A DNA stretch of 64,000 nt from assembly GCF_014199215.1 (NCBI RefSeq), contig NZ_JACIJC010000003.1, forward strand, positions 310,001-374,000, written 5' to 3'. This DNA is from Sphingobium boeckii. GTDB taxonomy: Bacteria > Pseudomonadota > Alphaproteobacteria > Sphingomonadales > Sphingomonadaceae. A program made the position numbers and the translations under genes. Positions within the stretch are counted from its first letter, which is position 1. Each line of letters opens with the position of its first letter. The notes below the pieces were generated by a model. It searched no databases and was not told the DNA's origin. It saw nothing but the letters and a program-made list of their open reading frames with translations. This document shows, in pieces, positions 1-64,000 of this stretch.

Positions 1-198
1 CGCCATGGCAGGGGGAGAATAATCGGGAACCCCCGCGATCATCGGCGGCGGCACGAAGGCGCGGAATTCGGTGTTCAGCGCAACGAGCGCCTCATAGCCT
101 GCCGGCGTCTGTTGTGCGTGCGCCGGGATTGCGGCCACCGCCAGAGGTAGTACGGGCGCGGCCAGCAAGGCGGCGGCAAGACGGAATTTCCTGATCAT
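1..198 (-). CDS. Exported DUF885-like protein, N-terminus only (runs off window)
   Basis: Only the first 66 codons are present; the gene continues beyond the left edge. The start is ATG at 198, preceded by AGGAGA at good spacing. Residues 1 to about 26 form a signal peptide (MIRKF, a hydrophobic stretch, then PAHAQQ), so the protein is exported. The following segment, with FRAFVPPPMIAGVPDYS, resembles the N-terminus of DUF885 proteins, which include metal-dependent peptidase-like proteins. It lies 11 bp downstream of the aminotransferase and is probably the last gene of that operon. The family call rests on a short segment and is tentative. Confidence 0.5.
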   Translation of the reverse strand, partial: MIRKFRLAAALLAAPVLPLAVAAIPAHAQQTPAGYEALVALNTEFRAFVPPPMIAGVPDYSPPAMA

Positions 199-209
199 CA
201 CTCTATCTC

Positions 210-1379
210 CTAGAGCTTGTTGAAGAAGGCGCTCAAACGCTCCATCGCTTCCACGATCCGCTCCTCGGATTCCGATCCGAAGCACACGCGCAGATGATCA
301 TCGCCCAGGGGGCCGTAAAAGCCGCCCGCCTCGGTCACGACATGCGCCTCATGAAGGATGGCCGTTGCCAGTGCCGCCGATTTCATGCCCGTGCCGCTGA
401 TATTGGGAAAGGCATAGATCGTCGCTTCAGGCTCCGCACAGGTGACGCCCGGCATCTGGTTCAGCGCCTGTACCACGATATCGCGCTTGCGCCGGTCCGC
501 CTCGACCATGGCGTGCATCGTATCCTGCGGACCGGTGACCGCGGCAAGCGCACCTTCCTGGATGAACACGTTCACATGCGTCACGTCTGTCATGGTGATC
601 CGCATGATGGCGGGCATCAGCCTGGCATCGGCAACGACATAGCCGATCCGCCAGCCATCCATCGAATAGGCCTTGGTGAAGGCGAAGCAGGTGATCGTCC
701 GCTCGCGCATCCCCGGCAAGGCCGCGATGCTGATATGCTCGGCTTTGCCATAGGTGATATATTCATACACTTCGTCAGACAGCACGAGCAGATCATGCGC
801 GATCGCCAGATCGGCGACATGCTGCAATTCCTCGCGACTGTAGACACGGCCCGTGGGGTTCGCCGGATTGACGATCACGATCATCCGCGTCTTCGGCGTG
901 ATCTTCGCCGCGATCGCTTCCTTGGTAATGGCGAAATTGTTCGCGGCGTCGAGCGGTGCCATCACCACCGTGCCACCCGCCAATTCGGTCTTGCCGATAT
1001 GCTGCGGGTAATAAGGCTCCAGCAGGATTACTTCGTCACCCGGATCGACCGCCGCCATGAACGCCGCGAAGGAGGCATGAGTAAGGCCGTTGGTGACCAG
1101 CACTTCATCCACGCCATAATCCAGCTTGTTGAAATCGCGCAGTTTTTCCACGAGCGCCTGACGGAAACGCGTCGTCCCGGCAAATTCGCCATAATGCACG
1201 ATACCCGCATCGAGCGCGGCCTTGGCGGCCTCCTTGATATGCAGCGGCGTATCCGAATGCGGGCGTCCGAATTCGAGATGGATCAGGTCAACGCCCTGCG
1301 CATCCAGCTTGGCGGCTTCCTCATACATGCCAAAGCTCTTCTTCGACCCGCCGACAAGGCGCTGCGCTGGCCACTTCAT
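210..1379 (-). CDS. Class I/II PLP-dependent aminotransferase
   Basis: This 389-residue protein is a fold-type I aminotransferase of the aspartate aminotransferase family. Visible are NPANPTG (171-177), SDEVYEY (201-207, with the cofactor-contacting Asp202 and Tyr205), the Schiff-base lysine Lys236 in FTKAYSMDGWRIGY, and a C-terminal arginine in LRVCFGS that would bind the substrate carboxylate. Length is usual. The amino donor cannot be read from sequence. Lying downstream of iorA/iorB, which act on aryl-pyruvates, an aromatic amino acid or tryptophan transaminase role is a reasonable inference. It is 48 bp after the M24 peptidase on the same strand. Confidence 0.9.
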   Translation of the reverse strand: MKWPAQRLVGGSKKSFGMYEEAAKLDAQGVDLIHLEFGRPHSDTPLHIKEAAKAALDAGIVHYGEFAGTTRFRQALVEKLRDFNKLDYGVDEVLVTNGLTHASFAAFMAAVDPGDEVILLEPYYPQHIGKTELAGGTVVMAPLDAANNFAITKEAIAAKITPKTRMIVIVNPANPTGRVYSREELQHVADLAIAHDLLVLSDEVYEYITYGKAEHISIAALPGMRERTITCFAFTKAYSMDGWRIGYVVADARLMPAIMRITMTDVTHVNVFIQEGALAAVTGPQDTMHAMVEADRRKRDIVVQALNQMPGVTCAEPEATIYAFPNISGTGMKSAALATAILHEAHVVTEAGGFYGPLGDDHLRVCFGSESEERIVEAMERLSAFFNKL

Positions 1380-1427
1380 GCAAATGCTCCTGAATAGATT
1401 GAATTTCGAACGGGCGGATCGCCCGGC

Positions 1428-2747
1428 TTATTTGACGAGCAGGATCCGGCTGTTGGGCGGATAGACCCATTCCAGCCCGCGCTCGGTGATCACGCCATCG
1501 TCTTCCAGCGGGATCTTGATCTTGCGGCTGCCCCATTCGGGCACCACGGTGTAGACGAACAATTCGATCGAGAGGAAATTGCTCGGCCGCAGTTCATAGG
1601 TCATCCGCAGCGGATTGAAATCCGCCATGGACGGCCCCGATCCATGACCATAATCGCCCACCGAATGGCTGCCGATCACGACATCGGTGACCTTGGGATC
1701 CTTGCTGGGATCATCATATTTGCCCAGCACGAAGCCGGGCGTTGCCGCCACGCGCTGGTTGACCGCGGCCAGCGCCGCGCCCGCCGTCACCCCCGGCCTG
1801 ATCACGTCGAGGATCATCTGCCGCACGGTCTGCCCGCGATCATAGGCGCGCTGCACCCCGGCGGGCGGCCCATTCTCGCCGGCCTTGAGCACATAGGCCA
1901 TGCGCTTCATGTCCGTATAGCTCAGCAGATAGTTCACGCCCCAATCGACCGTGATCAGATCGCCCGGCTGGATGACATGATCGCCCGAAACCGGACCACG
2001 CTCGCCCGGACCCAATATGTAGATGCTCGGCAATCCGAAAGCGCCGCCCAGCCCTTCCTTGTGCAATTGCTCCATCATCCACCAGGCCACCTGGCCGGTG
2101 GTGGTATGGCCGGGCGTGATCACCTCGTTGGACAAGGCGCGCTCCACGATCGTGCGCGAATATTCCCCCGCGCGCGCGAAGGCGGCGATTTCAGTGGCGG
2201 TGTGGCGGGATCGGAAATCCGAAACGAGCTTCTCGGCAGAGGTGAGCCGCTGCGCCAGATCCGGCCCCAGATCGGCATTGAGCTTTTCATAGAGCGAATG
2301 GCTCAGCCCGTCCGCCGTGCCGATTTCGCGCGCCACATTGATGCCGATGCGCTTTGGATTGCGCGCCTCGACGAACTTGCGCAGGTCATCGGGTGACGGC
2401 TTCAGATCATAAAGCGGGCATTGATCGAACCCAGCCCCGCCTATGCCGAACGCGGCGCGCTCGATCCGGCCAGCCCCCTTGTCCGTAAAGATATAATAGC
2501 CGATGTCGCCGACATAGCCGCCGCCCAGCATCTCCGCATTGGGATCGGAATGCCCCTCGCGCATCGCGACGATCCACATGTCGATCCCGTTCTCGCGCAT
2601 CACCTGCGGCAGCACGAGATCGAACTTATCCTTGCGGATCTGGCAAAGCTGATCCCAGCGCCGCTTGGCTTCCTGCGCGGAGGCCGGCTGCGCCATGGTC
2701 AGCGCCATCAGGGCGATCACCCATGATCTGATCAGGCGGCTCTTCAT
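1428..2747 (-). CDS. Exported M24 family metallopeptidase (Xaa-Pro peptidase-like)
   Basis: A 439-residue protein with the creatinase/aminopeptidase P fold. I place the start at ATG 2747: GGAG lies seven bases upstream and the N-terminus then becomes a signal peptide (MKSRLIRSW through ASAQEA). An upstream in-frame start at 2786 would only add 13 unlikely residues. The C-terminal half carries candidate metal ligands: two aspartates in VDWGVNYLLSYTD, a histidine in YGHGSG, and glutamates in LSIELF and LEDDG. It likely works in the periplasm on peptides or related amides. A 108-bp gap containing an inverted repeat separates it from iorB, so it may have its own promoter. Confidence 0.82.
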   Translation of the reverse strand: MKSRLIRSWVIALMALTMAQPASAQEAKRRWDQLCQIRKDKFDLVLPQVMRENGIDMWIVAMREGHSDPNAEMLGGGYVGDIGYYIFTDKGAGRIERAAFGIGGAGFDQCPLYDLKPSPDDLRKFVEARNPKRIGINVAREIGTADGLSHSLYEKLNADLGPDLAQRLTSAEKLVSDFRSRHTATEIAAFARAGEYSRTIVERALSNEVITPGHTTTGQVAWWMMEQLHKEGLGGAFGLPSIYILGPGERGPVSGDHVIQPGDLITVDWGVNYLLSYTDMKRMAYVLKAGENGPPAGVQRAYDRGQTVRQMILDVIRPGVTAGAALAAVNQRVAATPGFVLGKYDDPSKDPKVTDVVIGSHSVGDYGHGSGPSMADFNPLRMTYELRPSNFLSIELFVYTVVPEWGSRKIKIPLEDDGVITERGLEWVYPPNSRILLVK

Positions 2748-2798
2748 TGCGATTCTCCATCCCCAGCGGTCGATCGACGTCCGCAATGCAGAGCCTGC

Positions 2799-2837
2799 CC
2801 GAAATCAATAATTAGGTCAATAATCACTCGATTTCGG
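2799..2837. promoter_or_regulatory. Inverted repeat in iorB/M24-peptidase gap
   Basis: CCGAAATC and GATTTCGG form a perfect 8-bp inverted repeat around an AT-rich 23-bp centre that contains a direct repeat TCAATAAT. It sits in the only sizeable gap (108 bp) inside the otherwise compact minus-strand operon. A regulator site or internal promoter is possible; no recognised consensus was identified. Confidence 0.3.
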
Positions 2838-2855
2838 ACTTGTTGTGTCTGATAA

Positions 2856-4337
2856 TCAGGCTGCCTGGCGCTGCGCCTCGGCCAGTGCCGTGCCGGCATC
2901 GTCCGCCAGCGCGAGATCGCACCAGCGCCTCACGTCGGACGCGCTCCGGGCTTCGGGCACCTGCGCTTCATACAGGGCCGTCACGGTCTGAAAATTGCGC
3001 AAGCCGCGTTCGAACGTGTCGCCATAGCCCTTCACGAGGCGCTGGCTGCGGGCCAGTTCCACCGCCAGCGCATTGTCACGCGCCGCCGCATCGCCCACGC
3101 GCCGGAGCCAATCCGAAATCCGCGCCTGTTCCTCGATGAAGCGCAACGACTTGCGCCGCATTCCGCGCATAGCCGCCAGCGTGCGCAACACCAGAAACCA
3201 TGTCAGACTGGTGGTCTCGACATGGCGACCTTTCCGAAAGAAACGGTTGAGCGGCTTGCTCAGGCCCGGCCGACCCAGAATAAAGCGGCCGATCGACGCC
3301 GGCAGCGTTTCGCACACCTCCTGCAAGCGCGGGTGCATGAATTCGGTGACGCCCAGAAGCTGATCTTCCGTCACCCGCACCTCATCGCGCACGCGCGCGA
3401 CGCGGCTCGCGCGGATCTTGAGATCAGCGACGCGGATCGTATCCTCATAGCTCATCCACAGCGCCAGATGGCGCGCCGCCTCTGCCGACAGCAGGAAGGG
3501 CGCGACATCCCGCCGCGCCACCGCCTCCAGCCGATCGAGATAGAGACCGGCATAAGCCGCATCCTGATAATCCATCAGGCGCGCGACGCCGTGCAGCGCA
3601 TTGGCGCGCGCGGGCAGAGGCAGAATATCGGCCACCCGGTCCGCAAGCCGCTGGCCCGCGATCGTGGTCGGCACGGGGAGCGCTACGGTCTCTTCCACCG
3701 GCATCGTGATCACGCCCTGGGCTGCGACATAGCCCTCCTCGAAGCCCTTGAGATTGCTCGGCACCGCCTTGCCGCCCGCGCGAATGACATCCTCGAAGCT
3801 CTCGCGCGCAAAGGGCAGAGCATGGCTCCCCGCCAGCGCGCCGAACAGCACGGAAGAAATCATGCTCCCGGCCCGCGCGGTCGCCGCATCCATGTCGAAG
3901 CCGATGAACCGCTTCGATCGTTCACCCGCGGCCTCGATGATCCGCGCGCTGCTCTTGCGCCCATCGCCCATCGCCGCTTTCTCTGAAATGGCGAAGATCC
4001 GGTGCGTCGATCCGATCAGCGTGGTGCGATCCGCCGACGAGAAGCCCCGCAGCAAGGCACGCCCCGTCTCCATCAATTCGGAAGCGAGCACGATATCCAC
4101 ATCGCCCGGCAAGGGCATCTGCGCCATCACCGGGCGGCGATCGCCCTCCTGCCTGGCCAGCTCGACATAATAGACGGTGGAGCCGGTGCGCTGCGCCACG
4201 CCGGGCACCGATGTGCCCTGCGCCAGCCAGCCATGATGGCGCGCCACTTCCTGAATCCATTCGGCCAGAACGCCGCCGCCCTGCCCGCCCAGCGCCAGGA
4301 TCGCGATGGAGATGCGGTCTCGTGCAATCCCGGTCAT
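2856..4337 (-). CDS. iorB: Indolepyruvate oxidoreductase, beta subunit with C-terminal extension
   Basis: A 493-residue gamma/beta-type subunit of 2-oxoacid:ferredoxin oxidoreductase. With IorA it oxidatively decarboxylates indolepyruvate or related aryl-pyruvates to the aryl-acetyl-CoA. The N-terminal about 200 residues are the catalytic-domain homology region, with LGGQGGGVLAEW and VPGVAQRTGSTVYYVEL. The remainder matches the DUF6537-type extension of long proteobacterial IorB proteins, making it much longer than the roughly 200-residue archaeal subunit. The start is ATG 4337, which shares one base with the iorA stop (TGATG), so the two are translationally coupled; a TTG one codon upstream is less likely. 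Confidence 0.88.
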   Translation of the reverse strand: MTGIARDRISIAILALGGQGGGVLAEWIQEVARHHGWLAQGTSVPGVAQRTGSTVYYVELARQEGDRRPVMAQMPLPGDVDIVLASELMETGRALLRGFSSADRTTLIGSTHRIFAISEKAAMGDGRKSSARIIEAAGERSKRFIGFDMDAATARAGSMISSVLFGALAGSHALPFARESFEDVIRAGGKAVPSNLKGFEEGYVAAQGVITMPVEETVALPVPTTIAGQRLADRVADILPLPARANALHGVARLMDYQDAAYAGLYLDRLEAVARRDVAPFLLSAEAARHLALWMSYEDTIRVADLKIRASRVARVRDEVRVTEDQLLGVTEFMHPRLQEVCETLPASIGRFILGRPGLSKPLNRFFRKGRHVETTSLTWFLVLRTLAAMRGMRRKSLRFIEEQARISDWLRRVGDAAARDNALAVELARSQRLVKGYGDTFERGLRNFQTVTALYEAQVPEARSASDVRRWCDLALADDAGTALAEAQRQAA

Positions 4338-6475
4338 CAAAATGCCCTCGCGGCGCGCGCGCGATCATCGCGCTTCTGGACGAAGCCGATCACGGCCTGA
4401 CGCGCGCGATATTTGAACCGGTCCCAGCCTGTGGGGTTCACGGTGATCCGGGCCTTGTAGAAACTGGGGCACAGCACCGCCGCATGGCTCACTTCGCCGC
4501 AGACCCCGCAACCGACGCAGCTATTGTCGACATGCGCCACCGGATCCTGCCGCAGAGGATCGGGATTGGGCTTGATCGACAGCGAGGGACAGCCGGACAG
4601 CCGGATGCAGCTATGATCGCCGGTGCAGGTATCGGGATCGACCCCGAACCGTTCGCGCACCACGCGCTTGCCCGCCTTCATCGCCTTGGTCGCCAGCGGC
4701 TTTTCGCGGCGCTGCTTGTTCAACATGCACTCGGATTGCGCGATGATCACCTTTGGTCCCTTTTCGGGCGTGGTCATCGCCTCGCGCAGCGTATCCCGCA
4801 TCCGCGCGATATCATACGTGTTGTCGATCGCGCGGACCCAGGTGGCACCCACGCCGCGGACGGCCTTTTCGATCGGCGTCTTGGTCACGCGATCCTTGTT
4901 GTCGGCGCGCGAGGAGGGAATATCCTGCCCGCCCGTCGCCGCCGAATAGCCATTGTCGACGATCAGCGTGACTGTATCGTCCTTGTTGAACACGGCATTG
5001 CCGATGCCGGAAGTCAGGCCATTGTGCCAGAAACCGCCATCACCCATCACCGCGATCGCGCGCTTGTCGCCCGAGGCCGCGGACGGCCTAAAGGCCGACG
5101 CGCCCGCGCTGCCAAGGCCATAGCCCATGGTGGTGTTGCCGATGTTGAACGGCGGCAGGATCGAGAAGAGATGACAGCCGATATCGGCGGAGACGTGCGA
5201 CGGGCCAAGCTCGCGCTCCACCAGCTTCATCGCCGTGAAAATCGGACGTTCGGGGCAGCCGGTGCAAAAGCCTGCCGGACGCTGCGGGATTTCGGCGGCA
5301 ACCGCCGGAGCAAGCGGGGTTTGCACCGTTTCGGCAAAGGCCATGGACGGTGCCCAGGCCCGCAGGAATTTCGCGATCCCGTCCTTGATCACCTGCCCGC
5401 TATATTCGCCTGCGCGCGGCATCACATCCTTGCCCACGATCCGCGTCTGCAGATCGGCGCGGCGCACCAGCGTGTTCAGTTCATGCTCGATAAATTCGGG
5501 CTGCCCCTCTTCGATCACGAGTACGGCGCGCTTGCCGCGGCAGAAATCGGCCACTTCCTCGGGGATCAGCGGATAAGCGACATTGAGGCAATAAATGGGA
5601 ATATCGCTGTCGCCATAGGCATTGGAAAGGCCAAGCAATTCCTGCGCGCGATTGAGATTGTTGTAGAGCCCGCCCTGAACGATGATCCCGATATCGCCCT
5701 CGCCCGGACCGAACCATTCATTGAGCCTGTTATCGCGCACATAGGCGATGCCAGCGGGCCAGCGCTTCTCGATCTTTTCATGCTCATGCAGGAAATTCGC
5801 GGGCGGCAGCACGATGCGATCCAGATCGCGCTTCGGCGCGGCGGCGGCCTGCGCCACGGTGAGCGGCGGGCGGATATTGTCCTTGGCGATGAAATCACCG
5901 GTCATGTGGCAGGATCGCACACGAAGTTGCAGCATCACCGGGGTGCTGGAGGCTTCGGACAGCAGGAACCCCTGCTCCACCGCTTCGACGATGCTCGGCA
6001 GATTGGGCCGCGGATCGAGCAGCCACATTTGCGATTTCATGGCGAAAGCGTGCGTGCGCTCCTGCATGATCGAGGAGCCTTCGCCATAATCCTCGCCCAC
6101 GATGATCAGCGCGCCGCCGGTCACCCCGCCCGAGGCCACGTTGGACAAGGCATCGGAGGCCACATTGGTGCCCACCACGGATTTCCATGCCACCGCGCCG
6201 CGCAGGGGATAATTGACCGAAGCCGCGAGCATCGCGGCGGCCGTCGCCTCCGATGCGCTCGTTTCGAAATGCACGTCGAGGCTGGCGAGCAGATCGTTCG
6301 CATCGGCAAACACGTCCATTAGATGGCTGATCGGCGATCCCTGATAGCCACCCACATAGGCGACGCCCGATTGCAGCAGCGCCTTGGTCACCGCGAGAAT
6401 GCCTTCGCCCGAGAATATCTCTCCGGCACCGGCTTCGAGCTTTTTGACCTCCGCCTTGAACGACCGCTCCGCCAT
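4337..6475 (-). CDS. iorA: Indolepyruvate ferredoxin oxidoreductase, alpha subunit
   Basis: A 712-residue thiamine-diphosphate subunit. The N-terminal region (GGYQGSPISHLMDVF) is the pyruvate-ferredoxin-oxidoreductase-like domain. The ThDP-binding domain carries GFCTGCPERP and GDGGFWHNGLTSG followed by VDNGYSAATGGQ. The C-terminal 100 residues hold clustered cysteines (CTGDHSCIRLSGC, then CVGCGVCGE) for iron-sulfur centres. I chose ATG 6475 (MAERSFKAE): AAGGAT precedes it and it begins 5 bp after the cyclase stop, while the longer frame to 6598 would overlap the cyclase by 118 bp. It forms the heteromer with IorB encoded directly downstream. Confidence 0.93.
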   Translation of the reverse strand: MAERSFKAEVKKLEAGAGEIFSGEGILAVTKALLQSGVAYVGGYQGSPISHLMDVFADANDLLASLDVHFETSASEATAAAMLAASVNYPLRGAVAWKSVVGTNVASDALSNVASGGVTGGALIIVGEDYGEGSSIMQERTHAFAMKSQMWLLDPRPNLPSIVEAVEQGFLLSEASSTPVMLQLRVRSCHMTGDFIAKDNIRPPLTVAQAAAAPKRDLDRIVLPPANFLHEHEKIEKRWPAGIAYVRDNRLNEWFGPGEGDIGIIVQGGLYNNLNRAQELLGLSNAYGDSDIPIYCLNVAYPLIPEEVADFCRGKRAVLVIEEGQPEFIEHELNTLVRRADLQTRIVGKDVMPRAGEYSGQVIKDGIAKFLRAWAPSMAFAETVQTPLAPAVAAEIPQRPAGFCTGCPERPIFTAMKLVERELGPSHVSADIGCHLFSILPPFNIGNTTMGYGLGSAGASAFRPSAASGDKRAIAVMGDGGFWHNGLTSGIGNAVFNKDDTVTLIVDNGYSAATGGQDIPSSRADNKDRVTKTPIEKAVRGVGATWVRAIDNTYDIARMRDTLREAMTTPEKGPKVIIAQSECMLNKQRREKPLATKAMKAGKRVVRERFGVDPDTCTGDHSCIRLSGCPSLSIKPNPDPLRQDPVAHVDNSCVGCGVCGEVSHAAVLCPSFYKARITVNPTGWDRFKYRARQAVIGFVQKRDDRARAARAF

Positions 6476-6480
6476 CGCCC

Positions 6481-7263
6481 TTATCCTTCGACGAGGGCCA
6501 GAACGCGCAAGGGACTGCCCGAACCGTCCTTGATCTTGAGCGGCGGCGCGATCACCACCGCGCCGGTCGCTGGCAATTTGTCCAGATTCTCCAGACACTG
6601 AAGACCATAGCGCCCCGCGCCGTGAAACAGCGTGTGCGCGGGATAGGGTGGCGTCAGCAGATGCGCCTGCCCCGCATCGGTGCCGATCGTCTCGACGCCG
6701 AATCCCAGCACATCGCGCTCGTTGACGAGCAGGTTCACCGCGGCCGTGGACGGTCCGGGCGTATGCGCGCCATCATCGCGGCGGTTGGTATAGGCGTCCA
6801 CGTCGCGCTTGGACCAATCGGTGCGGAACAGCACCCAGCTTCCCGCCGGGATCCGGCCATGTTCGGCCTCCCAGGCTTCGATATGCGCCACTTCCAGCAG
6901 AAAATCCGGATCGGCCGCGGCTTCCTTCGAGAAATCGAGCACCACGGCGGGCGCGATCAGATCCTGCGCTGGCACCATGTCCACGGTGTTGTCGGGCAGA
7001 TCCTTGCCGCTGATCCAGTGCACGGGCGCATCGAAATGCGTGCCGGTATGCTCGCTCACCGTGAAATCGCTCCAATACCAGGCGACGCCGCGCTCATCAT
7101 AACGCGAGATTTCCTTGCGCGAGAACGCCGCGCACTGGCCGAATTCCGGTGGCAGCACCAATACGGGCGTGTCTTCGGACAGGGTCTGTGTGAGGTCGAT
7201 CACCTGGATGCTGCCCGTGGCGATGCCGACGGCAAAATTCTTGAGTGCTTGAGCGCTGGACAC
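6481..7263 (-). CDS. Cyclase family protein (kynurenine formamidase-like)
   Basis: A 260-residue protein of the Cyclase_2 family, metal-dependent hydrolases that include bacterial kynurenine formamidase. The diagnostic HTGTHFDAP motif lies near residue 90, and FGVETIGTDAGQ and the C-terminal APPLKIKDGSGSP are family-typical. The start is GTG 7263 with GAGGAGG five bases upstream. It is the first gene of the minus-strand operon and directly faces the MarR operator. Being with an aminotransferase and IorAB, a role in tryptophan/kynurenine or another aromatic amide pathway is plausible, but substrate is not proven by sequence. Confidence 0.85.
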   Translation of the reverse strand: MSSAQALKNFAVGIATGSIQVIDLTQTLSEDTPVLVLPPEFGQCAAFSRKEISRYDERGVAWYWSDFTVSEHTGTHFDAPVHWISGKDLPDNTVDMVPAQDLIAPAVVLDFSKEAAADPDFLLEVAHIEAWEAEHGRIPAGSWVLFRTDWSKRDVDAYTNRRDDGAHTPGPSTAAVNLLVNERDVLGFGVETIGTDAGQAHLLTPPYPAHTLFHGAGRYGLQCLENLDKLPATGAVVIAPPLKIKDGSGSPLRVLALVEG

Positions 7264-7308
7264 GGAACCCTCCTCTGGACCATTCGAACAGCGAAGGTGA
7301 CTCGATTA

Positions 7309-7324
7309 ACTTGCATGTGCAAGT
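7309..7324. promoter_or_regulatory. Palindromic operator, probable MarR binding site
   Basis: ACTTGCA-TG-TGCAAGT is a perfect 7-bp inverted repeat with a 2-bp centre; flanking TT/AA pairs extend it imperfectly. It lies 46 bp upstream of the cyclase start and 40 bp upstream of the MarR start, in the divergent intergenic region. Size and symmetry fit a MarR dimer site that would control both the operon and the regulator itself. Confidence 0.7.
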
Positions 7325-7363
7325 AAAATCTGCTGACTTTGCGGCCATGGGAGGAGATTGCGA

Positions 7364-7828
7364 ATGAGCGAGGATTTGCGGCCGCTGGGCGATCCGGGAT
7401 CGGACGCCTTCAGGGTCGACGCTTATCCCTTCTATCTGCTCAATCGCGCGGTCGGCCGGTATAATGTGGTCATTGAAACCGAATTGCGCGCCATCGGCAT
7501 TGATATCCCCACTTGGCGGGTGCTGATGATCCTGGGCGAGCAATGCCCGCTCCCCATCGCGCAGGTCGCGCGGCTGGCGGTGATCAACATTTCCACGATG
7601 GTGCGCATCGTTGAACGCATGGCCAAGGCCGGTCTCATCACCACAGCACCCAGTCAGCAGGACGGCCGGGCGACCGATCTGCATCTGACCGACAAGGGAA
7701 CGCAAACGCTGACCGCGGCGCGCGCGAAAACGGCCCCCTTATATCGCAAGCTCATCCGCGGCATCTCGGCCGAAGATTTCTCGAAGCTGCTCAGCCTGCT
7801 CGATCTGCTTCACGACAATCTGGAATAG
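7364..7828 (+). CDS. MarR family transcriptional regulator
   Basis: A 154-residue winged-helix regulator. The central region TWRVLMILGEQCPLPIAQVA, the recognition-helix area (INISTMVRIVERMAKAGLI) and the wing (SQQDGRATDLHLTDKG) have the MarR layout. The start is ATG 7364 with GGGAGGAG seven bases upstream; TTG 7358 lies too close to that site. It is divergent from the cyclase-ior operon and shares its promoter region and palindrome. As in most MarR systems it probably represses the operon until a phenolic or aryl-acid ligand binds; that is inference. Confidence 0.9.
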   Translation: MSEDLRPLGDPGSDAFRVDAYPFYLLNRAVGRYNVVIETELRAIGIDIPTWRVLMILGEQCPLPIAQVARLAVINISTMVRIVERMAKAGLITTAPSQQDGRATDLHLTDKGTQTLTAARAKTAPLYRKLIRGISAEDFSKLLSLLDLLHDNLE

Positions 7829-7886
7829 CGATCGGGTGTCGGGCGACCGCGCTCACCTGCGCCGCCGCCCGATCCGTCACCGGCCT

Positions 7887-10259
7887 TCAGAAACGATGGC
7901 CGAACTTGATCCCGAACATTTGCGGTTTCACCGGATAGGCCCGCGCATAGACGCCGCAATAGGCCGGCGCGCAGGAACTGTTGCGGCTGAGCTGACCGCG
8001 CTTGTCGAACGCATTCTGGATGAACAACTCCACCGTCATGTTCGAAAATGCGGTTCCTGCCGAAAAATCGAAGGTGGTGAAGGGATCGGTATAGCCCACC
8101 ACCGCCACTTCCTGATCAAGCAGAAAGCTCCGCGTGCCGCTTTGATGCAGCACGGATCCCTGCACGAAGCTTTTGCCGATGCCGGTATCGAAATTGTAGC
8201 GCGCGGTGGCGATGCCCTTGAGCCTGGGCTGGACGGGCAGCCGCGTGCCCGAAGGCGTGCACGCGATATTGCCGGAGAAATCCTCCTCGCAAAAAGGCGA
8301 GGTCGTCTTGGCATGAAGATAGGTGCCGGATGCAGACACCTCCAGCCCGTTGGAGCGCCACAATATGTCCGCCTCGACACCCTTCACTTCGGAGCCGCCG
8401 ACATTGGAGATGCTCGTGACGCCATTGTCGCCCGGCCGCGCGAGGCCAAACTGCATGTCATCCCATTTCTCATAGAAAAATGCGCCGTTGAAGCGGAGCC
8501 GTCCCCCCGCCCAGCTCGTCTTCCAGCCCACTTCGTAATTGCTGATCGTATCGGATTTATAGGGCGCATAAGCAGGATTGCGATTGACGCCACCGGGGCG
8601 GTAGCCCGTGGAATATGTGGCGTAGATCATGCGATCGTCATCCACCTTCCAGGTGAGACTGACCTTGTGGGTCTCCCCCGATTCAACGATCTTGCCATCC
8701 ACATTGATACATGGCTTGCTGGTATCCGTCGTGGGCAGGCACGCTGCGGTGATCGCGCTGTTATAGCCGGAAAAGCCGAAGAGCGTGTTGTTCACGATGA
8801 AGCCGCGAATGCCCGCGGTCAGCGTGAAGGCCGGGCTGATATCGAAGCTCGCCTCGCCGAACATCGCATAATCCCGGTCAACGCGGTCCATCGCCTTGAG
8901 ATAGAGCGAATCCCCGAAACCCGGAATCGGTGCCAGATTGGGCAGCCCCGCCCGCGGCACGGATCCCACGCCCGGCACTTCATAGGAGCCGCCGATATCA
9001 TTGGTCTGCCGCTGGAAGAACAGACCGGCGGTCATCCGGAAGCGATCGTCGCCCGGCGAGCTGACCCGCAATTCCTGCGTATGTTTGGTATATTTGTAAT
9101 CGAGCACCTGGCTCTGCGTGGGATCGAGGAAACCGCCCGCGCCATCCGGAAAATTGGTGTAATAATAGCCGGGATAATCATAGGCGACGGTATAATAAGA
9201 GTAATCCGCCTGATTATCGATCTTGCGCTCGAAATAGCCGCCCGAATAGACCAGGTCCCAATTGCCGATCTTGCCCTCGATCGTCAGCGCGGCCTGATAC
9301 CAGCGGTCCAAATTCTCGGATTTGGTGAAATCATGTACCTCAAGATCGCCCGCGCGCGGATCGTAGAGGAACGATCCCTGGCTCTTCTGGCGCTGGTAGA
9401 CGACGCTCGGCGTCGCGGTCCATTCATCGTCCAGATCGATGCGCAGCGCGGCGCGCCCGCCATAGCTATCGACCTGGTTGAAATTCTTTTCCACCAGATC
9501 CGCATTGTTCACGGTCAGGTTCGTATCATCGTCCAGATCGCCCAACGTGAAGGTGCGTTCGCCCAGCGTGTTATCGATATAGCCGCCGTCGCGCCGATAA
9601 TAGCCCACCACGCGCAACGCCGCCCGTTCGGACAAGGGGATATTCAGAAAGCCTTCGGCGCTGCCGCCAAAATCGCCTTTGCCGAATTTGTTGAGCTGAA
9701 GATCATAGCCGCCTTCGAACTTGCTCGAATCCGGCTTGTTGGTGATGATCCGCAGCGTGCCGGAAAGCGAACTCGCGCCAAACAGCGTGCCCTGCGGGCC
9801 GGACAGCGCCTCGACGCGGGCGATGTCGTAGATATGCAGATCGACCGCGCCGCCGATCGTGGTGACCGGGGTTTCATCGAGATACAGGCCCGTGGCGGGC
9901 AATGACCCTGCATCGAGTCCATCGCCGCCGCTGGAAATGCCACGAAAGAAAAGCTGCGACTGGCCGGGGCCGAAGGACTGGAAGCTGACGCTGGGGAGCA
10001 GCTTGGCATAATCGTCGAAGGACGACACCTGCTGCTGATCCAGCGTTTCCCCGCCCAGGGCCTGAATGCTGATCGGCACATCCTGCAGGCTTTCGTTGCG
10101 CCGCGTGGCGGTCACGATGATTTCGGTGCCCGCGCCGTCTTCGGCGGGGAGGCTCTGGGCGACGGCGGGCAAAGCCGCCAGGATCGCGGTCGATGCGAAA
10201 AGCGTGGCCGTCATCGCGCGGCGTGCGCTGATCCCGGCGTGCGTGTGGCGTCGTTCCAT
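7887..10259 (-). CDS. TonB-dependent outer-membrane receptor
   Basis: A 790-residue receptor. It has a signal peptide (to about residue 35, ending AVAQS), a TonB box-like EIIVTATRR (about 48-56), a plug domain (DVPISIQALGG through GPQGTLFGASSLSGTLRI), a 22-strand-type barrel and the terminal phenylalanine (FGHRF) typical of Bam substrates. Of the iron-complex-type receptor superfamily, sphingomonads use many such proteins for carbon compounds. It is convergent with marR and lies on the same strand as the sox genes. A TTAGACA-type motif about 78 bp upstream recurs in the betaine/sarcosine cluster, suggesting it imports that cluster's substrate. Confidence 0.93.
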   Translation of the reverse strand: MERRHTHAGISARRAMTATLFASTAILAALPAVAQSLPAEDGAGTEIIVTATRRNESLQDVPISIQALGGETLDQQQVSSFDDYAKLLPSVSFQSFGPGQSQLFFRGISSGGDGLDAGSLPATGLYLDETPVTTIGGAVDLHIYDIARVEALSGPQGTLFGASSLSGTLRIITNKPDSSKFEGGYDLQLNKFGKGDFGGSAEGFLNIPLSERAALRVVGYYRRDGGYIDNTLGERTFTLGDLDDDTNLTVNNADLVEKNFNQVDSYGGRAALRIDLDDEWTATPSVVYQRQKSQGSFLYDPRAGDLEVHDFTKSENLDRWYQAALTIEGKIGNWDLVYSGGYFERKIDNQADYSYYTVAYDYPGYYYTNFPDGAGGFLDPTQSQVLDYKYTKHTQELRVSSPGDDRFRMTAGLFFQRQTNDIGGSYEVPGVGSVPRAGLPNLAPIPGFGDSLYLKAMDRVDRDYAMFGEASFDISPAFTLTAGIRGFIVNNTLFGFSGYNSAITAACLPTTDTSKPCINVDGKIVESGETHKVSLTWKVDDDRMIYATYSTGYRPGGVNRNPAYAPYKSDTISNYEVGWKTSWAGGRLRFNGAFFYEKWDDMQFGLARPGDNGVTSISNVGGSEVKGVEADILWRSNGLEVSASGTYLHAKTTSPFCEEDFSGNIACTPSGTRLPVQPRLKGIATARYNFDTGIGKSFVQGSVLHQSGTRSFLLDQEVAVVGYTDPFTTFDFSAGTAFSNMTVELFIQNAFDKRGQLSRNSSCAPAYCGVYARAYPVKPQMFGIKFGHRF

Positions 10260-10336
10260 AGTTCAAGCCCCCTTTCGGCTGATGGAAGAGCCGTCCGGAG
10301 TTTCCCCCCGTGACGTTCGATGAAGCTCACCTTTTG

Positions 10337-10352
10337 TTAGACACTTGTCAAG
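10337..10352. promoter_or_regulatory. Candidate TetR operator upstream of the receptor
   Basis: TTAGACA-CT-TGTCAAG is a near-palindrome (half-sites TTAGACA and CTTGACA) in the 128-bp gap between the receptor start and the soxG stop. A closely related motif occurs at 16304-16319 between the Rieske oxygenase and FAD oxidoreductase genes. Shared use by the BetI-like regulator at 19520 is inferred from the repetition and position. Confidence 0.45.
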
Positions 10353-10387
10353 CGCGTCCGCTCAAGCCATTTGCAAGCCAAGGCTTT

Positions 10388-10711
10388 TCAAGCCGCAGCC
10401 TCGATCTTTGCCTTTTCCACGAGCCAGCACCAGAGGTAATCCGCGCTGAACCGCTCGACCTGGATCCGCGCGTCCTCACCCGCCATCCGTCGCCATGCGA
10501 TCTCCACGCGGAGCGCCGCGAGCCTGGTGAACAGACGGCCCGCATCGCTGCCCGCAATCCCGCTTATCCCGAGTAGATCGAGCGTGCCTGCGCCCGTGAC
10601 GTGGATGCACACATGCCCGCAATCCGCGCCGGACGGCCCGGCGCTCATGGCAATTGCACCCGCCTCCAGCGTTCGTCCCTCGAGCGGTGGACGAGCGACA
10701 AGTTCAGCCAT
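10388..10711 (-). CDS. soxG: Sarcosine oxidase, gamma subunit
   Basis: A 107-residue protein in the gamma position of a four-gene heterotetrameric sarcosine oxidase operon. Gamma subunits are small and poorly conserved. The GLG-like core (ISGIAGSDAGRLFTRLAAL) and C-terminal WRRMAGEDARIQVERFSADYL fit the family, but it is at the short end and the call depends on context. I use ATG 10711, which overlaps the soxA stop by 8 bp; an earlier frame to 10735 exists. The gene order here is B-D-A-G. Confidence 0.7.
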   Translation of the reverse strand: MAELVARPPLEGRTLEAGAIAMSAGPSGADCGHVCIHVTGAGTLDLLGISGIAGSDAGRLFTRLAALRVEIAWRRMAGEDARIQVERFSADYLWCWLVEKAKIEAAA

Positions 10712-13523
10712 TGAGCCGCTCTCCCCTGGGATCATAAACGCCGGGATCGGCCACGGTGGCGGGCCAGCTTCGCCCTTCGGACCATGCGGTGACCACGCTC
10801 CCCATCAGCGCCCGGCCACCGTCCAGCAAGGCCAGCGAAAGACCGCGCTCCAGCATCGGACTGAACCCGCTGCTGGTGACGATCCCGCGGCTGGGATGCG
10901 GATCGCCGCCGATGATATGCGCGCCGATCGGCAGCACCACCGCGGGGTCCACCGGCTGGAGGCCCACCAGTTGCGCCCTACCCGGCGCGGATGCGGATGG
11001 ATGGAGCAGCGAGCGCTTGCCCAGAAAATCGCCCGCCTTGCGCGCAATGCCCTTGCCCCAGCCAATATCGGCAGGCTGGGTGCGGCTGTCCGTATCCGAT
11101 CCGATGTGGATATAGCCCTTCTCCAGCCGCAGCAGATCGAGCGCCTCCAGCCCGAACGGGATGATACCCTCCGCCGCGCCGCAGGTCATCAGATGCGTGG
11201 CCAGGCTTTCGGCATAATCCGCGGCTACCGCAATCTCGAAGCTCAATTCCCCGGTGAAGCTCACCCGCTGGATGCGCGCCACGACTCCCGCGATCCGGCC
11301 GCTGCGAATCTGGTTATGCGGAAAGGCTTCGCGTGACAGATCCACATCGCAATCGGCGTTTTCCAGCACAATGCGCGCGCGCGGCCCCGCCACGGTCAAC
11401 ACCGCCCAGCGCGCGGTCTGCTCCGCGATGCTGAGAGCGAGCGGCCATTCGCATTGATGCCATTCATCCAGCCAGCGATAGACGCGTTCGGCATGGCTGG
11501 TGCTCGCGGTCATCAGGAAATGATCCTCGCCCAGCCGCGCGATCACGCCATCGTCCATCAGCGTGCCGAGTTCATTGCACAGCAGATTGTAGCGCACTGC
11601 GCCCAGCTTGATCGTGCTGGGGGATCCGACCGACATCAGATCGAGGAAACGGCCGGCATCGCGCCCCCTGATCTCGATCGACCCCAGCGAAGAGCTGTCG
11701 AACAACCCGACCCGGCCGCGCACCGCCAGCGCCTCTCGATGCGCTGCCTCGGCCATCGTCTCGTCCCCCTCGGGATAATGCGAGGGCCGCAGCCAGCCAT
11801 AATCCTCGAACACCGCATTCTGCGCCACATGCCAGTGATGCGCGGGCAGATGTTTCCAGGGATGAAAGAACGGGCCGAGCAGCCGGTCCGCCGCCACAGC
11901 GCCAAAGGCGACCGGCGCGAAGGGCGGGCGGAATTTCGTGGTGCCCAGCGCCCCCGGCGCGAGCCCCTGCAAGGCCGCCAGCACGGCCACGCCGTTAACC
12001 GCGCCGAGCTTGCCCTGATCGGTGCCCATGCCCCACACGGTGTAGCGTTTCACATGCTCCACGGACCGGTAATTCTCGTCCGTCGCCTGACGGAGATCGT
12101 CCACCGTCACATCGGTCTGCATGTCCACGAACGCTTTCGCGCCCGGCGGCGGCAGATGCAGCGGCGCGCGGACGGCCGCGGCGATTTCCGGCACCTCCCG
12201 GTCTTCGCCAGTCGCCGCCCAATGCCCCGCAGCCGCGCCATCCGCGATGCAATCCGCATGATCGAAGATGCCCCGCGCCGCGCCGCAGGATCGTGCGTTC
12301 TGCACAGAGCGATCCGGCACGAACGCGCCGATCCGGTCTTCGAACCGCAAGGTGCCGCCCGATTGCGTGAAAAGCTGCACCGCCGGGCTCCAGCCGCCGG
12401 ACATGCCGATCAGATCGCAGACGATGCGGATGCGCTGGCCCGTGGCCTGATCGATCAGTTCCGCGCCGGAGACCACCTTGCGCCCGATCGCGCGCGTCAC
12501 GCTGTGGTTCGGATAAATGGCGATTCCCAGTGCATCGGCCGCCGCGGCGATCGGGCCGGGCTCCGGACGCGCATCGACGATGCCGACCACATCGAGCCCC
12601 GCGCGCCGGGCGGCGATGGCCACGTCATAACCTTGATCATCCACCACCGCGAACAGCGGTCTCCGCCCCGCCGCTACGCCATGCCGCTCCAGATAGTGAA
12701 GGATCGAACCGGCCAGCATCACACCGGGCCGGTCATTGCAGCCAAACAGCAAAGGCCGTTCGAACGCCCCGCCGGCGATTAACACGCGTTTTGCCCGGAT
12801 CTTCCAAAAACGCTGGCGCACCACCGGGCCATCGATCTCTTCAACAGCGGTGACCAGATTGTGATCATGATAGCCGCTCGCCGTCGTCCGGGTGAGAATG
12901 CGCAGATTGGGCAGCGGCTCCATCGCCACATGGTCGTCTGCCTCCACCAGCGTGACCTGAACGCCCCCCCCCGCGGCGGCGCGCGCCGCCGCCATGCCCG
13001 CTGGACCACCGCCAATCACCAGCACGTCGCACGCATGGCTGCGCGCTGCATATCGATCGGGATCGGGCAAGGTGGGCGCGCGGCCCAGCCCCGCCAGTCT
13101 GCGGATGATCGGTTCGAACAGATGCCAGCTCGGCCAGATAAAGGTCTTGTAATAGAATCCCGCAGACAGCAGTCGCGAAAAGCGGTCGTTCAGTCCGCCC
13201 AGATCGAAACCGACCGAGGGCCAGCAATTGACGCTCGACGCCGCAAGCCCTTCGCGCAAAGGCACCCGCGTCGCAACCGCATTGGGCACCGTGTGCGCGC
13301 CCGTGCCCAATTGGACCAGTGCGTTGGTCTCGGCAAAGCCGCTGCCGATGATCCCGCGAGGCCGGTGATATTTGAAGCTCCGCCCGACCACGACCACGCC
13401 ATTGGCGATTAGCGCGGCCGCCAGCGTGTCACCCGCCCGCCCGCGATAATCGCTGCCGTTGAAGCGGAAGCCGATTTCAGCGGCGGCGGCGCGCGGATGG
13501 TCTTTCAGCCGAAAACCGCTCAC
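10704..13523 (-). CDS. soxA: Sarcosine oxidase, alpha subunit
   Basis: A 939-residue subunit of heterotetrameric sarcosine oxidase, which demethylates sarcosine to glycine and passes the methyl group to tetrahydrofolate. The N-terminal region has the 2Fe-2S-like fold (AGDTLAAALIANGV, RSFKYHRPRG). A dinucleotide-binding domain follows at about 165-195 (VLVIGGGPAGMAAARAA), and the C-terminal 380 residues are a GcvT-like aminomethyltransferase domain (HPWKHLPAHHWHVAQNAVFE, LFDSSSLGSIEIRG). I start at GTG 13523, which forms a GTGA overlap with the soxD stop; the frame open to 13613 would bury soxD. Length matches the family. Confidence 0.93.
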   Translation of the reverse strand: MSGFRLKDHPRAAAAEIGFRFNGSDYRGRAGDTLAAALIANGVVVVGRSFKYHRPRGIIGSGFAETNALVQLGTGAHTVPNAVATRVPLREGLAASSVNCWPSVGFDLGGLNDRFSRLLSAGFYYKTFIWPSWHLFEPIIRRLAGLGRAPTLPDPDRYAARSHACDVLVIGGGPAGMAAARAAAGGGVQVTLVEADDHVAMEPLPNLRILTRTTASGYHDHNLVTAVEEIDGPVVRQRFWKIRAKRVLIAGGAFERPLLFGCNDRPGVMLAGSILHYLERHGVAAGRRPLFAVVDDQGYDVAIAARRAGLDVVGIVDARPEPGPIAAAADALGIAIYPNHSVTRAIGRKVVSGAELIDQATGQRIRIVCDLIGMSGGWSPAVQLFTQSGGTLRFEDRIGAFVPDRSVQNARSCGAARGIFDHADCIADGAAAGHWAATGEDREVPEIAAAVRAPLHLPPPGAKAFVDMQTDVTVDDLRQATDENYRSVEHVKRYTVWGMGTDQGKLGAVNGVAVLAALQGLAPGALGTTKFRPPFAPVAFGAVAADRLLGPFFHPWKHLPAHHWHVAQNAVFEDYGWLRPSHYPEGDETMAEAAHREALAVRGRVGLFDSSSLGSIEIRGRDAGRFLDLMSVGSPSTIKLGAVRYNLLCNELGTLMDDGVIARLGEDHFLMTASTSHAERVYRWLDEWHQCEWPLALSIAEQTARWAVLTVAGPRARIVLENADCDVDLSREAFPHNQIRSGRIAGVVARIQRVSFTGELSFEIAVAADYAESLATHLMTCGAAEGIIPFGLEALDLLRLEKGYIHIGSDTDSRTQPADIGWGKGIARKAGDFLGKRSLLHPSASAPGRAQLVGLQPVDPAVVLPIGAHIIGGDPHPSRGIVTSSGFSPMLERGLSLALLDGGRALMGSVVTAWSEGRSWPATVADPGVYDPRGERLNG

Positions 13524-13798
13524 GCAGGAAAATCCGGTTTGGCGTCGATCGGGTATGTCAGCGCGATCGCATGGTCCGCAGTGCTGCGAATGGCATGGAA
13601 CCAGCGCCGGCATCCAAAGGCGTGCAGCCAGCGCTCCCTTAAATGTCCCTTCGGATTATCGTGGAAAAACAGATAGGCCGCCCAATCCGCATCGCCGACG
13701 GCCTCGGGCGGCACAGGACGATCCACATGGCCTTCGCCACCGTTCACGAACTCGGTTTCGTCGCGCGGACCACAATAAGGGCATGGGACGCTCAGCAT
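13520..13798 (-). CDS. soxD: Sarcosine oxidase, delta subunit (zinc-binding)
   Basis: A 92-residue subunit with the delta signature: N-terminal CPYCGPRDETEF (Cys6, Cys9) and a C-terminal HAFGCRRWFHAIR whose Cys and His complete the structural zinc site. WAAYLFFHDNPKG is also family-typical. ATG 13798 lies one base beyond the soxB stop, and the gene ends in a GTGA overlap with soxA, so translation of B, D and A is coupled. Confidence 0.93.
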   Translation of the reverse strand: MLSVPCPYCGPRDETEFVNGGEGHVDRPVPPEAVGDADWAAYLFFHDNPKGHLRERWLHAFGCRRWFHAIRSTADHAIALTYPIDAKPDFPA

Positions 13799-13799
13799 A

Positions 13800-15059
13800 T
13801 CAATGCTCGATCCCCGCGGCGGCGGCTTCATCCACCAGCGCGAGATCGCGGAAACGATCGAGAGAAAATGCGGTGATCAGCGGATGCGGCGTGCCGGTGG
13901 CGATGGTGTGGGCAAAGGTTTCTCCGCCCGCCGGGATCGCCTTGAACCCGCCGCCGCCCCAGCCGCAATTGAGATAAAGGCCGGGCACGGGGCTGAGCCC
14001 CAACACCGGCGAACTGTCATGCGCATAATCGACGATGCCCGCCCATTGCCGCAGCATCTTCACCCGGCTGAACGACGGAATGAATTCGACCAAAGCGGCG
14101 GAGACCGCCTCGGCGGTCGGGATATTGCCACGCTGGGCGTAAGAGGCATAGGCATCGGCATTGCCGCCGATCACCAGCCCGCCCTTGTCCGACTGGCTGA
14201 CATAGACGCCGAGCAGCGCCGAAGACGCCACCACATCGAGCACGGGCTTCAAGGGTTCGGACACGAAAGCCTGCAGCGCATAGCTTCTGAGCGGCAGGCG
14301 GAACCCCGCCATATCCGCCAGCATCGTCGAATGCCCCGCCACCGCGACACCGAGTTTGCCGCAGCCGATCGCGCCCCGCGTCGTCTGCACGCCGGTCACC
14401 GCGCCGGATGCCGGATCGCGATCGATCCCGGTCACACCGCAATTCTGGATGATATCCACACCCACCCGGTCCGCCGCGCGCGCATAGCCCCATACCACCG
14501 CATCATGCCGCACCGTGCCCGCGCGCCGCTGCAGCATCCCGCCCAGGATCGGATAGCGCGCCTCGGGTCCGAAATTCATGATCGGGCAGAGTTTGCGCGC
14601 CTGATCCGGCGTCACCATCTCCATATCGATGCCATTCAGCGCCATGCCATTGACCAGCCGGCGCTGGAAATCCACCTCGCCGCGGCTGTGCGCCACAGTC
14701 AGCATCCCGCGCTGGCTGAACATGATGTTGAAATTCAGCTCGCGGCTCAATTTCTCGTAAAGCGATACCGAGTGATTGAAGAAGGCCGCACTCTGCGGAT
14801 AATAATAATCCGAGCGGACGATCGTCGTGTTGCGCCCCGTATTGCCGCCGCCGATCCAGCCTTTTTCCAATACGGCAACATTGGTCATCCCGTGCGTCTT
14901 TGCCAGATGATAGGCAGTCGCCAGCCCATGCCCGCCGCCGCCCACGATTACGGCATCATAATGCGCCCTGGGTTCGGGCGAGCGCCAGGCCTGGTCCCAA
15001 TTGCGGTTTCCGCCCAGCGCGCCGCGCAGCAGGGCGAGCGCCGAATAATTGCGGCTCAT
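13800..15059 (-). CDS. soxB: Sarcosine oxidase, beta subunit
   Basis: A 419-residue D-amino-acid-oxidase-like flavoprotein that oxidises the N-methyl group. The FAD-binding Rossmann motif is VIVGGGGHGLATAYHL near residue 37, followed by GWIGGGNTGRNTTIVRSDYY, a highly conserved SoxB stretch, and CGWGGGGFKAIPAGGE near the C-terminus. The start is ATG 15059 (MSRNYSALALLRGALGG); the frame upstream to 15140 runs through a palindromic repeat and is not coding. It lies downstream of the Rieske oxygenase on the same strand. Confidence 0.94.
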   Translation of the reverse strand: MSRNYSALALLRGALGGNRNWDQAWRSPEPRAHYDAVIVGGGGHGLATAYHLAKTHGMTNVAVLEKGWIGGGNTGRNTTIVRSDYYYPQSAAFFNHSVSLYEKLSRELNFNIMFSQRGMLTVAHSRGEVDFQRRLVNGMALNGIDMEMVTPDQARKLCPIMNFGPEARYPILGGMLQRRAGTVRHDAVVWGYARAADRVGVDIIQNCGVTGIDRDPASGAVTGVQTTRGAIGCGKLGVAVAGHSTMLADMAGFRLPLRSYALQAFVSEPLKPVLDVVASSALLGVYVSQSDKGGLVIGGNADAYASYAQRGNIPTAEAVSAALVEFIPSFSRVKMLRQWAGIVDYAHDSSPVLGLSPVPGLYLNCGWGGGGFKAIPAGGETFAHTIATGTPHPLITAFSLDRFRDLALVDEAAAAGIEH

Positions 15060-15070
15060 ATGACCATCAT

Positions 15071-15144
15071 CCGTTCGTCCCGAGCGCAGTCGAGGGACGT
15101 GGTGCAGGTGACAGAGGTGTCTCGACTGCGCTCGACACAAACGG
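15071..15144. repeat. Palindromic repeat family 1, copy between Rieske gene and soxB
   Basis: A 74-bp imperfect palindrome with ends CCGTTCGTCCCGAGCG and CGCTCGACACAAACGG. It matches copies at 40785, 43716 and 45153. It fills most of the 105-bp gap between two co-directional genes and could form an mRNA hairpin there. Confidence 0.9.
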
Positions 15145-15164
15145 GATTATTACTGCATTGCCGC

Positions 15165-16289
15165 TCATATCTGGCGATCGGCGACGTAACGGCGGATATC
15201 GAGGCTATAATCCTCCATCGGCGAATAATAGCCATAATCATGCACCCGCGCGGCCATCCCGCGCTGGACCCGCTCACACACCGCCCAATCCTGCCGATTG
15301 ACCAGATCCCAGAAATCCACGGCGTCCGCATGATCGAAGCCGGGCTTCGCCATCTCATCCTTGTGAAACAGGAAGCGGCATTCCACCCGCGTGCGATCGA
15401 CCGCTTCGGGCCAAAGCAGGAAGGCGGCTGCGTGATCGCTCGATACGCTGAGCATCAGATTGGGATAAATCAATTCGCCCTTGTGGCGGACCTTCTCCTC
15501 TTCGGAGAGGCCAGGAAACGCGTTCCGGCTGGTGGTGCCGGTCATCGTATAGGTGGTGGCGCCCTCGCGATGGGGGATGCCTTGCTCCCAATCGAGATGG
15601 ATGCCCCCATCCTTGCGAAACTCCGGCACGATCTCGCACAATTCGGGATGCACCGGGCCGCAATGATAGCATTCATTGTAATTTTCGAGGATCAGCTTCC
15701 AATTGGCCTGGACCTCATAGTGGATCACATGCGCCACGCGCAGATCCGCAAGCGGATAGTTGCCCAGCCTGCGCGGTGCCTCCCCCAGCACGCCCGCGAA
15801 ACCCGGTGCGTTTTCGAGCGTGAGGCTGAGAAAGACGAACCCGCCCCATTCGCGCACGCCCACGGGATACAGGCTGAAATCCTTCTTGTCGAAATCCGCT
15901 TCAGTCGCGAGATTCGGCGCGGCCAGCAGCGTGCCGTCCAGGCCGTAAGCCCAACCATGATAGGGGCATCGGATCACCCCGCCGATCACCCCCCCGTGAA
16001 GCTCCAAACCCCATTTCGCATCATTGGTGGAATCGCAAATGCGCGCGCCGCGGTGGCGGCAAACATTGTAATGCGCGCGCAACTCCCCCGCTTTGGTCCG
16101 CACGAGCAGGATATTCTCACCCGCCACATCCAGCACCAGATGATCGCCGGGTTCCACCACATCCTCGGCGCGCCCAACGCAAAGCCATTCGCGGGTGAGG
16201 ATCGTGTCCTTGTCCGATTGCCAGGCCTCCGCAGTCAGATACGCACTGCTGGGCAGCGATCTTTGCATGGCTCCGGCGATCTCGGTCAT
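15165..16289 (-). CDS. Rieske non-haem iron oxygenase, probable quaternary-amine demethylase
   Basis: A 374-residue oxygenase alpha subunit. The Rieske centre ligands are Cys77-x-His79 and Cys108-x2-His111 (CRHRG and CPYHGW). The mononuclear iron site includes His209 and His214 in ENYNECYHCGPVHPE. Glu206 occupies the bridging position, as in quaternary-amine oxygenases such as carnitine and glycine-betaine types, rather than the Asp of aromatic dioxygenases. With sarcosine oxidase downstream, N-demethylation of glycine betaine, proline betaine or a similar compound is the best guess. No matching ferredoxin reductase is in the window. The start ATG 16289 has AGAGG upstream. Confidence 0.88.
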   Translation of the reverse strand: MTEIAGAMQRSLPSSAYLTAEAWQSDKDTILTREWLCVGRAEDVVEPGDHLVLDVAGENILLVRTKAGELRAHYNVCRHRGARICDSTNDAKWGLELHGGVIGGVIRCPYHGWAYGLDGTLLAAPNLATEADFDKKDFSLYPVGVREWGGFVFLSLTLENAPGFAGVLGEAPRRLGNYPLADLRVAHVIHYEVQANWKLILENYNECYHCGPVHPELCEIVPEFRKDGGIHLDWEQGIPHREGATTYTMTGTTSRNAFPGLSEEEKVRHKGELIYPNLMLSVSSDHAAAFLLWPEAVDRTRVECRFLFHKDEMAKPGFDHADAVDFWDLVNRQDWAVCERVQRGMAARVHDYGYYSPMEDYSLDIRRYVADRQI

Positions 16290-16303
16290 TGGCCACCTCT
16301 TTA

Positions 16304-16319
16304 TTAGACAGTTGCCTCA
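16304..16319. promoter_or_regulatory. Candidate TetR operator in divergent promoter region
   Basis: TTAGACA-GT-TGCCTCA, related to the site at 10337-10352 through the shared TTAGACA half and central TTG, lies 15 bp upstream of the Rieske gene start in the 103-bp gap between divergent gene sets. The second half-site is degenerate. Control by the BetI-like regulator at 19520 is inferred. Confidence 0.42.
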
Positions 16320-16392
16320 TAACTTGATTCGTGTCACTCGTGAAGCGCAAACATCATCGGCGCACAGATGCCGCGAGGGAAGGGCAGGCGAT

Positions 16393-18012
16393 TTGACCGG
16401 GAATTCCGATGGCGCACAGACTTATGATGCGATCGTGATCGGCGCGGGGCATAATGGCCTCACCGCGGCCGCTTATCTGGGCAAGGCGGGCCTCAAGGTT
16501 CTAGTGGTCGAACGGCGCGATATCATCGGCGGTGCGTGCGTCACCGAAGAGGTGATCCCCGGCCACCGCGTGTCCTTCACCTCCTATTTCGCATCCATGC
16601 TGATGCCCACGGTGATCCGCGATCTCGATCTGGCGCGGCAGGGTTTGCGGATGGTCTCCAGCGATCCGCTCCTCACCGTCTCGGTCGGCGGAGGCCGGAT
16701 CATCCGCTGGTGGGCCGATGGCGCACGCACGGCGGAGGAAATCCGCCAATATTCAGAAAAAGACGCGGTGGCTTTCCTCCGCATCGATCGCGAGTTGAAG
16801 GCGCTGGCCGCCTATCTCCAGCCCTTTTTCCTCGAACCGCCACCCAATCTGGCCGCGCGCGGCTTGGACAGGATCCGGGAAGGCGCGCGCCTGTTCAAGC
16901 GCTTCCGCAAGATGAAGGGGCGCGAGATTGCGCAGCTCATCACCTTCCTCACCGGCAGTCTGGGCGAATATCTTGATCGTCATTTCGAGAGTGCCGAGGT
17001 CAAGCGCATGTTCCTGGCGAACAATGTATATGGCAAGCATGGCGGACCGTATGAGCCCGGCTCCGCCGTCGGTCTGCTGTTTCACCTGCTCTCGGGCGGG
17101 GATGATGCGGTTCAGGGTTTTGCCGGCCATGTGATCGGCGGCATGGGATCGATCACCCAGGCCATCGCCGCCACGGCCCGCGAACATGGTGTTGAAATCC
17201 GCACGAACGCGCCCGTAGCGTCGATCACGATCGAAGGCGGCCGCGCGACCGGCGTGGTTCTGGTAGACGGAATCCGGATCGATGCAGGCACGATCCTTTC
17301 CAACGCCGATCCCAAGCGCACATTCCTAGGCCTGATCGATCCGGCCGCGCTGCCCGAGGATTTCCGTCAGGATATCGCGGCGATCAAGATGGCCGGCCCC
17401 TCGGCCAAGCTCAATCTGGCCCTGAAGGGCGAACCGACCGTCATCGGCCGCGCAGCGGATGCGGATGCGCGCGAACGCTCCTTGCTTTCGATCGCGCCGA
17501 CGCTCGAAGGCGCGCAGCGCTGCGCCGATATCGCGCGCATGGGGGAAATCCCCGACGAACTGTGGATCGATTGCGTCATTCCCAGCCTGGTCGACGATAC
17601 GCTCTGCCCGCCGGGCAAGCATATGATGACCTGCTTCATCCAATATGTACCGTTTGATCTGCGCGAAGGCACATGGGACGAGAAGCGCGAGGACTTTGCG
17701 GATTCGATCGTCCGCCAGATCGCGCGGCACATGCCCGATCTGCCTGATCTGATCGAGGGCCGCGTGGTCCTCACCCCGCTCGATCTGGAGCGGACCTATG
17801 GGCTGACCGAGGGCAATATCTTCCACGGCGATCTCAATCTGGGCCAGCTTTTTTCGATGCGGCCGACGCCGGGATGGTCGCAATATCGCACCCCGGTGAA
17901 AGGCCTGTATTTATGCGGCGCAGGCGCGCATCCTGGCGGCGGGGTCACCGGAGCGCCGGGGCATAACGCCGCCTCCCAGGTGTTGCGCGATCGCAAAAAG
18001 GGGAAAGCCTGA
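16393..18012 (+). CDS. FAD-dependent oxidoreductase (phytoene-desaturase/PYROXD2-like)
   Basis: A 539-residue flavoprotein with an N-terminal FAD fold (VIGAGHNGLTAAAYLGKAGL then RRDIIGGACVTEE) and the C-terminal GLYLCGAGAHPGGGVTGAPG that closes the FAD site. Overall it resembles the PYROXD2/CrtI-like group whose substrates are mostly unknown. There is no in-frame ATG before the FAD motif; I use TTG 16393, with GAGGGAAGGG upstream, and the longer frame to 16195 would overlap the Rieske gene. It begins the plus-strand arm of the cluster, 2 bp before the permease, and could act on a demethylation intermediate. That is inference. Confidence 0.82.
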   Translation: MTGNSDGAQTYDAIVIGAGHNGLTAAAYLGKAGLKVLVVERRDIIGGACVTEEVIPGHRVSFTSYFASMLMPTVIRDLDLARQGLRMVSSDPLLTVSVGGGRIIRWWADGARTAEEIRQYSEKDAVAFLRIDRELKALAAYLQPFFLEPPPNLAARGLDRIREGARLFKRFRKMKGREIAQLITFLTGSLGEYLDRHFESAEVKRMFLANNVYGKHGGPYEPGSAVGLLFHLLSGGDDAVQGFAGHVIGGMGSITQAIAATAREHGVEIRTNAPVASITIEGGRATGVVLVDGIRIDAGTILSNADPKRTFLGLIDPAALPEDFRQDIAAIKMAGPSAKLNLALKGEPTVIGRAADADARERSLLSIAPTLEGAQRCADIARMGEIPDELWIDCVIPSLVDDTLCPPGKHMMTCFIQYVPFDLREGTWDEKREDFADSIVRQIARHMPDLPDLIEGRVVLTPLDLERTYGLTEGNIFHGDLNLGQLFSMRPTPGWSQYRTPVKGLYLCGAGAHPGGGVTGAPGHNAASQVLRDRKKGKA

Positions 18013-18014
18013 TC

Positions 18015-19436
18015 ATGAGCGACACCGCCGAACCCCAACATCCAGCGCGTGTGATGGGGTTCGCCGATGTCGCGATGCTCTATATCGTCACCGGGGTGAG
18101 CCTGCGCTGGATCGCGACCGCCGCCGCCGCCGGGCCGGGATCGGTGATCATCTGGATCGGCGCGTTCCTGCTCTTCTATGTGCCCTTTGCGATGGCGGTA
18201 TTGGAACTGTCATCGCGCCATCCGGACGAAGGCGGGCTTTATGCGTGGACGCGGCGGGCCTTTGGCGACTTTCCCGGCTTCATCGCGGGCTGGTGCTACT
18301 GGACGAGCAACCTGCCCTATTTCCCCGCGGTCTTCTATTTCGCGGCCAGCAACGCGCTTTATGTCGGTGGAGACACCGCCATGGGGCTCAGCCAGTCGCC
18401 GGCTTATTTCATGTGGTTCGCCCTGCTCTCGCTGGCATTGATCGCCTTGCTCAACATCGTCGGGCTGAAGCACGCGCGCTGGCTGCATAATATCGGTGCC
18501 TATGGCATGTGGGTGCCGGTCGCCGTCGTGATCGTGATGGGGATCGTCTCGTGGAGCCGCTATGGATCGGCCACCGAATTCTCGTTCGCCACGATGGTCC
18601 CCAGCTTCGAATTCAAGGACATGATCTTCTGGGCCTCGCTCGCCTTCGCCTTTTCGGGCTGCGAAACCGCATCCTTCATGAGCGGCGAGATCAGGGACGC
18701 CCGGCGGACGATCCCGCGCGCCTTGGTCTTCGCCGGGATCGTGGTCGCATCATGCTATATTCTCGGCACGATCGCGGTGCTGGTCGCGATGCCGCAGGAT
18801 CAGGTGGATAGCCTCGCCGGGCTGATGCAGGCGATCACGACCACCGCGACCAAGCTGGATTGGTTGTGGATCGTCCCCGTGGTCGCATTGCTAATCACGC
18901 TCGGCAATCTGGGCGCGGCCGGCGGGTTCCTGGCCGCCACATCGCGCATCCCCTTTGCCGTCGGAATAGACCGGATGCTGCCCCCCGCCTTCGGCAAGCT
19001 CCATCCCCGCTTCGGCACGCCGCATGTGGCGATCATCGTGCAGACCGCGCTGGGCGCCGTGTTCGTCTTCCTCGGCCAGGCCGGCACCAGTGTGAAGGGT
19101 GCCTATGACGTGCTGGTGAGCATGGGGATCATCACATCCTTCATCCCCTTCGTGTTCGTCTTCCTGTCGCTCATCAAATTGCAGGGCGAACCCGCCGCGG
19201 CGGACGTGATCCGCGTGCCGGGCGGTCGCAGGGTGGCCATAGTGCTCGGCTGCATCGGGCTGACGACCACCCTGTGCGCGATCGGGCTGGCGGTGATGCC
19301 CGCGGCGGACGAACTCAATAAGCCGCTGGCCGTCATCAAGATCGTGGGCTTGACCATGATGCTGATCGGCATCGGCTGGGCGATTTACGCGCTTTCGAAA
19401 CGCCGGGCCGCGCAGGCCGCGCCCGCTCTGGGCTGA
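18015..19436 (+). CDS. APC superfamily amino acid/amine permease
   Basis: A 473-residue inner-membrane transporter with about 12 hydrophobic segments. APC-family features include the first helix region (FADVAMLYIVTGVSLRWIA), PDEGGLYAWTRRAFGDFPGF (the family's conserved EGG-x-Y-xW segment), and FSGCETASFMSGEIRDARRTIPRA in the sixth-helix area. It follows the FAD oxidoreductase by 2 bp. Its place between catabolic enzymes and a BetI-like regulator suggests uptake of the cluster's amine or amino acid substrate. Confidence 0.9.
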   Translation: MSDTAEPQHPARVMGFADVAMLYIVTGVSLRWIATAAAAGPGSVIIWIGAFLLFYVPFAMAVLELSSRHPDEGGLYAWTRRAFGDFPGFIAGWCYWTSNLPYFPAVFYFAASNALYVGGDTAMGLSQSPAYFMWFALLSLALIALLNIVGLKHARWLHNIGAYGMWVPVAVVIVMGIVSWSRYGSATEFSFATMVPSFEFKDMIFWASLAFAFSGCETASFMSGEIRDARRTIPRALVFAGIVVASCYILGTIAVLVAMPQDQVDSLAGLMQAITTTATKLDWLWIVPVVALLITLGNLGAAGGFLAATSRIPFAVGIDRMLPPAFGKLHPRFGTPHVAIIVQTALGAVFVFLGQAGTSVKGAYDVLVSMGIITSFIPFVFVFLSLIKLQGEPAAADVIRVPGGRRVAIVLGCIGLTTTLCAIGLAVMPAADELNKPLAVIKIVGLTMMLIGIGWAIYALSKRRAAQAAPALG

Positions 19437-19519
19437 ACGCCCTTGTCCATCGACCTCGCCATTGCGATATCCGCCTGCCCGGACGATCCTTTCGATCAGA
19501 CCGCCCCGCAGGACGAGCC

Positions 19520-20152
19520 ATGACCGAACGCAAAGAGCCCCGCAAGCGCGCCGCCCGCCAGGCCCCCGAAGTGCGGCGGCAGGATCTGCTGAAAGTGACG
19601 ATCGCCTGCCTGGCCCGGCTTGGGCCGCGCGGCACCACGGGCCGCGAAATCTGTCGTCAGGCGGGCGTCTCCCACGGTCTGCTCCGCCATTATTTCAACA
19701 ATCCCGAAAATCTGCTGCTCGAGACCTATCAGCAGCTTTGCGACGATTTCATCGCGCGTTTCGAGCTGGAACTGGAAACGCCTCATCCCGATCCGTGGGA
19801 AGCACTGGACAGTTTTTTCGCCGTGCTGTTTTCCGAAGAATGGTCCAGCCCCGAAATCCTCGGTGCCTGGATGGCCTTTTGGACGCTCGTGCGCAGCAGC
19901 GATGACTTTGCGAAGACCAGCGAGGATTTCAACCGCCGCCTGCGCGAATTGCTGCTGACCTCGGTTGCCAGATTGCCCAGCGCGGGGCGCATCCCCGATG
20001 CCGATGTGGCCGCGATCCTGTCCGCCGTGATGGACGGCCTCTGGCTGGATTACTGCCTGTCCCCCGGCCGCCTGCCCCGTGATCGCGCGCTGGCGCTGTG
20101 CAGCCTCACGGTGCGTCAGCTTGTCCCGCAGCCGGGTCGGGCCAGCCTTTAG
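19520..20152 (+). CDS. TetR family regulator, BetI-like
   Basis: A 210-residue regulator with an N-terminal helix-turn-helix at about 25-70 (GPRGTTGREICRQAGVSHGL, then LRHYFNNPENLLL). The HGLLRHYF core and the C-terminal domain (LGAWMAFWTLVRSSDDF) resemble BetI, the choline/betaine repressor. It lies 83 bp after the permease on the same strand. It is the likely regulator of the sox/Rieske genes and perhaps the TonB receptor through the TTAGACA motifs. Its 3' end overlaps the convergent TonB-like gene by 4 bp. Confidence 0.87.
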   Translation: MTERKEPRKRAARQAPEVRRQDLLKVTIACLARLGPRGTTGREICRQAGVSHGLLRHYFNNPENLLLETYQQLCDDFIARFELELETPHPDPWEALDSFFAVLFSEEWSSPEILGAWMAFWTLVRSSDDFAKTSEDFNRRLRELLLTSVARLPSAGRIPDADVAAILSAVMDGLWLDYCLSPGRLPRDRALALCSLTVRQLVPQPGRASL

Positions 20153-20922
20153 CGCTCCTTGATTAGGCTCTGCGTATAATCGATCCGGATGCGGACCCAT
20201 GCCCCCATCTGGGCGCGCCCATTGATCCGCGGCGGTCGCACCTTGAATTGCCACGCCGCCAGCCGCACCGCGCGCGCAAGCCCTGATCCGCGTGGCGATT
20301 CGCCAAGTTCATGGCAATTATCAACGCCGTAGCGCTCGATCGTCTGGCAGGCGATCAAGCCCCAGCCATCAACGCGCGCGCCCTTCGGCATATAGGTGGA
20401 CAATTCCGCATTGGTTGGCCGCTTCTGCCAATCGGCATCCGCAAGGCTCTGCCCCGCCGGACCACCACCGATGGGCCGCGAAGCGCCTGCATCGGCGCTG
20501 TCTCCGCTCTCGCCATCGGCCTGCTTGCCGGGGCGCGACGGCATCTTGCCGATATCGGAGGCCGCGAAATCCCTGCGGCTCAGCAGGATCATCGCGAGCG
20601 GAGCCGGGGCGGCGTCCACTTTGGGTCGGTCGATTTCAGGCGGGGCCACCGCGGCGGCCTTGGGCTGACGGGGGGAGGCCGGCTTGCTTTTGCGCTCCTG
20701 CTTCTTCGCCTGCTCCGTCGCGGTGGCTTCCGGGCCGGGCGCGACGTTGAAGGTCGACATTCTGGCCCCCATGGGTTGCGACATGTCGGCCTGGTAAACC
20801 TGCCGCAACAGCAGGAACAGAAGCAGCGCGTGCACCGCCAGCGCCAGACCAAGCGCAATGGCACGGCGTCTCGTGAACCCGATCTGCGGCTGCGACGAAT
20901 AGCGGGAGGACGCGAATTGCAT
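20149..20922 (-). CDS. TonB-like membrane-anchored protein
   Basis: A 257-residue protein with a short cytoplasmic N-terminus, one membrane segment (about 22-40, ALGLALAVHALLLFLLL), a Lys/Pro/Ala-rich linker, and a C-terminal domain ending FKVRPPRINGRAQMGAWVRI that resembles the TonB C-terminal fold. Anchoring in the inner membrane with a periplasmic C-terminus is likely. It is 47 bp downstream of map and has no ExbB/ExbD next to it, so it may be an accessory energy transducer. TonB itself is better represented by the gene at 58627. Confidence 0.55.
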   Translation of the reverse strand: MQFASSRYSSQPQIGFTRRRAIALGLALAVHALLLFLLLRQVYQADMSQPMGARMSTFNVAPGPEATATEQAKKQERKSKPASPRQPKAAAVAPPEIDRPKVDAAPAPLAMILLSRRDFAASDIGKMPSRPGKQADGESGDSADAGASRPIGGGPAGQSLADADWQKRPTNAELSTYMPKGARVDGWGLIACQTIERYGVDNCHELGESPRGSGLARAVRLAAWQFKVRPPRINGRAQMGAWVRIRIDYTQSLIKER

Positions 20923-20969
20923 TGGGGCGTTGCCTAGACGGCGCCGAAGCCTGCCGCAATCGGGTCAAT

Positions 20970-21803
20970 TCAATAAGGCGGGCGGTCCAGCCCCTTGGGG
21001 CTCTTGGTAAAGATCTGGCAGCCCGTTTCGGTGATACCGATCGAATGCTCGAACTGGGCCGAAAGCGTGCGATCCCGTGTCACCGCGGTCCAGCCATCAT
21101 CGAGCATCTTCACCGGGGGCTTGCCGATATTGATCATCGGCTCGATCGTGAAGAACATGCCGGGGCGCAATTCCGGGCCGGTGCCGGGGCGGCCCGCATG
21201 GACGACTTCGGGCGCATCATGGAACATCCGCCCCACGCCATGCCCGCAGAAATCGCGGACCACGCCATAGCGGTGGTTCTCCGCATGGGTTTGAATCGCA
21301 TGAGCCACATCGCCCATGGTGTTACCGGGCCTGGCCTGCTCGATCCCCAGCATCAGGCATTCATAGGTGACGTCCACCAGCTTGCGCGCCTTGATCGGCA
21401 CATCGCCGACCAGATACATCCGGCTGGTATCGCCATGCCAGCCATCGATCAGCGGGGTGACGTCTATATTGACGATATCGCCGTCCTTGAGCGTGCGGTC
21501 CCCCGGAATACCGTGACACACGACATGGTTGATCGAGATGCAGCAGCTATGCGTATAGCCGCGATAACCCAGCGTGGCGGGCACGCCGCCGCTGCGCAGC
21601 GTCTGTTCGCGCACCATATCGTCAAGCTCGCCCGTGGTCACGCCGGGCACCACATGTGGAATCAATGCGTCGAGAATTTCGGCGGCGCATTGGCCCGCCT
21701 TCTGCATCCCGGCAAAGCCCTCGGGGCCGTGCAGCTTGATGGCACCTGTACGGGCGTTCACGCCCAGATCGTCAGCAGTCACATAATCGGTCATCCAAAC
21801 CAT
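20970..21803 (-). CDS. map: Methionine aminopeptidase, type I
   Basis: A 277-residue enzyme that removes the initiator methionine from nascent proteins. The five metal ligands are visible: aspartates in GDIVNIDVTPLIDGWHGDTSR, histidine in CGHGVGRMFHDAPEV, and glutamates in FTIEPMI and FEHSIGIT. Substrate-side GYRGYTHSCCISINHVVCHG is also typical. Two in-frame ATGs (21803 and 21794) lack a clear ribosome site, so the first three residues are uncertain. It is divergent from the CinA-like gene. Confidence 0.95.
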   Translation of the reverse strand: MVWMTDYVTADDLGVNARTGAIKLHGPEGFAGMQKAGQCAAEILDALIPHVVPGVTTGELDDMVREQTLRSGGVPATLGYRGYTHSCCISINHVVCHGIPGDRTLKDGDIVNIDVTPLIDGWHGDTSRMYLVGDVPIKARKLVDVTYECLMLGIEQARPGNTMGDVAHAIQTHAENHRYGVVRDFCGHGVGRMFHDAPEVVHAGRPGTGPELRPGMFFTIEPMINIGKPPVKMLDDGWTAVTRDRTLSAQFEHSIGITETGCQIFTKSPKGLDRPPY

Positions 21804-21859
21804 ATAGCGCCGAAATCGCCGCTTTGCGAGAGGGCGCAGCCAAGCTATGCGCTATCGCC

Positions 21860-22618
21860 ATGAGCGAGGAACGGATCTGGACTGCGGCGCTGGTCATCAT
21901 CGGGGATGAAATCCTCTCGGGACGCACGCAGGACAAGAATGTGTCCCAGATCGCCTTATGGCTGAATTTGCAGGGCATCAGGCTGGCCGAAGTGCGCGTG
22001 GTGCCCGATGTGCAGGATGCAATCGTCGAGGCGGTGAACACGCTACGCGCGCGCAACGACTATCTCTTCACCACCGGCGGCATCGGGCCGACTCATGACG
22101 ATATCACGGTGGACGCGATCGCCGCGGCACTGGGTGTGCCCGTGGTCATCCATCCCAAGGCGCGTTCCGTGCTGGAGGGCTATTACGCCACGCGCGGCGG
22201 GTTGACCGAGATGCGGCTGCGCATGGCGCGTGTGCCCGAAGGCGCCGACCTGATCGAAAACCGCATGTCCGGTGCACCGGGCATCCGCCATGGCCGCATC
22301 TTCATCATGGCGGGCGTGCCGCATATCACCGCGATGATGCTCGATGCGCTCTCCGGCACGCTGGAGGGCGGCAAGCCGTTGCTGTCCGACACGCTCGGCT
22401 GCTGGGTGCCCGAAAGCGAAGTGGCGGATATCCTGAGCGCCACCGAAAAAGCTCATGCCGCCTGCCAGATCGGCAGCTATCCCTTTTTCCGCGAAGGCCG
22501 GGTGGGCGCGAATTTCGTCATCCGATCCACCGATCGGCAGGCGCTCGATATCTGCGTGGCCGCGCTGGCGGACGCGCTGGCGGGTGCGGGCAAGGAAACC
22601 GTGGCGGGCGGGATTTAG
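21860..22618 (+). CDS. CinA-like molybdopterin-binding domain protein
   Basis: A 252-residue protein containing the MoCF/MoaB-like domain of CinA: IIGDEILSGRTQDKN near the N-terminus and LFTTGGIGPTHDDITVDAI at about 65. It lacks the C-terminal pyridine-nucleotide deamidase half of full-length CinA. Such short forms are common in alphaproteobacteria and their role is poorly defined. I take ATG 21860 (MSEERIWTA); the frame upstream to 21824 lacks family similarity. The next gene starts 9 bp later. Confidence 0.88.
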   Translation: MSEERIWTAALVIIGDEILSGRTQDKNVSQIALWLNLQGIRLAEVRVVPDVQDAIVEAVNTLRARNDYLFTTGGIGPTHDDITVDAIAAALGVPVVIHPKARSVLEGYYATRGGLTEMRLRMARVPEGADLIENRMSGAPGIRHGRIFIMAGVPHITAMMLDALSGTLEGGKPLLSDTLGCWVPESEVADILSATEKAHAACQIGSYPFFREGRVGANFVIRSTDRQALDICVAALADALAGAGKETVAGGI

Positions 22619-22627
22619 CGCGGTCGC

Positions 22628-23800
22628 ATGGCGCGCATCCTGCTCGGCTGGGAATTGGGCGCGCATCGCGGGCATCTGGTGCGGCTGGCCGCAATCGCGC
22701 GCATATTGATCGCGCAGGGGCATCAGGTGGATGCCGCGCTTCAGAATATGGATGGCGCAGCGGCGCTGTTTCCCGAAGGCGTGCGGCTGTGGCAGGCGCC
22801 GCTCTGGCCGCGGATGATCGTGAATGTCACGCGGCTGGATGGCCCGCCCGTGGCGACGATGGGCGATATCCTGGTGCGGCTGGGGCTTGATCGGGAGGAG
22901 GCATTCGAAGGGTTGATCCGCGCCTGGGATTCGCTGTTTATCGCGATCAGCCCGCAGTCGGTGATCAGCGATTTCGCGCCAGCCATGCTGCGCGCCGCCT
23001 GGGGGCGCATTCCCAGCATCGCCGTGGGCACCGGCTTCGAATGCGTACCGGGCGATCTGGCGGCCTTTCCCAGCCTGAACCGCCAGCCGGCGGCGCATGA
23101 CGAAGCCGCGATCCTGGCGCAGGCCAATGCCGCGCTCGCGCGCTGCAGCCGCCCGGCGATGCTTGGCCTGCCCGCGCTGTTTGCCGCCGATACGCCGCTT
23201 CCGGGGACGTTTCGCGAACTCGATCCCTATGGCGCGATGCGCCGCGAGCCGCCGGTCTCCCCCACGCTGGCCGGCCCGGCACCGCCCATATCCGACGGGC
23301 AAGGCGAAGAGGTGTTCGTCTATGGCTTTGAACGGATCATGGCGGACGCGGCCTTGTGGGATGGACTGGCGCAATCGGGCCTGCCCGTGCGCGTGCATGT
23401 GCCGGGTGCCAGCGCGGCGCTGCAGGAACGGTTCGCGCGCCTCGGCTTCGCCTTCGCGCCCGATCCCCTGCCCTTCGAAGAAATCGCGCGGTGTGCCCGG
23501 CTTTTGGTATCCCATGGCGGCCACGGCTTCACGAGCGCAGCGCTGCTGGCCGGCATTCCCCATATCATCACGCCCTATGATCTGGAAAAACAGGCTCATG
23601 CCGATCATGTTGTGGCGCTGCGGCTGGGCGGACAGGTGCCGCTGATGGCGATCAAGCCAGCGCCCTTCGCCGAAAGCCTGAAGCGCATCCACGCCGACGA
23701 TGCCTTGGTTGCACGCGCACGAAACGCCGCACCGGGCTTTCATGCGCAAATGGCTAGGCCGATGGATAAGGCCATCTTGGCCGCTATATCCGGCCGCTAA
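22628..23800 (+). CDS. Glycosyltransferase-like protein (GT-B, UDP-glycosyltransferase type)
   Basis: A 390-residue protein with a GT1-like two-domain arrangement. The N-terminus (ILLGWELGAHRGHLVRLAAI) corresponds to the acceptor domain start, and the C-terminal segment CARLLVSHGGHGFTSAALLAGIPHIITP matches the nucleotide-sugar binding signature with conserved HGG and P residues. Donor and acceptor are unknown. It begins 9 bp after the CinA-like gene and overlaps the convergent endonuclease V gene by 4 bp. Confidence 0.72.
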   Translation: MARILLGWELGAHRGHLVRLAAIARILIAQGHQVDAALQNMDGAAALFPEGVRLWQAPLWPRMIVNVTRLDGPPVATMGDILVRLGLDREEAFEGLIRAWDSLFIAISPQSVISDFAPAMLRAAWGRIPSIAVGTGFECVPGDLAAFPSLNRQPAAHDEAAILAQANAALARCSRPAMLGLPALFAADTPLPGTFRELDPYGAMRREPPVSPTLAGPAPPISDGQGEEVFVYGFERIMADAALWDGLAQSGLPVRVHVPGASAALQERFARLGFAFAPDPLPFEEIARCARLLVSHGGHGFTSAALLAGIPHIITPYDLEKQAHADHVVALRLGGQVPLMAIKPAPFAESLKRIHADDALVARARNAAPGFHAQMARPMDKAILAAISGR

Positions 23801-24504
23801 GCCTCGCCATGATGTTCCGCAGCCCGCCGTGCTGCATTCGCCGCATCGTGCGCCATGCGGATCGGCACCGGCAGTCGTCGCCCGTCGCACAGTTTGAGCA
23901 CCCAGGCGACCGCGCTCTCCAGCGAGATACGATGGCCGGTGCTGACATAGATCGGCAGACACTTGGCCCGGGTGCGCAGCGCGACGCCCACGATTTCGCC
24001 GCGATCCACCAGTGGCGCAATGCTCCCCGCGGCCTCGCCCAAATCGCCTTCGACCTTCCCGCACAAGAGGGATTTCGCGCAACCGATCGTGGGCACGTCC
24101 AGCACGACGCCCAGATGCGTCGCGATGCCGCAGCGGCGCGGGTGCGGACGTCCATGGCCATCCACCAGGATGAGATCGGGCTTTTCGGGCAATGCTTCCC
24201 ACGCCGCGACCAGCGCCGGACTTTCCCTGAAACCGAGATAGCCGGGGACATAGGGGATGTCCGGCACGGCGGTGATGCTGGACGCTGGCAGCCGATCGCG
24301 CGGCGGCCACATCATCGACGCGATAGCGGCGTGGATCGGGCCGCGGCTGTCGCGCCATTTCATCGAAGTGTCCGCCCCTGCCACGATCCGCACGGGACCA
24401 AACCGGTCTTCCATTTCGCACAGCGCGGCGATCTCGCGCTGGGCGACGCTGGCGGCTTTCAGATCTGGCGGCGCGAGCCAGTCAGCGGGGAGCGGTTTGC
24501 GCAT
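23797..24504 (-). CDS. nfi: Endonuclease V (deoxyinosine 3' endonuclease)
   Basis: A 235-residue DNA-repair enzyme that nicks DNA near deoxyinosine. The family's catalytic and wedge motifs are visible: VAGADTSMK (first catalytic Asp), PYVPGYLGFRE (the PYIP-type wedge), and LVDGHGRPHPRRCGIATHLG with the second acidic residue and the conserved HPR. GCAKSLL follows, as in characterised Nfi proteins. Length is normal. The upstream 199 bp separate it divergently from glnB. Confidence 0.92.
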   Translation of the reverse strand: MRKPLPADWLAPPDLKAASVAQREIAALCEMEDRFGPVRIVAGADTSMKWRDSRGPIHAAIASMMWPPRDRLPASSITAVPDIPYVPGYLGFRESPALVAAWEALPEKPDLILVDGHGRPHPRRCGIATHLGVVLDVPTIGCAKSLLCGKVEGDLGEAAGSIAPLVDRGEIVGVALRTRAKCLPIYVSTGHRISLESAVAWVLKLCDGRRLPVPIRMAHDAANAARRAAEHHGEA

Positions 24505-24583
24505 CGCTTCTACATTGGGGCGATGCGCGGCTGTGCAAGTGCGGAAATTTTGCCCATTTCTTGAGCAGCCGCTATCTTTGTGC

Positions 24584-24603
24584 CTTGAATCGCGGCATTC
24601 AAG
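24584..24603. promoter_or_regulatory. Inverted repeat upstream of glnB
   Basis: CTTGAAT-CGCGGC-ATTCAAG is a perfect 7-bp inverted repeat with a 6-bp centre, about 45 bp upstream of the candidate sigma-54 element. It may be an activator site (for example for NtrC), although it does not match the NtrC consensus well. Confidence 0.3.
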
Positions 24604-24646
24604 CTGTTCTCAACGCTTCGCAAGTGCCGCATTTCGTGAGTCTTGA

Positions 24647-25042
<396 letters not shown>

Positions 25043-25074
25043 TCATCCGAAAGGCTCCCAGGGACAACGATCCC

Positions 25075-25113
25075 CAAATTCTCAGCGCAAATTCTCAGCC
25101 CAAATTCTCAGCG
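25075..25113. repeat. Three tandem 13-bp repeats in the glnB-glnA spacer
   Basis: The unit CAAATTCTCAGC(G/C) occurs three times head to tail, differing only at the last base. The array ends right before the glnA ribosome site (AGGAAAG). It could be slippage-generated or a leader element affecting glnA expression. Confidence 0.9.
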
Positions 25114-25130
25114 AGGAAAGTGAAAACGAT

Positions 25131-26543
25131 ATGGCCAATACCGTCGCATCAGTTCTGAAGAAGATCAAAGACGAGGAGATCGAATGGGTCGATGTCCGTT
25201 TTACCGATCCCAAGGGCATCTGGCATCATTTGACCATGTGTGCCGGCGTGATCGGCGAGGATGAACTGACCGACGGTTTGATGTTCGACGGCTCCTCGAT
25301 CGAGGGCTGGAAGGAAATCAACGAATCCGACATGATCCTGAAGCCCGATCTCGACGCGATCTACACCGATCCGTTCAGCGCGACGCCGATGCTGATCGTG
25401 ATCTGCGACATCGTCGAGCCCGTGGATGGCTCGCTTTATGCCCGCGATCCGCGCTCGACCGCCAAGCGCGCCGAAATGTTCCTCCAGTCCACCGGTCTGG
25501 GTGACACGGTCTATATCGGCCCCGAACCCGAATTCTTCATGTTCGACGATGTGAAGTTCGATAACACCTATGCGTCGAGCTATTACAAGCTGGACGATGT
25601 GGAACTGCCGACCAACACCGGCACGACCTATGAGGGCGGCAACATGGGCCATCGCCCGCGCGCCAAGGGCGGCTATTTTCCCGTTGGCCCGGTCGACACC
25701 ACCACCGATATCCGCGCCGAAATGGTGACGACGATGCTCGAAATGGGCCTGCCCATGGACAAGCATCATCACGAAGTGGCGGGCAGCCAGCATGAGCTGG
25801 GCCTGACCTTCGGCAAGCTGGTCGAGACCTGCGATCGCATCCAGATCTACAAATATGTCGTGAAGCAGGTGGCCCATGCCTATGGCAAGACCGCAACCTT
25901 CATGCCCAAGCCGATCAAGGCCGATAATGGTTCGGGGATGCACACGCATATCTCGATCTGGAACAAGGGCAAGAACACCTTCGCGGGCGACGGCTATGCC
26001 GGTCTCTCCGAAACCTGCCTGTATTTCATCGGCGGCGTGATCAAGCACGCCAAGGCATTGAACGCCTTCACCAACCCGACCACCAACAGCTACAAGCGTC
26101 TGGTGCCGGGCTATGAAGCGCCTGTGTTGCTGGCTTATTCGGCGCGCAACCGTTCGGCATCGTGCCGCATCCCTTATGGCGCGGGCACCAAGGCGAAGCG
26201 CGTCGAATTCCGCTTCCCCGATCCCCTTGCCAACTCCTATCTCGCCACCGCAGCTTTGCTGATGGCGGGCATCGACGGGATCCAGAACAAGATCCATCCG
26301 GGCGAGCCGATGGACAAGAACCTCTATGATCTGCCGCCCGCCGAACTGGCCCAGGTGCCCACCGTCTGCGGTTCGCTGCGCGAAGCGCTCGATGCGCTTG
26401 AAGCCGATCAGGAATTCCTGCTGAAGGGCGGCGTGTTCACCAAGGACCAGATCGACGCCTATATGGAATTGAAATGGCCTGAAGTGGCGCGTTGGGAAAT
26501 GTCCCCATCGCCGGTCGAATTCGATATGTATTACAGCGGCTGA
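25131..26543 (+). CDS. glnA: Glutamine synthetase, type I
   Basis: A 470-residue GSI-beta enzyme that condenses ammonia and glutamate using ATP. Visible are FDGSSIEGW near residue 50, the metal-binding PEPEFF and [11 protein letters not shown] segments, the ATP-site [15 protein letters not shown], and the adenylylation site Tyr399 in KNLYDLPP, so activity should be under GlnE/PII control. Start and length are standard. A strong terminator follows 53 bp after the stop. Confidence 0.98.
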
Positions 26544-26595
26544 TCGACCGCGAACTCCGCGACCGGCCAAGGCCGCAGCGGAAACCAAAAAGAAA

Positions 26596-26628
26596 CCCCG
26601 GAAGAGCGATCTTCCGGGGTTTTCTTTT
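26596..26628 (+). terminator. Rho-independent terminator of glnA
   Basis: CCCCGGAAG-AGCGAT-CTTCCGGGG forms a perfect 9-bp stem followed by TTTTCTTTT. A-rich sequence on the left side also makes it usable from the other strand. Confidence 0.95.
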
Positions 26629-26703
26629 GGAATTGCTCGCAAAAACATTCGGGCTGAGCCCGACCGATCGCCTTTATTGAGCGCGCGATGACAGAACATG
26701 GAT

Positions 26704-26788
26704 CCGTCATTGCGAGAAGCGCAGCGACGCGGCAATCCAAGGAGCGCATAAACCGCTCTGGATTGCTTCGCTACGCTCGCAATGACGG
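26704..26788. repeat. Palindromic repeat family 2, copy 1
   Basis: An 85-bp imperfect palindrome bounded by CCGTCATTGCGAG and CTCGCAATGACGG, with internal GCGGCAATCCA and TGGATTGCTTCGC. A second copy is at 48705-48784. It lies between glnA and the convergent zinc-ribbon gene. Confidence 0.9.
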
Positions 26789-26815
26789 AGGTGAATCGAC
26801 CAAAGTCATCACGCT

Positions 26816-27136
26816 TTAATCGAACATCTCTTCCAGCCAGGATTTGCGCTTCTTGGGATAACGCTGATCCTTATGCCCGCCATGAAAACGATCATCCGAA
26901 TAGTGATCGCGCGCGCCGCCCCATGGGGTTTGCTGCAAGGGCGGCGGCGCGGCCTGAACCGGCGCGGGGTCGGCGGCACCGCTGCGTTCGATGATCTTGT
27001 CCAACTCGCCACGATCCAGCCAGACCCCACGGCATTGCGGGCAATAATCGATCTCGACGCCTTGCCGGTCCGTCATGGCAAGGCCCACCTTGCAGACCGG
27101 ACACAGCATGGCGGAAACGGCTTCGGGGGTGCGCAT
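26816..27136 (-). CDS. TFIIB-type zinc-ribbon protein
   Basis: A 106-residue protein. The first 55 residues are a zf-TFIIB domain with two CxxC knuckles (CPVCKVGLAM and CPQCRGVWLDRGEL). The rest is a Pro-, His- and Lys-rich low-complexity tail ending KKRKSWLEEMFD. The start ATG 27136 has GGAG seven bases upstream. Proteins of this type are widespread, small and of unknown role; nucleic-acid or protein binding is assumed from the fold only. Confidence 0.88.
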   Translation of the reverse strand: MRTPEAVSAMLCPVCKVGLAMTDRQGVEIDYCPQCRGVWLDRGELDKIIERSGAADPAPVQAAPPPLQQTPWGGARDHYSDDRFHGGHKDQRYPKKRKSWLEEMFD

Positions 27137-27215
27137 GATATTACTCCATGGAGACGAACTCTCCCCCTGATCTGGGGGCGGCGGACGGTTTACGCAACCG
27201 GCCCAATGTAAGCGA

Positions 27216-28136
27216 TCATTGCTGCAATGCCTGCTGGATCAGCCTTACCGTCTCCGCCCAGGCGGCGCTTTCCGGGGCGATCAGCTCGACATGGCCCTCA
27301 TCCTTGATGGTGACGACATCAACCGTCACGCCCTTCGCCGCCAGCGCATCGCCATAGGCCTGGGCATAGCCTGGCGGGGCAATCCGATCCTGTGTCGCAT
27401 TGACTGAAATCTGCCGCGCGACACCGGGCTTCATCGCGATCGGAGATGTATCGGCATAGACATCAGGCCGCGCGGCGCTGGGCGCGCCCGCCATGGCCTT
27501 GGCGCCCTCGGTCCCGCAGCCATGACCCACCGTGTTCGACGAGAATTGCAGATCGGGAAGGCCGCCCTGGCTAAGCGCCGCCGCGATCGGCGCGGGCGCA
27601 GCGCCCCGCAAGACCGAATTTTTCGGCAGGGCAGCCCGATTGGCCAACCAGAGCGCCAGATGCCCCCCTGCCGAATGACCGACCGCGACGATCCGGTCCG
27701 TCTTCAAGCCGATCGCCGGACCGTCCTTTGCCAGCAGATCGGCGGCCGCGGCCACGTCCAGAAACGTGCCGGGATAGCCGCCGCCCGGCCGGTCCACACC
27801 GCGATATTCCACATTCCACACTGCGATTCCCCGCCCGCGCAGATCGGCGGCGATCCAGTTCATGATCGTGCGATCCGCCACATCGCTCTGCCAGCAGCCG
27901 CCATGGATCATGAGCACCACCGGATGCGGCCCCCGCGTTTCCGGCAACCAGAGATCGACGAACTGAAGATCACCCGCGCCATAGGCGATCTTGCGATCGG
28001 CCTCCGGCACGGGTCGCGCCAGCAGATCGGACCAGTTCAGGAGAGGCGCTTGGGTCATGGTTTCTCCCGTGGCGTTGGAGGCGGTGCAACCTGCCAGAAG
28101 CAACATCGCGAGCCAGTATCTAAACGCACCTCTCAC
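27216..28136 (-). CDS. Alpha/beta hydrolase, probable lipoprotein
   Basis: A 306-residue hydrolase. The N-terminus is a short lipoprotein signal ending LLAGC, so it is probably lipid-anchored. The oxyanion-hole HGGCW lies near 79, the nucleophile serine is in GHSAGGHLAL, and a C-terminal histidine in DEGHVELI completes the triad. Similarity is to arylformamidase/BD-FAE-type esterases. The start is GTG 28136, or ATG 28106 if the shorter lipoprotein signal is used. The GTG abuts a palindromic repeat at 28138, so any ribosome site comes from that repeat. Confidence 0.8.
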   Translation of the reverse strand: MRGAFRYWLAMLLLAGCTASNATGETMTQAPLLNWSDLLARPVPEADRKIAYGAGDLQFVDLWLPETRGPHPVVLMIHGGCWQSDVADRTIMNWIAADLRGRGIAVWNVEYRGVDRPGGGYPGTFLDVAAAADLLAKDGPAIGLKTDRIVAVGHSAGGHLALWLANRAALPKNSVLRGAAPAPIAAALSQGGLPDLQFSSNTVGHGCGTEGAKAMAGAPSAARPDVYADTSPIAMKPGVARQISVNATQDRIAPPGYAQAYGDALAAKGVTVDVVTIKDEGHVELIAPESAAWAETVRLIQQALQQ

Positions 28137-28137
28137 C

Positions 28138-28230
28138 CTGTCATTCCCGCGAACGCGGGGATCCAGCTTCGTGCCGGGTCTCCCGAAAGAAGGAGAAGAA
28201 GCCGGATTCCCGCCTGCGCGGAAATAACAG
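28138..28230. repeat. Palindromic repeat family 3 (degenerate)
   Basis: Ends CTGTCATTCCCGCGAACG and CCTGCGCGGAAATAACAGG form an imperfect long inverted repeat with GGATCCAGC and GCCGGATTCC inside. This pattern is common between proteobacterial genes. It fills nearly all of the 100-bp gap between tamB and the hydrolase; only one copy is in the window. Confidence 0.75.
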
Positions 28231-28236
28231 GTGGCA

Positions 28237-31200
28237 TCAATAATCCTTCGACACGCGCAAATTGACGCTCTCGCGACCCAGGGTGGAGATGCTGGACAAA
28301 AGCGACAGCCAGCGCGTGATCTGGAATTCGGCGCGCGTGGCGGAATAGCCCGCCCCGTCCGTGATCACCTCGACATAGATCCGCCGCGTGAGATATTTGC
28401 CCGCAGCCACTGACGTCCCCTGCCCCGTCGTCACGTCCGCCGGCAGGATGCGCAGGCGATCGAGCCCCGCGGCCTGGCGCACCGCATTGATCGGATTGAG
28501 CCCGCCCCCGCCACCCTGCAGCGACGCCACCGCGGCGGCGAGCTGGAGCGCTTCGGGCGCTGACAGATTGGTGATCGACGTGCCGAACAGCAAGCGGGAG
28601 AGCAATTCATCCTCCGGCATGGCGGGCACGCTGGAGAAGGAGATTTCGGGGCGTTGCCCGGTGCCGCTCACCCTGATCGTGGCGTTCACGCCCTGCGTAT
28701 CGGCCTGCGCCACGATATCCAGCGTCGGATCGATCGGCACATTGCCATTGAAGCGGATACTGCCGCGTTCCAGATCGAAGCGACGCCCGGCAAATTCATA
28801 GCCGCCCCGCACGAGATCGGCGCGGCCCACGATCGAAGGCGATTCCACGGTGCCGCCGATATCGAGAGCGGCGCGCCATTCGCTTTCAAGCCCCAGGCCA
28901 GACACCATCAGGCGATTGGGCGCATTGGCCTTGATCGCGAGCCGCCAGGGTTGAGCGGCGACAGGCCGGATGATTTCCTCGCCCCGCCGGTTGATCTCGC
29001 GCACGTTCAGGCGCGGGATGGATTGCGCCGCGCTGGCGCGGCCCAGTTCGAATGCGCTGCGATCCAGCCGCACATCGCCCGCGATCACGCCGCCGCGCGC
29101 ATCAGTTTTGATCGTGAGCGGGCCAGTGACAGTGGCGTCCAGATCGTCCCGGTTGAGCAGGACGGCATTCTTCGCGTCGATCGCCAGATCGATGCCGAAA
29201 CCCGTGGCAGACGCCAGATAGAAGCTGCCGCGTCCGGTCACGCTGCCACCGCTGCCCGCATCGGCCTTGAACTGATCGAGCACCAGGCGGGACCCATTGA
29301 ACCGGCCGCTGGCCTGCATATTGGTGAGGATCGTGCCGGTGACCGCGCTTTCCAGGCGCGCATTCTGCGTGCGCACCGAGCCGCGGATCACAGGATCGGC
29401 CAGTCGCCCGGTCATGTCCGCGCCGATCGCCACCTGACCGGACAGATCGAAAATCTCGACCCCCGTCAGCCGCCACAGCGTATCCGCCGGGCCATCATAG
29501 CGTAGTTGCGCGAACAGCGGCGCATTCTGCAGCCGCGTCATCAGATCGCCCGCGCCCAGCGGCGCGAGCCGCGCCTGCGCCCGCCCGATGATCTTGCCGC
29601 CGCTAGCCGCCACCGCGCGCGCCGCGGCCCTATTGCCCTCCAGCACCGCGGTGATCCCCACGTCGATCGGCTTGGACGACAGCACAAGGCCAGATCGACT
29701 GAGGCCGCGAATCTTCAAATCCGCCCGTCCGCTCGGCAGACCCGGGCCGGTCTGTCGATAACGCAGCGTGCCCGATGCCACCCCGCCCAGCCCCAGATCG
29801 GGATAGAACATATCCGTGATCGAAAGCGGCATCTGCGCCAACGTGGCATCGATCTCATTGGGGCCATCGCCGAAGCGCCCGGACACCTTCGCCGTGCCGC
29901 CAGCGAAATTGAGTACGGTTTCCGCCAGTCGCCAACCGCCGCCATCCTTAGTCAGCACGGCGGGCGTCACCAGCTTGGCGGGCTTGCGATCGATCGTGCC
30001 CTCGCCGGTCAGTTCGATCCGGTCATCCGTGAACGTCGCCACGGTGGTGATATCGAAGGCGCGTCCGCGCTGGCCCGAGAGCTTGGCGTTCACAACGCCA
30101 TTGCCGCCGACGATCTTGGCATCGGCGACCAGGCTGGCAAGCACGATATTGCCCCGCCTGATCCCGCGCGCATTGATCTTGGCGTCGATCGTCGTCCCCG
30201 CGGGATCGAGCAGCATCGTTGCCTGCACCCGCCCGCGGCGGATGGACAGCGGCGGCGGCCCCGCAAATTGCGCTCCACTCGCTGTGAGATCCGCAATGAT
30301 CTGCTGCATCCCGCGCACCGGCGCAAACGCCAGCGTGCCATCCAGCCCGCCGCCCGCAATCGCCAGGCGGCCATCAAACCCGCCGGTCACGCTGCGCAGG
30401 CTGCCCTTGGCCGTGGTGCCGGATACGCGCAATTCGGCGATCTGGATCACGGCGGGCTGGTTCGCGGGCAACAGGATCGCGCCAAGGCTGGTGAACGGCC
30501 CCAGCATGGATCCGCCCGCCGCGCGATAGACAAAGCCCTGCGCATTGGGATTGAGCATCACACGGACGTTGGACAGGCCCAGCGCATCCATCGGCCGCGC
30601 GAAGATCAGATCGAGCTTGGGCCGCGAGATATCGCCATCCAGCGTGATGCGGAACGGCCCATATTGCCGCTGCGTCCCGCTACCTTCGAAATGGAACGTG
30701 CCGTCGTTGCGCCGCAGGCCATTGCCCGTCAGCCGCAGCGCCGGCGCGGTGAGCTTCAGATTGCGCAGATAGAGCACGCCATCCGGCCCGCGCTCCAGCG
30801 CCGTATCGATATAAGGCAGACCGCCCGCCAGCGAGGCGAGAAACGCATTGTCGAACCGGCGCACCCACACTTGCCCGCGGCCCGCCACGCGCGCGCCCTT
30901 GCCATTGGCGCCGGGCACCACGCTCAATTCCGTTTTCACGTCGACGATGCCGAGGCCAGGAATGAGATAGCGGCCAAGCTGGCCCGAAATCGTGACCTCA
31001 TACCGCCCGGTGACCAGATCGACGAAGACGGACACCTTGCTGGTCAACTTGTCCGACCGCACCTGAAGCGCATCGCCCACCAAGGTCTTGGACGTGACCT
31101 TCAAAAGGCCATCCACCTTCAGATTGGCCAGGATGCCGCCCGCCACATCGCCCACGCCCGTCACGCGCCGCGCGGTCAGGCTCAAGGGCACGGCGACCGG

Positions 31201-32367
31201 CTGCTTCGAGAGCCGCCCCTTGCCGCTGGCGCGGACATCCTCGAATCCGGTCTGATCGAAGGCCACGCGCGGTGCGGTCAGCAGATATTCGAAATTGGCG
31301 CTATCGAACGACCCATCGAGCAACAGGCGCAATTGCACGCGATCACCCGACATGTTGGGAAATAGCGATTTCGGCTGCAGGAGATTTGCGGTGATGCGCA
31401 TGTTATCAAAGCTGCTGCGACCGAGATCGAGCGTGCCCGCAGCATTGGCCGAGAGCGCGGACGAGCGCAGCGAAACTTTGGCATCGAGCCGGCGATTGGC
31501 AAAGGTCGCGCTCCCATCCACCAATATGCGCGGAGCGCTCAGCGTCTGCAGCTTGCCCTTGGTTACAAGCGAGGGGGCAAGGAAGCCGTTCAGATCATAG
31601 ACGCCCTTGGTGGCGCCAAGTTTCAGGTCCGCGATCCGCTGATTGCCCATGTCGAGCAGCGCCACGCCCTTCCAGGCGGACCACAGGCCATCACCTTTTA
31701 CGGAGAGCTTTACCGGCTGCACGGTGCCCAGCAGCTTGCCAAACACGCCATTTGCGGGCGCATCCAGATCGGCGTCGATATCGAACCGATCGCGATCCGG
31801 CTCCGCATCCAGCGTGAGCGCCAGCCGGTCTGCCCCGCCCTCCACGCCGGCATTGAGCACGATCATCGCGCGGCCAGCCCGGATATCGGCCTTGCCGTCG
31901 ATCCGCCCGATCCGCCTTTGACCCGCAACCGCCGGCTCGAAGCGCAACCGATCGATCCGCAACGCGCCGATGCGGATATCGAAATCGGGCAGGATCGGCC
32001 CCGTCTTCTCGCTGGGATTGAAGCTCGGTCCACGGTGCAGCGTGGCCAGGGGCGCGGTGAGGCTGGAGATATCAAGCCGGTCCGACAGCAGAAATGCGAA
32101 GGGCGCCCAATCCAGCTTTACGTCCGGGCTATCGAGCAACAAACCTTGGGCATCATAGATGCGCAGATCCCTGATCGCCGCCTTGCCGTAGATCGAGCCT
32201 TCGATCCGCCCGATCTTGATCTTCAAACCCGATTTCGGGGCCATCCGCTCGATCCGGTCGATCACGAAGCGATGGCCCGGCCCCGTATCCAGCGCCCAGA
32301 TCGCGGCGAGCAGCATCAGGGCGAGGCCAAGCGCCATGCCGCCGGCCCATTTGAGCACCTTGCCCAT
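28237..32367 (-). CDS. tamB: Translocation and assembly module subunit TamB
   Basis: A 1376-residue protein with one N-terminal membrane anchor (about 8-27) and a very long beta-rich periplasmic body ending in the conserved TamB (DUF490) domain, e.g. NFAGGTAKVSGRFGDGPNE and GGYEFAGRRFDLERGSIRFN. TamB bridges inner and outer membranes and moves phospholipids or assists outer-membrane proteins with TamA. The start is ATG 32367, overlapping the tamA stop by one base (TGATG). Length is usual for sphingomonads. Confidence 0.94.
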   Translation of the reverse strand: MGKVLKWAGGMALGLALMLLAAIWALDTGPGHRFVIDRIERMAPKSGLKIKIGRIEGSIYGKAAIRDLRIYDAQGLLLDSPDVKLDWAPFAFLLSDRLDISSLTAPLATLHRGPSFNPSEKTGPILPDFDIRIGALRIDRLRFEPAVAGQRRIGRIDGKADIRAGRAMIVLNAGVEGGADRLALTLDAEPDRDRFDIDADLDAPANGVFGKLLGTVQPVKLSVKGDGLWSAWKGVALLDMGNQRIADLKLGATKGVYDLNGFLAPSLVTKGKLQTLSAPRILVDGSATFANRRLDAKVSLRSSALSANAAGTLDLGRSSFDNMRITANLLQPKSLFPNMSGDRVQLRLLLDGSFDSANFEYLLTAPRVAFDQTGFEDVRASGKGRLSKQPVAVPLSLTARRVTGVGDVAGGILANLKVDGLLKVTSKTLVGDALQVRSDKLTSKVSVFVDLVTGRYEVTISGQLGRYLIPGLGIVDVKTELSVVPGANGKGARVAGRGQVWVRRFDNAFLASLAGGLPYIDTALERGPDGVLYLRNLKLTAPALRLTGNGLRRNDGTFHFEGSGTQRQYGPFRITLDGDISRPKLDLIFARPMDALGLSNVRVMLNPNAQGFVYRAAGGSMLGPFTSLGAILLPANQPAVIQIAELRVSGTTAKGSLRSVTGGFDGRLAIAGGGLDGTLAFAPVRGMQQIIADLTASGAQFAGPPPLSIRRGRVQATMLLDPAGTTIDAKINARGIRRGNIVLASLVADAKIVGGNGVVNAKLSGQRGRAFDITTVATFTDDRIELTGEGTIDRKPAKLVTPAVLTKDGGGWRLAETVLNFAGGTAKVSGRFGDGPNEIDATLAQMPLSITDMFYPDLGLGGVASGTLRYRQTGPGLPSGRADLKIRGLSRSGLVLSSKPIDVGITAVLEGNRAAARAVAASGGKIIGRAQARLAPLGAGDLMTRLQNAPLFAQLRYDGPADTLWRLTGVEIFDLSGQVAIGADMTGRLADPVIRGSVRTQNARLESAVTGTILTNMQASGRFNGSRLVLDQFKADAGSGGSVTGRGSFYLASATGFGIDLAIDAKNAVLLNRDDLDATVTGPLTIKTDARGGVIAGDVRLDRSAFELGRASAAQSIPRLNVREINRRGEEIIRPVAAQPWRLAIKANAPNRLMVSGLGLESEWRAALDIGGTVESPSIVGRADLVRGGYEFAGRRFDLERGSIRFNGNVPIDPTLDIVAQADTQGVNATIRVSGTGQRPEISFSSVPAMPEDELLSRLLFGTSITNLSAPEALQLAAAVASLQGGGGGLNPINAVRQAAGLDRLRILPADVTTGQGTSVAAGKYLTRRIYVEVITDGAGYSATRAEFQITRWLSLLSSISTLGRESVNLRVSKDY

Positions 32368-34358
32368 CAAAACGCCTGGCCCAGCGACACATAGACCGCG
32401 ATGCGCGGATCGCCTTTTTGCGGATTGATCGGCGTGCCGACGTCGATGCGGATCGGGCCGAAATTGGTATAATAACGCGCGCCGATGCCAGCGCCGATGC
32501 GCATATTCTTGAGCGAGGGCAGGCCGCCGCTGCTGATATTGCCCGCATCTACGAACGGCACCACGCCGAACGCGCCAAAACGCACACGCGCCTCCAGCGA
32601 AAATTCGGCCAGGCTTCGGCCGCCGATCGGATCATTGTTCACGTCGCGGGGGCCGATGCTCTGATAACTGTAACCGCGCACCGATCCGCCGCCGCCCGCA
32701 TAGAAACGCCGCGACGGCGCGATCCGGTCCCGATCGGCGCCATAGATGGTGCCCATCCGGCCACGGCCGGCGATCACGATCGTGTCGCTGACGGGGAAAT
32801 AGCCGCTCGCGTCGATCTGCGCCTTCAGATAGCCGAAGGTGCCCGATTGGAACGAGGCTTCGGGCGATATGCGCGCGCCGACGCGAAACCCCTTGGTGGG
32901 GTTCAGCAAATCATCCGATCCATCATAATTCAGGCTGGAGGGCAGAGCGCCGATGAAGAATGTGCGCCGCACGGGCACCACGGCATTGCCGATGATGCCG
33001 CGCTCATCCGATGCGATCAACTCGCCCCCCAGAGACCATATCCATTTCTTTTGGAAGATGATGTTGGTCTGCCGCTCCAGATTGCCGGAGAGCGTGAAGG
33101 TGCGCGCGGCATAAGCGTTGCGATTGATGTTGCTGACCGCCACCTGGCCATTGAGCACCCGATCGCGATCGCCGAAATTATTCCGGCGCAGCGTGGTGCT
33201 CAACAATTGTTCCTGCGTGCCCGCCACGCCGCGGAACGTCACCGCGCCCTCGGGCTTGATGAAATTGCGGTGCTGCCAGCTCGCCTCCAGCCGGATCCCC
33301 TCGCCCGTGCCATAACCCAGCTCGCCCGCAATCGTGCGCGGCGGAGCGGGTTCGAGCGCGATATTGAGATCCACCGTATCCGGCACAACGCCCGGCACGG
33401 GCTCGATCTTGGCGGAGGAGATCAATCCCGTCTGAATGAGGGCGCGGCGCAGATCGTCCACCATTTCCGAATCATAGGGTTCACCCGGCTTGAACCGGGC
33501 GATCGTCTGCAAATGCTTGGCGCCGAACACCTTGGTATTGGCGACGTTGATCTGCCCGAAATTGCGCGCCGCACCGGGATCGACGGTCATCACCAAAGTC
33601 GCGGTGCGCTCGTCATGATCCACCAATACTTCGGGCGCGCCGATCTTGGCGAAGGGAAAGCCTTCGCGCCCGATCTTGGCGCGCACTGCGGCTTCGCCCG
33701 CCAGCACCTTGCCCGCATCCACGGGATCTGCGGCGTCCACACCGAAACTCTCTTCCAGCGCCGCCGCCTTGTCTCCGGTCTTTTCGATGCCGGGAAGCTG
33801 AACATCGGTGAAGGTATAGACCGGGCCTGGCTCGGTATCGAGGATCACCAGGATCTTGCCGCCGGCTTCGGTCTCCACGCGCGTATCCACCCGCGCCGCA
33901 TAATAGCCGTAAGCGCGCATCAGGGTGCTGAGCAGATCCTGATCCTCGCGCGCGCGCCGGTCTATCTGCGCGATATTGGCGGTCTTGCCCTTGGCATTCT
34001 CCAGCGTGGACAGCGCATCGAACTGGGTGCGCAGCCCCTCCAGCTTCAGATCGCCCAGTCCATCGAGCCGCACCTCATACCGCCGCTGATCGGCAATTTC
34101 GGTTTGCGCCACCGGGCCGGCCGCCTGTCCATCGGGCAGATCGGACATGTCGGTCAGATCGGGCCACTCCACGCCCAGATCGGGCATCTCCGCCAGCGGC
34201 GCATCGGGATCGAGCGACGGCATATTGCCGTCTTCGGCCGGAAGGGTCAGGGCAGGTGGCGGCGCATCCTGCGCCGACAATCCTGGCGCAGCGCTCAGGG
34301 CCATCAAAGCGCATAGCGAAGACGCCCCACAACGCGACCGCAGATAAGCCAGAACCAT
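32367..34358 (-). CDS. tamA: Translocation and assembly module subunit TamA (Omp85 family)
   Basis: A 663-residue outer-membrane protein: a signal peptide ending GLSAQDA, an acidic Pro-rich stretch, POTRA-type domains (about 90-330) and a C-terminal Omp85 barrel (GRMGTIYGADRDRIAPSRRF, YAGGGGSVRGYSYQSIGP with the conserved RGY). The C-terminus ends in a phenylalanine. I use ATG 34358 with AGGA seven bases upstream; GTG 34361 is adjacent. Coupled to tamB. Confidence 0.94.
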   Translation of the reverse strand: MVLAYLRSRCGASSLCALMALSAAPGLSAQDAPPPALTLPAEDGNMPSLDPDAPLAEMPDLGVEWPDLTDMSDLPDGQAAGPVAQTEIADQRRYEVRLDGLGDLKLEGLRTQFDALSTLENAKGKTANIAQIDRRAREDQDLLSTLMRAYGYYAARVDTRVETEAGGKILVILDTEPGPVYTFTDVQLPGIEKTGDKAAALEESFGVDAADPVDAGKVLAGEAAVRAKIGREGFPFAKIGAPEVLVDHDERTATLVMTVDPGAARNFGQINVANTKVFGAKHLQTIARFKPGEPYDSEMVDDLRRALIQTGLISSAKIEPVPGVVPDTVDLNIALEPAPPRTIAGELGYGTGEGIRLEASWQHRNFIKPEGAVTFRGVAGTQEQLLSTTLRRNNFGDRDRVLNGQVAVSNINRNAYAARTFTLSGNLERQTNIIFQKKWIWSLGGELIASDERGIIGNAVVPVRRTFFIGALPSSLNYDGSDDLLNPTKGFRVGARISPEASFQSGTFGYLKAQIDASGYFPVSDTIVIAGRGRMGTIYGADRDRIAPSRRFYAGGGGSVRGYSYQSIGPRDVNNDPIGGRSLAEFSLEARVRFGAFGVVPFVDAGNISSGGLPSLKNMRIGAGIGARYYTNFGPIRIDVGTPINPQKGDPRIAVYVSLGQAF

Positions 34359-34459
34359 CACGGCGTCCTAACCCGAAGTGCAGCCGCCCGCCAGCAAGGA
34401 ATGCTGACTTAAATCAGGGATGTGCGCGGCGCATCGCCGGGATCGCTCCGCTCATCCGT

Positions 34460-34672
34460 TCAATGGACGGATGCCGCAGCACCATCACCGGCCAGATGCG
34501 CGATCAGCCGCTCGATCTGACGCCAGCGGCAGAAGTGCCGCAGATTGCCGAGATCGCGGCTGTGATGCGCCCGTGCGGCCGCCTGCGATCCCGCATCCGC
34601 ACCAAAACGCGTGATCAGGCGGGAGGCATCTTCCCAGGTGGCGCGGTCGGCAACGAAAGGCAGGCTGATCAT
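34460..34672 (-). CDS. Small conserved-type protein of unknown function
   Basis: A 70-residue reading frame from ATG 34672 (GGGG eight bases upstream) with third-position GC like that of real genes. The core HHSRDLGNLRHFCRWRQIERLI resembles small sphingomonad proteins of unknown function that I have seen in similar form, but I cannot name a family. It is upstream of tamA on the same strand. Alternative overlapping frames on either strand look random. Confidence 0.5.
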   Translation of the reverse strand: MISLPFVADRATWEDASRLITRFGADAGSQAAARAHHSRDLGNLRHFCRWRQIERLIAHLAGDGAAASVH

Positions 34673-34877
34673 CAATGTCCCCGGAAAAAAGCGCGCATGT
34701 GAGGCCGCTTGCATTCAAGCGCCATGCCATGTGGCCCACCGAGGCTTGCGCGCGGGATAATGTGGTAGACATGCCATTTACCAAATGCCGTTTCGGGACG
34801 ATCGTTTCATCCCGGCACAGCGCCCGCCCCGGATCGGGACTCTGGCGCGCGGACGCGGGACGTGGCACAGGCGCGGC

Positions 34878-35060
34878 ATGAGCCAGAATCCCGGACCCAA
34901 ATCGCCCATGGCCGGCGGCATCGCCATCGCCATCCTGTCCGTCGCCGGCGTGATCATCGGCAGTATGCAGGGTCAGCCGTCGCTGGGGCTGGTCGGCGGA
35001 TTCGCCGCGGGCACCGTGGTTGCGCTGGCCGTATGGCTATTGGATCGCACGCGGCGCTGA
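34878..35060 (+). CDS. Small two-helix membrane protein
   Basis: A 60-residue protein from ATG 34878: a short polar start, then two hydrophobic segments (about 13-29 and 36-55) separated by a glycine-rich turn, ending in Arg-rich DRTRR. Function unknown. The ribosome site is weak. It is convergent with the PEP-CTERM gene and ends just before that gene's terminator. Confidence 0.6.
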   Translation: MSQNPGPKSPMAGGIAIAILSVAGVIIGSMQGQPSLGLVGGFAAGTVVALAVWLLDRTRR

Positions 35061-35067
35061 GTCGCAT

Positions 35068-35100
35068 GAAAAAGCCCCACCGGATTGCTCCGATGGGGCT
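35068..35100 (-). terminator. Rho-independent terminator of the PEP-CTERM gene
   Basis: On the minus strand AGCCCCATCGG-AGCAAT-CCGGTGGGGCT forms a stem of 11 positions with one mismatch/wobble, followed by TTTTTC, 22 bp after the PEP-CTERM stop. Confidence 0.9.
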
Positions 35101-35121
35101 CCCTATCATTCAGATCAACGA

Positions 35122-35751
35122 TCAGACCGCGTAGCTGACCGTGGTCTTGACAGCGCGACGACGCATCGAGCCACCGACAAAGCCGAAGCCAGTGATCATC
35201 ATCGCCCAGGTCGCAGGCTCAGGAACGGCAGCGACGTCAAACGAGAACTGGCCGGCATAGTCCGAGGTGGAACCGCCCGGGACGGCCGAATTTGCGCTCA
35301 CGTTATTCACGTTGGCGGTGCGCTCCCAGCCGAAGCCGGTCAGCGTGTATTGCGCATTGTCGATCAGCGCCGAGGTGCCGGAAACCAGCGTCTTGGCGGT
35401 AGCGTCATAAACGCCTGCGATCGAAGCGCCGCCTTCGAACTTCAGCGTGAGCTGATAGAAAGGATCGGAATTGGTATTGGTGCCAACGGGCCAGCCATCG
35501 CCGAGAACGACGAAGTCGTTCGCACCCAATTCGCTGGGATTGTTAATCGCCTGATCCTGCGGGTTCAGGCCATTGAAAGCCGGCTGACCGAGGAACAGCG
35601 TGTAAAAACCGTCGACCGTGGTGTTCCATACGGTTCCGGAGGCCTGCTGCGAGGCATTGAGACCGCGCACTTCGGCGCTGATCAGATTTGCTGCATTTGC
35701 AGCCGATGTCATGGAAAGCAAGGCCGCGCCGGCCAGTAGATAACGCTTCAT
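35122..35751 (-). CDS. PEPxxWA-CTERM sorting-signal protein
   Basis: A 209-residue exported protein: signal peptide (MKRYLLAGAALLSMTSAANA), a low-charge Asn/Thr/Gly-rich body, and a C-terminal sorting domain VPEPATWAMMITGFGFVGG followed by basic residues SMRRRAVK. This is the alphaproteobacterial PEP-CTERM variant, presumed to be processed by an exosortase at the PEP site and displayed at the surface. The start ATG 35751 is preceded by AAGGGG. Two exosortase-A-associated glycan genes lie 2-5 kb away. The body has no recognised domain. Confidence 0.92.
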   Translation of the reverse strand: MKRYLLAGAALLSMTSAANAANLISAEVRGLNASQQASGTVWNTTVDGFYTLFLGQPAFNGLNPQDQAINNPSELGANDFVVLGDGWPVGTNTNSDPFYQLTLKFEGGASIAGVYDATAKTLVSGTSALIDNAQYTLTGFGWERTANVNNVSANSAVPGGSTSDYAGQFSFDVAAVPEPATWAMMITGFGFVGGSMRRRAVKTTVSYAV

Positions 35752-35915
35752 TTTACAGGTCCCCTTGGGTGATCGAGACAACCGCATCGTCGCGGTTCGA
35801 CAGTCCCCTAACCCTGAAAAAATCCTTAAGAAACAATTTCTTTTGGGTTAACGGCTGACGTTTCAATTCGGGACGTTAGGCATTTTAATGCACATTTTCA
35901 GGGAACCAAATCGGC

Positions 35916-36602
35916 CTAGCCGAGTCTGCGGCCGACCCAGACGACGCGGCCGATGATGCCGACGTCGCCTGGCCGGCAATCGGGCCAGGATGGATAGGCG
36001 GGATTGTCGCTCTGCACCGTGAGCGTGCGTCCCGCCGGATTGAGCGCGATCCGCTTCACCATCAACGCATCCTCCAGCCGTAGGACATAGATGCCGTCGC
36101 GCAACCGCGCCGCCGCATCGCCGCTGTCGATCATGATCTCGTCCCCATCGGACAGCGTGGGGGCCATGGAATCGCCTTCCACGCTGATGATCGAGAAATT
36201 GGCGGGATCGCCCGCCGCGAGATCGCGCAGATAGTGCGGATGAAAACCCAGCCGGGAGTGCACGCGTTCATCCCCGGATAGCGCGCCCGCGCCTGCCGAT
36301 GCACCGATCGCGAGCCGCGGGATCAGCACCAGATCCGCCGCCGGATGCCGCCGCGCCTTTTCCGCGCGCACGGCGCGGGGCGGCACAGCATCGCCACGCC
36401 CGCCAAGCACTGATTCGGCCACGCCGAAAAAGCCCGCCAATAGCCGCCGGTCTTCCTCGTCCAGCTTCCTGGGCGTCCCGCGATGGATGAACTGCTGAAT
36501 ATAGGCCGGATTGCGCCCGATCATCCGCGAGAGCGAGGCATAATCCCCGCCCTTTTCGCGAATCAGCGCATCCAGCGCGGCACGGGGATCTGATTGGTCC
36601 AT
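35916..36602 (-). CDS. S24/LexA-like repressor with helix-turn-helix
   Basis: A 228-residue protein: an N-terminal XRE-like DNA-binding region (about 20-45, YASLSRMIGRNPAYIQQFIH) and a C-terminal S24 peptidase domain with nucleophile Ser145 in EGDSMAPTL and general-base Lys183 in ALMVKRIA. Ala-Gly pairs at 103-104 and 105-106, about 40 residues before Ser145, are candidate self-cleavage sites as in LexA and phage repressors. It is divergent from a Cro-sized gene with three palindromes between them. No phage genes are nearby. Confidence 0.9.
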   Translation of the reverse strand: MDQSDPRAALDALIREKGGDYASLSRMIGRNPAYIQQFIHRGTPRKLDEEDRRLLAGFFGVAESVLGGRGDAVPPRAVRAEKARRHPAADLVLIPRLAIGASAGAGALSGDERVHSRLGFHPHYLRDLAAGDPANFSIISVEGDSMAPTLSDGDEIMIDSGDAAARLRDGIYVLRLEDALMVKRIALNPAGRTLTVQSDNPAYPSWPDCRPGDVGIIGRVVWVGRRLG

Positions 36603-36619
36603 TCCGACACATATAGCAT

Positions 36620-36667
36620 AGGAAATTTCCTTTGCAATGTAGGATTTTTCCCAGCAGGAAATATCCT
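36620..36667. promoter_or_regulatory. Triple operator-like palindromes between S24 repressor and Cro-like gene
   Basis: Three related sites: AGGAAATTTCCT (36620-36631, perfect), AGGATTTTTCCC (36641-36652, imperfect) and AGGAAATATCCT (36656-36667, near-perfect). Centre spacings are 21 and 15 bp. The first is 18 bp upstream of the S24 start, and the third 33 bp upstream of the Cro-like start. The arrangement resembles phage-type tripartite operators. Confidence 0.75.
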
Positions 36668-36700
36668 ATCGATCATCGACTCGGGGAAAGGACCGCCACC

Positions 36701-36889
36701 ATGAACTTGCTTCGCCGCATCGAACGGCATCTCGATCACCACCGCATCGCCCAAACGCGTTTCGGGCGGGACGCCGCCGGAGACCCCCGCCTGGTGAGCG
36801 ACATGCGCAATGGCCGCGAGCCGCGCTGCCAGCTCGCCCAACGCGTCACCGCCTATATGGACGGGCAGGATGCGGGGGTGCACTCGTGA
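36701..36889 (+). CDS. Cro-sized helix-turn-helix-like small protein
   Basis: A 62-residue protein from ATG 36701 (GGGGAAAGGA upstream). The segment HHRIAQTRFGRDAAGDPRLV followed by SDMRNGREPR has the spacing of a short helix-turn-helix, as in small regulators that pair with S24 repressors. It is divergent from that repressor and overlaps the next gene by 4 bp (GTGA). DNA binding is inferred from size, context and pattern. Confidence 0.72.
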   Translation: MNLLRRIERHLDHHRIAQTRFGRDAAGDPRLVSDMRNGREPRCQLAQRVTAYMDGQDAGVHS

Positions 36890-37221
36890 AGGGTGGCCCA
36901 CGCAAGACTGCCCGGCTGGCCGATCCGCATGCGGGGCTGCTGCGTCATATAGAGGCGCGGATGGCGCGCGAGGGGCTGGCGGCAGAGCTGCAGGAAAGCC
37001 GTTCGGAACGCTGGGCAAGCGCCACCTTCACCGGGGCGCGGCATCGCTTCCATTTCAGCGCGATCGGCGCTGGTGCAATTACGGGACTGGAGCGAATGGG
37101 GCAGGATCTGGGGGAGAGCGATTTCGCCCTGCCCGATCACATCGTAGCGGACATCGCGCTGTTCAAGCGCGGCGACGGGCTAGGGTTCGATGTGGAGGCA
37201 CTCACCGTGGAGGCGCATTAG
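36886..37221 (+). CDS. Conserved-type protein of unknown function, coupled to Cro-like gene
   Basis: A 111-residue protein starting at GTG 36886 inside the GTGA overlap with the Cro-like gene. The C-terminal two-thirds (ATFTGARHRFHF, LPDHIVADIALF, FDVEALTVE) look like a small alpha/beta domain; no signal peptide, membrane segment or catalytic motif is visible. Tight coupling suggests it works with the regulator pair. It overlaps the convergent membrane protein gene by 4 bp. Confidence 0.7.
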   Translation: MKGGPRKTARLADPHAGLLRHIEARMAREGLAAELQESRSERWASATFTGARHRFHFSAIGAGAITGLERMGQDLGESDFALPDHIVADIALFKRGDGLGFDVEALTVEAH

Positions 37222-37955
37222 GCGCTCCGCGCCGCAAGCCTCTGCAGCGTGCCCAGGGCATCCCGCAGCGCATCGTCCATATCGCGCACGGGGGAGAATG
37301 GAGCCGTGCGGACCGCGGCAACCGGGATCGGTGCCGCCGCGGCCATTGCCTTGCGGCGGCGCAGGCCGGCTTCCAGACGAGCGACAAGCTCGGTGAGGCT
37401 GAGCGTGGCGATCGGCGCGGCTTCCAGCGACGGCGCACCCCAGCGCACCGGCTCGATCAGGGCCGGCTCGGGATCCTGCATCTCATCGAACCAGGGATCG
37501 GGCTCCCACAGCATCCGGCCCGGTTCGGCGATCATCGGCGCATCGCCTTCGGCGACGGGATCATTCTCGAACGGCAGCACGGCGCGGTCCGCTGCACGGA
37601 TGCTGTCAAACGGCGCACCGAGATCGGTGGCGGCGAAGATCGGGCGAAGAATGGGGAGATCATCGCGGAACACGTCATAGGCATCCGCTTGCTCATCCGC
37701 AGCGGGCCAGACGAGGCCCAGCACAATCCATAGGGAGAGGCCCGTCATCATGCCGGCGGACGCCGCGATCAATCCCCGTGCGGTCAGCCCCAATGGCGCT
37801 TCCGCCGCTGCCAGCACAGCAGGCAGTCCGCTGGCCAAGACGAGATTTTCCAACAGGACGACCGGCAGCGACAGGATCGCCACCGCCACGATCAATCCGG
37901 CCATCAGCGCGGTGATCGCGGGTGTCTGCGTGCGCGGGAGAATTTCGGTATTCAT
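37218..37955 (-). CDS. Membrane protein of unknown function in exosortase-linked operon
   Basis: A 245-residue protein with two hydrophobic segments (about 15-45 and 58-84) and an acidic, Pro-rich cytoplasmic or periplasmic tail ending in a basic amphipathic part (LEAGLRRRKAMAAAA). Its ATG overlaps the stop of the glycosyltransferase by 4 bp (ATGA), so it is co-translated with an exosortase-A-associated enzyme. No family recognised. Confidence 0.72.
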   Translation of the reverse strand: MNTEILPRTQTPAITALMAGLIVAVAILSLPVVLLENLVLASGLPAVLAAAEAPLGLTARGLIAASAGMMTGLSLWIVLGLVWPAADEQADAYDVFRDDLPILRPIFAATDLGAPFDSIRAADRAVLPFENDPVAEGDAPMIAEPGRMLWEPDPWFDEMQDPEPALIEPVRWGAPSLEAAPIATLSLTELVARLEAGLRRRKAMAAAAPIPVAAVRTAPFSPVRDMDDALRDALGTLQRLAARSA

Positions 37956-39169
37956 GGTCTTGTCCCCTGGAGCCTGAGCCCCGTCAGTCTTTGGTAAACA
38001 GGGAGATAACGCGAAATGTTTGACGACCAGTTACGATCGCGCTCCACAAAGGCACGCGCCACGGTGCGGCGCATCTCCCAGCCCGCACGATCCGCAAACA
38101 TCCCGATCAGAGATTGCGCCAGGGCGGCGGGATCGTCGGGGGGAAAGAGCGTGCCGGTCACGCCATGCTCGATCAGCTCGCGATGCCCACCCACGTCGGA
38201 CGCCGCCACCAGCCGCCGCTGCGCCATGGCTTCCAAAGGCTTGAGCGGCGTGACAAGCTCGGTCAGCCGCATCGCCTTGCGCGGATAGGCCAGGATGTCG
38301 ACCACACCATAGTAACGCTCCACCTGCTCATGCGGCACGCGCCCGATGAAGCGGATGCGATCCACCGCCGATGATGCCGCCGCCTGCGCCTTGAGCGCAG
38401 CCTCCATCGGCCCGCCGCCCACCAGCAGGAGATGCGCACCGGGCCGCGAAGCCATGATCATCGGCATCGCCGCGATCAGATCGTCCAGCCCCTCATAATC
38501 ATAGAAGCTGCCGATGAAGCCGATCACTTCGGCACCGCCCAGTCCAAGTGCGCTGATCAGCGCCTGATCGGGCGGTGGCGGATCACCGAACAGGCCAAGG
38601 TCCACGCCATTGGGCGATACGAAGATCTTGCCCGCATCCACGCCGCGCGCGATCAGATCGCTCCGCAATCCCTCGCAGATCACCGCCACCGCATCGGCCT
38701 TATGCGCGGCGCGCGTCTCGAGCTGGCGGGTGAGCCAGTAAAGCGCTGACCCCTCCCGCCCAGTCCCGTTGCCCACCGCCGCATCTTCCCAGAAGGCGCG
38801 GATTTCATAGACCAGGGGAATGCCATGGCGCTTCGCCACGCGCTGCGCCGCCAGCGCATTGAGCACCGGGGAATGTGCGTGGAGCTGATCGGGCTTCCAT
38901 TCCCGCACCAGCCGGTCGAGCCGATCGGTGAGCGCGGAAACCTCGCGCCATTCGCGCAGCGGGCTGGGCACGGCCTTGATCGCGGGCGTGCGGAAGAAGA
39001 GCAGCCCTTCCACCTCTTCCGGGTCCGGCGCCTGATGGTTGTAGCGCGGCCCGGTCACCCCTGCGACATCCCAGCCCATGGCAAGCTGCGCCTTCATGAT
39101 CGCGCGCGTGCGGAATGTGTATCCACTGTGCAGCGGCAGGCTGTGATCGAGGATATGCAGGATGCGCAT
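37952..39169 (-). CDS. Exosortase-A-associated glycosyltransferase, GT4 family
   Basis: A 405-residue GT-B enzyme matching the PEP-CTERM/XrtA-system glycosyltransferase family (TIGR04063 type). The hallmark N-terminus RILHILDHSLPLHSGYTFRT is present, as is the donor-binding region (VSPNGVD, IGFIGSFYDYEGLDDLI, and the E-containing LTELVTPLKPLEAMA). The start ATG 39169 is chosen over 39190 because family members begin with MRILH. It likely adds sugars to exopolysaccharide or PEP-CTERM proteins. It is divergent from the O-glycosylation ligase. Confidence 0.92.
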   Translation of the reverse strand: MRILHILDHSLPLHSGYTFRTRAIMKAQLAMGWDVAGVTGPRYNHQAPDPEEVEGLLFFRTPAIKAVPSPLREWREVSALTDRLDRLVREWKPDQLHAHSPVLNALAAQRVAKRHGIPLVYEIRAFWEDAAVGNGTGREGSALYWLTRQLETRAAHKADAVAVICEGLRSDLIARGVDAGKIFVSPNGVDLGLFGDPPPPDQALISALGLGGAEVIGFIGSFYDYEGLDDLIAAMPMIMASRPGAHLLLVGGGPMEAALKAQAAASSAVDRIRFIGRVPHEQVERYYGVVDILAYPRKAMRLTELVTPLKPLEAMAQRRLVAASDVGGHRELIEHGVTGTLFPPDDPAALAQSLIGMFADRAGWEMRRTVARAFVERDRNWSSNISRYLPVYQRLTGLRLQGTRP

Positions 39170-39232
39170 CGCATCGCCTTGCACCGGCAAGGTTTAACGT
39201 GACGTCAACCGCGCCCGGCTATGGCGGTTTGC

Positions 39233-39412
39233 GTGATCGACAATTTCTCCCTTCTGCTCACGCACGCGCTGCTGCTGATTGCGGCCTGGCGGCTGATCGC
39301 GCGCGCGGATCTGGATCGCGAGCCGCCTCCGCCGCAGGATGAAGCGCCGGCGCGCGGTTTCGCTCCAAGGCCCGGATCACCCCCGAAACCCGGAGTGAAG
39401 CCGGGTGCGTGA
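39233..39412 (+). CDS. Small membrane protein upstream of O-glycosylation ligase
   Basis: A 59-residue protein with one hydrophobic segment (about 5-22, SLLLTHALLLIAAWRLIA) and a Pro-rich tail. The start is GTG 39233; ATG 39221 is the alternative. It overlaps the ligase gene by 8 bp. Small proteins of this layout occur upstream of this ligase in other sphingomonads as far as I recall. Function unknown. Confidence 0.62.
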   Translation: MIDNFSLLLTHALLLIAAWRLIARADLDREPPPPQDEAPARGFAPRPGSPPKPGVKPGA

Positions 39413-40769
39413 ACTGGCCTTTATCGGATTTCTCGCAGCATTGTTCGGGCTGGGGCTGAAGCGGCCCTTCCTGTTCATCCTGGCCTATGTCTATGTCGAT
39501 ATCGTCTCGCCCCAGCGGCTGAGCTATCTGCTGCTCAATTCAGTGCCGATCTCGATGGTCGCGGCGGGATTGGCGGTGCTGGGCTGGCTGGCAATGGACG
39601 ACAAGCGCAACGCCCGCTTCGCGCCGCGCCAGGCGCTGATGCTGATCCTCCTGCTCTATTGCGGTGCCACGCTTGGGGCATCGCCCTTCCCGCTTGAGGC
39701 CTATGCCAAATGGGATTGGGTGTGGAAGGCGCTGGCCTTTGCGATCTTCCTGCCGCTCACCCTGCATACGCGCCTGCGGATCGAGGCGCTGGTGCTTTAC
39801 ATGATCCTGTGCGCGGCCTCGATCATCATCGTGGGCGGCCTCAAGACCGCCACGGCGGGCGGCGGCTATGGCGTGCTCAATCTGATGGTCTCCAACAATT
39901 CCGGGCTTTACGAGAGCAGCACGATCGCCACGGTGGCGATCGCGATCGTGCCGCTGATCCTGTGGCTGATGAAATATGGCACGATCTATCCACCCGATTG
40001 GCGCGTCCGCCTCTTTTCCGGGGCGCTGATCTTCGCCTGCCTGCTGATCCCGATCGGCACGGAAGCGCGCACCGGGCTGATCTGCATCGCCGTGCTCGGC
40101 CTGCTGCTGCTCCGCTTCAACCGGCGGCGCTTTCTCTATATCGGGCTGGCGGGCGCACTCGGGCTGATCGCATTGCCGCTGCTGCCATCCAGCTTCACGC
40201 AGCGCATGGATACGATCCAGGGCTATAAGGCGGATAGCAGCGCCAATACGCGGCTGGCGGTGTGGGGCTGGACCTGGCAATTCGCCAAGGATCATCCTTT
40301 CGGCGGCGGCTTCGAATCCTATCGCGCCAATCGGCTGCGGATCGAGAATGAGACGAGGCTGGGCGTGGGCATCGGCGCGGATGTGAAAAAGACGGTGCAT
40401 TTCGATGCCGCGCGCGCCTTTCACAGCGCCTATTTCGAGATGCTGGGCGAACAGGGCTATCCGGGGCTCATGCTGTGGCTGGCGATCCAGTTGGGCGGGC
40501 TTTTCCGCATGGAGGTAATCCGGCGGCGCTATCGCGACCGGGATCGCCCGGATGAACTCTGGGTCGCCCCGCTCGCCGTGGGGCTGCAACATGCGCACAT
40601 CATCTATCTGATCGGTGCGCTCTTCGTGGGTATCGCGTTCCAGCCCTTCATCTTCATGCTCATCGGCGTGCAGATCGGGCTGAGCAGCTATTTGCAGCGG
40701 CGGGAAAAAGAAGCCGGGTTCGTGCCGATATTTGCGAAGAGGAAAAGCGCAAAACAGATTGTGACATAA
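39405..40769 (+). CDS. Putative O-glycosylation ligase, exosortase-A-associated
   Basis: A 454-residue inner-membrane protein of the Wzy/WaaL-like O-antigen ligase superfamily, exosortase A subgroup (TIGR03097 type). About ten hydrophobic segments, the characteristic N-terminus FLFILAYVYVDIVSPQRLSY, and a periplasmic loop with WGWTWQFAKDHPFGGGFESY followed by HSAYFEMLGEQGYPGL, which contains the conserved His and Gly residues. It probably transfers a polymerised glycan to surface acceptors. Start GTG 39405, overlapping the preceding small gene. Confidence 0.9.
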   Translation: MRELAFIGFLAALFGLGLKRPFLFILAYVYVDIVSPQRLSYLLLNSVPISMVAAGLAVLGWLAMDDKRNARFAPRQALMLILLLYCGATLGASPFPLEAYAKWDWVWKALAFAIFLPLTLHTRLRIEALVLYMILCAASIIIVGGLKTATAGGGYGVLNLMVSNNSGLYESSTIATVAIAIVPLILWLMKYGTIYPPDWRVRLFSGALIFACLLIPIGTEARTGLICIAVLGLLLLRFNRRRFLYIGLAGALGLIALPLLPSSFTQRMDTIQGYKADSSANTRLAVWGWTWQFAKDHPFGGGFESYRANRLRIENETRLGVGIGADVKKTVHFDAARAFHSAYFEMLGEQGYPGLMLWLAIQLGGLFRMEVIRRRYRDRDRPDELWVAPLAVGLQHAHIIYLIGALFVGIAFQPFIFMLIGVQIGLSSYLQRREKEAGFVPIFAKRKSAKQIVT

Positions 40770-40784
40770 TTGGCATCCCAAATC

Positions 40785-40853
40785 CGTTTATCCCGAGCGC
40801 GGTCGAGAGACGTATGTCGTCACCAACGTCCCTCGACTTCCTCGGGATAAACG
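40785..40853. repeat. Palindromic repeat family 1, diverged copy
   Basis: CGTTTATCCCGAGCGCGGTC and CCTCGGGATAAACG bound a 69-bp imperfect palindrome in the 98-bp gap between two convergent genes, where it may serve as a transcript end. Confidence 0.85.
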
Positions 40854-40867
40854 CATCGATGATCAAC

Positions 40868-41407
40868 CTAGCGCCGCTCGATCGCCTCAATCAGCGCTTC
40901 GGTAAACGCCGGAATATCGTCCGGCTTGCGGCTGGTGATCAGGAAGCCGTCTTCCGCCACGGCCTGATCGACTACGTTGCCGCCCGCATTCGTCAGATCG
41001 GTGCGCACCGAGGGCCAGCCTGTCACGGTCTTTCCGCGCACCACATCGGCCTCCACCAACAGCCAGGGCGCATGGCAGATCGCCGCCACGGGCTTTTCCG
41101 CATGGATGAAATCGCGAATCGCATCGATCACCTTGGGCTCCATCCGGAGGCTATCGGGATTGGCGACGCCACCAGGCAATAGCAGCGCGTCATAATCGGA
41201 GGCCTTGACGGCATCGAGCGTCATGTCCGGCTTGATCCGGTCGCCCATCTTGTCATGCTTCTTGCCCTGGATGGGATCGAGCGCAGGAGACGCCAGATGG
41301 ACCGTGGCACCCGCCGCCATAAGCGTCTCGCGCGGATCGAACAGTTCGGAATTCTCAAACCCGTCAGTGGCGAGGATCAGAATCTTGGCGTCCGAGATAC
41401 TGGGCAT
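40868..41407 (-). CDS. DJ-1/PfpI family protein (type 1 glutamine amidotransferase-like)
   Basis: A 179-residue protein with the DJ-1/PfpI fold. The nucleophile-elbow cysteine is in AAICHAPWLL, the conserved glutamate in DGFENSEL, and LLLPGGVANPDSLR precedes the active site. Such proteins act as deglycases, chaperones or proteases in stress; specific activity is unassigned. The start is ATG 41407, with AGGAGA upstream. Confidence 0.9.
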   Translation of the reverse strand: MPSISDAKILILATDGFENSELFDPRETLMAAGATVHLASPALDPIQGKKHDKMGDRIKPDMTLDAVKASDYDALLLPGGVANPDSLRMEPKVIDAIRDFIHAEKPVAAICHAPWLLVEADVVRGKTVTGWPSVRTDLTNAGGNVVDQAVAEDGFLITSRKPDDIPAFTEALIEAIERR

Positions 41408-41498
41408 AATTGTCTCCTGTTGCATGAATTCATAGGCTTAACCCGGAATGCGCACACCCGTTCCGGAACGATCCGGCAGGGCGTGGGTTGAAACGGGC

Positions 41499-42524
41499 AT
41501 GTCGAAAGAAGCGCACCCCCAGGATCGCCTTTGCTATGTCGATGACGGCCTGCCCGGCATCACGCGCCGCAAGGCCGGTCACGGCTGGGCCTATACCGAT
41601 GCCAAGGGGGAGCGGATCAAGGACCGGGACGAGATCGACCGGCTGAATGCGGTCGCATTGCCGCCCGCCTATCAGGATGCCTGGTTCTGCCCGTCCGCGG
41701 ACGGCCATATCCAGGCGACAGGCTTTGACGAAAAGGGACGCAAGCAATATCGTTATCACCCCGAATTTCGCGCGAGGCAGGACAGCGCGAAATATGACAA
41801 ATGCAGCGATTTCGGCCGCGCACTGCCGCTGATCCGCGCGCGGGTGGAATCCGATCTGCGCCGCACCGCGCTCAGCAAGGAGCGCGCCGTGGCGGCCATC
41901 GTGCGCCTGCTCGATCGCGGACGGCTGCGCATCGGCAATGAATCCTATGTGAAAGCGAACAAGAGTTTCGGCGCGACCACACTCCGATCGCGCCACGCCA
42001 AGGTGATCGGCAACACGCTGCGGCTGAGCTATCGTTCGAAATCGGGCAAGGACCGCGTGGCCGCGATCACCGACGGATCGCTCGCGCGTTTCGTCAAGCG
42101 CTGCCAGGATCTGCCGGGGCAGCATCTGTTCCAGTTCCTCGATGATAATGGAGCGGCTCATGCCGTCACCTCGACCGATGTGAACGCCTATCTGCGCGAG
42201 ATCACCGCGAGCGATTTCACCGCGAAAAATTTCCGCACCTGGGGTGCCAGCCTGATCGCGTTCGAGACCCTGCACGGCGCCGATTGCAAATTGTCTCTGA
42301 AATCCATGCTTGAGCCCGTGGCCGAAGACCTAGGCAATACGCCCGCGATCGCCCGCAAATCCTATGTGCACCCGGCGCTGATCGATCTGGCGGGGCAGCA
42401 AGGCGCTCTGCCCTTGCGTCTCCCGCGTGCGACCCGGTATCTGGGCCGCACTGAGCGTGGGCTGATCGCTTTTCTCGATGGCCTGAACACCGAGACCAAG
42501 GCCAAGCCCGCCCTAGCGGCCTGA
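41499..42524 (+). CDS. DNA topoisomerase IB (poxvirus type)
   Basis: A 341-residue bacterial type IB topoisomerase that relaxes supercoils by forming a 3'-phosphotyrosine. YVDDGLPGITRRKAGHGWAY near the N-terminus is the standard bacterial start, and LLDRGRLRIGNESYVKANKS, FTAKNFRTWGAS and the nucleophile Tyr289 in SYVHP are visible. I choose ATG 41499; ATG 41448 is possible. It is followed after 11 bp by mscS-like gene. Confidence 0.93.
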   Translation: MSKEAHPQDRLCYVDDGLPGITRRKAGHGWAYTDAKGERIKDRDEIDRLNAVALPPAYQDAWFCPSADGHIQATGFDEKGRKQYRYHPEFRARQDSAKYDKCSDFGRALPLIRARVESDLRRTALSKERAVAAIVRLLDRGRLRIGNESYVKANKSFGATTLRSRHAKVIGNTLRLSYRSKSGKDRVAAITDGSLARFVKRCQDLPGQHLFQFLDDNGAAHAVTSTDVNAYLREITASDFTAKNFRTWGASLIAFETLHGADCKLSLKSMLEPVAEDLGNTPAIARKSYVHPALIDLAGQQGALPLRLPRATRYLGRTERGLIAFLDGLNTETKAKPALAA

Positions 42525-42535
42525 GAAGGATTTTG

Positions 42536-43714
42536 ATGACTGCCCCCAATAGCGCCGCGCCCCTGATGATCGACGGGACGAGCATCCCAACGCTGTGGAA
42601 TGACAGCGTGCAATGGTTATCCGATCACAGCTTCCAGATTCTGATCGCCGCCGCCATCGGCGCTGGCATCTTCTTCGCCTTGCTCGGCATTCGCCGGATC
42701 GGCGTGAAGATGTGCGACAAGGAGGATCTGACCGGCTGGCGCACGATCATCGGCCGCGCCATATCGAAGACGGGCACCATCTTCATGGTGCTGGTCGCTG
42801 CCAAGCTGGTTTCGGGCTATGCGCAATCACCGGCGCTGCTGGCCTCCACGATCAATTTCCTCTTCACCATCACCGCCGTGTTCCAAAGCGCGATCTGGGT
42901 GCGGGAGATTGCACTGGGAATGATCGAGCGTCGCGCCGGCACCGATGCGCATCATGCCGAAGCGCTGGGCAATGCGATGGGTATCATCCGGCTGCTGATC
43001 ACGGTCACCATCTTCGCGATCGCGCTGATCCTGGTGCTGGACAATCTGGGCGTGAATGTCACCGGCCTCGTCGCCGGTCTCGGCATCGGCGGCATTGCGA
43101 TCGGCATGGCGGCCAAGGGCATATTCGATGATCTGTTCGCCGCGCTCTCCATCCTGTTCGACAAGCCCTTCCGCCGCGGCGATGCGATCAAGTGGGACAG
43201 CACATCGGGCACGGTGGAGGCGATCGGGCTGAAGACCACGCGCGTCCGCTCGGTCACGGGCGAGGAGGTGGTGATCTCCAACGCCAATCTGCTCAACAAG
43301 GAATTGCACAATATGGCCCGGCTCCGCCGCCGCCGCCATGTGCTGATGATCGGCGTCACCTATCAGACGCCGCCCGAGGTCTGCGCCGAAATTCCCGCGA
43401 TCATCAAGGAGATCGTGGAGGAACAGGAAAAATGCCAACTCGTCCGCTGCGGAATGACCGCCTTCGGCGGATCGAGCCTGGATTACGAGATTCAGTTCGA
43501 TGTGATGTCCGAAACCTATGAAGTGGTGTTTGCTGCGCGCCACGCGGTATGCGTCGCGATCCTTCAGCGCTTCAACAAGGAAGGCATCGAATTCGCCTAT
43601 CCCACGCAGACGAGCTTCACCGCCGCGCCGGATGGCACGCTGGTGATGCCCTATGCGGATGATCCCGCGCCTCCGCCTGTGAAGACGCCGGCGGCAAAGA
43701 AGAAACTTTCATAA
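42536..43714 (+). CDS. Small-conductance mechanosensitive channel (MscS family)
   Basis: A 392-residue channel. Four hydrophobic segments are followed by the pore-lining helix and beta domain: GLVAGLGIGGIAIGMAAKGI, FAALSILFDKPFRRGDAI, and SNANLLNKELHNMAR. This is longer than E. coli MscS (286) through an extra N-terminal helix and a Lys/Pro tail. It would release solutes on osmotic downshock. ATG 42536 with AGAAGGA upstream. Confidence 0.93.
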   Translation: MTAPNSAAPLMIDGTSIPTLWNDSVQWLSDHSFQILIAAAIGAGIFFALLGIRRIGVKMCDKEDLTGWRTIIGRAISKTGTIFMVLVAAKLVSGYAQSPALLASTINFLFTITAVFQSAIWVREIALGMIERRAGTDAHHAEALGNAMGIIRLLITVTIFAIALILVLDNLGVNVTGLVAGLGIGGIAIGMAAKGIFDDLFAALSILFDKPFRRGDAIKWDSTSGTVEAIGLKTTRVRSVTGEEVVISNANLLNKELHNMARLRRRRHVLMIGVTYQTPPEVCAEIPAIIKEIVEEQEKCQLVRCGMTAFGGSSLDYEIQFDVMSETYEVVFAARHAVCVAILQRFNKEGIEFAYPTQTSFTAAPDGTLVMPYADDPAPPPVKTPAAKKKLS

Positions 43715-43715
43715 G

Positions 43716-43787
43716 CCCGTTTGTCCCGAGCGAAGTCGAGGGACGTTAGGCCACGCACGTGTCTCGACTTCGCTCGACACAAACGGG
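43716..43787. repeat. Palindromic repeat family 1, best-conserved intergenic copy
   Basis: A 72-bp palindrome with ends CCCGTTTGTCCCGAGCG and CGCTCGACACAAACGGG, filling the 89-bp gap between the convergent mscS-like gene and putA. Confidence 0.95.
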
Positions 43788-43803
43788 TGTTGGGCTGCTG
43801 CCC

Positions 43804-46803
43804 TCAAATTCCCACGTCATCCAGTGACAGCAAGGTGGCATTGCCGCCTGCGCTGGTAGTGTCGGTCGATGTCACCCGCTCCGCGCAGAAGCGATAGAGA
43901 TAATGCGGCCCGCCCGCCTTGGGGCCGGTGCCCGAAAGCCCTTCCCCGCCAAAGGGCTGGCTTCCCACGATCGCGCCGATCATGGATCGGTTCACATAAA
44001 GATTGCCCGCGCGCGCCAGTGCCTCCACCGTATCGGCATTGCGCGCGATGCGGCTGTGCAGGCCCATCGTCAGCCCATAGCCCTTGGCGTTGATCGCGGC
44101 GATCGTCGCTTCAAGCTCGCCCGCTTTCCAGGTGCAGACATGCAGGATCGGGCCAAACCATTCCTGTGTCAGTTCGGACAGATCACCCAGCCGGATCGCG
44201 GTGGGCGGCACGAACAAACCCTCCATGGGCACGTCCAGGCTCTTGATCCAATGCGCCTTCCGGCTTTCGCGATAGGTCATGAGCCTGGCGTGCGCTGTCT
44301 CGTCGATCACCGGCCCCACATCGGTGCGCGGATCAGCAGGATCACCCACCACCAGCGCCTCCATTGCCCCGCTCAGCATCTCCAGCGTGCTCTCCGCAAT
44401 CTCCTCCTGCAGCAGCAAGACGCGCAGCGCAGAGCAACGCTGTCCCGCCGAGCGGAAAGCGGATGTGACCACATCCTGCACCACCTGTTCGGGCAGCGCG
44501 GTCGAATCGACGATCATCGCGTTGATCCCGCCGGTCTCTGCGATCAGCGGCACGAGCGGGCGGCTTTCATCCTCCAGCAGGCTGCGCGCGATCCGCCGCG
44601 CGGTCGCGGTCGATCCGGTGAAAGCGACGCCCATGATGCGCGGATCGCCCACGATCGCCGCCCCCACTTCGGGGCCGCCCGGCAGCAGGATCAGCGCGTC
44701 TTCGGGAATACCCGCCTCATGCGCAAGGCCCACCGCCCAGCCCGCGATCGCTGGCGTCTGCGGCGCAGGTTTGGCAACCACGGTGTTGCCAGTGACCAGC
44801 GCCGCGACCGTCTGGCCTAGGAAGATCGCGAGCGGGAAATTCCATGGGGCGATCGTCGCCCACACGCCCTTGCCCTCCATCCGCATCACATTGCGTTCGC
44901 CCGTGGGGCCGGGCAATTCGATCGGCTGCAAGCCCTCGCGCGCACGGGCGGCATAATAGCGGCAGAAATCGACGGCCTCGCGCACTTCGCCCAGCGCGTC
45001 GCTGACGGTCTTCTTGGCTTCATGGACCGCGATCGCCATCAGTTCGGCGCGCTGGTCTTCGAGCAGATCGGCGAGACGATCGAGACAGGCAGCGCGCTCT
45101 TCAACGGGCGTGGCGGACCAAGCCGGAAAGGCGGCATGGGCGCGTCCTATCGCACCGTTTGTGTCGAGCGCAGTCGAGACACGTTCGTCACTGGCACCAC
45201 GTCCCTCGACTTCGCTCGGGACAAACGGTGGTTTGGAAACCCCGCGAACCACATCCGCCAAAATCTCCCGATCCTGCAGATCGATCCCCGCACTGTTGCG
45301 CCGTTCCGGTCCGAACAGGTCGATCGGCAGCGGGATGCTCGGATGGCGCGTGCCGCCCACCTTCGCGATCTTCTCCACCGGGTCCGCCAGCAAGTCCTCA
45401 TCGCTCAGATGTTCGTCTGCAAGCTGATGCACGAAGCTGGAGTTCGCACCATTCTCGAGCAGCCGGCGCACCAGATAGGCGAGCAGATCGCGATGCCCGC
45501 CCACCGGCGCATAGATGCGGCAATGATAACCATCCTCGCGCACAAGCCGCTCGTAAAGCCCCTCGCCCATACCGTGCAGTCGCTGAAATTCGAAATCGCG
45601 CCGCGGTCCGGCCCATTCGAGGATCGTCGCCACGGTGAGCGCATTGTGGCTGGCGAAGGCCGGAAAGATGTTCGGCGCGGCCAGCATGTCCTTGGCGCAG
45701 GCAAGGTAGGAAACGTCGGTCGCGGCCTTGCGCGTGAACAAGGGATAATCGCTCAAGCCCTGCTCCTGCGTGCGCTTGATCTCGCTATCCCAATAAGCGC
45801 CCTTCACCAGACGCACGTTCATGATCCGGCCCAATTCATTGGCCCAGCCGATCACCGGGCGGGCGCGCTTGGAATAGGCCTGCACCGCCATGCCGAAGCC
45901 GTCCCAGCCCTTGAGCGCGGGCAAGGCAGCGATCTTGCCGATGATCTCGAGGCTCATCTCGAGCCGCTCGGATTCCTCGGCGTCCACGGTGAGCGCAATG
46001 CCGTTATGCGCCGCCGACACCGCCAGCGCCTCCAGCATCTCCGTCAGCGCGGAGACCGATCGGTCCCATTGCGCCACTTCATAGCGGGGGTGGAGCGCGG
46101 AGAGCTTCACGGAGATCGAATGGCCCGCCGTGGCGCTTTCGCCCACCTCGGCAATGGCCTGTGCATAGGATTGGAAATAGCGTTCGGCATCGGGAAAGGT
46201 GCGCGCGGCCTCGCCCAGCATGTCGAAACTGGCGGTGAAGCCCTTATGCTCGGGCTTGCGCATCCGCTTGGTCGCTTCGCCGATATTGCGGCCCATCACG
46301 AAGATTTCGCCCATCATCTTCATCGCCGCGCCCACCGCCTGACGCACGAAGGGTTCGCCAGCGCGGGAAATCAGCCGCTTGAGCACGCCTGCGCTGCCGC
46401 TGTCACTGACGAGCGCGCGGCCCACGACCAGACCCCAGGTGGCCGAATTGACCAGCTTGGAATTTGATTTGCCCGCATGAGCGCGCCAATTGGCATCGCC
46501 CAATTTGTCCGCAATCAGAGCGTCGGCGGTTTCGGGATCGGGCACCCGCAGAAAAGCCTCGGCCAGCGAGAGCAGGGCCACGCCCTCAGAGCTGTTCAAC
46601 CGATATTCCTGCAGAAACTGGTTCACCCAGCCATCATTCTGCGCCGCGCGCAGATCCGCGAGCAAACCGCCCGCCCGCGCCATGATGCCGTTCCGCTCGC
46701 CAGGCGCGAGCCGCGCCGACTCAAGAAGGCCTTTCAGCACATCGGGTTCGGGTGCCCGATGCAACGGGCGCATATTGGTGGCAAATGACGTTGCGGAATC
46801 CAT
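43804..46803 (-). CDS. putA: Bifunctional proline dehydrogenase / glutamate-semialdehyde dehydrogenase
   Basis: A 999-residue PutA that converts proline to glutamate in two steps. It lacks the N-terminal ribbon-helix-helix, so it is a non-regulatory PutA. The proline dehydrogenase barrel (about 150-480) shows LTVDAEESERLEMSLEI, VRLVKGAYWDSEIKR and YAPVGGHRDLLAYLVRRLLE. The aldehyde dehydrogenase half has IAETGGINAM, FRSAGQRCSALRVL with the catalytic Cys, and TGSTATAR. Residues about 525-551, between the domains, are encoded by an in-frame palindromic repeat. The start is ATG 46803; the frame to 46941 overlaps the MaoC gene. Confidence 0.95.
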   Translation of the reverse strand: MDSATSFATNMRPLHRAPEPDVLKGLLESARLAPGERNGIMARAGGLLADLRAAQNDGWVNQFLQEYRLNSSEGVALLSLAEAFLRVPDPETADALIADKLGDANWRAHAGKSNSKLVNSATWGLVVGRALVSDSGSAGVLKRLISRAGEPFVRQAVGAAMKMMGEIFVMGRNIGEATKRMRKPEHKGFTASFDMLGEAARTFPDAERYFQSYAQAIAEVGESATAGHSISVKLSALHPRYEVAQWDRSVSALTEMLEALAVSAAHNGIALTVDAEESERLEMSLEIIGKIAALPALKGWDGFGMAVQAYSKRARPVIGWANELGRIMNVRLVKGAYWDSEIKRTQEQGLSDYPLFTRKAATDVSYLACAKDMLAAPNIFPAFASHNALTVATILEWAGPRRDFEFQRLHGMGEGLYERLVREDGYHCRIYAPVGGHRDLLAYLVRRLLENGANSSFVHQLADEHLSDEDLLADPVEKIAKVGGTRHPSIPLPIDLFGPERRNSAGIDLQDREILADVVRGVSKPPFVPSEVEGRGASDERVSTALDTNGAIGRAHAAFPAWSATPVEERAACLDRLADLLEDQRAELMAIAVHEAKKTVSDALGEVREAVDFCRYYAARAREGLQPIELPGPTGERNVMRMEGKGVWATIAPWNFPLAIFLGQTVAALVTGNTVVAKPAPQTPAIAGWAVGLAHEAGIPEDALILLPGGPEVGAAIVGDPRIMGVAFTGSTATARRIARSLLEDESRPLVPLIAETGGINAMIVDSTALPEQVVQDVVTSAFRSAGQRCSALRVLLLQEEIAESTLEMLSGAMEALVVGDPADPRTDVGPVIDETAHARLMTYRESRKAHWIKSLDVPMEGLFVPPTAIRLGDLSELTQEWFGPILHVCTWKAGELEATIAAINAKGYGLTMGLHSRIARNADTVEALARAGNLYVNRSMIGAIVGSQPFGGEGLSGTGPKAGGPHYLYRFCAERVTSTDTTSAGGNATLLSLDDVGI
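45153..45230. repeat. Palindromic repeat family 1 inserted in frame within putA
   Basis: A 78-bp palindrome with ends CACCGTTTGTGTCGAGCG and CGCTCGGGACAAACGGTG lies inside putA. Its length is exactly 26 codons and the frame stays open, adding roughly PPFVPSEVEGRG...STALDTNG to the interdomain linker. The other three copies in the window are intergenic. Confidence 0.95.
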
Positions 46804-46910
46804 CGCTTTTGACTTTCGACTAAGCAAGGCCGTATTTTCCGGACAAGCCGGGCGACATTGCGCAATAAACTGCGCAGCCTTATGCCCAAGAGAGGATCGA
46901 AAGGAAAGCC

Positions 46911-47369
46911 GTGTCGAGCATCTCCGTGCACGAATTTTCAAGGCAGATCGGCAGCGAGATCGGCGTGTCCGATTGGGTGACCATCACCCAGGCCATGATC
47001 GACACTTTTGCGGACGCCACGGGCGATCATCAATTCATCCACGTCGATCCCGAAAGGGCGAAACTCACGCCGTTCGGCGGCACGATTGCACACGGATTTC
47101 TTACGCTTTCATTGATGCCCCAGCTTTCGGAGAAGATGCACGCCCCGGCCATCGAAGGCGTGAAGATGGGCGTGAATTATGGCGGCAATAAAGTCCGCTT
47201 CCTTGCCCCGGTGCGGTCTGGAAAGCGTGTTCGTGGTCGCTTCAAGCTGCTCGATCTGGAGGAAAAAAGGCCGGGCCAGTGGCAGCAGACGATGGAATTC
47301 ACCGTGGAAATCGAGGGAGAGGACAAGCCTGCCGTGATCGCCGAATGGATCAGCCAGTTTTTCATCTAA
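46911..47369 (+). CDS. MaoC family (R)-specific enoyl-CoA hydratase-like protein
   Basis: A 152-residue hot-dog-fold protein. The hydratase-2 motif FADATGDHQFIHVDPERA contains the catalytic Asp and His, followed by GTIAHGFLTLSLMP. GTG 46911 follows AAGGAAAG. PhaJ-type enzymes supply (R)-3-hydroxyacyl-CoA for PHA synthesis; the nearby thiolase and PHA depolymerase fit, but substrate is unproven. It is divergent from putA (107-bp gap). Confidence 0.9.
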   Translation: MSSISVHEFSRQIGSEIGVSDWVTITQAMIDTFADATGDHQFIHVDPERAKLTPFGGTIAHGFLTLSLMPQLSEKMHAPAIEGVKMGVNYGGNKVRFLAPVRSGKRVRGRFKLLDLEEKRPGQWQQTMEFTVEIEGEDKPAVIAEWISQFFI

Positions 47370-47374
47370 CCTGT

Positions 47375-47470
47375 CCCCCTTCCGCTTGCGGGAGGGGCTG
47401 GGGGTGGGCCTGCATCATCCCCATATAAATTCCATTCACACCCCTAACCCCTCCCGCAAGCGGGAGGGGG
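47375..47470. repeat. Palindromic repeat family 5 upstream of thiolase
   Basis: CCCCCTTCCGCTTGCGGGAG and CTCCCGCAAGCGGGAGGGGG flank a 96-bp interval with internal GGGGGTGGG and CACCCCTAACCCC. It ends 18 bp before the thiolase start, just ahead of its AGAAGGAAA ribosome site. Confidence 0.85.
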
Positions 47471-47488
47471 ATTTAGAAGGAAATATCC

Positions 47489-48667
47489 ATGCGTGATGCC
47501 GTCATCGTTTCCACCGCCCGCACCCCCATCGGCCGCGCCTATCGCGGTGCCTTCAACAACACCCCTGCCCCCACGCTCGCCAGCCATGCGATCAAGGCCG
47601 CGGTCGAACGCGCCGGGATCGATCCTGCCGAAGTGGATGACGTCGTCTTCGGTTGCGCGCTGCAGCAGGGGCATCAGGCGGGTAATATCGCGCGGACTTC
47701 GCTGCTGCGGGCCGGGCTGCCGGTGAGCGTGGCCGGCATGTCGGTCGATCGTCAGTGCGCCTCGGGCCTGATGGCGATCGCCACCGCGGCCAAGCAGATC
47801 ATCACGGACAATATGGATGTCACGATCGGCGGTGGCGTCGAATCCATATCGCTGGTGCAGACGCCGCAGATGCGCGTCGCGCCGGATCCCGAACTCATCG
47901 CGATGCACAAGGATGTCTATATGCCGATGCTCGGCACCGCCGAGGTGGTGGCCAAGCGTTATGGGATCAGCCGCGATGCGATGGATGAATATGCGCTCCA
48001 GTCACAGCAGCGCACCGCCGCCGCGCAGGCTGCCGGTTATTACGATAAGGAAATCGTGCCGGTCACCGCGAACATGGCGGTGGTGAACAAGGAAACCAAG
48101 GAGGTCACTTATAAGGACGTGACGATCGCCAAGGATGAGGGCAATCGCCCTGAAACCACGCTGGAGGGGCTGAAGTCGCTGCCGCCGGTGATGGGACCGG
48201 GCATGACGATCACGGCGGGCAACGCCAGCCAATTGTCCGATGGTTCATCCGCCAGCGTGTTGATGGAGGCCCGGCTCGCCGAAAAGCGCGGCCTCTCCCC
48301 GCTCGGCCGTTATGTCGGCATGGCGGTGGCCGGCACCGAGCCGGACGAAATGGGCATCGGCCCGGTGGTCGCCATTCCCAAGCTGCTCAAGAATTTCAAT
48401 CTGAAGATGGACGATATCGGCCTGTGGGAGCTGAATGAAGCGTTTGCGGTGCAAGTGCTCTATTGCCGCGACAAGCTCGGCATCCCCGATGAATTGCTCA
48501 ACGTCAGCGGCGGCGCGATCTCGATCGGCCATCCCTATGGCATGACCGGCGCGCGCGCCACCGGCCACGCGCTGATCGAAGGCAAGCGGCGCGGCGCGAA
48601 ATATGTCGTCGTCACGATGTGCATCGGCGGCGGCATGGGCGCGGCGGGGCTGTTCGAGGTTTTCTGA
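47489..48667 (+). CDS. Acetyl-CoA C-acyltransferase (thiolase)
   Basis: A 392-residue thiolase. Catalytic residues are Cys90 in DRQCASGL, His in [12 protein letters not shown], and the second Cys in [21 protein letters not shown] is intact. The [12 protein letters not shown] and overall pattern resemble degradative (FadA-like) thiolases more than PhaA, though the fatty-acid chain length preference cannot be read. It follows the MaoC gene. Confidence 0.94.
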
Positions 48668-48704
48668 TGTCTTAGTGTGTGATGACTGTGATTGATCCAA
48701 CCCT

Positions 48705-48784
48705 GTCATTGCGAGGGTAGCGAAGCAATCCAGCGCGGTTTATGCCACCTTGGATTGCCGCGTCGCTGCGCTCCTCGCGATGAC
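48705..48784. repeat. Palindromic repeat family 2, copy 2
   Basis: GTCATTGCGAGGGTAGCG and CTCCTCGCGATGAC bound an 80-bp imperfect palindrome with internal GCAATCCA and TGGATTGCCGC, inverted relative to the copy at 26704. It lies downstream of the thiolase. Confidence 0.88.
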
Positions 48785-48892
48785 CGAGCCATGTAATGTC
48801 ATCACGCCCTAAACCTATCCCGCTGGGAGAGGATTTATCGGGAGACTTTTTCCGCCTCGGCCGTTGTTCTTCCAACCCCAAGGGAGAGCATC

Positions 48893-49363
48893 ATGACCGA
48901 CGACACCAAGATCCGCGAGCATTTCTGGAAGGAACTCGCTGCCAGCCCGTTCCTCATGGTTGGCCTCGACGGCAATCACGAGCACAGCCTGCCGATGACC
49001 GCGCAACTCGACAAGGAGGCCGACAGCGCCTTCTGGTTTTATACCAGTCGTGACAACCGCCTCGCCCCCGGCGGTCCGGCGATGGCGCAATTCGCGGCCA
49101 AGGGGCATGATCTGTTCGCCTGCATTCATGGCACGCTGGTCGAGGAAAAGGATCCCGCGGTGATCGACCGTTATTGGTCCAAGCCAGTGGAAGCCTGGTA
49201 TCCCGGCGGTCGCAATGATCCGTCGCTGCTGATGCTGCGTTTCGAACTGGGCGATGCCGAAATCTGGCAGGCCGATATGTCGATCAAAGGGCTGTTCAAG
49301 ATGATGACCGGCCAGGATGTGCGCTCGGACATGAAGGGCAAGCACGCGGAAGTGGCGCTGTGA
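48893..49363 (+). CDS. Pyridoxamine-5'-phosphate-oxidase-like (general stress) protein
   Basis: A 156-residue split-barrel flavin-binding-type protein. The pattern SPFLMVGLDGNHEHSLPMTA, FWFYTSRDNRL and WYPGGRNDPSLLMLRF matches the general stress protein 26 subgroup. The flavin ligand and reaction are unknown. ATG 48893 has AAGGGAGAG upstream. A strong inverted repeat follows it. Confidence 0.87.
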   Translation: MTDDTKIREHFWKELAASPFLMVGLDGNHEHSLPMTAQLDKEADSAFWFYTSRDNRLAPGGPAMAQFAAKGHDLFACIHGTLVEEKDPAVIDRYWSKPVEAWYPGGRNDPSLLMLRFELGDAEIWQADMSIKGLFKMMTGQDVRSDMKGKHAEVAL

Positions 49364-49377
49364 TCCGGATATAGAAA

Positions 49378-49461
49378 CCGTTCGGGCTGAGCCTGTCGAA
49401 GCCTCTTCCTTCTTTCGCATTTGTCAGAAGGAAGAGGCTTCGACAGGCTCAGCCCGAACGG
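49378..49461. repeat. 84-bp hairpin: perfect 35-bp inverted repeat (family 4)
   Basis: The arm beginning CCGTTCGGGCTGAGCCTGTC (49378-49412) is the exact reverse complement of 49427-49461, with a 14-base loop. It sits between the convergent stress-protein and phaZ genes and probably acts as a two-way transcript end. Confidence 0.97.
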
Positions 49462-49479
49462 CAATTTATGAGATAAATA

Positions 49480-50697
49480 TCAATCGAACTTCTTGATCCA
49501 TGCCTCAACAATCGGCGCGATGCTGTTGCGCCATTTGCTGCCGTTGAAGATGCCGTAATGGCCCGCGCCCGGTGCCATGTGATATTGCTTGCGATCTTCG
49601 GGCAGCCCGGTGGTCACTTTCAGCGCTGCCTTGGTCTGCCCCAGCCCTGAGATATCGTCCCGCTCGCCCTCGATCGCCAGAATCGCGGTGTCCGTGATCG
49701 CGGCGGGATCGACGCGCTGGCCGCGGTGCAGATATTCACCCTTGGGCAGGGCATGGTTCTGAAACACCACGTCGATCGTCTGGAGATAGAATTCGGCAGT
49801 CATGTCGCAGACCGAGCGATATTCCTCATAGAAATCCTTGGTGGTGTCCGCGCTCTCGTCATCGCCCGCCACCAGATGCTTGAACATGTCATAATGGCTC
49901 ATCATGTGATTGCCGAGGTTCATGGTCATGAATCCTGCAAGCTGCAGGAAGCCCGGATAGACCTTCCGCCCGGCACCCGGATATTGCATCGGCACGGTGG
50001 CGATCACATTCTGCTCGAACCAGGTGTGCGGTCGCTGCGTGGCCAGCGTGTTCACCGCGGTGGGCGCTTCGCGCGTGTCGATCGGGCCGCCCATCATCGT
50101 CAATGTCTTGGGCGCACAAGGATTCTTGTCCGCATTCATCAGCGCGGTGGCGGCAAAGCACGGCACCGAGGGCTGGCAGACCGCCAGCATGTGTGCGCCG
50201 GGGCCGATATGCTCCAGGAACGCCACGATATAATCGACATAATCGTCCAGATCGAACTGGCCTTCTGACAACGGCACCTGCCGCGCATCGCGCCAGTCGG
50301 TGATATACACGTCATGCCCCGGCAGCATCCGTTCCACCGTGCCGCGCAGCAGCGTGGCATAATGGCCGGACATCGGCGCGACGATCAGCAGCTTGGGATC
50401 ATTCTTTCCGCCCTTGCGCACGAAGCGCTTGAGCTGCCCAAAGGGCTTTTGAAGAACGATCTCCTCCGTAACGGCGACCTTTTTGCCACCGATCTCGGTG
50501 AAACCCAGGCCGAAGGGCGGTTTGCCGCGTGGCGCCGAGGCATGGGCGAACACATCCAGCGCGGACGCCAGAATCGGGCCGCCGCCGAAATAGGAAAAGG
50601 GATTGGCCGGATTCTGCAGCAGCTCAGCGCCCATATTGGCGAAAGCGCTGGCGCTGGCGAGCAGCGAACGCTGCATTTCATAAGCACTGTAAAGCAT
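49480..50697 (-). CDS. phaZ: Intracellular polyhydroxyalkanoate depolymerase
   Basis: A 405-residue enzyme that mobilises stored PHB/PHA. The N-terminus MLYSAYEMQRSL is a hallmark of the PhaZ family, and the nucleophile is Cys174 in AVCQPSVP rather than the serine of extracellular depolymerases; GEYLHRGQRVDPAAI and the C-terminal histidine in GAGHYGIFNG complete the picture. It is divergent from the ABC exporter (120 bp). Confidence 0.95.
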   Translation of the reverse strand: MLYSAYEMQRSLLASASAFANMGAELLQNPANPFSYFGGGPILASALDVFAHASAPRGKPPFGLGFTEIGGKKVAVTEEIVLQKPFGQLKRFVRKGGKNDPKLLIVAPMSGHYATLLRGTVERMLPGHDVYITDWRDARQVPLSEGQFDLDDYVDYIVAFLEHIGPGAHMLAVCQPSVPCFAATALMNADKNPCAPKTLTMMGGPIDTREAPTAVNTLATQRPHTWFEQNVIATVPMQYPGAGRKVYPGFLQLAGFMTMNLGNHMMSHYDMFKHLVAGDDESADTTKDFYEEYRSVCDMTAEFYLQTIDVVFQNHALPKGEYLHRGQRVDPAAITDTAILAIEGERDDISGLGQTKAALKVTTGLPEDRKQYHMAPGAGHYGIFNGSKWRNSIAPIVEAWIKKFD

Positions 50698-50817
50698 GGT
50701 TCAAACCTTATAGAACCGGATACCCGGATTTCGAATACCGGAATAACTGGTTTTTGTGCGATGCAAAAGAATAAAGCGGTGATTGAGCGTCCCGCGATGG
50801 GCTGCTAGGCGCTTTTC

Positions 50818-52602
50818 ATGGCGGACAGCATCACTGAAAAGAACGGCGCGGGGCGCAAGCTCGGCAATCTCCAGATGGTCTGGCATGTAGCGATCCGCTA
50901 TCCCGGCGTGATCGCGGGTGCCTGCATCGCGCTCATCCTGGCGGCAGGATCGACCCTCGCCATCCCCGCGGGATTCAAGCGCGTGATCGACAATGGTTTC
51001 AGCGCGGGCGGCAACGGTGCCGATGTCAGCGATCATTTCCGCTATCTGCTGATGATCGTGGTCGTCCTCGCGATCGCGACCGCGATGCGCTTCTATTTCG
51101 TATCCTGGCTCGGCGAACGCGTCGTGGCGGACATTCGCGCCATGGTGCAGCGCAACCTTTTGCGCCTGCCGCCTCGCTTCTTCGAAGAAAACCGTCCATC
51201 CGAAATCGCCTCGCGCATGACGGCGGACACGGCGGTGATCGAGCAGATCGTGGGCACCACCATCTCCGTCGCGCTGCGCAATTTGTTCATGGGGATCGGC
51301 GGCATCGTCTATCTCTTCACGCTGGCTCCGATGCTCACGCTGATCCTGCTGGCGGGCATCCCGATCATCGTGCTGCCGATCGTGCTGATCGGGCGCAAAT
51401 TGCAGGTGCTGTCGCGCACCAGCCTGGATCGCGTGGCCGATGTCGGCGCGATGATTTCCGAAACATTGGGCGCGATGAAGATCGTGCAGGCCTTCGGCCA
51501 GGAAAAGCGCGAGGCGGAACGCTTCCAGAGCGCCGTCGATAGCGCCTTCGTCACCGCGCGGACCCGCATCCTGCTGCGCGCGATCATGACATCGATCGTG
51601 ATCGCGCTCGTCTTCGGATCGATCACTTTGGTGATGTGGAAAGGCGCGCTGGACGTGATGGCGGGCACGCTGAGCGGCGGCACGATCGCGGCCTTCGTGT
51701 TGACGGGCGGCCTTGTGGCGGGCGCGTTTGGCTCGCTGACCGAGGTCTATGGCGATCTGCTGCGCGGCGCGGGTGCGGCCGGACGGCTGGCCGAATTGCT
51801 TGCCGAGCAGCCGGAGATCGCGCCGCCGGCACATCCCCTGCTTCTGCCTCAGCCGGCGCGTGGCGCGATCCGCTTCGAGCATGTCACCTTCCATTATCCC
51901 ACCCGGCGCGAAGTGAGTGCGCTGGCCGATTTCTCGCTCTCGGTATCGCCGGGCGAAACCGTGGCGGTGGTCGGCCCCTCCGGCGCGGGCAAGACGACCT
52001 TGTTTCAGATGATCCAGCGCTTTTACGATCCGGACGCCGGCACCGTGCGGCTGGACGGGATCGCCCTGCCCGACGCCGATCCGGCGGACATCCGCGCACG
52101 GATCGCCATGGTACCGCAGGAAACCGTAATCTTCGCCGCTTCGGCGCGCGACAATCTGCGCTATGGCGATTGGACGGCGGGCGATGCGCAGCTCTGGGCC
52201 GCAGCCGAAGCCGCCAATGCCGCGGATTTCCTGCGCAAGCTGCCTCAGGGGCTGGATACTTTCATGGGCGAGGGCGGCGCGCGCCTCTCCGGCGGCCAGC
52301 GTCAGCGGCTCGCCATCGCCCGTGCCATTTTGCGCAACGCCCCTGTGCTGCTGCTGGACGAGGCGACCTCCGCGCTGGACGCGGAATCCGAACGGCTGGT
52401 GCAGCAGGCGCTGGAAAAATTGATGGAAGACCGCACCACGATCGTCATCGCCCACCGTCTCGCCACCGTGCGCGCCGCCGACCGCATCATCGTGATGGAG
52501 GAAGGCCGCATCGTGGAAGAAGGCAGCCATGATCAACTGACCACCCGCGGCGGCCTCTATGCGCGGCTGGCACGGCTGCAGTTCGAGGGGCTGGCGGCCT
52601 GA
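50818..52602 (+). CDS. ABC exporter, fused permease and ATPase (MsbA-like)
   Basis: A 594-residue half-transporter. The N-terminal about 320 residues carry six membrane segments; the C-terminal ATPase has Walker A GPSGAGKTTL (about 388), signature LSGGQRQRLAIARA, Walker B VLLLDEATSALD and the H-loop IVIAHRL. The homodimer would export a lipid or drug-like substrate. No biosynthetic cluster is next to it to indicate the cargo. Confidence 0.93.
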   Translation: MADSITEKNGAGRKLGNLQMVWHVAIRYPGVIAGACIALILAAGSTLAIPAGFKRVIDNGFSAGGNGADVSDHFRYLLMIVVVLAIATAMRFYFVSWLGERVVADIRAMVQRNLLRLPPRFFEENRPSEIASRMTADTAVIEQIVGTTISVALRNLFMGIGGIVYLFTLAPMLTLILLAGIPIIVLPIVLIGRKLQVLSRTSLDRVADVGAMISETLGAMKIVQAFGQEKREAERFQSAVDSAFVTARTRILLRAIMTSIVIALVFGSITLVMWKGALDVMAGTLSGGTIAAFVLTGGLVAGAFGSLTEVYGDLLRGAGAAGRLAELLAEQPEIAPPAHPLLLPQPARGAIRFEHVTFHYPTRREVSALADFSLSVSPGETVAVVGPSGAGKTTLFQMIQRFYDPDAGTVRLDGIALPDADPADIRARIAMVPQETVIFAASARDNLRYGDWTAGDAQLWAAAEAANAADFLRKLPQGLDTFMGEGGARLSGGQRQRLAIARAILRNAPVLLLDEATSALDAESERLVQQALEKLMEDRTTIVIAHRLATVRAADRIIVMEEGRIVEEGSHDQLTTRGGLYARLARLQFEGLAA

Positions 52603-52645
52603 TCTGGTAATCGGATATGTTATCAACGCGCGTGCGAAGGCGCGC

Positions 52646-54529
52646 CTAGCTCCACTCTGCTTCACAGTTCCGCGCCGGATCAAAATGCTTCAGCTTGTTG
52701 CGCAGGTTCTTATGGAAATTGTCGGCCGTCCCCGAAACATTCTCGGGCTTTGGAATGTCGTCCACCGGCACGCCGAGTCGCGCCAGAACAAACTGCCATT
52801 CGCGATCGTCGAGCATCTGGGGTGTCAGCAATCCCTCCCGCTGCAGGTCACGGACCTCGGGCAGTGCAGTTCGGGCGTCCGGGCCGAGGAGGCACAGGGC
52901 ACGCCTGGCGGAATCGATGGGAAGCAGATCATCGGTATTGCCGCGCTCACGATCAGGTGCCGCGCGCCGCTCCAGATGCGTCCGCAGAATGACGACGAGC
53001 ATCGGCACAGCCGCCGCGCCGCGATCGGATTGACGGACGATCAGCCCGCCCGCGTAAAGGCGGCGTTCGGGGTCTGCCAGAAGCGCAGCCTCATCGGCGG
53101 TTCCCGTCAAGAAGGTTCCTGTCGGCATGGACTCATATTGCGCGGCCAGCGTTTTCATCCAGGGGCCCATTGGATCGGCCGTCAGGAGCCTCCGACCGAT
53201 TACCGCCCTCAATGCCAGCGATTGATCGCCCATCGCCTTTATCGGCGCATAAAGCCCATCATATTTCACGATCCGCGGATCGGATATGAGGCGGATCAGA
53301 AAAGCGCTGTCCTCGTTGGAGACGGTCGATGGTGGCTTGAAGCTGGCGAACCAGTCTCTCAGCAAATCAAATCCCGGATCGTCCGCATCGACGTTGCGAT
53401 CATCCAGCATTTCGGTCAGGCGTTTGCGGACAGCAGGGATCAGCGCCGCCATATTTCCGCCCGTCGAAAGATTGCTATATCGGGCAAGCAATCCCGCCGG
53501 CTTGATCTGTTCGTAACGCGGTCCGCTGGAGCGCGCGGAGCGGGCCCAGGCCAGATGGAAATTCTCCAGCCCCCCGGCCATTCCGATATAAAGCGGGCGA
53601 GCAAGGACAGCGGTTGTCGCAATCGTCTTGCGCAGCAGGATCTGGCCTTGCCGGTTGCTCACCGTGAAACTGTCGATGTTCACCTTTTCGGGATCGAACG
53701 ACCATTTATTGTCCTTCATTTTCACGCCCCGCGCCCGCTTCGGCACGGGCGCATCGCTGTAGCTTCTGTGCGTTACGATCATGTCGAATGTCGCTTTGGG
53801 CGCTTCGGCCACGATGCAATGCGTTGTGGAAAGGCGGAGATTCCATTCCGCACCCAAGGACGAAGCGATGTGCATGATGCCGCCATTTTCCGGCTCAGGC
53901 GGATCGATATCCAGTCCGCCAGGATTGATCGGCATGATCGTTTTGGCGGGGCATTGCGCCTTTGGCAGCATGGATAAGGTCCGCGATCTCAACGCGCGCG
54001 TCTCGGCCTCTTCCGACGTGCCATTGGTGATCAGAGTGACGCTGCGGACGCCGGGGCTGGCGAGCAGCGCCGCACATAGGGCATCGCACACCCATGGCCT
54101 GGCCATGCGTTCTTCATCGCTTTCGCGCGCCTCGCCCGGCTGCCTTTGCATCACATCCAGCCGCGGCACGGAAAGCAGGATATCCCCGGCCAACGTAATT
54201 CTCTGCGACGGTATCAGATCGGGCATTTTGGTCGCCGCCGCCATCCTGACCTGACTTTCGGAGATGCTCGCCTGTGGCACGAACCAGACAAGCGCGGCTG
54301 CGACCATAGCCGCAGGCAGCAGGGCCATTTTCTCGGGAATGACGAGCCGCAATCCCCACCAGGAGATTGCAAAAGCCGAATACCACATGAAGAGCGTCGG
54401 AAGCGCTGCAAGTATCAGCCCCGGCACCAGCAACGCGAGCAGACCAATAACGATCACGCCCGGCATCAGCATGACAAGCGTAGCGCTTATCGCGAGCAGG
54501 ATGTGAAGGCCGATAATGAATATTTTCAT
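52646..54529 (-). CDS. Large membrane-anchored protein of unknown function
   Basis: A 627-residue protein. The first 90 residues contain three or four hydrophobic segments, the rest a soluble domain with few Cys and no catalytic motif I recognise. The C-terminal third (DDLLPIDSARRALCLLGPDA, then LPEVRDLQREGLL) has a helical-repeat look. Codon use seems less GC-biased than in neighbours, and the upstream 210 bp are AT-rich, which may signal recent acquisition. It stands alone between convergent and co-directional genes. Confidence 0.75.
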   Translation of the reverse strand: MKIFIIGLHILLAISATLVMLMPGVIVIGLLALLVPGLILAALPTLFMWYSAFAISWWGLRLVIPEKMALLPAAMVAAALVWFVPQASISESQVRMAAATKMPDLIPSQRITLAGDILLSVPRLDVMQRQPGEARESDEERMARPWVCDALCAALLASPGVRSVTLITNGTSEEAETRALRSRTLSMLPKAQCPAKTIMPINPGGLDIDPPEPENGGIMHIASSLGAEWNLRLSTTHCIVAEAPKATFDMIVTHRSYSDAPVPKRARGVKMKDNKWSFDPEKVNIDSFTVSNRQGQILLRKTIATTAVLARPLYIGMAGGLENFHLAWARSARSSGPRYEQIKPAGLLARYSNLSTGGNMAALIPAVRKRLTEMLDDRNVDADDPGFDLLRDWFASFKPPSTVSNEDSAFLIRLISDPRIVKYDGLYAPIKAMGDQSLALRAVIGRRLLTADPMGPWMKTLAAQYESMPTGTFLTGTADEAALLADPERRLYAGGLIVRQSDRGAAAVPMLVVILRTHLERRAAPDRERGNTDDLLPIDSARRALCLLGPDARTALPEVRDLQREGLLTPQMLDDREWQFVLARLGVPVDDIPKPENVSGTADNFHKNLRNKLKHFDPARNCEAEWS

Positions 54530-54739
54530 GCCGCTTTATATGTCATCGCCTTTAAGCAAAGACAAATTCTTACATGAAGAATATTCCAATATCGCAACAG
54601 ACAAATCAAATAGCACAGATATTTATCACAAAATAGAACTGGGGTTCCATAGCAATTAATGTAATACTGTCTTATAGGCGCAAGCACACCTTAGGAGCAG
54701 ATTTACACGGTGCCTCTATGACACCGCGAAGTTCAGCCT

Positions 54740-56590
54740 CTACCGCAACGCCTTCGCCGTCAGCGCGCCGCAATTCGCGTCCGCCGCCACCGCGCCCTGT
54801 TTGCCCGCGATCGCGCGTCCGAGCATTTTCAGGATGCCGCCCGCCGACTTCGTCTGCTCGGGCACCTGGATATCGGGATGCGTGATCGTGCCGCCGATCG
54901 GGATCGTGCCCGCCAGCCGCAACAGGCTCTGCTTCTTGGGCGCGCCGCTCAATGTCAGCATCAGCCGCTCATCGGCCAGCGAAATCCGGCCCGTCACACG
55001 CGTCAGCGCGCGCGAAGTGTCTATGACCACGGGGTTTGCCTGCGCCACGCCGCGGGACACGTCCAGCCGCGCCACCATGCAGCGCAGAACCGCCATCTCC
55101 TCCTTGTCGCCGGTCACGCCGCGCCCGACGTCCTGGCCTAGCAGCGAGGCGGTGCGCGCCGGGATCGTGCCATCGCGCGCGACCAGCGCGATCGAGCCGC
55201 TGGAACGGCCGATCGCGGCGCGGATCGTGCCGCCCGGACCGCTCAGGCGGATGCGCCCGGCCAGACTGCCGTCGATCGCCGTTGCCGGAAAGAAATCCAG
55301 CAGTCGCGCCTGAGCCAGGGTGAGATCGACGGTGAACATCGGCCCGCCCTTGCGCTGGTCGACCGTGATGCGTCCATCCAGACGTCCCCGGGTGAGGCCC
55401 AGGGTCAACGGCTCGATTTTCAGATGGCTTTGCTCCAGCGTAAGTGTGCCACGCAAATGGCGGAAGGGCGAAGAACCGGGCCAGAGCAATTGCTTCACGC
55501 TGAGTTCCAGTCGCCCATCGGTCCGCGCCACGGACTTCAGATCGATCGCGGTGGGCGGCACGATGCGATCACCGATCCGCGCCTTGAGCAAAGCGCCTTT
55601 GCGCAGACCTTCGTCGGATGACAGCGAATTGAAATCGAAGCGGTTGGAGGCGATCGCGCCCTCGATCCGGGTCCGACCGTCGCGCTTCCTGATGGTGGCA
55701 TGACCCGCGATATCCGAACGGCCGATCGTACCGGTGAGCGCTGTGACGATCCAATCCGGCGAATCGCGGCGCACATTGGCCTTGAGCTTCACCGGCTGCG
55801 TGCCGGGCAAACCCGCTTCGATGATCGCGTCCAGCATCCGCAGATCGTCGCCATAGCCGGTCACCGCGGCGGTCAAATGGCCGATGTCGAGCGGACCGTC
55901 CATCCGGCCCACGGCGGTCATCCCCACCGCCTTGCCGGCAATTTCGGCGCGGAAGGGCCAGGGCGTACCCGGCTTCACGCCCGCGATCGCGCCGCCCGAG
56001 GCGGTGAGCGTCACCGGCGCACCGCGGATGAGGCCGGTGCCGGAAAGCGTGAGGCCGCGGTTGATGTCCGCGCTCAGCGCAGCGGTGAAGCTGCGATCGC
56101 GCTTGGCATCGGCATAGGAGAGGCTGCTGTTGGCGATGGTGAGGGTGGAGATCGCGGGGCGGCTGGCCGCTTTGTCCCGATCCTTCTTGCCATTGTTCCA
56201 GCTTTCGCGGCCGGCGGCGTCGCGCACCAGCGCGATCTTCATTCCGTCCAGTTCGACCGCCTCGATGCGCAGATCACCCAGCAGCAGAGGCAGCGCGGCA
56301 AAGCGCACGCGCGCCGTGGCCAGGTTGAGCAGATCGCCCTGGCCTGCCCATGCCGCCTGCGGAATGCGCACGCCGCGCAGCAGGATCGTCGGATGGAAGG
56401 AGAATCGATCGGTCCGCTCGGCGGAAGCGATCGTGACAGGCCGATCAAGCGAGGCGGACAGCCGCTCCTCCGCCATCGTCCGCAAGGCACCCCAGGGGAA
56501 TAGCGCAAGGGCCAGCAGCGCCAGCGCCACGACCCCCAGCGGAATCACGGCCAGCCAGATCCACCGCGACCGCCCGCTCCGCTTCACCAT
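54740..56590 (-). CDS. AsmA family protein
   Basis: A 616-residue protein with one N-terminal membrane anchor (about 8-30, WIWLAVIPLGVVALALLALA) and a long periplasmic beta-rich region of the AsmA/DUF748 type (SLDRPVTIASAERTDRFSF, LLLGDLRIEAVELDGMKIAL, GTIPIGGTITHPDIQVPEQT). AsmA-like proteins are linked to lipid transport toward the outer membrane, as with TamB. The start ATG 56590 has GGAACC upstream and omits a basic leader in the longer frame. Confidence 0.87.
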   Translation of the reverse strand: MVKRSGRSRWIWLAVIPLGVVALALLALALFPWGALRTMAEERLSASLDRPVTIASAERTDRFSFHPTILLRGVRIPQAAWAGQGDLLNLATARVRFAALPLLLGDLRIEAVELDGMKIALVRDAAGRESWNNGKKDRDKAASRPAISTLTIANSSLSYADAKRDRSFTAALSADINRGLTLSGTGLIRGAPVTLTASGGAIAGVKPGTPWPFRAEIAGKAVGMTAVGRMDGPLDIGHLTAAVTGYGDDLRMLDAIIEAGLPGTQPVKLKANVRRDSPDWIVTALTGTIGRSDIAGHATIRKRDGRTRIEGAIASNRFDFNSLSSDEGLRKGALLKARIGDRIVPPTAIDLKSVARTDGRLELSVKQLLWPGSSPFRHLRGTLTLEQSHLKIEPLTLGLTRGRLDGRITVDQRKGGPMFTVDLTLAQARLLDFFPATAIDGSLAGRIRLSGPGGTIRAAIGRSSGSIALVARDGTIPARTASLLGQDVGRGVTGDKEEMAVLRCMVARLDVSRGVAQANPVVIDTSRALTRVTGRISLADERLMLTLSGAPKKQSLLRLAGTIPIGGTITHPDIQVPEQTKSAGGILKMLGRAIAGKQGAVAADANCGALTAKALR

Positions 56591-56678
56591 TGGTTCCAAA
56601 TCAGTCGCCCCCCTCGCATGTGTAGGAAGGGGACGCGCGGCGCGGCGATTTCGTTCCGGGGCCGATCCAGGCGCAAAC

Positions 56679-56704
56679 AAAAAAGGCGGCCCCGAAGGAC
56701 CGCC
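56679..56704 (-). terminator. Rho-independent terminator of the tonB-exb operon
   Basis: On the minus strand GGCGGTCC-TTCG-GGGCCGCC forms an 8-bp stem with a TTCG tetraloop, followed by TTTTTTG, about 25 bp after the last exbD stop. Confidence 0.95.
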
Positions 56705-56728
56705 CTGATTGTTCGTCGATCGGATCGA

Positions 56729-57160
56729 TCAGAAATTCGCGTATTGCTCGTTTCCGACGAAACCCATCTTGTTCACTTCCGATTTACGGATGATCGAGAG
56801 AACCTGATCCACCGTATCATAGCGCGCCTGGGCATCCGGCTGGAAATGGAGCTCGGGCTCCGGATCCATGTCACGGGTGCGATCGAGATACTGACGCAGG
56901 GTCAGCTTGTCGATCGGCGACGCATTCCAGAGGATCACACCCTGCGGCGTGATCGCCACCTTGTTGATATCCGGAAGGATCGGCGGTGGATTGTTCTTCT
57001 GGTTGGGATCATCGACCGGAAGATCGACCTTAACCGCATGGGTCTGGATCGGGATGGTGATGATGAACATGATGAGGAGAACGAGCATGACGTCGATCAA
57101 CGGCGTCGTGTTCATTTCCATCATCGGCTCGCCATCTTCCCTGCCGCCGCTCATTGCCAT
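56729..57160 (-). CDS. exbD: ExbD-type biopolymer transport protein (second copy)
   Basis: A 143-residue ExbD/TolR protein with one membrane segment. MNTTPLIDVMLVLLIMFI carries the proton-pathway Asp that powers TonB. The periplasmic domain has DPEPELHFQPDAQARYDTVD. It ends the four-gene tonB operon, 24 bp after the first exbD. Two ExbD genes in one operon are known from Xanthomonas, where the second is dispensable for iron uptake but needed for some host interactions. Confidence 0.92.
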   Translation of the reverse strand: MAMSGGREDGEPMMEMNTTPLIDVMLVLLIMFIITIPIQTHAVKVDLPVDDPNQKNNPPPILPDINKVAITPQGVILWNASPIDKLTLRQYLDRTRDMDPEPELHFQPDAQARYDTVDQVLSIIRKSEVNKMGFVGNEQYANF

Positions 57161-57184
57161 TTCGAAATACTCCTGATCGCTCGA

Positions 57185-57673
57185 TTACAGACGCTGGGCG
57201 ACAAAGCTGCCAGCCGGCGGCTCTGAGATGAAGCCCACACGGGCAAAGCCCGCCATCTGCATCGTGTAGATGGTGCCGCCAATGCAGCGGTACGGCGTGT
57301 TCACGTCACCACGAATATGCGCTTCAGGCATATCTTCCGCGGTGAAATTCTCCAGTCCGCCCTTCTTGTCGATCTCGGCTTTCAATTTGGCCACGGCGCG
57401 ATCCAGCAATTCCTGCGAATTGACCTGGGTCAAATTCCAGTAAACCTCACACGCGCCATTGGGCGATGCCTTGACCGAAAGCGAAACGTTTTCCGGCTTC
57501 GTCGTCGTCGGATCGTGACGCACCTCGGGAAGCTTGACGTCAACCGTCTGGATCACGACCGGAATCGCGATCAGGAAGATGATGAGAAGCACCAGCATGA
57601 CGTCCACGAGCGGCGTCGTGTTGATGTCCGACATGGGGGCGTCGTCACCACCGGGTCCAGCACTCATTGCCAT
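57185..57673 (-). CDS. exbD: ExbD-type biopolymer transport protein (first copy)
   Basis: A 162-residue ExbD with DINTTPLVDVMLVLLIIFL and the key Asp in its membrane helix. The periplasmic domain is longer than in the other copy and has cysteines (ASPNGACEVYWN, NTPYRCIGG) that may form a disulfide. It lies between exbB (108 bp) and the second exbD. Confidence 0.92.
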   Translation of the reverse strand: MAMSAGPGGDDAPMSDINTTPLVDVMLVLLIIFLIAIPVVIQTVDVKLPEVRHDPTTTKPENVSLSVKASPNGACEVYWNLTQVNSQELLDRAVAKLKAEIDKKGGLENFTAEDMPEAHIRGDVNTPYRCIGGTIYTMQMAGFARVGFISEPPAGSFVAQRL

Positions 57674-57781
57674 GTATTCGTCCTATCTTACGCTTGGAGC
57701 CATATCCCGCAGGAGATGTCTCCTGACTGAATTACGGGGCGGGCGGCGCAAAGGGATACGCGCCGCCCGATTGTCCGTAAA

Positions 57782-58576
57782 TCAGACCTTGGGGGGCACG
57801 CCACCCGTCGTCGTGACGGGCTTTGCGGCAGCAACCGGTGCCTTGGCAGCGGCTGCGCGCACCATGGCGGCAGGCTTCACAGCGCCGCCCGAAGCCATAT
57901 AGCCCAGAACATCGTTCGAGAAGGCGCTGAGGTCTTCGGCGATCGACTTGTTGCGACGCTGCAGCCAGTTATAGGCAAGCACGGCAGGAACGGCGACGAC
58001 CAGGCCCAGTGCGGTCATGATCAGAGCTTCACCGACCGGGCCGGCGACGACGTCGATCGATGCCTGACCGGATGCGCCGATCTTCACGAGAGCGCGATAG
58101 ATGCCGACCACGGTGCCGAACAGACCGATGAACGGTGCGGTTGCACCCACGGTTGCCAGGAATGCGAGGCCGCCACCGAGCTTCGAATTGATCGCGGCTT
58201 CCGAACGAGCCAGCGAACCATGAAGCCAATCATGCGCTTCGACCGGATCGGTCAGCTTGGCGTGCTGCTCCTGCGCCATCAGGCCGTCATCGACGATCTG
58301 ACGATATGCGCTGTTCTTGTCGAGCTTGGCTGCGCCTTCCTTCAGGCTGGGCGTGTTCCAGAAACCGGCGCGGACGCGCTTTGCCTGGTTCATGATCTTC
58401 TGCTGATCAAACAGCTTGGTGAACATGATGTAGAAGGAAAAGACCGACATCACGACGAGGATGATGAACACGGACCATGCGATGGCGCCGCCCTGCTCAA
58501 GCGCCGCGAACAGGCCATAGGGATTTTCGCCTGCGGCGGGAGCGGCTCCGGCCGCGGCTGCAATCTGGATGAACAT
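57782..58576 (-). CDS. exbB: ExbB/TolQ-type proton channel
   Basis: A 264-residue protein with three membrane helices. The MotA/TolQ/ExbB core is visible: LAFLATVGATAPFIGLFGTV with the conserved Thr/Gly pattern and MTALGLVVAVPAVLAYNWL. The C-terminal tail is rich in Ala/Lys/Val-Thr. With ExbD it converts the proton gradient to motion of TonB. Second in the operon, 50 bp after tonB. Confidence 0.94.
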   Translation of the reverse strand: MFIQIAAAAGAAPAAGENPYGLFAALEQGGAIAWSVFIILVVMSVFSFYIMFTKLFDQQKIMNQAKRVRAGFWNTPSLKEGAAKLDKNSAYRQIVDDGLMAQEQHAKLTDPVEAHDWLHGSLARSEAAINSKLGGGLAFLATVGATAPFIGLFGTVVGIYRALVKIGASGQASIDVVAGPVGEALIMTALGLVVAVPAVLAYNWLQRRNKSIAEDLSAFSNDVLGYMASGGAVKPAAMVRAAAAKAPVAAAKPVTTTGGVPPKV

Positions 58577-58626
58577 TTCGATTGGATCCTTTTAGAATAT
58601 ATCTGAAATTTAAGGGAGGAAGCGTA

Positions 58627-59277
58627 TCAGTCCTTGGGCAGACGCCAGGTCACCGTTTGGGTACGGCTTTCCGACAGCTTGTTGCCCGTGGCATCTTCCG
58701 CTGGCTTGAAGCGGAAGCGGCTCCTGATGAGCTTGCAGGTCTGATCATCCAGCGAACCCGAACCGCTCGACTTGCGGATTTCGCAAGTGGAAACCTTGCC
58801 GTCCGCGCCGATGGTGTAGTTCACAGTCGTCGAACCTGCATCGCCTGCACGCTGGGCAGCCGAAGGATAATCGTCATCGCTGATCGAACCTGAGCGCTGC
58901 ACGGCCTTTTTGGCGATGCCGGGCTTGGGCGGAGGCGGTGGCGGCGGTGCCGGCTTTTCCACCTGGGGCGGAGACGGCGGCGGTGGACGGTTGACCTGCT
59001 GGATCTGCGGCGGCGGCGGCGTGTTCGTCCGCACGATCGGCGGAGGAGTCACGACGGGCGGCGGGGGCACATCCTGCTTGGGCGGCGGGGGTGGCGGTTC
59101 TTCCTCGGGGGGGGGCGGTTCTTCAACGTCGAACACGTCCATATCCGCCGCGACCTTCTTGACCACGTTAAAGGCCAGTCCGGTAACGAAGGCGTATCCG
59201 AGCACCGCGTGAAGTAGCGCCACGATAATGATCGCGATCACACGGCTCGAACTCATCTTTTGATCAGCGTAAGCCAT
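58627..59277 (-). CDS. tonB: Energy transducer TonB
   Basis: A 216-residue TonB: N-terminal membrane anchor with the conserved His (VIAIIIVALLHAVLGYAFV), a Pro/Glu then Pro/Lys/Val linker (EEPPPPEEEPPPPPP), and the C-terminal domain DGKVSTCEIRKSSGSGSLDD. It would serve the receptor at 7887 and others. I use ATG 59277 with GAAGGAG 12 bases upstream; ATG 59256 is possible. First gene of tonB-exbB-exbD-exbD. Confidence 0.93.
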   Translation of the reverse strand: MAYADQKMSSSRVIAIIIVALLHAVLGYAFVTGLAFNVVKKVAADMDVFDVEEPPPPEEEPPPPPPKQDVPPPPVVTPPPIVRTNTPPPPQIQQVNRPPPPSPPQVEKPAPPPPPPPKPGIAKKAVQRSGSISDDDYPSAAQRAGDAGSTTVNYTIGADGKVSTCEIRKSSGSGSLDDQTCKLIRSRFRFKPAEDATGNKLSESRTQTVTWRLPKD

Positions 59278-59531
59278 CCAGGAACGACACTCCTTCTTTA
59301 CTCGGTTGCAGACAGGACATGGCCACCGGGAACGCACTGCGCCCGGAATTTTTTACAGACCCGCCCTGCCACGATTTATTGTATCTTAAGGCAGAGCCCA
59401 ACGTCTATCGCCAGCCGCGGGGCGACGCAAACGCTTTTGTCTCCGTTGGAACGACACCCTGACGCTACGGGTTGCATGGCAGGTTCATCTGCCTTCTGGC
59501 ATGACGGGCAAAGCACGGTCATGGAGCGAAT

Positions 59532-60395
59532 ATGAGACGCTATGGAATAGCATTTTTAGGGCTGGCGATTGCAACGAGTTTTCCCAGTATTTGCAACGCT
59601 CAGGCGATGTCTGCCCCCATTGCGGGCAGTTATGCGGACCTTGCCGATCTGGCGCTTGCAGCCCCGGTGGTGATCGATGCGAAAATCGTTTCGGCCACCC
59701 GCATGAAAGACGAAATTTCCACCCCAGTTCAAACCGCATTTGCACGATATCTCATCGAATCGGACGTCATTTCGCTGATTCGCGGTGCCGGTGGAAGCCC
59801 ACCGCGTATCCGCTATGTGGCTAATGTGAGGCTGGATTCGCGAGGAAAAGCGCCAAAATTGAAAAAAAGCCGCGTGCTGATTCTCGCACGCCCTGTCCCG
59901 GGCAAGCCGGCTGACCTGCAATTGATCGCGCCTGATGCACAATTGGCGTGGTCGGCCGAGACCGAAGCGACGCTGCGTGCGATCATCTCCGAAGCGGTTT
60001 CGCCCGGTTCAGCGCCGCGAATCGCCCGCGTGGGCCATGCCTTTCACGTTCCCGGGGCCATCCGGGGCGAAAGCGAAACGCAGATCTTCCTCATTACCGA
60101 CAGCGGCGAGCCCGTATCGCTCTCAATCATCAGGCGTCCCGGCCAGGGGCCGCGATGGGCAGTCGCTTTGGGCGAGATCGTGGACGAATCGGCAGCCACG
60201 CCCAAGCCGCAGAGCCTGCTCTGGTATCGGCTTGCCTGCTTCCTGCCGCGCGAACTGCCAGAGAGCGCCGTGGACAATGCCGATCCCGTGATCTTCGATC
60301 AGGCGCGCGCGGATTACCGCGTGGTGATCGACGGATTGGGCGTTTGCACGCGCAATCGGGCAGCGGCGCTTCAGCCGGCGTCTTTGCCAAGATAG
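59532..60395 (+). CDS. Exported protein of unknown function
   Basis: A 287-residue protein with a signal peptide (MRRYGIAFLGLAIATS, cleavage near CNAQA). Regularly spaced hydrophobic/charged alternation (VVIDAKIVSATRM, YLIESDVISLIRG, IRYVANVRLD) suggests a beta-sandwich. No catalytic motif is seen. ATG 59532 has GGAG upstream. It shares a 254-bp divergent intergenic region with tonB and overlaps the SDR gene by 25 bp at the 3' end (convergent). Confidence 0.85.
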   Translation: MRRYGIAFLGLAIATSFPSICNAQAMSAPIAGSYADLADLALAAPVVIDAKIVSATRMKDEISTPVQTAFARYLIESDVISLIRGAGGSPPRIRYVANVRLDSRGKAPKLKKSRVLILARPVPGKPADLQLIAPDAQLAWSAETEATLRAIISEAVSPGSAPRIARVGHAFHVPGAIRGESETQIFLITDSGEPVSLSIIRRPGQGPRWAVALGEIVDESAATPKPQSLLWYRLACFLPRELPESAVDNADPVIFDQARADYRVVIDGLGVCTRNRAAALQPASLPR

Positions 60396-61135
60396 ACGAA
60401 ATCCCGTTCGAAGGCGGTCAGATGCGCCCCGCCATCGACGAACAGCACCTGCCCCGTCACCGATTCGGCAGCGGCGAGATAGGCCACGGCGTCCGCGATA
60501 TCCTCGGGCTCCGGCAGCAGGCCGAGCGGCATCGCCTGCTCCAGCCGGGCGAGTTGTGCTGGCAGATAGTCTTCCGTGGGCATGGTGAGCCCGGGCGCGA
60601 CCGCGCAGACGCGCGCGGCCGGGGCCAGCGCGCGCGCCAGCATCTCCGTCGCGCCCGCCAGCGCCAGCTTGGAAATGGTGTAGCTCGCCTGATCGCCGAC
60701 CGGATTGCGGATGCGCTGATCGAGAATGTTGATGATCACCGCGCGGCGCGCAGACGTCGCCAATGCCGCGACGGAACGCGCCAGCAGCACCGGGGCGGCT
60801 GTATTGACCGTGAAATGATCGACCAGCGCGCCGAGCGTGAGGCTGGAGGGATCATCCTGCCCGAATAATGAAGCGTTGTTCACCAGCAAATGGGGTGCCT
60901 GCCCGAAATGCGCCGTCACCCGGCCCACCAGCGTCTCGATTTCGGCTTCATAGGCCAGATCGGCGACAAAGCCGTGCCATGCCGCGCCACATTGGCCGAG
61001 CCGCGTCAGCAGCGCCGGATCGGGCGAGGCATTGTGCCGGGCGTGCAGCGCGAGCGTCCAGCCTTCTTCGGCCAGCTTCGCCGAAATCGCAGCGCCGACC
61101 CGGTGGCAACCGCCCGTGACCAGAGCGAGCTTCAT
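60371..61135 (-). CDS. Pteridine-reductase-like short-chain dehydrogenase
   Basis: A 254-residue SDR. The cofactor motif is TGGCHRVG, the TGX3RXG form of pteridine reductase/FolM rather than the usual TGX3GXG, and VNNAS, YTISK (catalytic Tyr and Lys) and FVDGGAHLT follow. The start ATG 61135 overlaps the stop of folB by 4 bp (ATGA), which fits a pterin-related role such as dihydromonapterin or dihydrofolate reductase activity. Substrate is inferred from this motif and context. Confidence 0.85.
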   Translation of the reverse strand: MKLALVTGGCHRVGAAISAKLAEEGWTLALHARHNASPDPALLTRLGQCGAAWHGFVADLAYEAEIETLVGRVTAHFGQAPHLLVNNASLFGQDDPSSLTLGALVDHFTVNTAAPVLLARSVAALATSARRAVIINILDQRIRNPVGDQASYTISKLALAGATEMLARALAPAARVCAVAPGLTMPTEDYLPAQLARLEQAMPLGLLPEPEDIADAVAYLAAAESVTGQVLFVDGGAHLTAFERDFVYLGKDAG

Positions 61136-61506
61136 CGGCGATGCCTCACCAGCGAAATCCCGATCGATTCGTCTTTTTCGGCAATGGCGAGCTTCACGAT
61201 ATCGACCTGCACGCGCTGCACGCGGCGATCCTGCACCATCAGCGTTTCGCAAATATGATCGGCCACGGCCTCGACCAGCGTGAAATGCTGATCCACCGGC
61301 AGGGCGGCCATCGCCGCGTGCTTGAGGTCCATATAGTTTTTCGAGGCGGACAGCAGCGTATCGGGATCATAACGCGGGTGACATTCCAGATCGACGATCA
61401 CCGAAATCCGGAGCGGCTGCGGCAGATGGGTTTCCTCCGAATAGATGCCGGTCAAAACCGGCACTTCGAGATCCAAAACCCTGAGCTGAAGACTGTCCTG
61501 CATCAT
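61132..61506 (-). CDS. folB: Dihydroneopterin aldolase-like protein
   Basis: A 124-residue protein with the FolB tunnelling fold. GIYSEETHLPQPLRISV carries the conserved Glu near the pterin site, and HFTLVEAVADHICETLM and IVKLAIAEKDESIGISLVR are family-typical. It cleaves dihydroneopterin in folate synthesis, or is a paralogue (FolX-like epimerase). Start ATG 61506 preceded by AGGGAA; translationally coupled to the SDR. Confidence 0.85.
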   Translation of the reverse strand: MMQDSLQLRVLDLEVPVLTGIYSEETHLPQPLRISVIVDLECHPRYDPDTLLSASKNYMDLKHAAMAALPVDQHFTLVEAVADHICETLMVQDRRVQRVQVDIVKLAIAEKDESIGISLVRHRR

Positions 61507-61614
61507 GTTCCCTGGCGCGTGAGCGGGCGATTCGCTCTTTTCATCCCTGCCAGACCCGCTAAAGCCCGCCGCGCCTGCCGTCCATGCCCTCTACCCATCG
61601 GAAAGGAATGCCCC

Positions 61615-62112
61615 GTGGCGGAAATCGTCCCGCTCGATCGCGTGCCTGTCGCCGCGGTGGAAGATTTGCTCGATCGCGCTTTCGGTGCGGATCGCCGCAC
61701 GCGCCCGGCCTATGCGCTGCGCGAAGGGACGTGCGCGATCCCGGCGCTGAGCTTTGCCGCGGTGGATATGGATGGCGCGCTGCTGGGGACGCTTCAAAGC
61801 TGGCCCGTGAAGATCGCGGACGAACCGCTGGTGATGATCGGCCCCGTTGCCGTGGAGCCGGGGATCCAGCGTTCTGGCATCGGGCAAATGCTGATGCGCG
61901 CCGTGCTGAAGGCCGCCAGCGACACCGATGCGCCGCCGCTGATGATGATCGGCGATCCCGAATATTATGGCCGCTTCTTCGGTTTTACCGCGGAGGGCAC
62001 GGCAGGATGGGAATTGGATGGCCCGGTGGAGCGCCGCCGCCTGCTCGTCCGGGCGCGTTTCCTGCAAAATGTGCCGCAGCACGGACGGATTTTGCCGGAT
62101 CCCACACGCTGA
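61615..62112 (+). CDS. GNAT family N-acetyltransferase
   Basis: A 165-residue acetyltransferase. The acetyl-CoA binding loop EPGIQRSGIGQMLMRAVL (the R/QxxGxG/A type) is near residue 80, and the C-terminal PEYYGRFFGFTAEG is common in YhbS-like members. Start GTG 61615 has AAGGAA upstream; the frame to 61141 overlaps folB and is not used. Acceptor unknown. Confidence 0.88.
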   Translation: MAEIVPLDRVPVAAVEDLLDRAFGADRRTRPAYALREGTCAIPALSFAAVDMDGALLGTLQSWPVKIADEPLVMIGPVAVEPGIQRSGIGQMLMRAVLKAASDTDAPPLMMIGDPEYYGRFFGFTAEGTAGWELDGPVERRRLLVRARFLQNVPQHGRILPDPTR

Positions 62113-62156
62113 TCCGCTTTGCGCTGGGGCAGAGGATCGCCTAATCGGACCCTATC

Positions 62157-62726
62157 ATGCCCACCACGCCCCCGCCCGAAGACCTCTCCACGCTCTCGCT
62201 CGTCGAAATCGCGCGCCTGGTGGAGGAACGCCGCCTGCCCCCGGTAGAAAGCTGGAACCCCACGTATTGCGGGGATAGCGAGATGCGGATCGCGCGGGAC
62301 GGCACCTGGTTTCATCAGGGATCGCCGATCGGGCGGATGCCGATGGTGCGCCTGTTTTCCACCATTTTGCGGCGCGAGGCCGATGGCGGCTATGTGCTCG
62401 TCACGCCCGCCGAAAAGCTGGATATCGAAGTGGAGGATGCGCCGTTCGTCGCGGTCGAGGTGAAGATCGAGGGCGAGGGCCGCGACACAATCCTCGCCTT
62501 CCGGCTGAACACCGGGGACATGGTGGTGGCGGGCGAAGATCATCCGCTGCGCTTTGAAAGTCGGGACGATGGCCCGCACCCTTATCTGATGGTGCGCGGG
62601 AACATGGAAGCGCTGGTGGCGCGCAGCGTGTGGTATGAACTGGCCAATCTGGCGCTGGCATCGGACGATGATCAGACCGGCCTGTGGAGCCAGGGCGTGT
62701 TCTTTCCGTTCGGGACCCCGGCATGA
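62157..62726 (+). CDS. DUF1285 domain protein
   Basis: A 189-residue protein matching DUF1285: PPVESWNPTYCGDSEMRIAR, GTWFHQGSPIGRMPMVRLFS and LVTPAEKLDIEVEDAPF. Members are small alphaproteobacterial proteins with no established function. ATG of the Nudix gene overlaps its stop (ATGA). Confidence 0.9.
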   Translation: MPTTPPPEDLSTLSLVEIARLVEERRLPPVESWNPTYCGDSEMRIARDGTWFHQGSPIGRMPMVRLFSTILRREADGGYVLVTPAEKLDIEVEDAPFVAVEVKIEGEGRDTILAFRLNTGDMVVAGEDHPLRFESRDDGPHPYLMVRGNMEALVARSVWYELANLALASDDDQTGLWSQGVFFPFGTPA

Positions 62727-63325
62727 CTTTGGTCGAGCGGCTGCACCATGCGCTTGAACATGGCCATCGCCATTCGCCCATCCTGCTGATCGGTGACAAT
62801 GTGGTTGTCGATGATGGGGAAACGTCCCTGGTCACACCCGCCGCGGTGCTGATCCCGGTGACGGACCGCGCCGATCCCGGCGTGATCCTGACGCAGCGGC
62901 CCGCCAACATGCGCCAGCATCCCGGCCAGATCGCCTTTCCGGGCGGGCGGATCGATCCGGAGGACGATGGCCCGATCGGTGCCGCGCTGCGGGAAGCCGA
63001 GGAGGAGATCGCCCTGCCCCGCGCCGCCGTGACGATCATCGGGATCACCGACCCTTATCGTACCATCACCGGTTATGAAGTGACCCCGGTGATCGGCGTG
63101 GTGCCGCCAGATCTGGTCTACACCCCCAATGCTCAAGAGGTGGAAGACGTGTTCGAAGTCCCCCTGTCCTTCCTGCTGGAACCCGCCAATCATCTGGAGC
63201 AGGCCGTGGAATGGCAGGGGCGCGAGCGGCATTATTATGAAATCACCTTCGAGGGCCGCCGCATCTGGGGGGCGACCGCGGCGATGATCGTCAATCTCAC
63301 GCGGAGGCTGCAATGGGCGGATTGA
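62723..63325 (+). CDS. CoA pyrophosphatase, Nudix hydrolase
   Basis: A 200-residue Nudix enzyme. The CoA-pyrophosphatase signature ILTQRPANMRQHPGQIAFPG precedes the Nudix box RIDPEDDGPIGAALREAEEE, with Ala in place of the usual Gly after the catalytic glutamates (REAEEEIAL). It probably cleaves oxidised or damaged CoA to phosphopantetheine derivatives and 3',5'-ADP. Start ATG 62723 in an ATGA overlap with DUF1285; overlaps the next gene by 13 bp. Confidence 0.92.
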   Translation: MTLVERLHHALEHGHRHSPILLIGDNVVVDDGETSLVTPAAVLIPVTDRADPGVILTQRPANMRQHPGQIAFPGGRIDPEDDGPIGAALREAEEEIALPRAAVTIIGITDPYRTITGYEVTPVIGVVPPDLVYTPNAQEVEDVFEVPLSFLLEPANHLEQAVEWQGRERHYYEITFEGRRIWGATAAMIVNLTRRLQWAD

Positions 63326-64000
63326 CGCTGCCCGATGCGCCCTGGCGGCATCGCGAGGGGCTGGACCGGCTGTTCGGCGCTCTGGGCGATGCGCGCTTCG
63401 TGGGCGGGGCGGTGCGCGATACGCTGCTGGGCGTCGATGTACAGGATGTGGACGTGGCCACCGCATTGCGGCCGGAAACCGTGGTCGCGCGGCTGGCGGA
63501 GGCCGGGATCAAGACCGTGCCCACCGGGATCGCGCATGGCACCGTGACCGCATTGCTGCCGGGCGGACCGGTGGAGGTCACCACGCTGCGACAGGACGTG
63601 TCCACCGATGGCCGCCGCGCGACCGTGGCCTTTTCCGATGACTGGCGCGAGGATGCGGCGCGGCGCGATTTCACCGTCAACGCGCTTTATGCCGATCCGG
63701 CGACCGGAGACATTCTCGATTATTTCGACGGCGTGGAGGATCTTGCGCAGGGCCGGGTGCGCTTCATCGGCGATGCGGCGCAGCGGATCGCGGAAGATCA
63801 TCTGCGTATTTTGCGTTTCTTCCGTTTCCACGCGCGTTTCGGCAAGGGCGCGCCCGATGCGGACGGGCTGGCCGCCTGTGCAACGCGCGCCAACGACATG
63901 ATGGCGCTGTCCCGCGAGCGCATTGCGGACGAATTGCTCAAGCTGCTCGGCCTGCCCGATCCTGCGCCCACGCTTGCTACGATGCAGACGCACGCTATCT
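63313..64000 (+). CDS. cca: CCA tRNA nucleotidyltransferase, N-terminal part (runs off window)
   Basis: The first 229 codons are present. ATG 63313 lies 13 bp inside the Nudix gene. The class II nucleotidyltransferase head shows GGAVRDTLLGVDVQDVDVA (GGxVRD and the metal-binding DxD), GIAHGTVTALLPGGPVEVTT, RRDFTVNALYADPATGDILD and RRAT. It adds or repairs the 3' CCA of tRNA; a poly(A) polymerase paralogue cannot be excluded without the C-terminus. Confidence 0.9.
   Translation, partial: MGGLTLPDAPWRHREGLDRLFGALGDARFVGGAVRDTLLGVDVQDVDVATALRPETVVARLAEAGIKTVPTGIAHGTVTALLPGGPVEVTTLRQDVSTDGRRATVAFSDDWREDAARRDFTVNALYADPATGDILDYFDGVEDLAQGRVRFIGDAAQRIAEDHLRILRFFRFHARFGKGAPDADGLAACATRANDMMALSRERIADELLKLLGLPDPAPTLATMQTHAI

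Follow-up and report, generated by a model that had tools for sequence, protein, structure and literature searches.

Does the palindromic repeat that lies in frame inside putA of Sphingobium boeckii record one isolated insertion, or does it lie at a place that repeats enter again and again? The gene belongs to a 64,000-nucleotide stretch of that genome (the whole stretch analysed, hereafter the window), in which a sequence-only reading had remarked a 78-bp palindrome sitting within putA, between the two halves of the enzyme, with the frame left open. Both points hold: the palindrome (45153-45230) is contained in an intact ORF (43804-46803, minus strand), and the codons that it touches, 525-551, fall between the Pfam matches Pro_dh (177-460) and Aldedh (543-974). 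The features concerned are the following.

43804..46803, minus strand: putA, bifunctional proline dehydrogenase / P5C dehydrogenase, 999 aa counted from ATG, ORF intact (ORF, Pfam; closest PDB relative 3haz)
45424..46275, minus strand: proline dehydrogenase domain, Pfam Pro_dh, residues 177-460 (Pfam)
43882..45177, minus strand: aldehyde dehydrogenase domain, Pfam Aldedh, residues 543-974, profile match from position 26 (Pfam)
45153..45230, no strand: family-A REP doublet (REPIN-like palindrome), 78 bp, in frame, PutA codons 525-551, peptide PFVPSEVEGRGASDERVSTALDTNGA (sequence, fold, genome-wide copies)
45155..45184, plus strand: one palindrome unit, 30 nt (repeat family D2 of the repeat analysis)
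45192..45228, minus strand: second palindrome unit, inverted (inverted repeats I1, I5)
15071..15145, no strand: sister copy of the family-A doublet (repeat analysis)
40784..40853, no strand: sister copy, right arm degenerate (repeat analysis)
43716..43787, no strand: sister copy behind the stop codon of ORF 42533-43714 (sequence, repeat analysis, ORF list)

The palindrome in putA and its family

The palindrome carries a terminal inverted repeat (CACCGTTTGT/ACAAACGGTG) and is built of 2 inverted units of ~30 nt each; folded as single-stranded DNA it reaches -29.9 kcal/mol (z -6.96), a stability equalled by 0/200 shuffles. The same element had been placed at 15071, 40785 and 43716 as well, which is right for the first and the last, where both arms are good (the copy at 43716 begins 2 bases after a stop codon), whereas at 40784 the right arm is degenerate. 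In the AlphaFold model of PutA (mean pLDDT 78.6, 38 sequences), helices 512-523 and 548-564 are joined by a coil in which residues 529-544 have a pLDDT <50. A flexible linker would look like this, although parts of the model elsewhere are poor too. The possibility that sphingomonad PutA has lost an N-terminal segment of its ALDH was discarded: 3haz, a solved PutA structure, aligns with this short form too, so that two PutA layouts exist.

The proposal that this is a multi-copy repeat is borne out. With at most one mismatch, the family-A core CGAGCGNAGTCGAG finds 142 forward and 140 reverse matches in the 4.03-Mb genome, or ~280 units, a copy number that is not due to chance because the reversed control yields only 1 and 3. 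A sample of 65 elements (64 in contig order among the matches listed, and one on contig 5 that was picked after a protein search pointed to it) comprises 54 doublets, 8 singles and 3 larger arrangements, and the core span of the doublets is regular (54 nt in 30/54, 53 nt in 14/54, and 53-55 nt in 49/54). REPIN/RAYT systems are inverted doublets of short palindromic units, present in about a hundred copies and associated with a Y1 (HUH) tyrosine transposase. Family A too consists of inverted doublets of short palindromic units at high copy number, and is on both counts REP/REPIN-like; it differs in that the Y1 transposase profile PF01797 has 0 matches in the window genome and is matched in 4/33 of the genomes searched (in a control search, 5/14 named genomes gave matches), for which reason a Y1 transposase was rejected as the present mover in S. 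boeckii.

CGTC REPs are described as a CGTC tag followed by an 8-9-bp stem that starts with AT, a 4-5-nt loop and a CCA tail (PMC3733652). Many family-A copies show (A)CGTC at their inner ends, with a stem that, by eye, is unlike this description. Family B, present in the PutA of locus L084 and at a third site of valyl-tRNA synthetase (ValRS; see below), has the described layout: CGTC, an AT-headed 8-bp stem, a 4-nt loop and a CCA tail, which in L084 reads CGTC-ATTCCCGC-GAAA-GCGGGAAT-CCA and in G018, G035 and G091 recurs with small changes. Of the families here, B alone matches CGTC-1; the same account equates the R. conorii members of CGTC-1 with RPE-6 (PMC3733652).

REP-like repeats as a class lie mostly outside genes. 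Copies inside other reading frames, for which a scan of the genome had been suggested, do occur: at least 5/64 of the contig-order elements lie in frame within genes with flanking Pfam support (PutA, ValRS, IleRS, HrpB and a SIR2 protein), a lower bound, as the count is blind to genes that Pfam does not match, and the contig-5 element lies inside a MiaB-like protein. The Pfam scan took in 29/30 ORFs spanning elements in this genome, the one left out being the antisense ORF over putA.

The PutA linker among relatives

Had the repeat simply been added to the gene, orthologues should present a clean gap of 26 residues at 525-551, as was first anticipated; they do not. The nearest orthologue, L032, belongs to the same genus (86% identity over 999 aa), and its linker, SKLPFTPGKAVAPDVGAAVERA, is only 11 residues shorter than that of the window PutA. 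Measured between fixed anchors, the linkers without a recognised repeat (n=67) have 47-53 residues in 56 cases and 55-72 in the rest, against 60 in the window. The clean 26-codon gap was accordingly dropped, and from a gap of 11 and these repeat-free lengths it follows that an older linker was replaced or overwritten, or else that an earlier repeat was already present. The insert junctions are not clean, and no target duplication was seen at them. The companion expectation, that insert-free relatives would not have the same linker, fared better, this sequence being absent from the nearest insert-free PutA relatives.

The comparison started from 159 PutA loci, namely 80 named loci (the best of 588), L032, and the nearest 78 (by score) of 275 matching genomes from a search over 298 genomes of the family, so that here, as in the MiaB set, nearest relatives are over-represented. 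Of these, 157 could be aligned together with the window; the two lost from the alignment were checked for broken frames, and L192 is of the long type with an open frame while L205 runs into a contig end. Ten long-type loci at >60% identity were excluded, and the 90 short-type loci above the same threshold (window included) came to 86 after 4 duplicates were dropped.

A palindrome occupies the linker in 19/86 of these distinct short-type proteins, and the palindromes are of 7 or 8 sequence kinds, named by eye: A in 6, the CGTC type and a variant in 4, C in 3, F in 3, and D, E and G in 1 each. The fold z of the occupied linkers runs from -2.1 to -9.3 and is mostly ~0 in repeat-free ones. When FastTree is given the alignment with the linker taken out, the repeat labels must change at least 18 times on the resulting tree. 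The repeats of sister species can be unrelated: L184 has A where L069 has C, L071 has C where L065 has B, and G, A, C and a possible remnant occur together in a single small clade. In 15/19 cases the kind found in PutA is multi-copy in its own genome, with counts such as 101/100, 138/129 and 111/112 and reversed controls of 0, those for C, D, E and G being based on a single merged pattern; L084 lies outside these counts. Family F is the weak case: its genome-wide counts are 6/10, 5/9 and 0/4, with the PutA copy itself making up 1 of the 4 matches in G129, and its linkers have only 53-55 aa, within the upper normal range, one of them with a z of -2.1. Across the 90 ORFs, duplicates and 1-2 chance matches included, the repeat patterns match 48 times in linkers vs once elsewhere. 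The sole match outside a linker is at codon 876 of L142.

Read from these alignments, the PutA palindrome is not a single event, and the linker appears as a recurrent site, used by repeats of unrelated kinds within the bacterial family to which the window genome belongs. One linker may even hold traces of two: in L184, the A-type repeat is preceded by bases resembling the start of a C-type one. Another detail sits uneasily with plain drift, for an A insert common to two sister species differs at 0/14 fourfold sites vs 172/561 in the rest of the gene, although 38/934 other windows are equally conserved; other copies may have converted it, or the palindrome may be under constraint.

Other loops and the reading frame

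The recurrent occupation seen in PutA is repeated in ValRS, where two more sites look alike, as does one in a MiaB-like enzyme. ValRS was matched in 115/119 genomes, once in each matched genome, and its first loop, which lies within the catalytic Pfam domain and away from the domain border, could be read in 111 (among the other four, three are short and open, and G043 is not readable). The loop has 30-33 aa in 83/111 genes and 40-78 aa in 28/111, the lengthened ones coming from 26 genera, and none of the 28 contains a stop. At least 6 repeat kinds are found among these 28 (A, C, D-like, G, H (AEPVE) and the CGTC type), together with 3 half-repeats (G041, G107, G090) and 2 of unclear kind, the labels being rough and 2-3/28 unclear. 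The fold is a noisy measure here, z being above -2 in 8/28: the window genome itself (-1.0), G031 (-0.3), G112 (-0.9), the 3 half-repeats, and G065 and G116, whose kind is unclear. A second ValRS site bears long inserts in 6/97 readable genes and shorter repeat pieces in G001 and G103, and at a third site CGTC repeats were seen in 3 genomes (G018, G035, G091), which does not amount to a survey; pattern matches beyond the first site number 20, of which the second has most and the third has 3, the rest being chance-like. ValRS is an essential enzyme, and with one match per genome the forms that bear inserts must work. Full doublets, half-repeats, possible remnants and empty sites coexist at one loop. 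In the MiaB-like protein, whose relatives are the best 29 of 109 matching genomes, repeats occupy the loop in 7/30 aligned proteins, a count that rests on the alignment, as the pattern failed at 17/30 loci.

The inserts are partial to one reading frame. All family-A left arms within genes (19/19 matches) are read in the frame that gives PSEVEG, and so are all 14/14 independent ones (5 in PutA, 6 in ValRS, and those in IleRS, HrpB and SIR2), a set from which duplicates, a pair whose insert is shared by descent, a single chance match and the contig-5 case, itself frame-biased, were removed. By chance, 14/14 in one frame would have a probability of ~0.36^14. Right arms are in one frame in 19/20, the exception lying in a doubtful N-terminal extension of IleRS. 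Stop codons do not explain the preference, since all three frames are mostly open: for the sampled doublets of the window genome, 95, 88 and 81 of 106 readings are stop-free in the three frames. What sets the chosen frame apart is a mean net charge of 0.4 vs 4.5 and 2.1, and the fewest cysteines. Family C behaves similarly, with 6/6 left arms and 5/6 right arms in one frame. Such one-frame use suggests selection acting on the protein and is the best evidence, albeit indirect, that the inserts are translated.

How the inserts may have arisen, and what they resemble

The insertions at shared sites, the turnover of families, the open frames, the frame bias and the half-repeats seen in these genes would be accounted for if REP/REPIN-like repeats land across the genome and only benign in-frame copies are kept, in tolerant loops, where they are translated, eroded and replaced; I put the probability of this reading at roughly 0.7. 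A family-A doublet, belonging to one of several unrelated families, would have been copied into the putA linker by an unspecified mover that spreads repeats of these families genome-wide. Copies within genes would survive only at loop-tolerant sites of the protein, provided that their length keeps the frame and that they bring no stop, and in the surviving frame they would yield a benign, near-neutral peptide rich in Pro/Gly/Ser/Thr/Glu, translated as a flexible insertion of ~20-45 residues. Erosion by in-frame deletion would then leave half-repeats and remnants, later overwritten by repeats of other families, and throughout the enzyme would stay working, with no role required of the peptide itself. 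What this reading postulates is translation, neutrality, the mobilisation step and the order of insertion, erosion and replacement.

Tolerance alone may be insufficient to explain how often repeats are found, given the density of matches in the PutA linker (48 in 14.8 kb vs 26 in 248 kb of flanking DNA, intergenic DNA included, an excess of ~30-fold that is inflated, as the patterns were partly designed from linkers) and a ValRS target of a few codons. The loops might therefore be true insertion hot spots, favoured by the spreading machinery or by something peculiar to these codons, be it a feature of the transcript, an R-loop or a single strand. The density, the 28/111 ValRS genes lengthened within a few codons, the clustering of ValRS pattern matches at three sites (in the stretches read) and the fact that unrelated families act alike speak for it; on the other side, besides the origin of the patterns, insertion points within the PutA linker differ by several codons, and no common target motif was seen, though the search for one was not systematic. 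I hold hot spots to be unlikely, if worth keeping in mind, and grant as little to the bolder version in which the PutA linker, the three ValRS loops and the MiaB-like loop are actively preferred targets of many unrelated palindromic families, reached by one common route without a Y1 transposase, and act as standing generators of in-frame protein sequence.

Rather less probable is that the inserts are adaptive, repeats being recruited again and again since the peptide would improve the enzyme by acting as a flexible linker, or the mRNA hairpin would do so by making translation pause between the domains. Strong hairpins at the PutA domain border and the low synonymous divergence of the shared insert g53 would agree with this, yet 67/86 PutA and 83/111 ValRS have no recognised insert, congeneric species often differ, the ValRS site is inside a catalytic domain and not at a border, and unrelated sequences serve equally. 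It is very improbable that the inserts are removed from the RNA or skipped in translation (intron-like, or by bypassing), leaving a protein without them: strong hairpins within conserved genes could be so read, but the inserts are in frame, stop-free and strongly biased in frame, which skipped DNA would not need, and Rfam at the gathering score has no match in 43000-47600. That putA is decaying, or its insert an assembly artefact, is scarcely credible, as nothing was found in favour, the ORF is full-length with both domains at 86% identity to its nearest relative over 999 aa, and the same class of insert is present in separate assemblies of many species.

Repeats lying inside genes have precedents. 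S. alaskensis and E. lithoralis are both sphingomonads. The suggestion that finding one in a sphingomonad is itself new does not stand, for a 2013 survey already lists REPs inside genes of these two, tRNA synthetase genes included (PMC3733652). According to its text, intragenic REP dimers encode 20-30 aa, different REPs lie at about the same recB site in two Xanthomonas species, and no dedicated transposase is reported for CGTC REPs (PMC3733652). Those GTAG/CGTC repeats are, like the present ones, REP dimers within ORFs; as far as the survey's account goes, the difference is that here the same loops are reoccupied by several unrelated families in many genera, alongside empty sites and half-repeats and with a counted preference of frame (PMC3733652). 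The words 'puta' and 'proline' are absent from its main text, the gene list being in Additional file 3, and the text of a recent REP survey does not mention Sphingo-, intragenic or RAYT (PMC12306157).

There is a likeness, too, to the Rickettsia palindromic elements (RPEs), which are palindromic, multi-copy and in frame in conserved enzymes as these are (PMC2229807, PMC10969869, PMC6649704); the inserts described here, judged by their sequence, share the RPE-like property of in-frame, stop-free insertion in conserved genes. RPEs are described as 105-146 bp long and Rickettsia-specific, and in the sole tested case, Gmk, the element is translated and the enzyme active with a changed substrate affinity (PMC2229807, PMC10969869, PMC6649704). 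By those descriptions they seem distinct from the elements studied here, which measure ~75 to 150 bp by eye, probably have other sequences and occur in other bacteria. ERIC and RU elements of enterobacteria (103-168 bp, fused to ORFs) are also small mobile repeats read in frame within genes, and the accounts consulted describe no same-site recurrence for them (PMC2229807, PMC2759123). The long inverted repeats in coding sequences of nematomorph mitochondria, gained and lost between species, are mitochondrial and are set apart from the mobile Rickettsia elements by the authors themselves (PMC6649704).

Repeats inside genes being known, what seems new is that several unrelated families come repeatedly to the same loops, a recurrent multi-family occupation of which the literature searched, with subscription journals mostly outside it, yielded no description. 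It is a repeated natural experiment, in which one protein loop is empty in most species examined and holds unrelated repeats in others, as if selfish DNA could use the loops of PutA and ValRS as landing strips and be translated afterwards. Filled and empty loops allow tests of how selfish repeats move without a known transposase, as well as of the origin of protein sequence, of insertion-tolerant loops and of selection among reading frames. Length variation of conserved enzymes in these bacteria should be read with caution, as it can be repeat-derived.

Two further groups of PutA linkers deserve a record: those of L067, L079, L144, L200 and L215 are long or odd and were not counted as repeats, and those of L197, L201 and L209 carry a non-palindromic insert.

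Repeats within two tRNA synthetases of S. boeckii

In the IleRS of Sphingobium boeckii (L220:6328-9396), family A, the REP-like palindromic doublet that also lies in the putA linker, is found at about residues 506-540, and the C-terminal part of the protein contains LRHPRESGNDG, which is similar to the peptide of a CGTC-type repeat; two repeat families are perhaps present within this one synthetase. In the ValRS of the same genome (L237), the second insert-bearing loop, following WYLELIKPVI, is QGEGGVPATGDAAD, exceeding the shortest form by 12 residues, and may be an old repeat remnant.

PutA of relatives

Two PutA genes of genus g53 (L147 and L154) share a common insert, the synonymous sites of which are more conserved than those of the surrounding gene. 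The linkers of three other PutA proteins (L197, L201 and L209) carry a non-palindromic stretch resembling FDEADALFGKR..KDAHDRYAN; against Pfam AAA, it displays weak similarity to AAA ATPases in L209 (E = 0.032) and L197 (E = 0.18), with no match to Pfam AAA in L201. Perhaps this stretch is a captured gene fragment.

In the PutA of L142, a second CGTC-like repeat core occurs at codon ~876, in the aldehyde dehydrogenase half.

Repeat abundance and other repeats of the window

In G000 and in other genomes in which no Y1 transposase (PF01797), the enzyme associated with REPIN/RAYT systems, was found, the size of repeat families can exceed 100 units. The window holds further repeats:

26670-26825 and 48665-48820, two copies, inverted relative to each other, of a repeat of the CATTGCGAG..GCGACGCGGCAATCCA type, ~140 bp, distinct from family A
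49378-49461, palindrome of two perfectly matching 36-bp arms separated by 12 nt, CCGTTCGGGCTGAGCCTGTCGAAG...
47374-47471, family-C-like palindrome flanked by two ORFs

The perfect palindrome resembles family H, known here from ValRS, and palindromes of the same kind as the family-C-like one lie inside PutA of three relatives (L069, L071 and L145).
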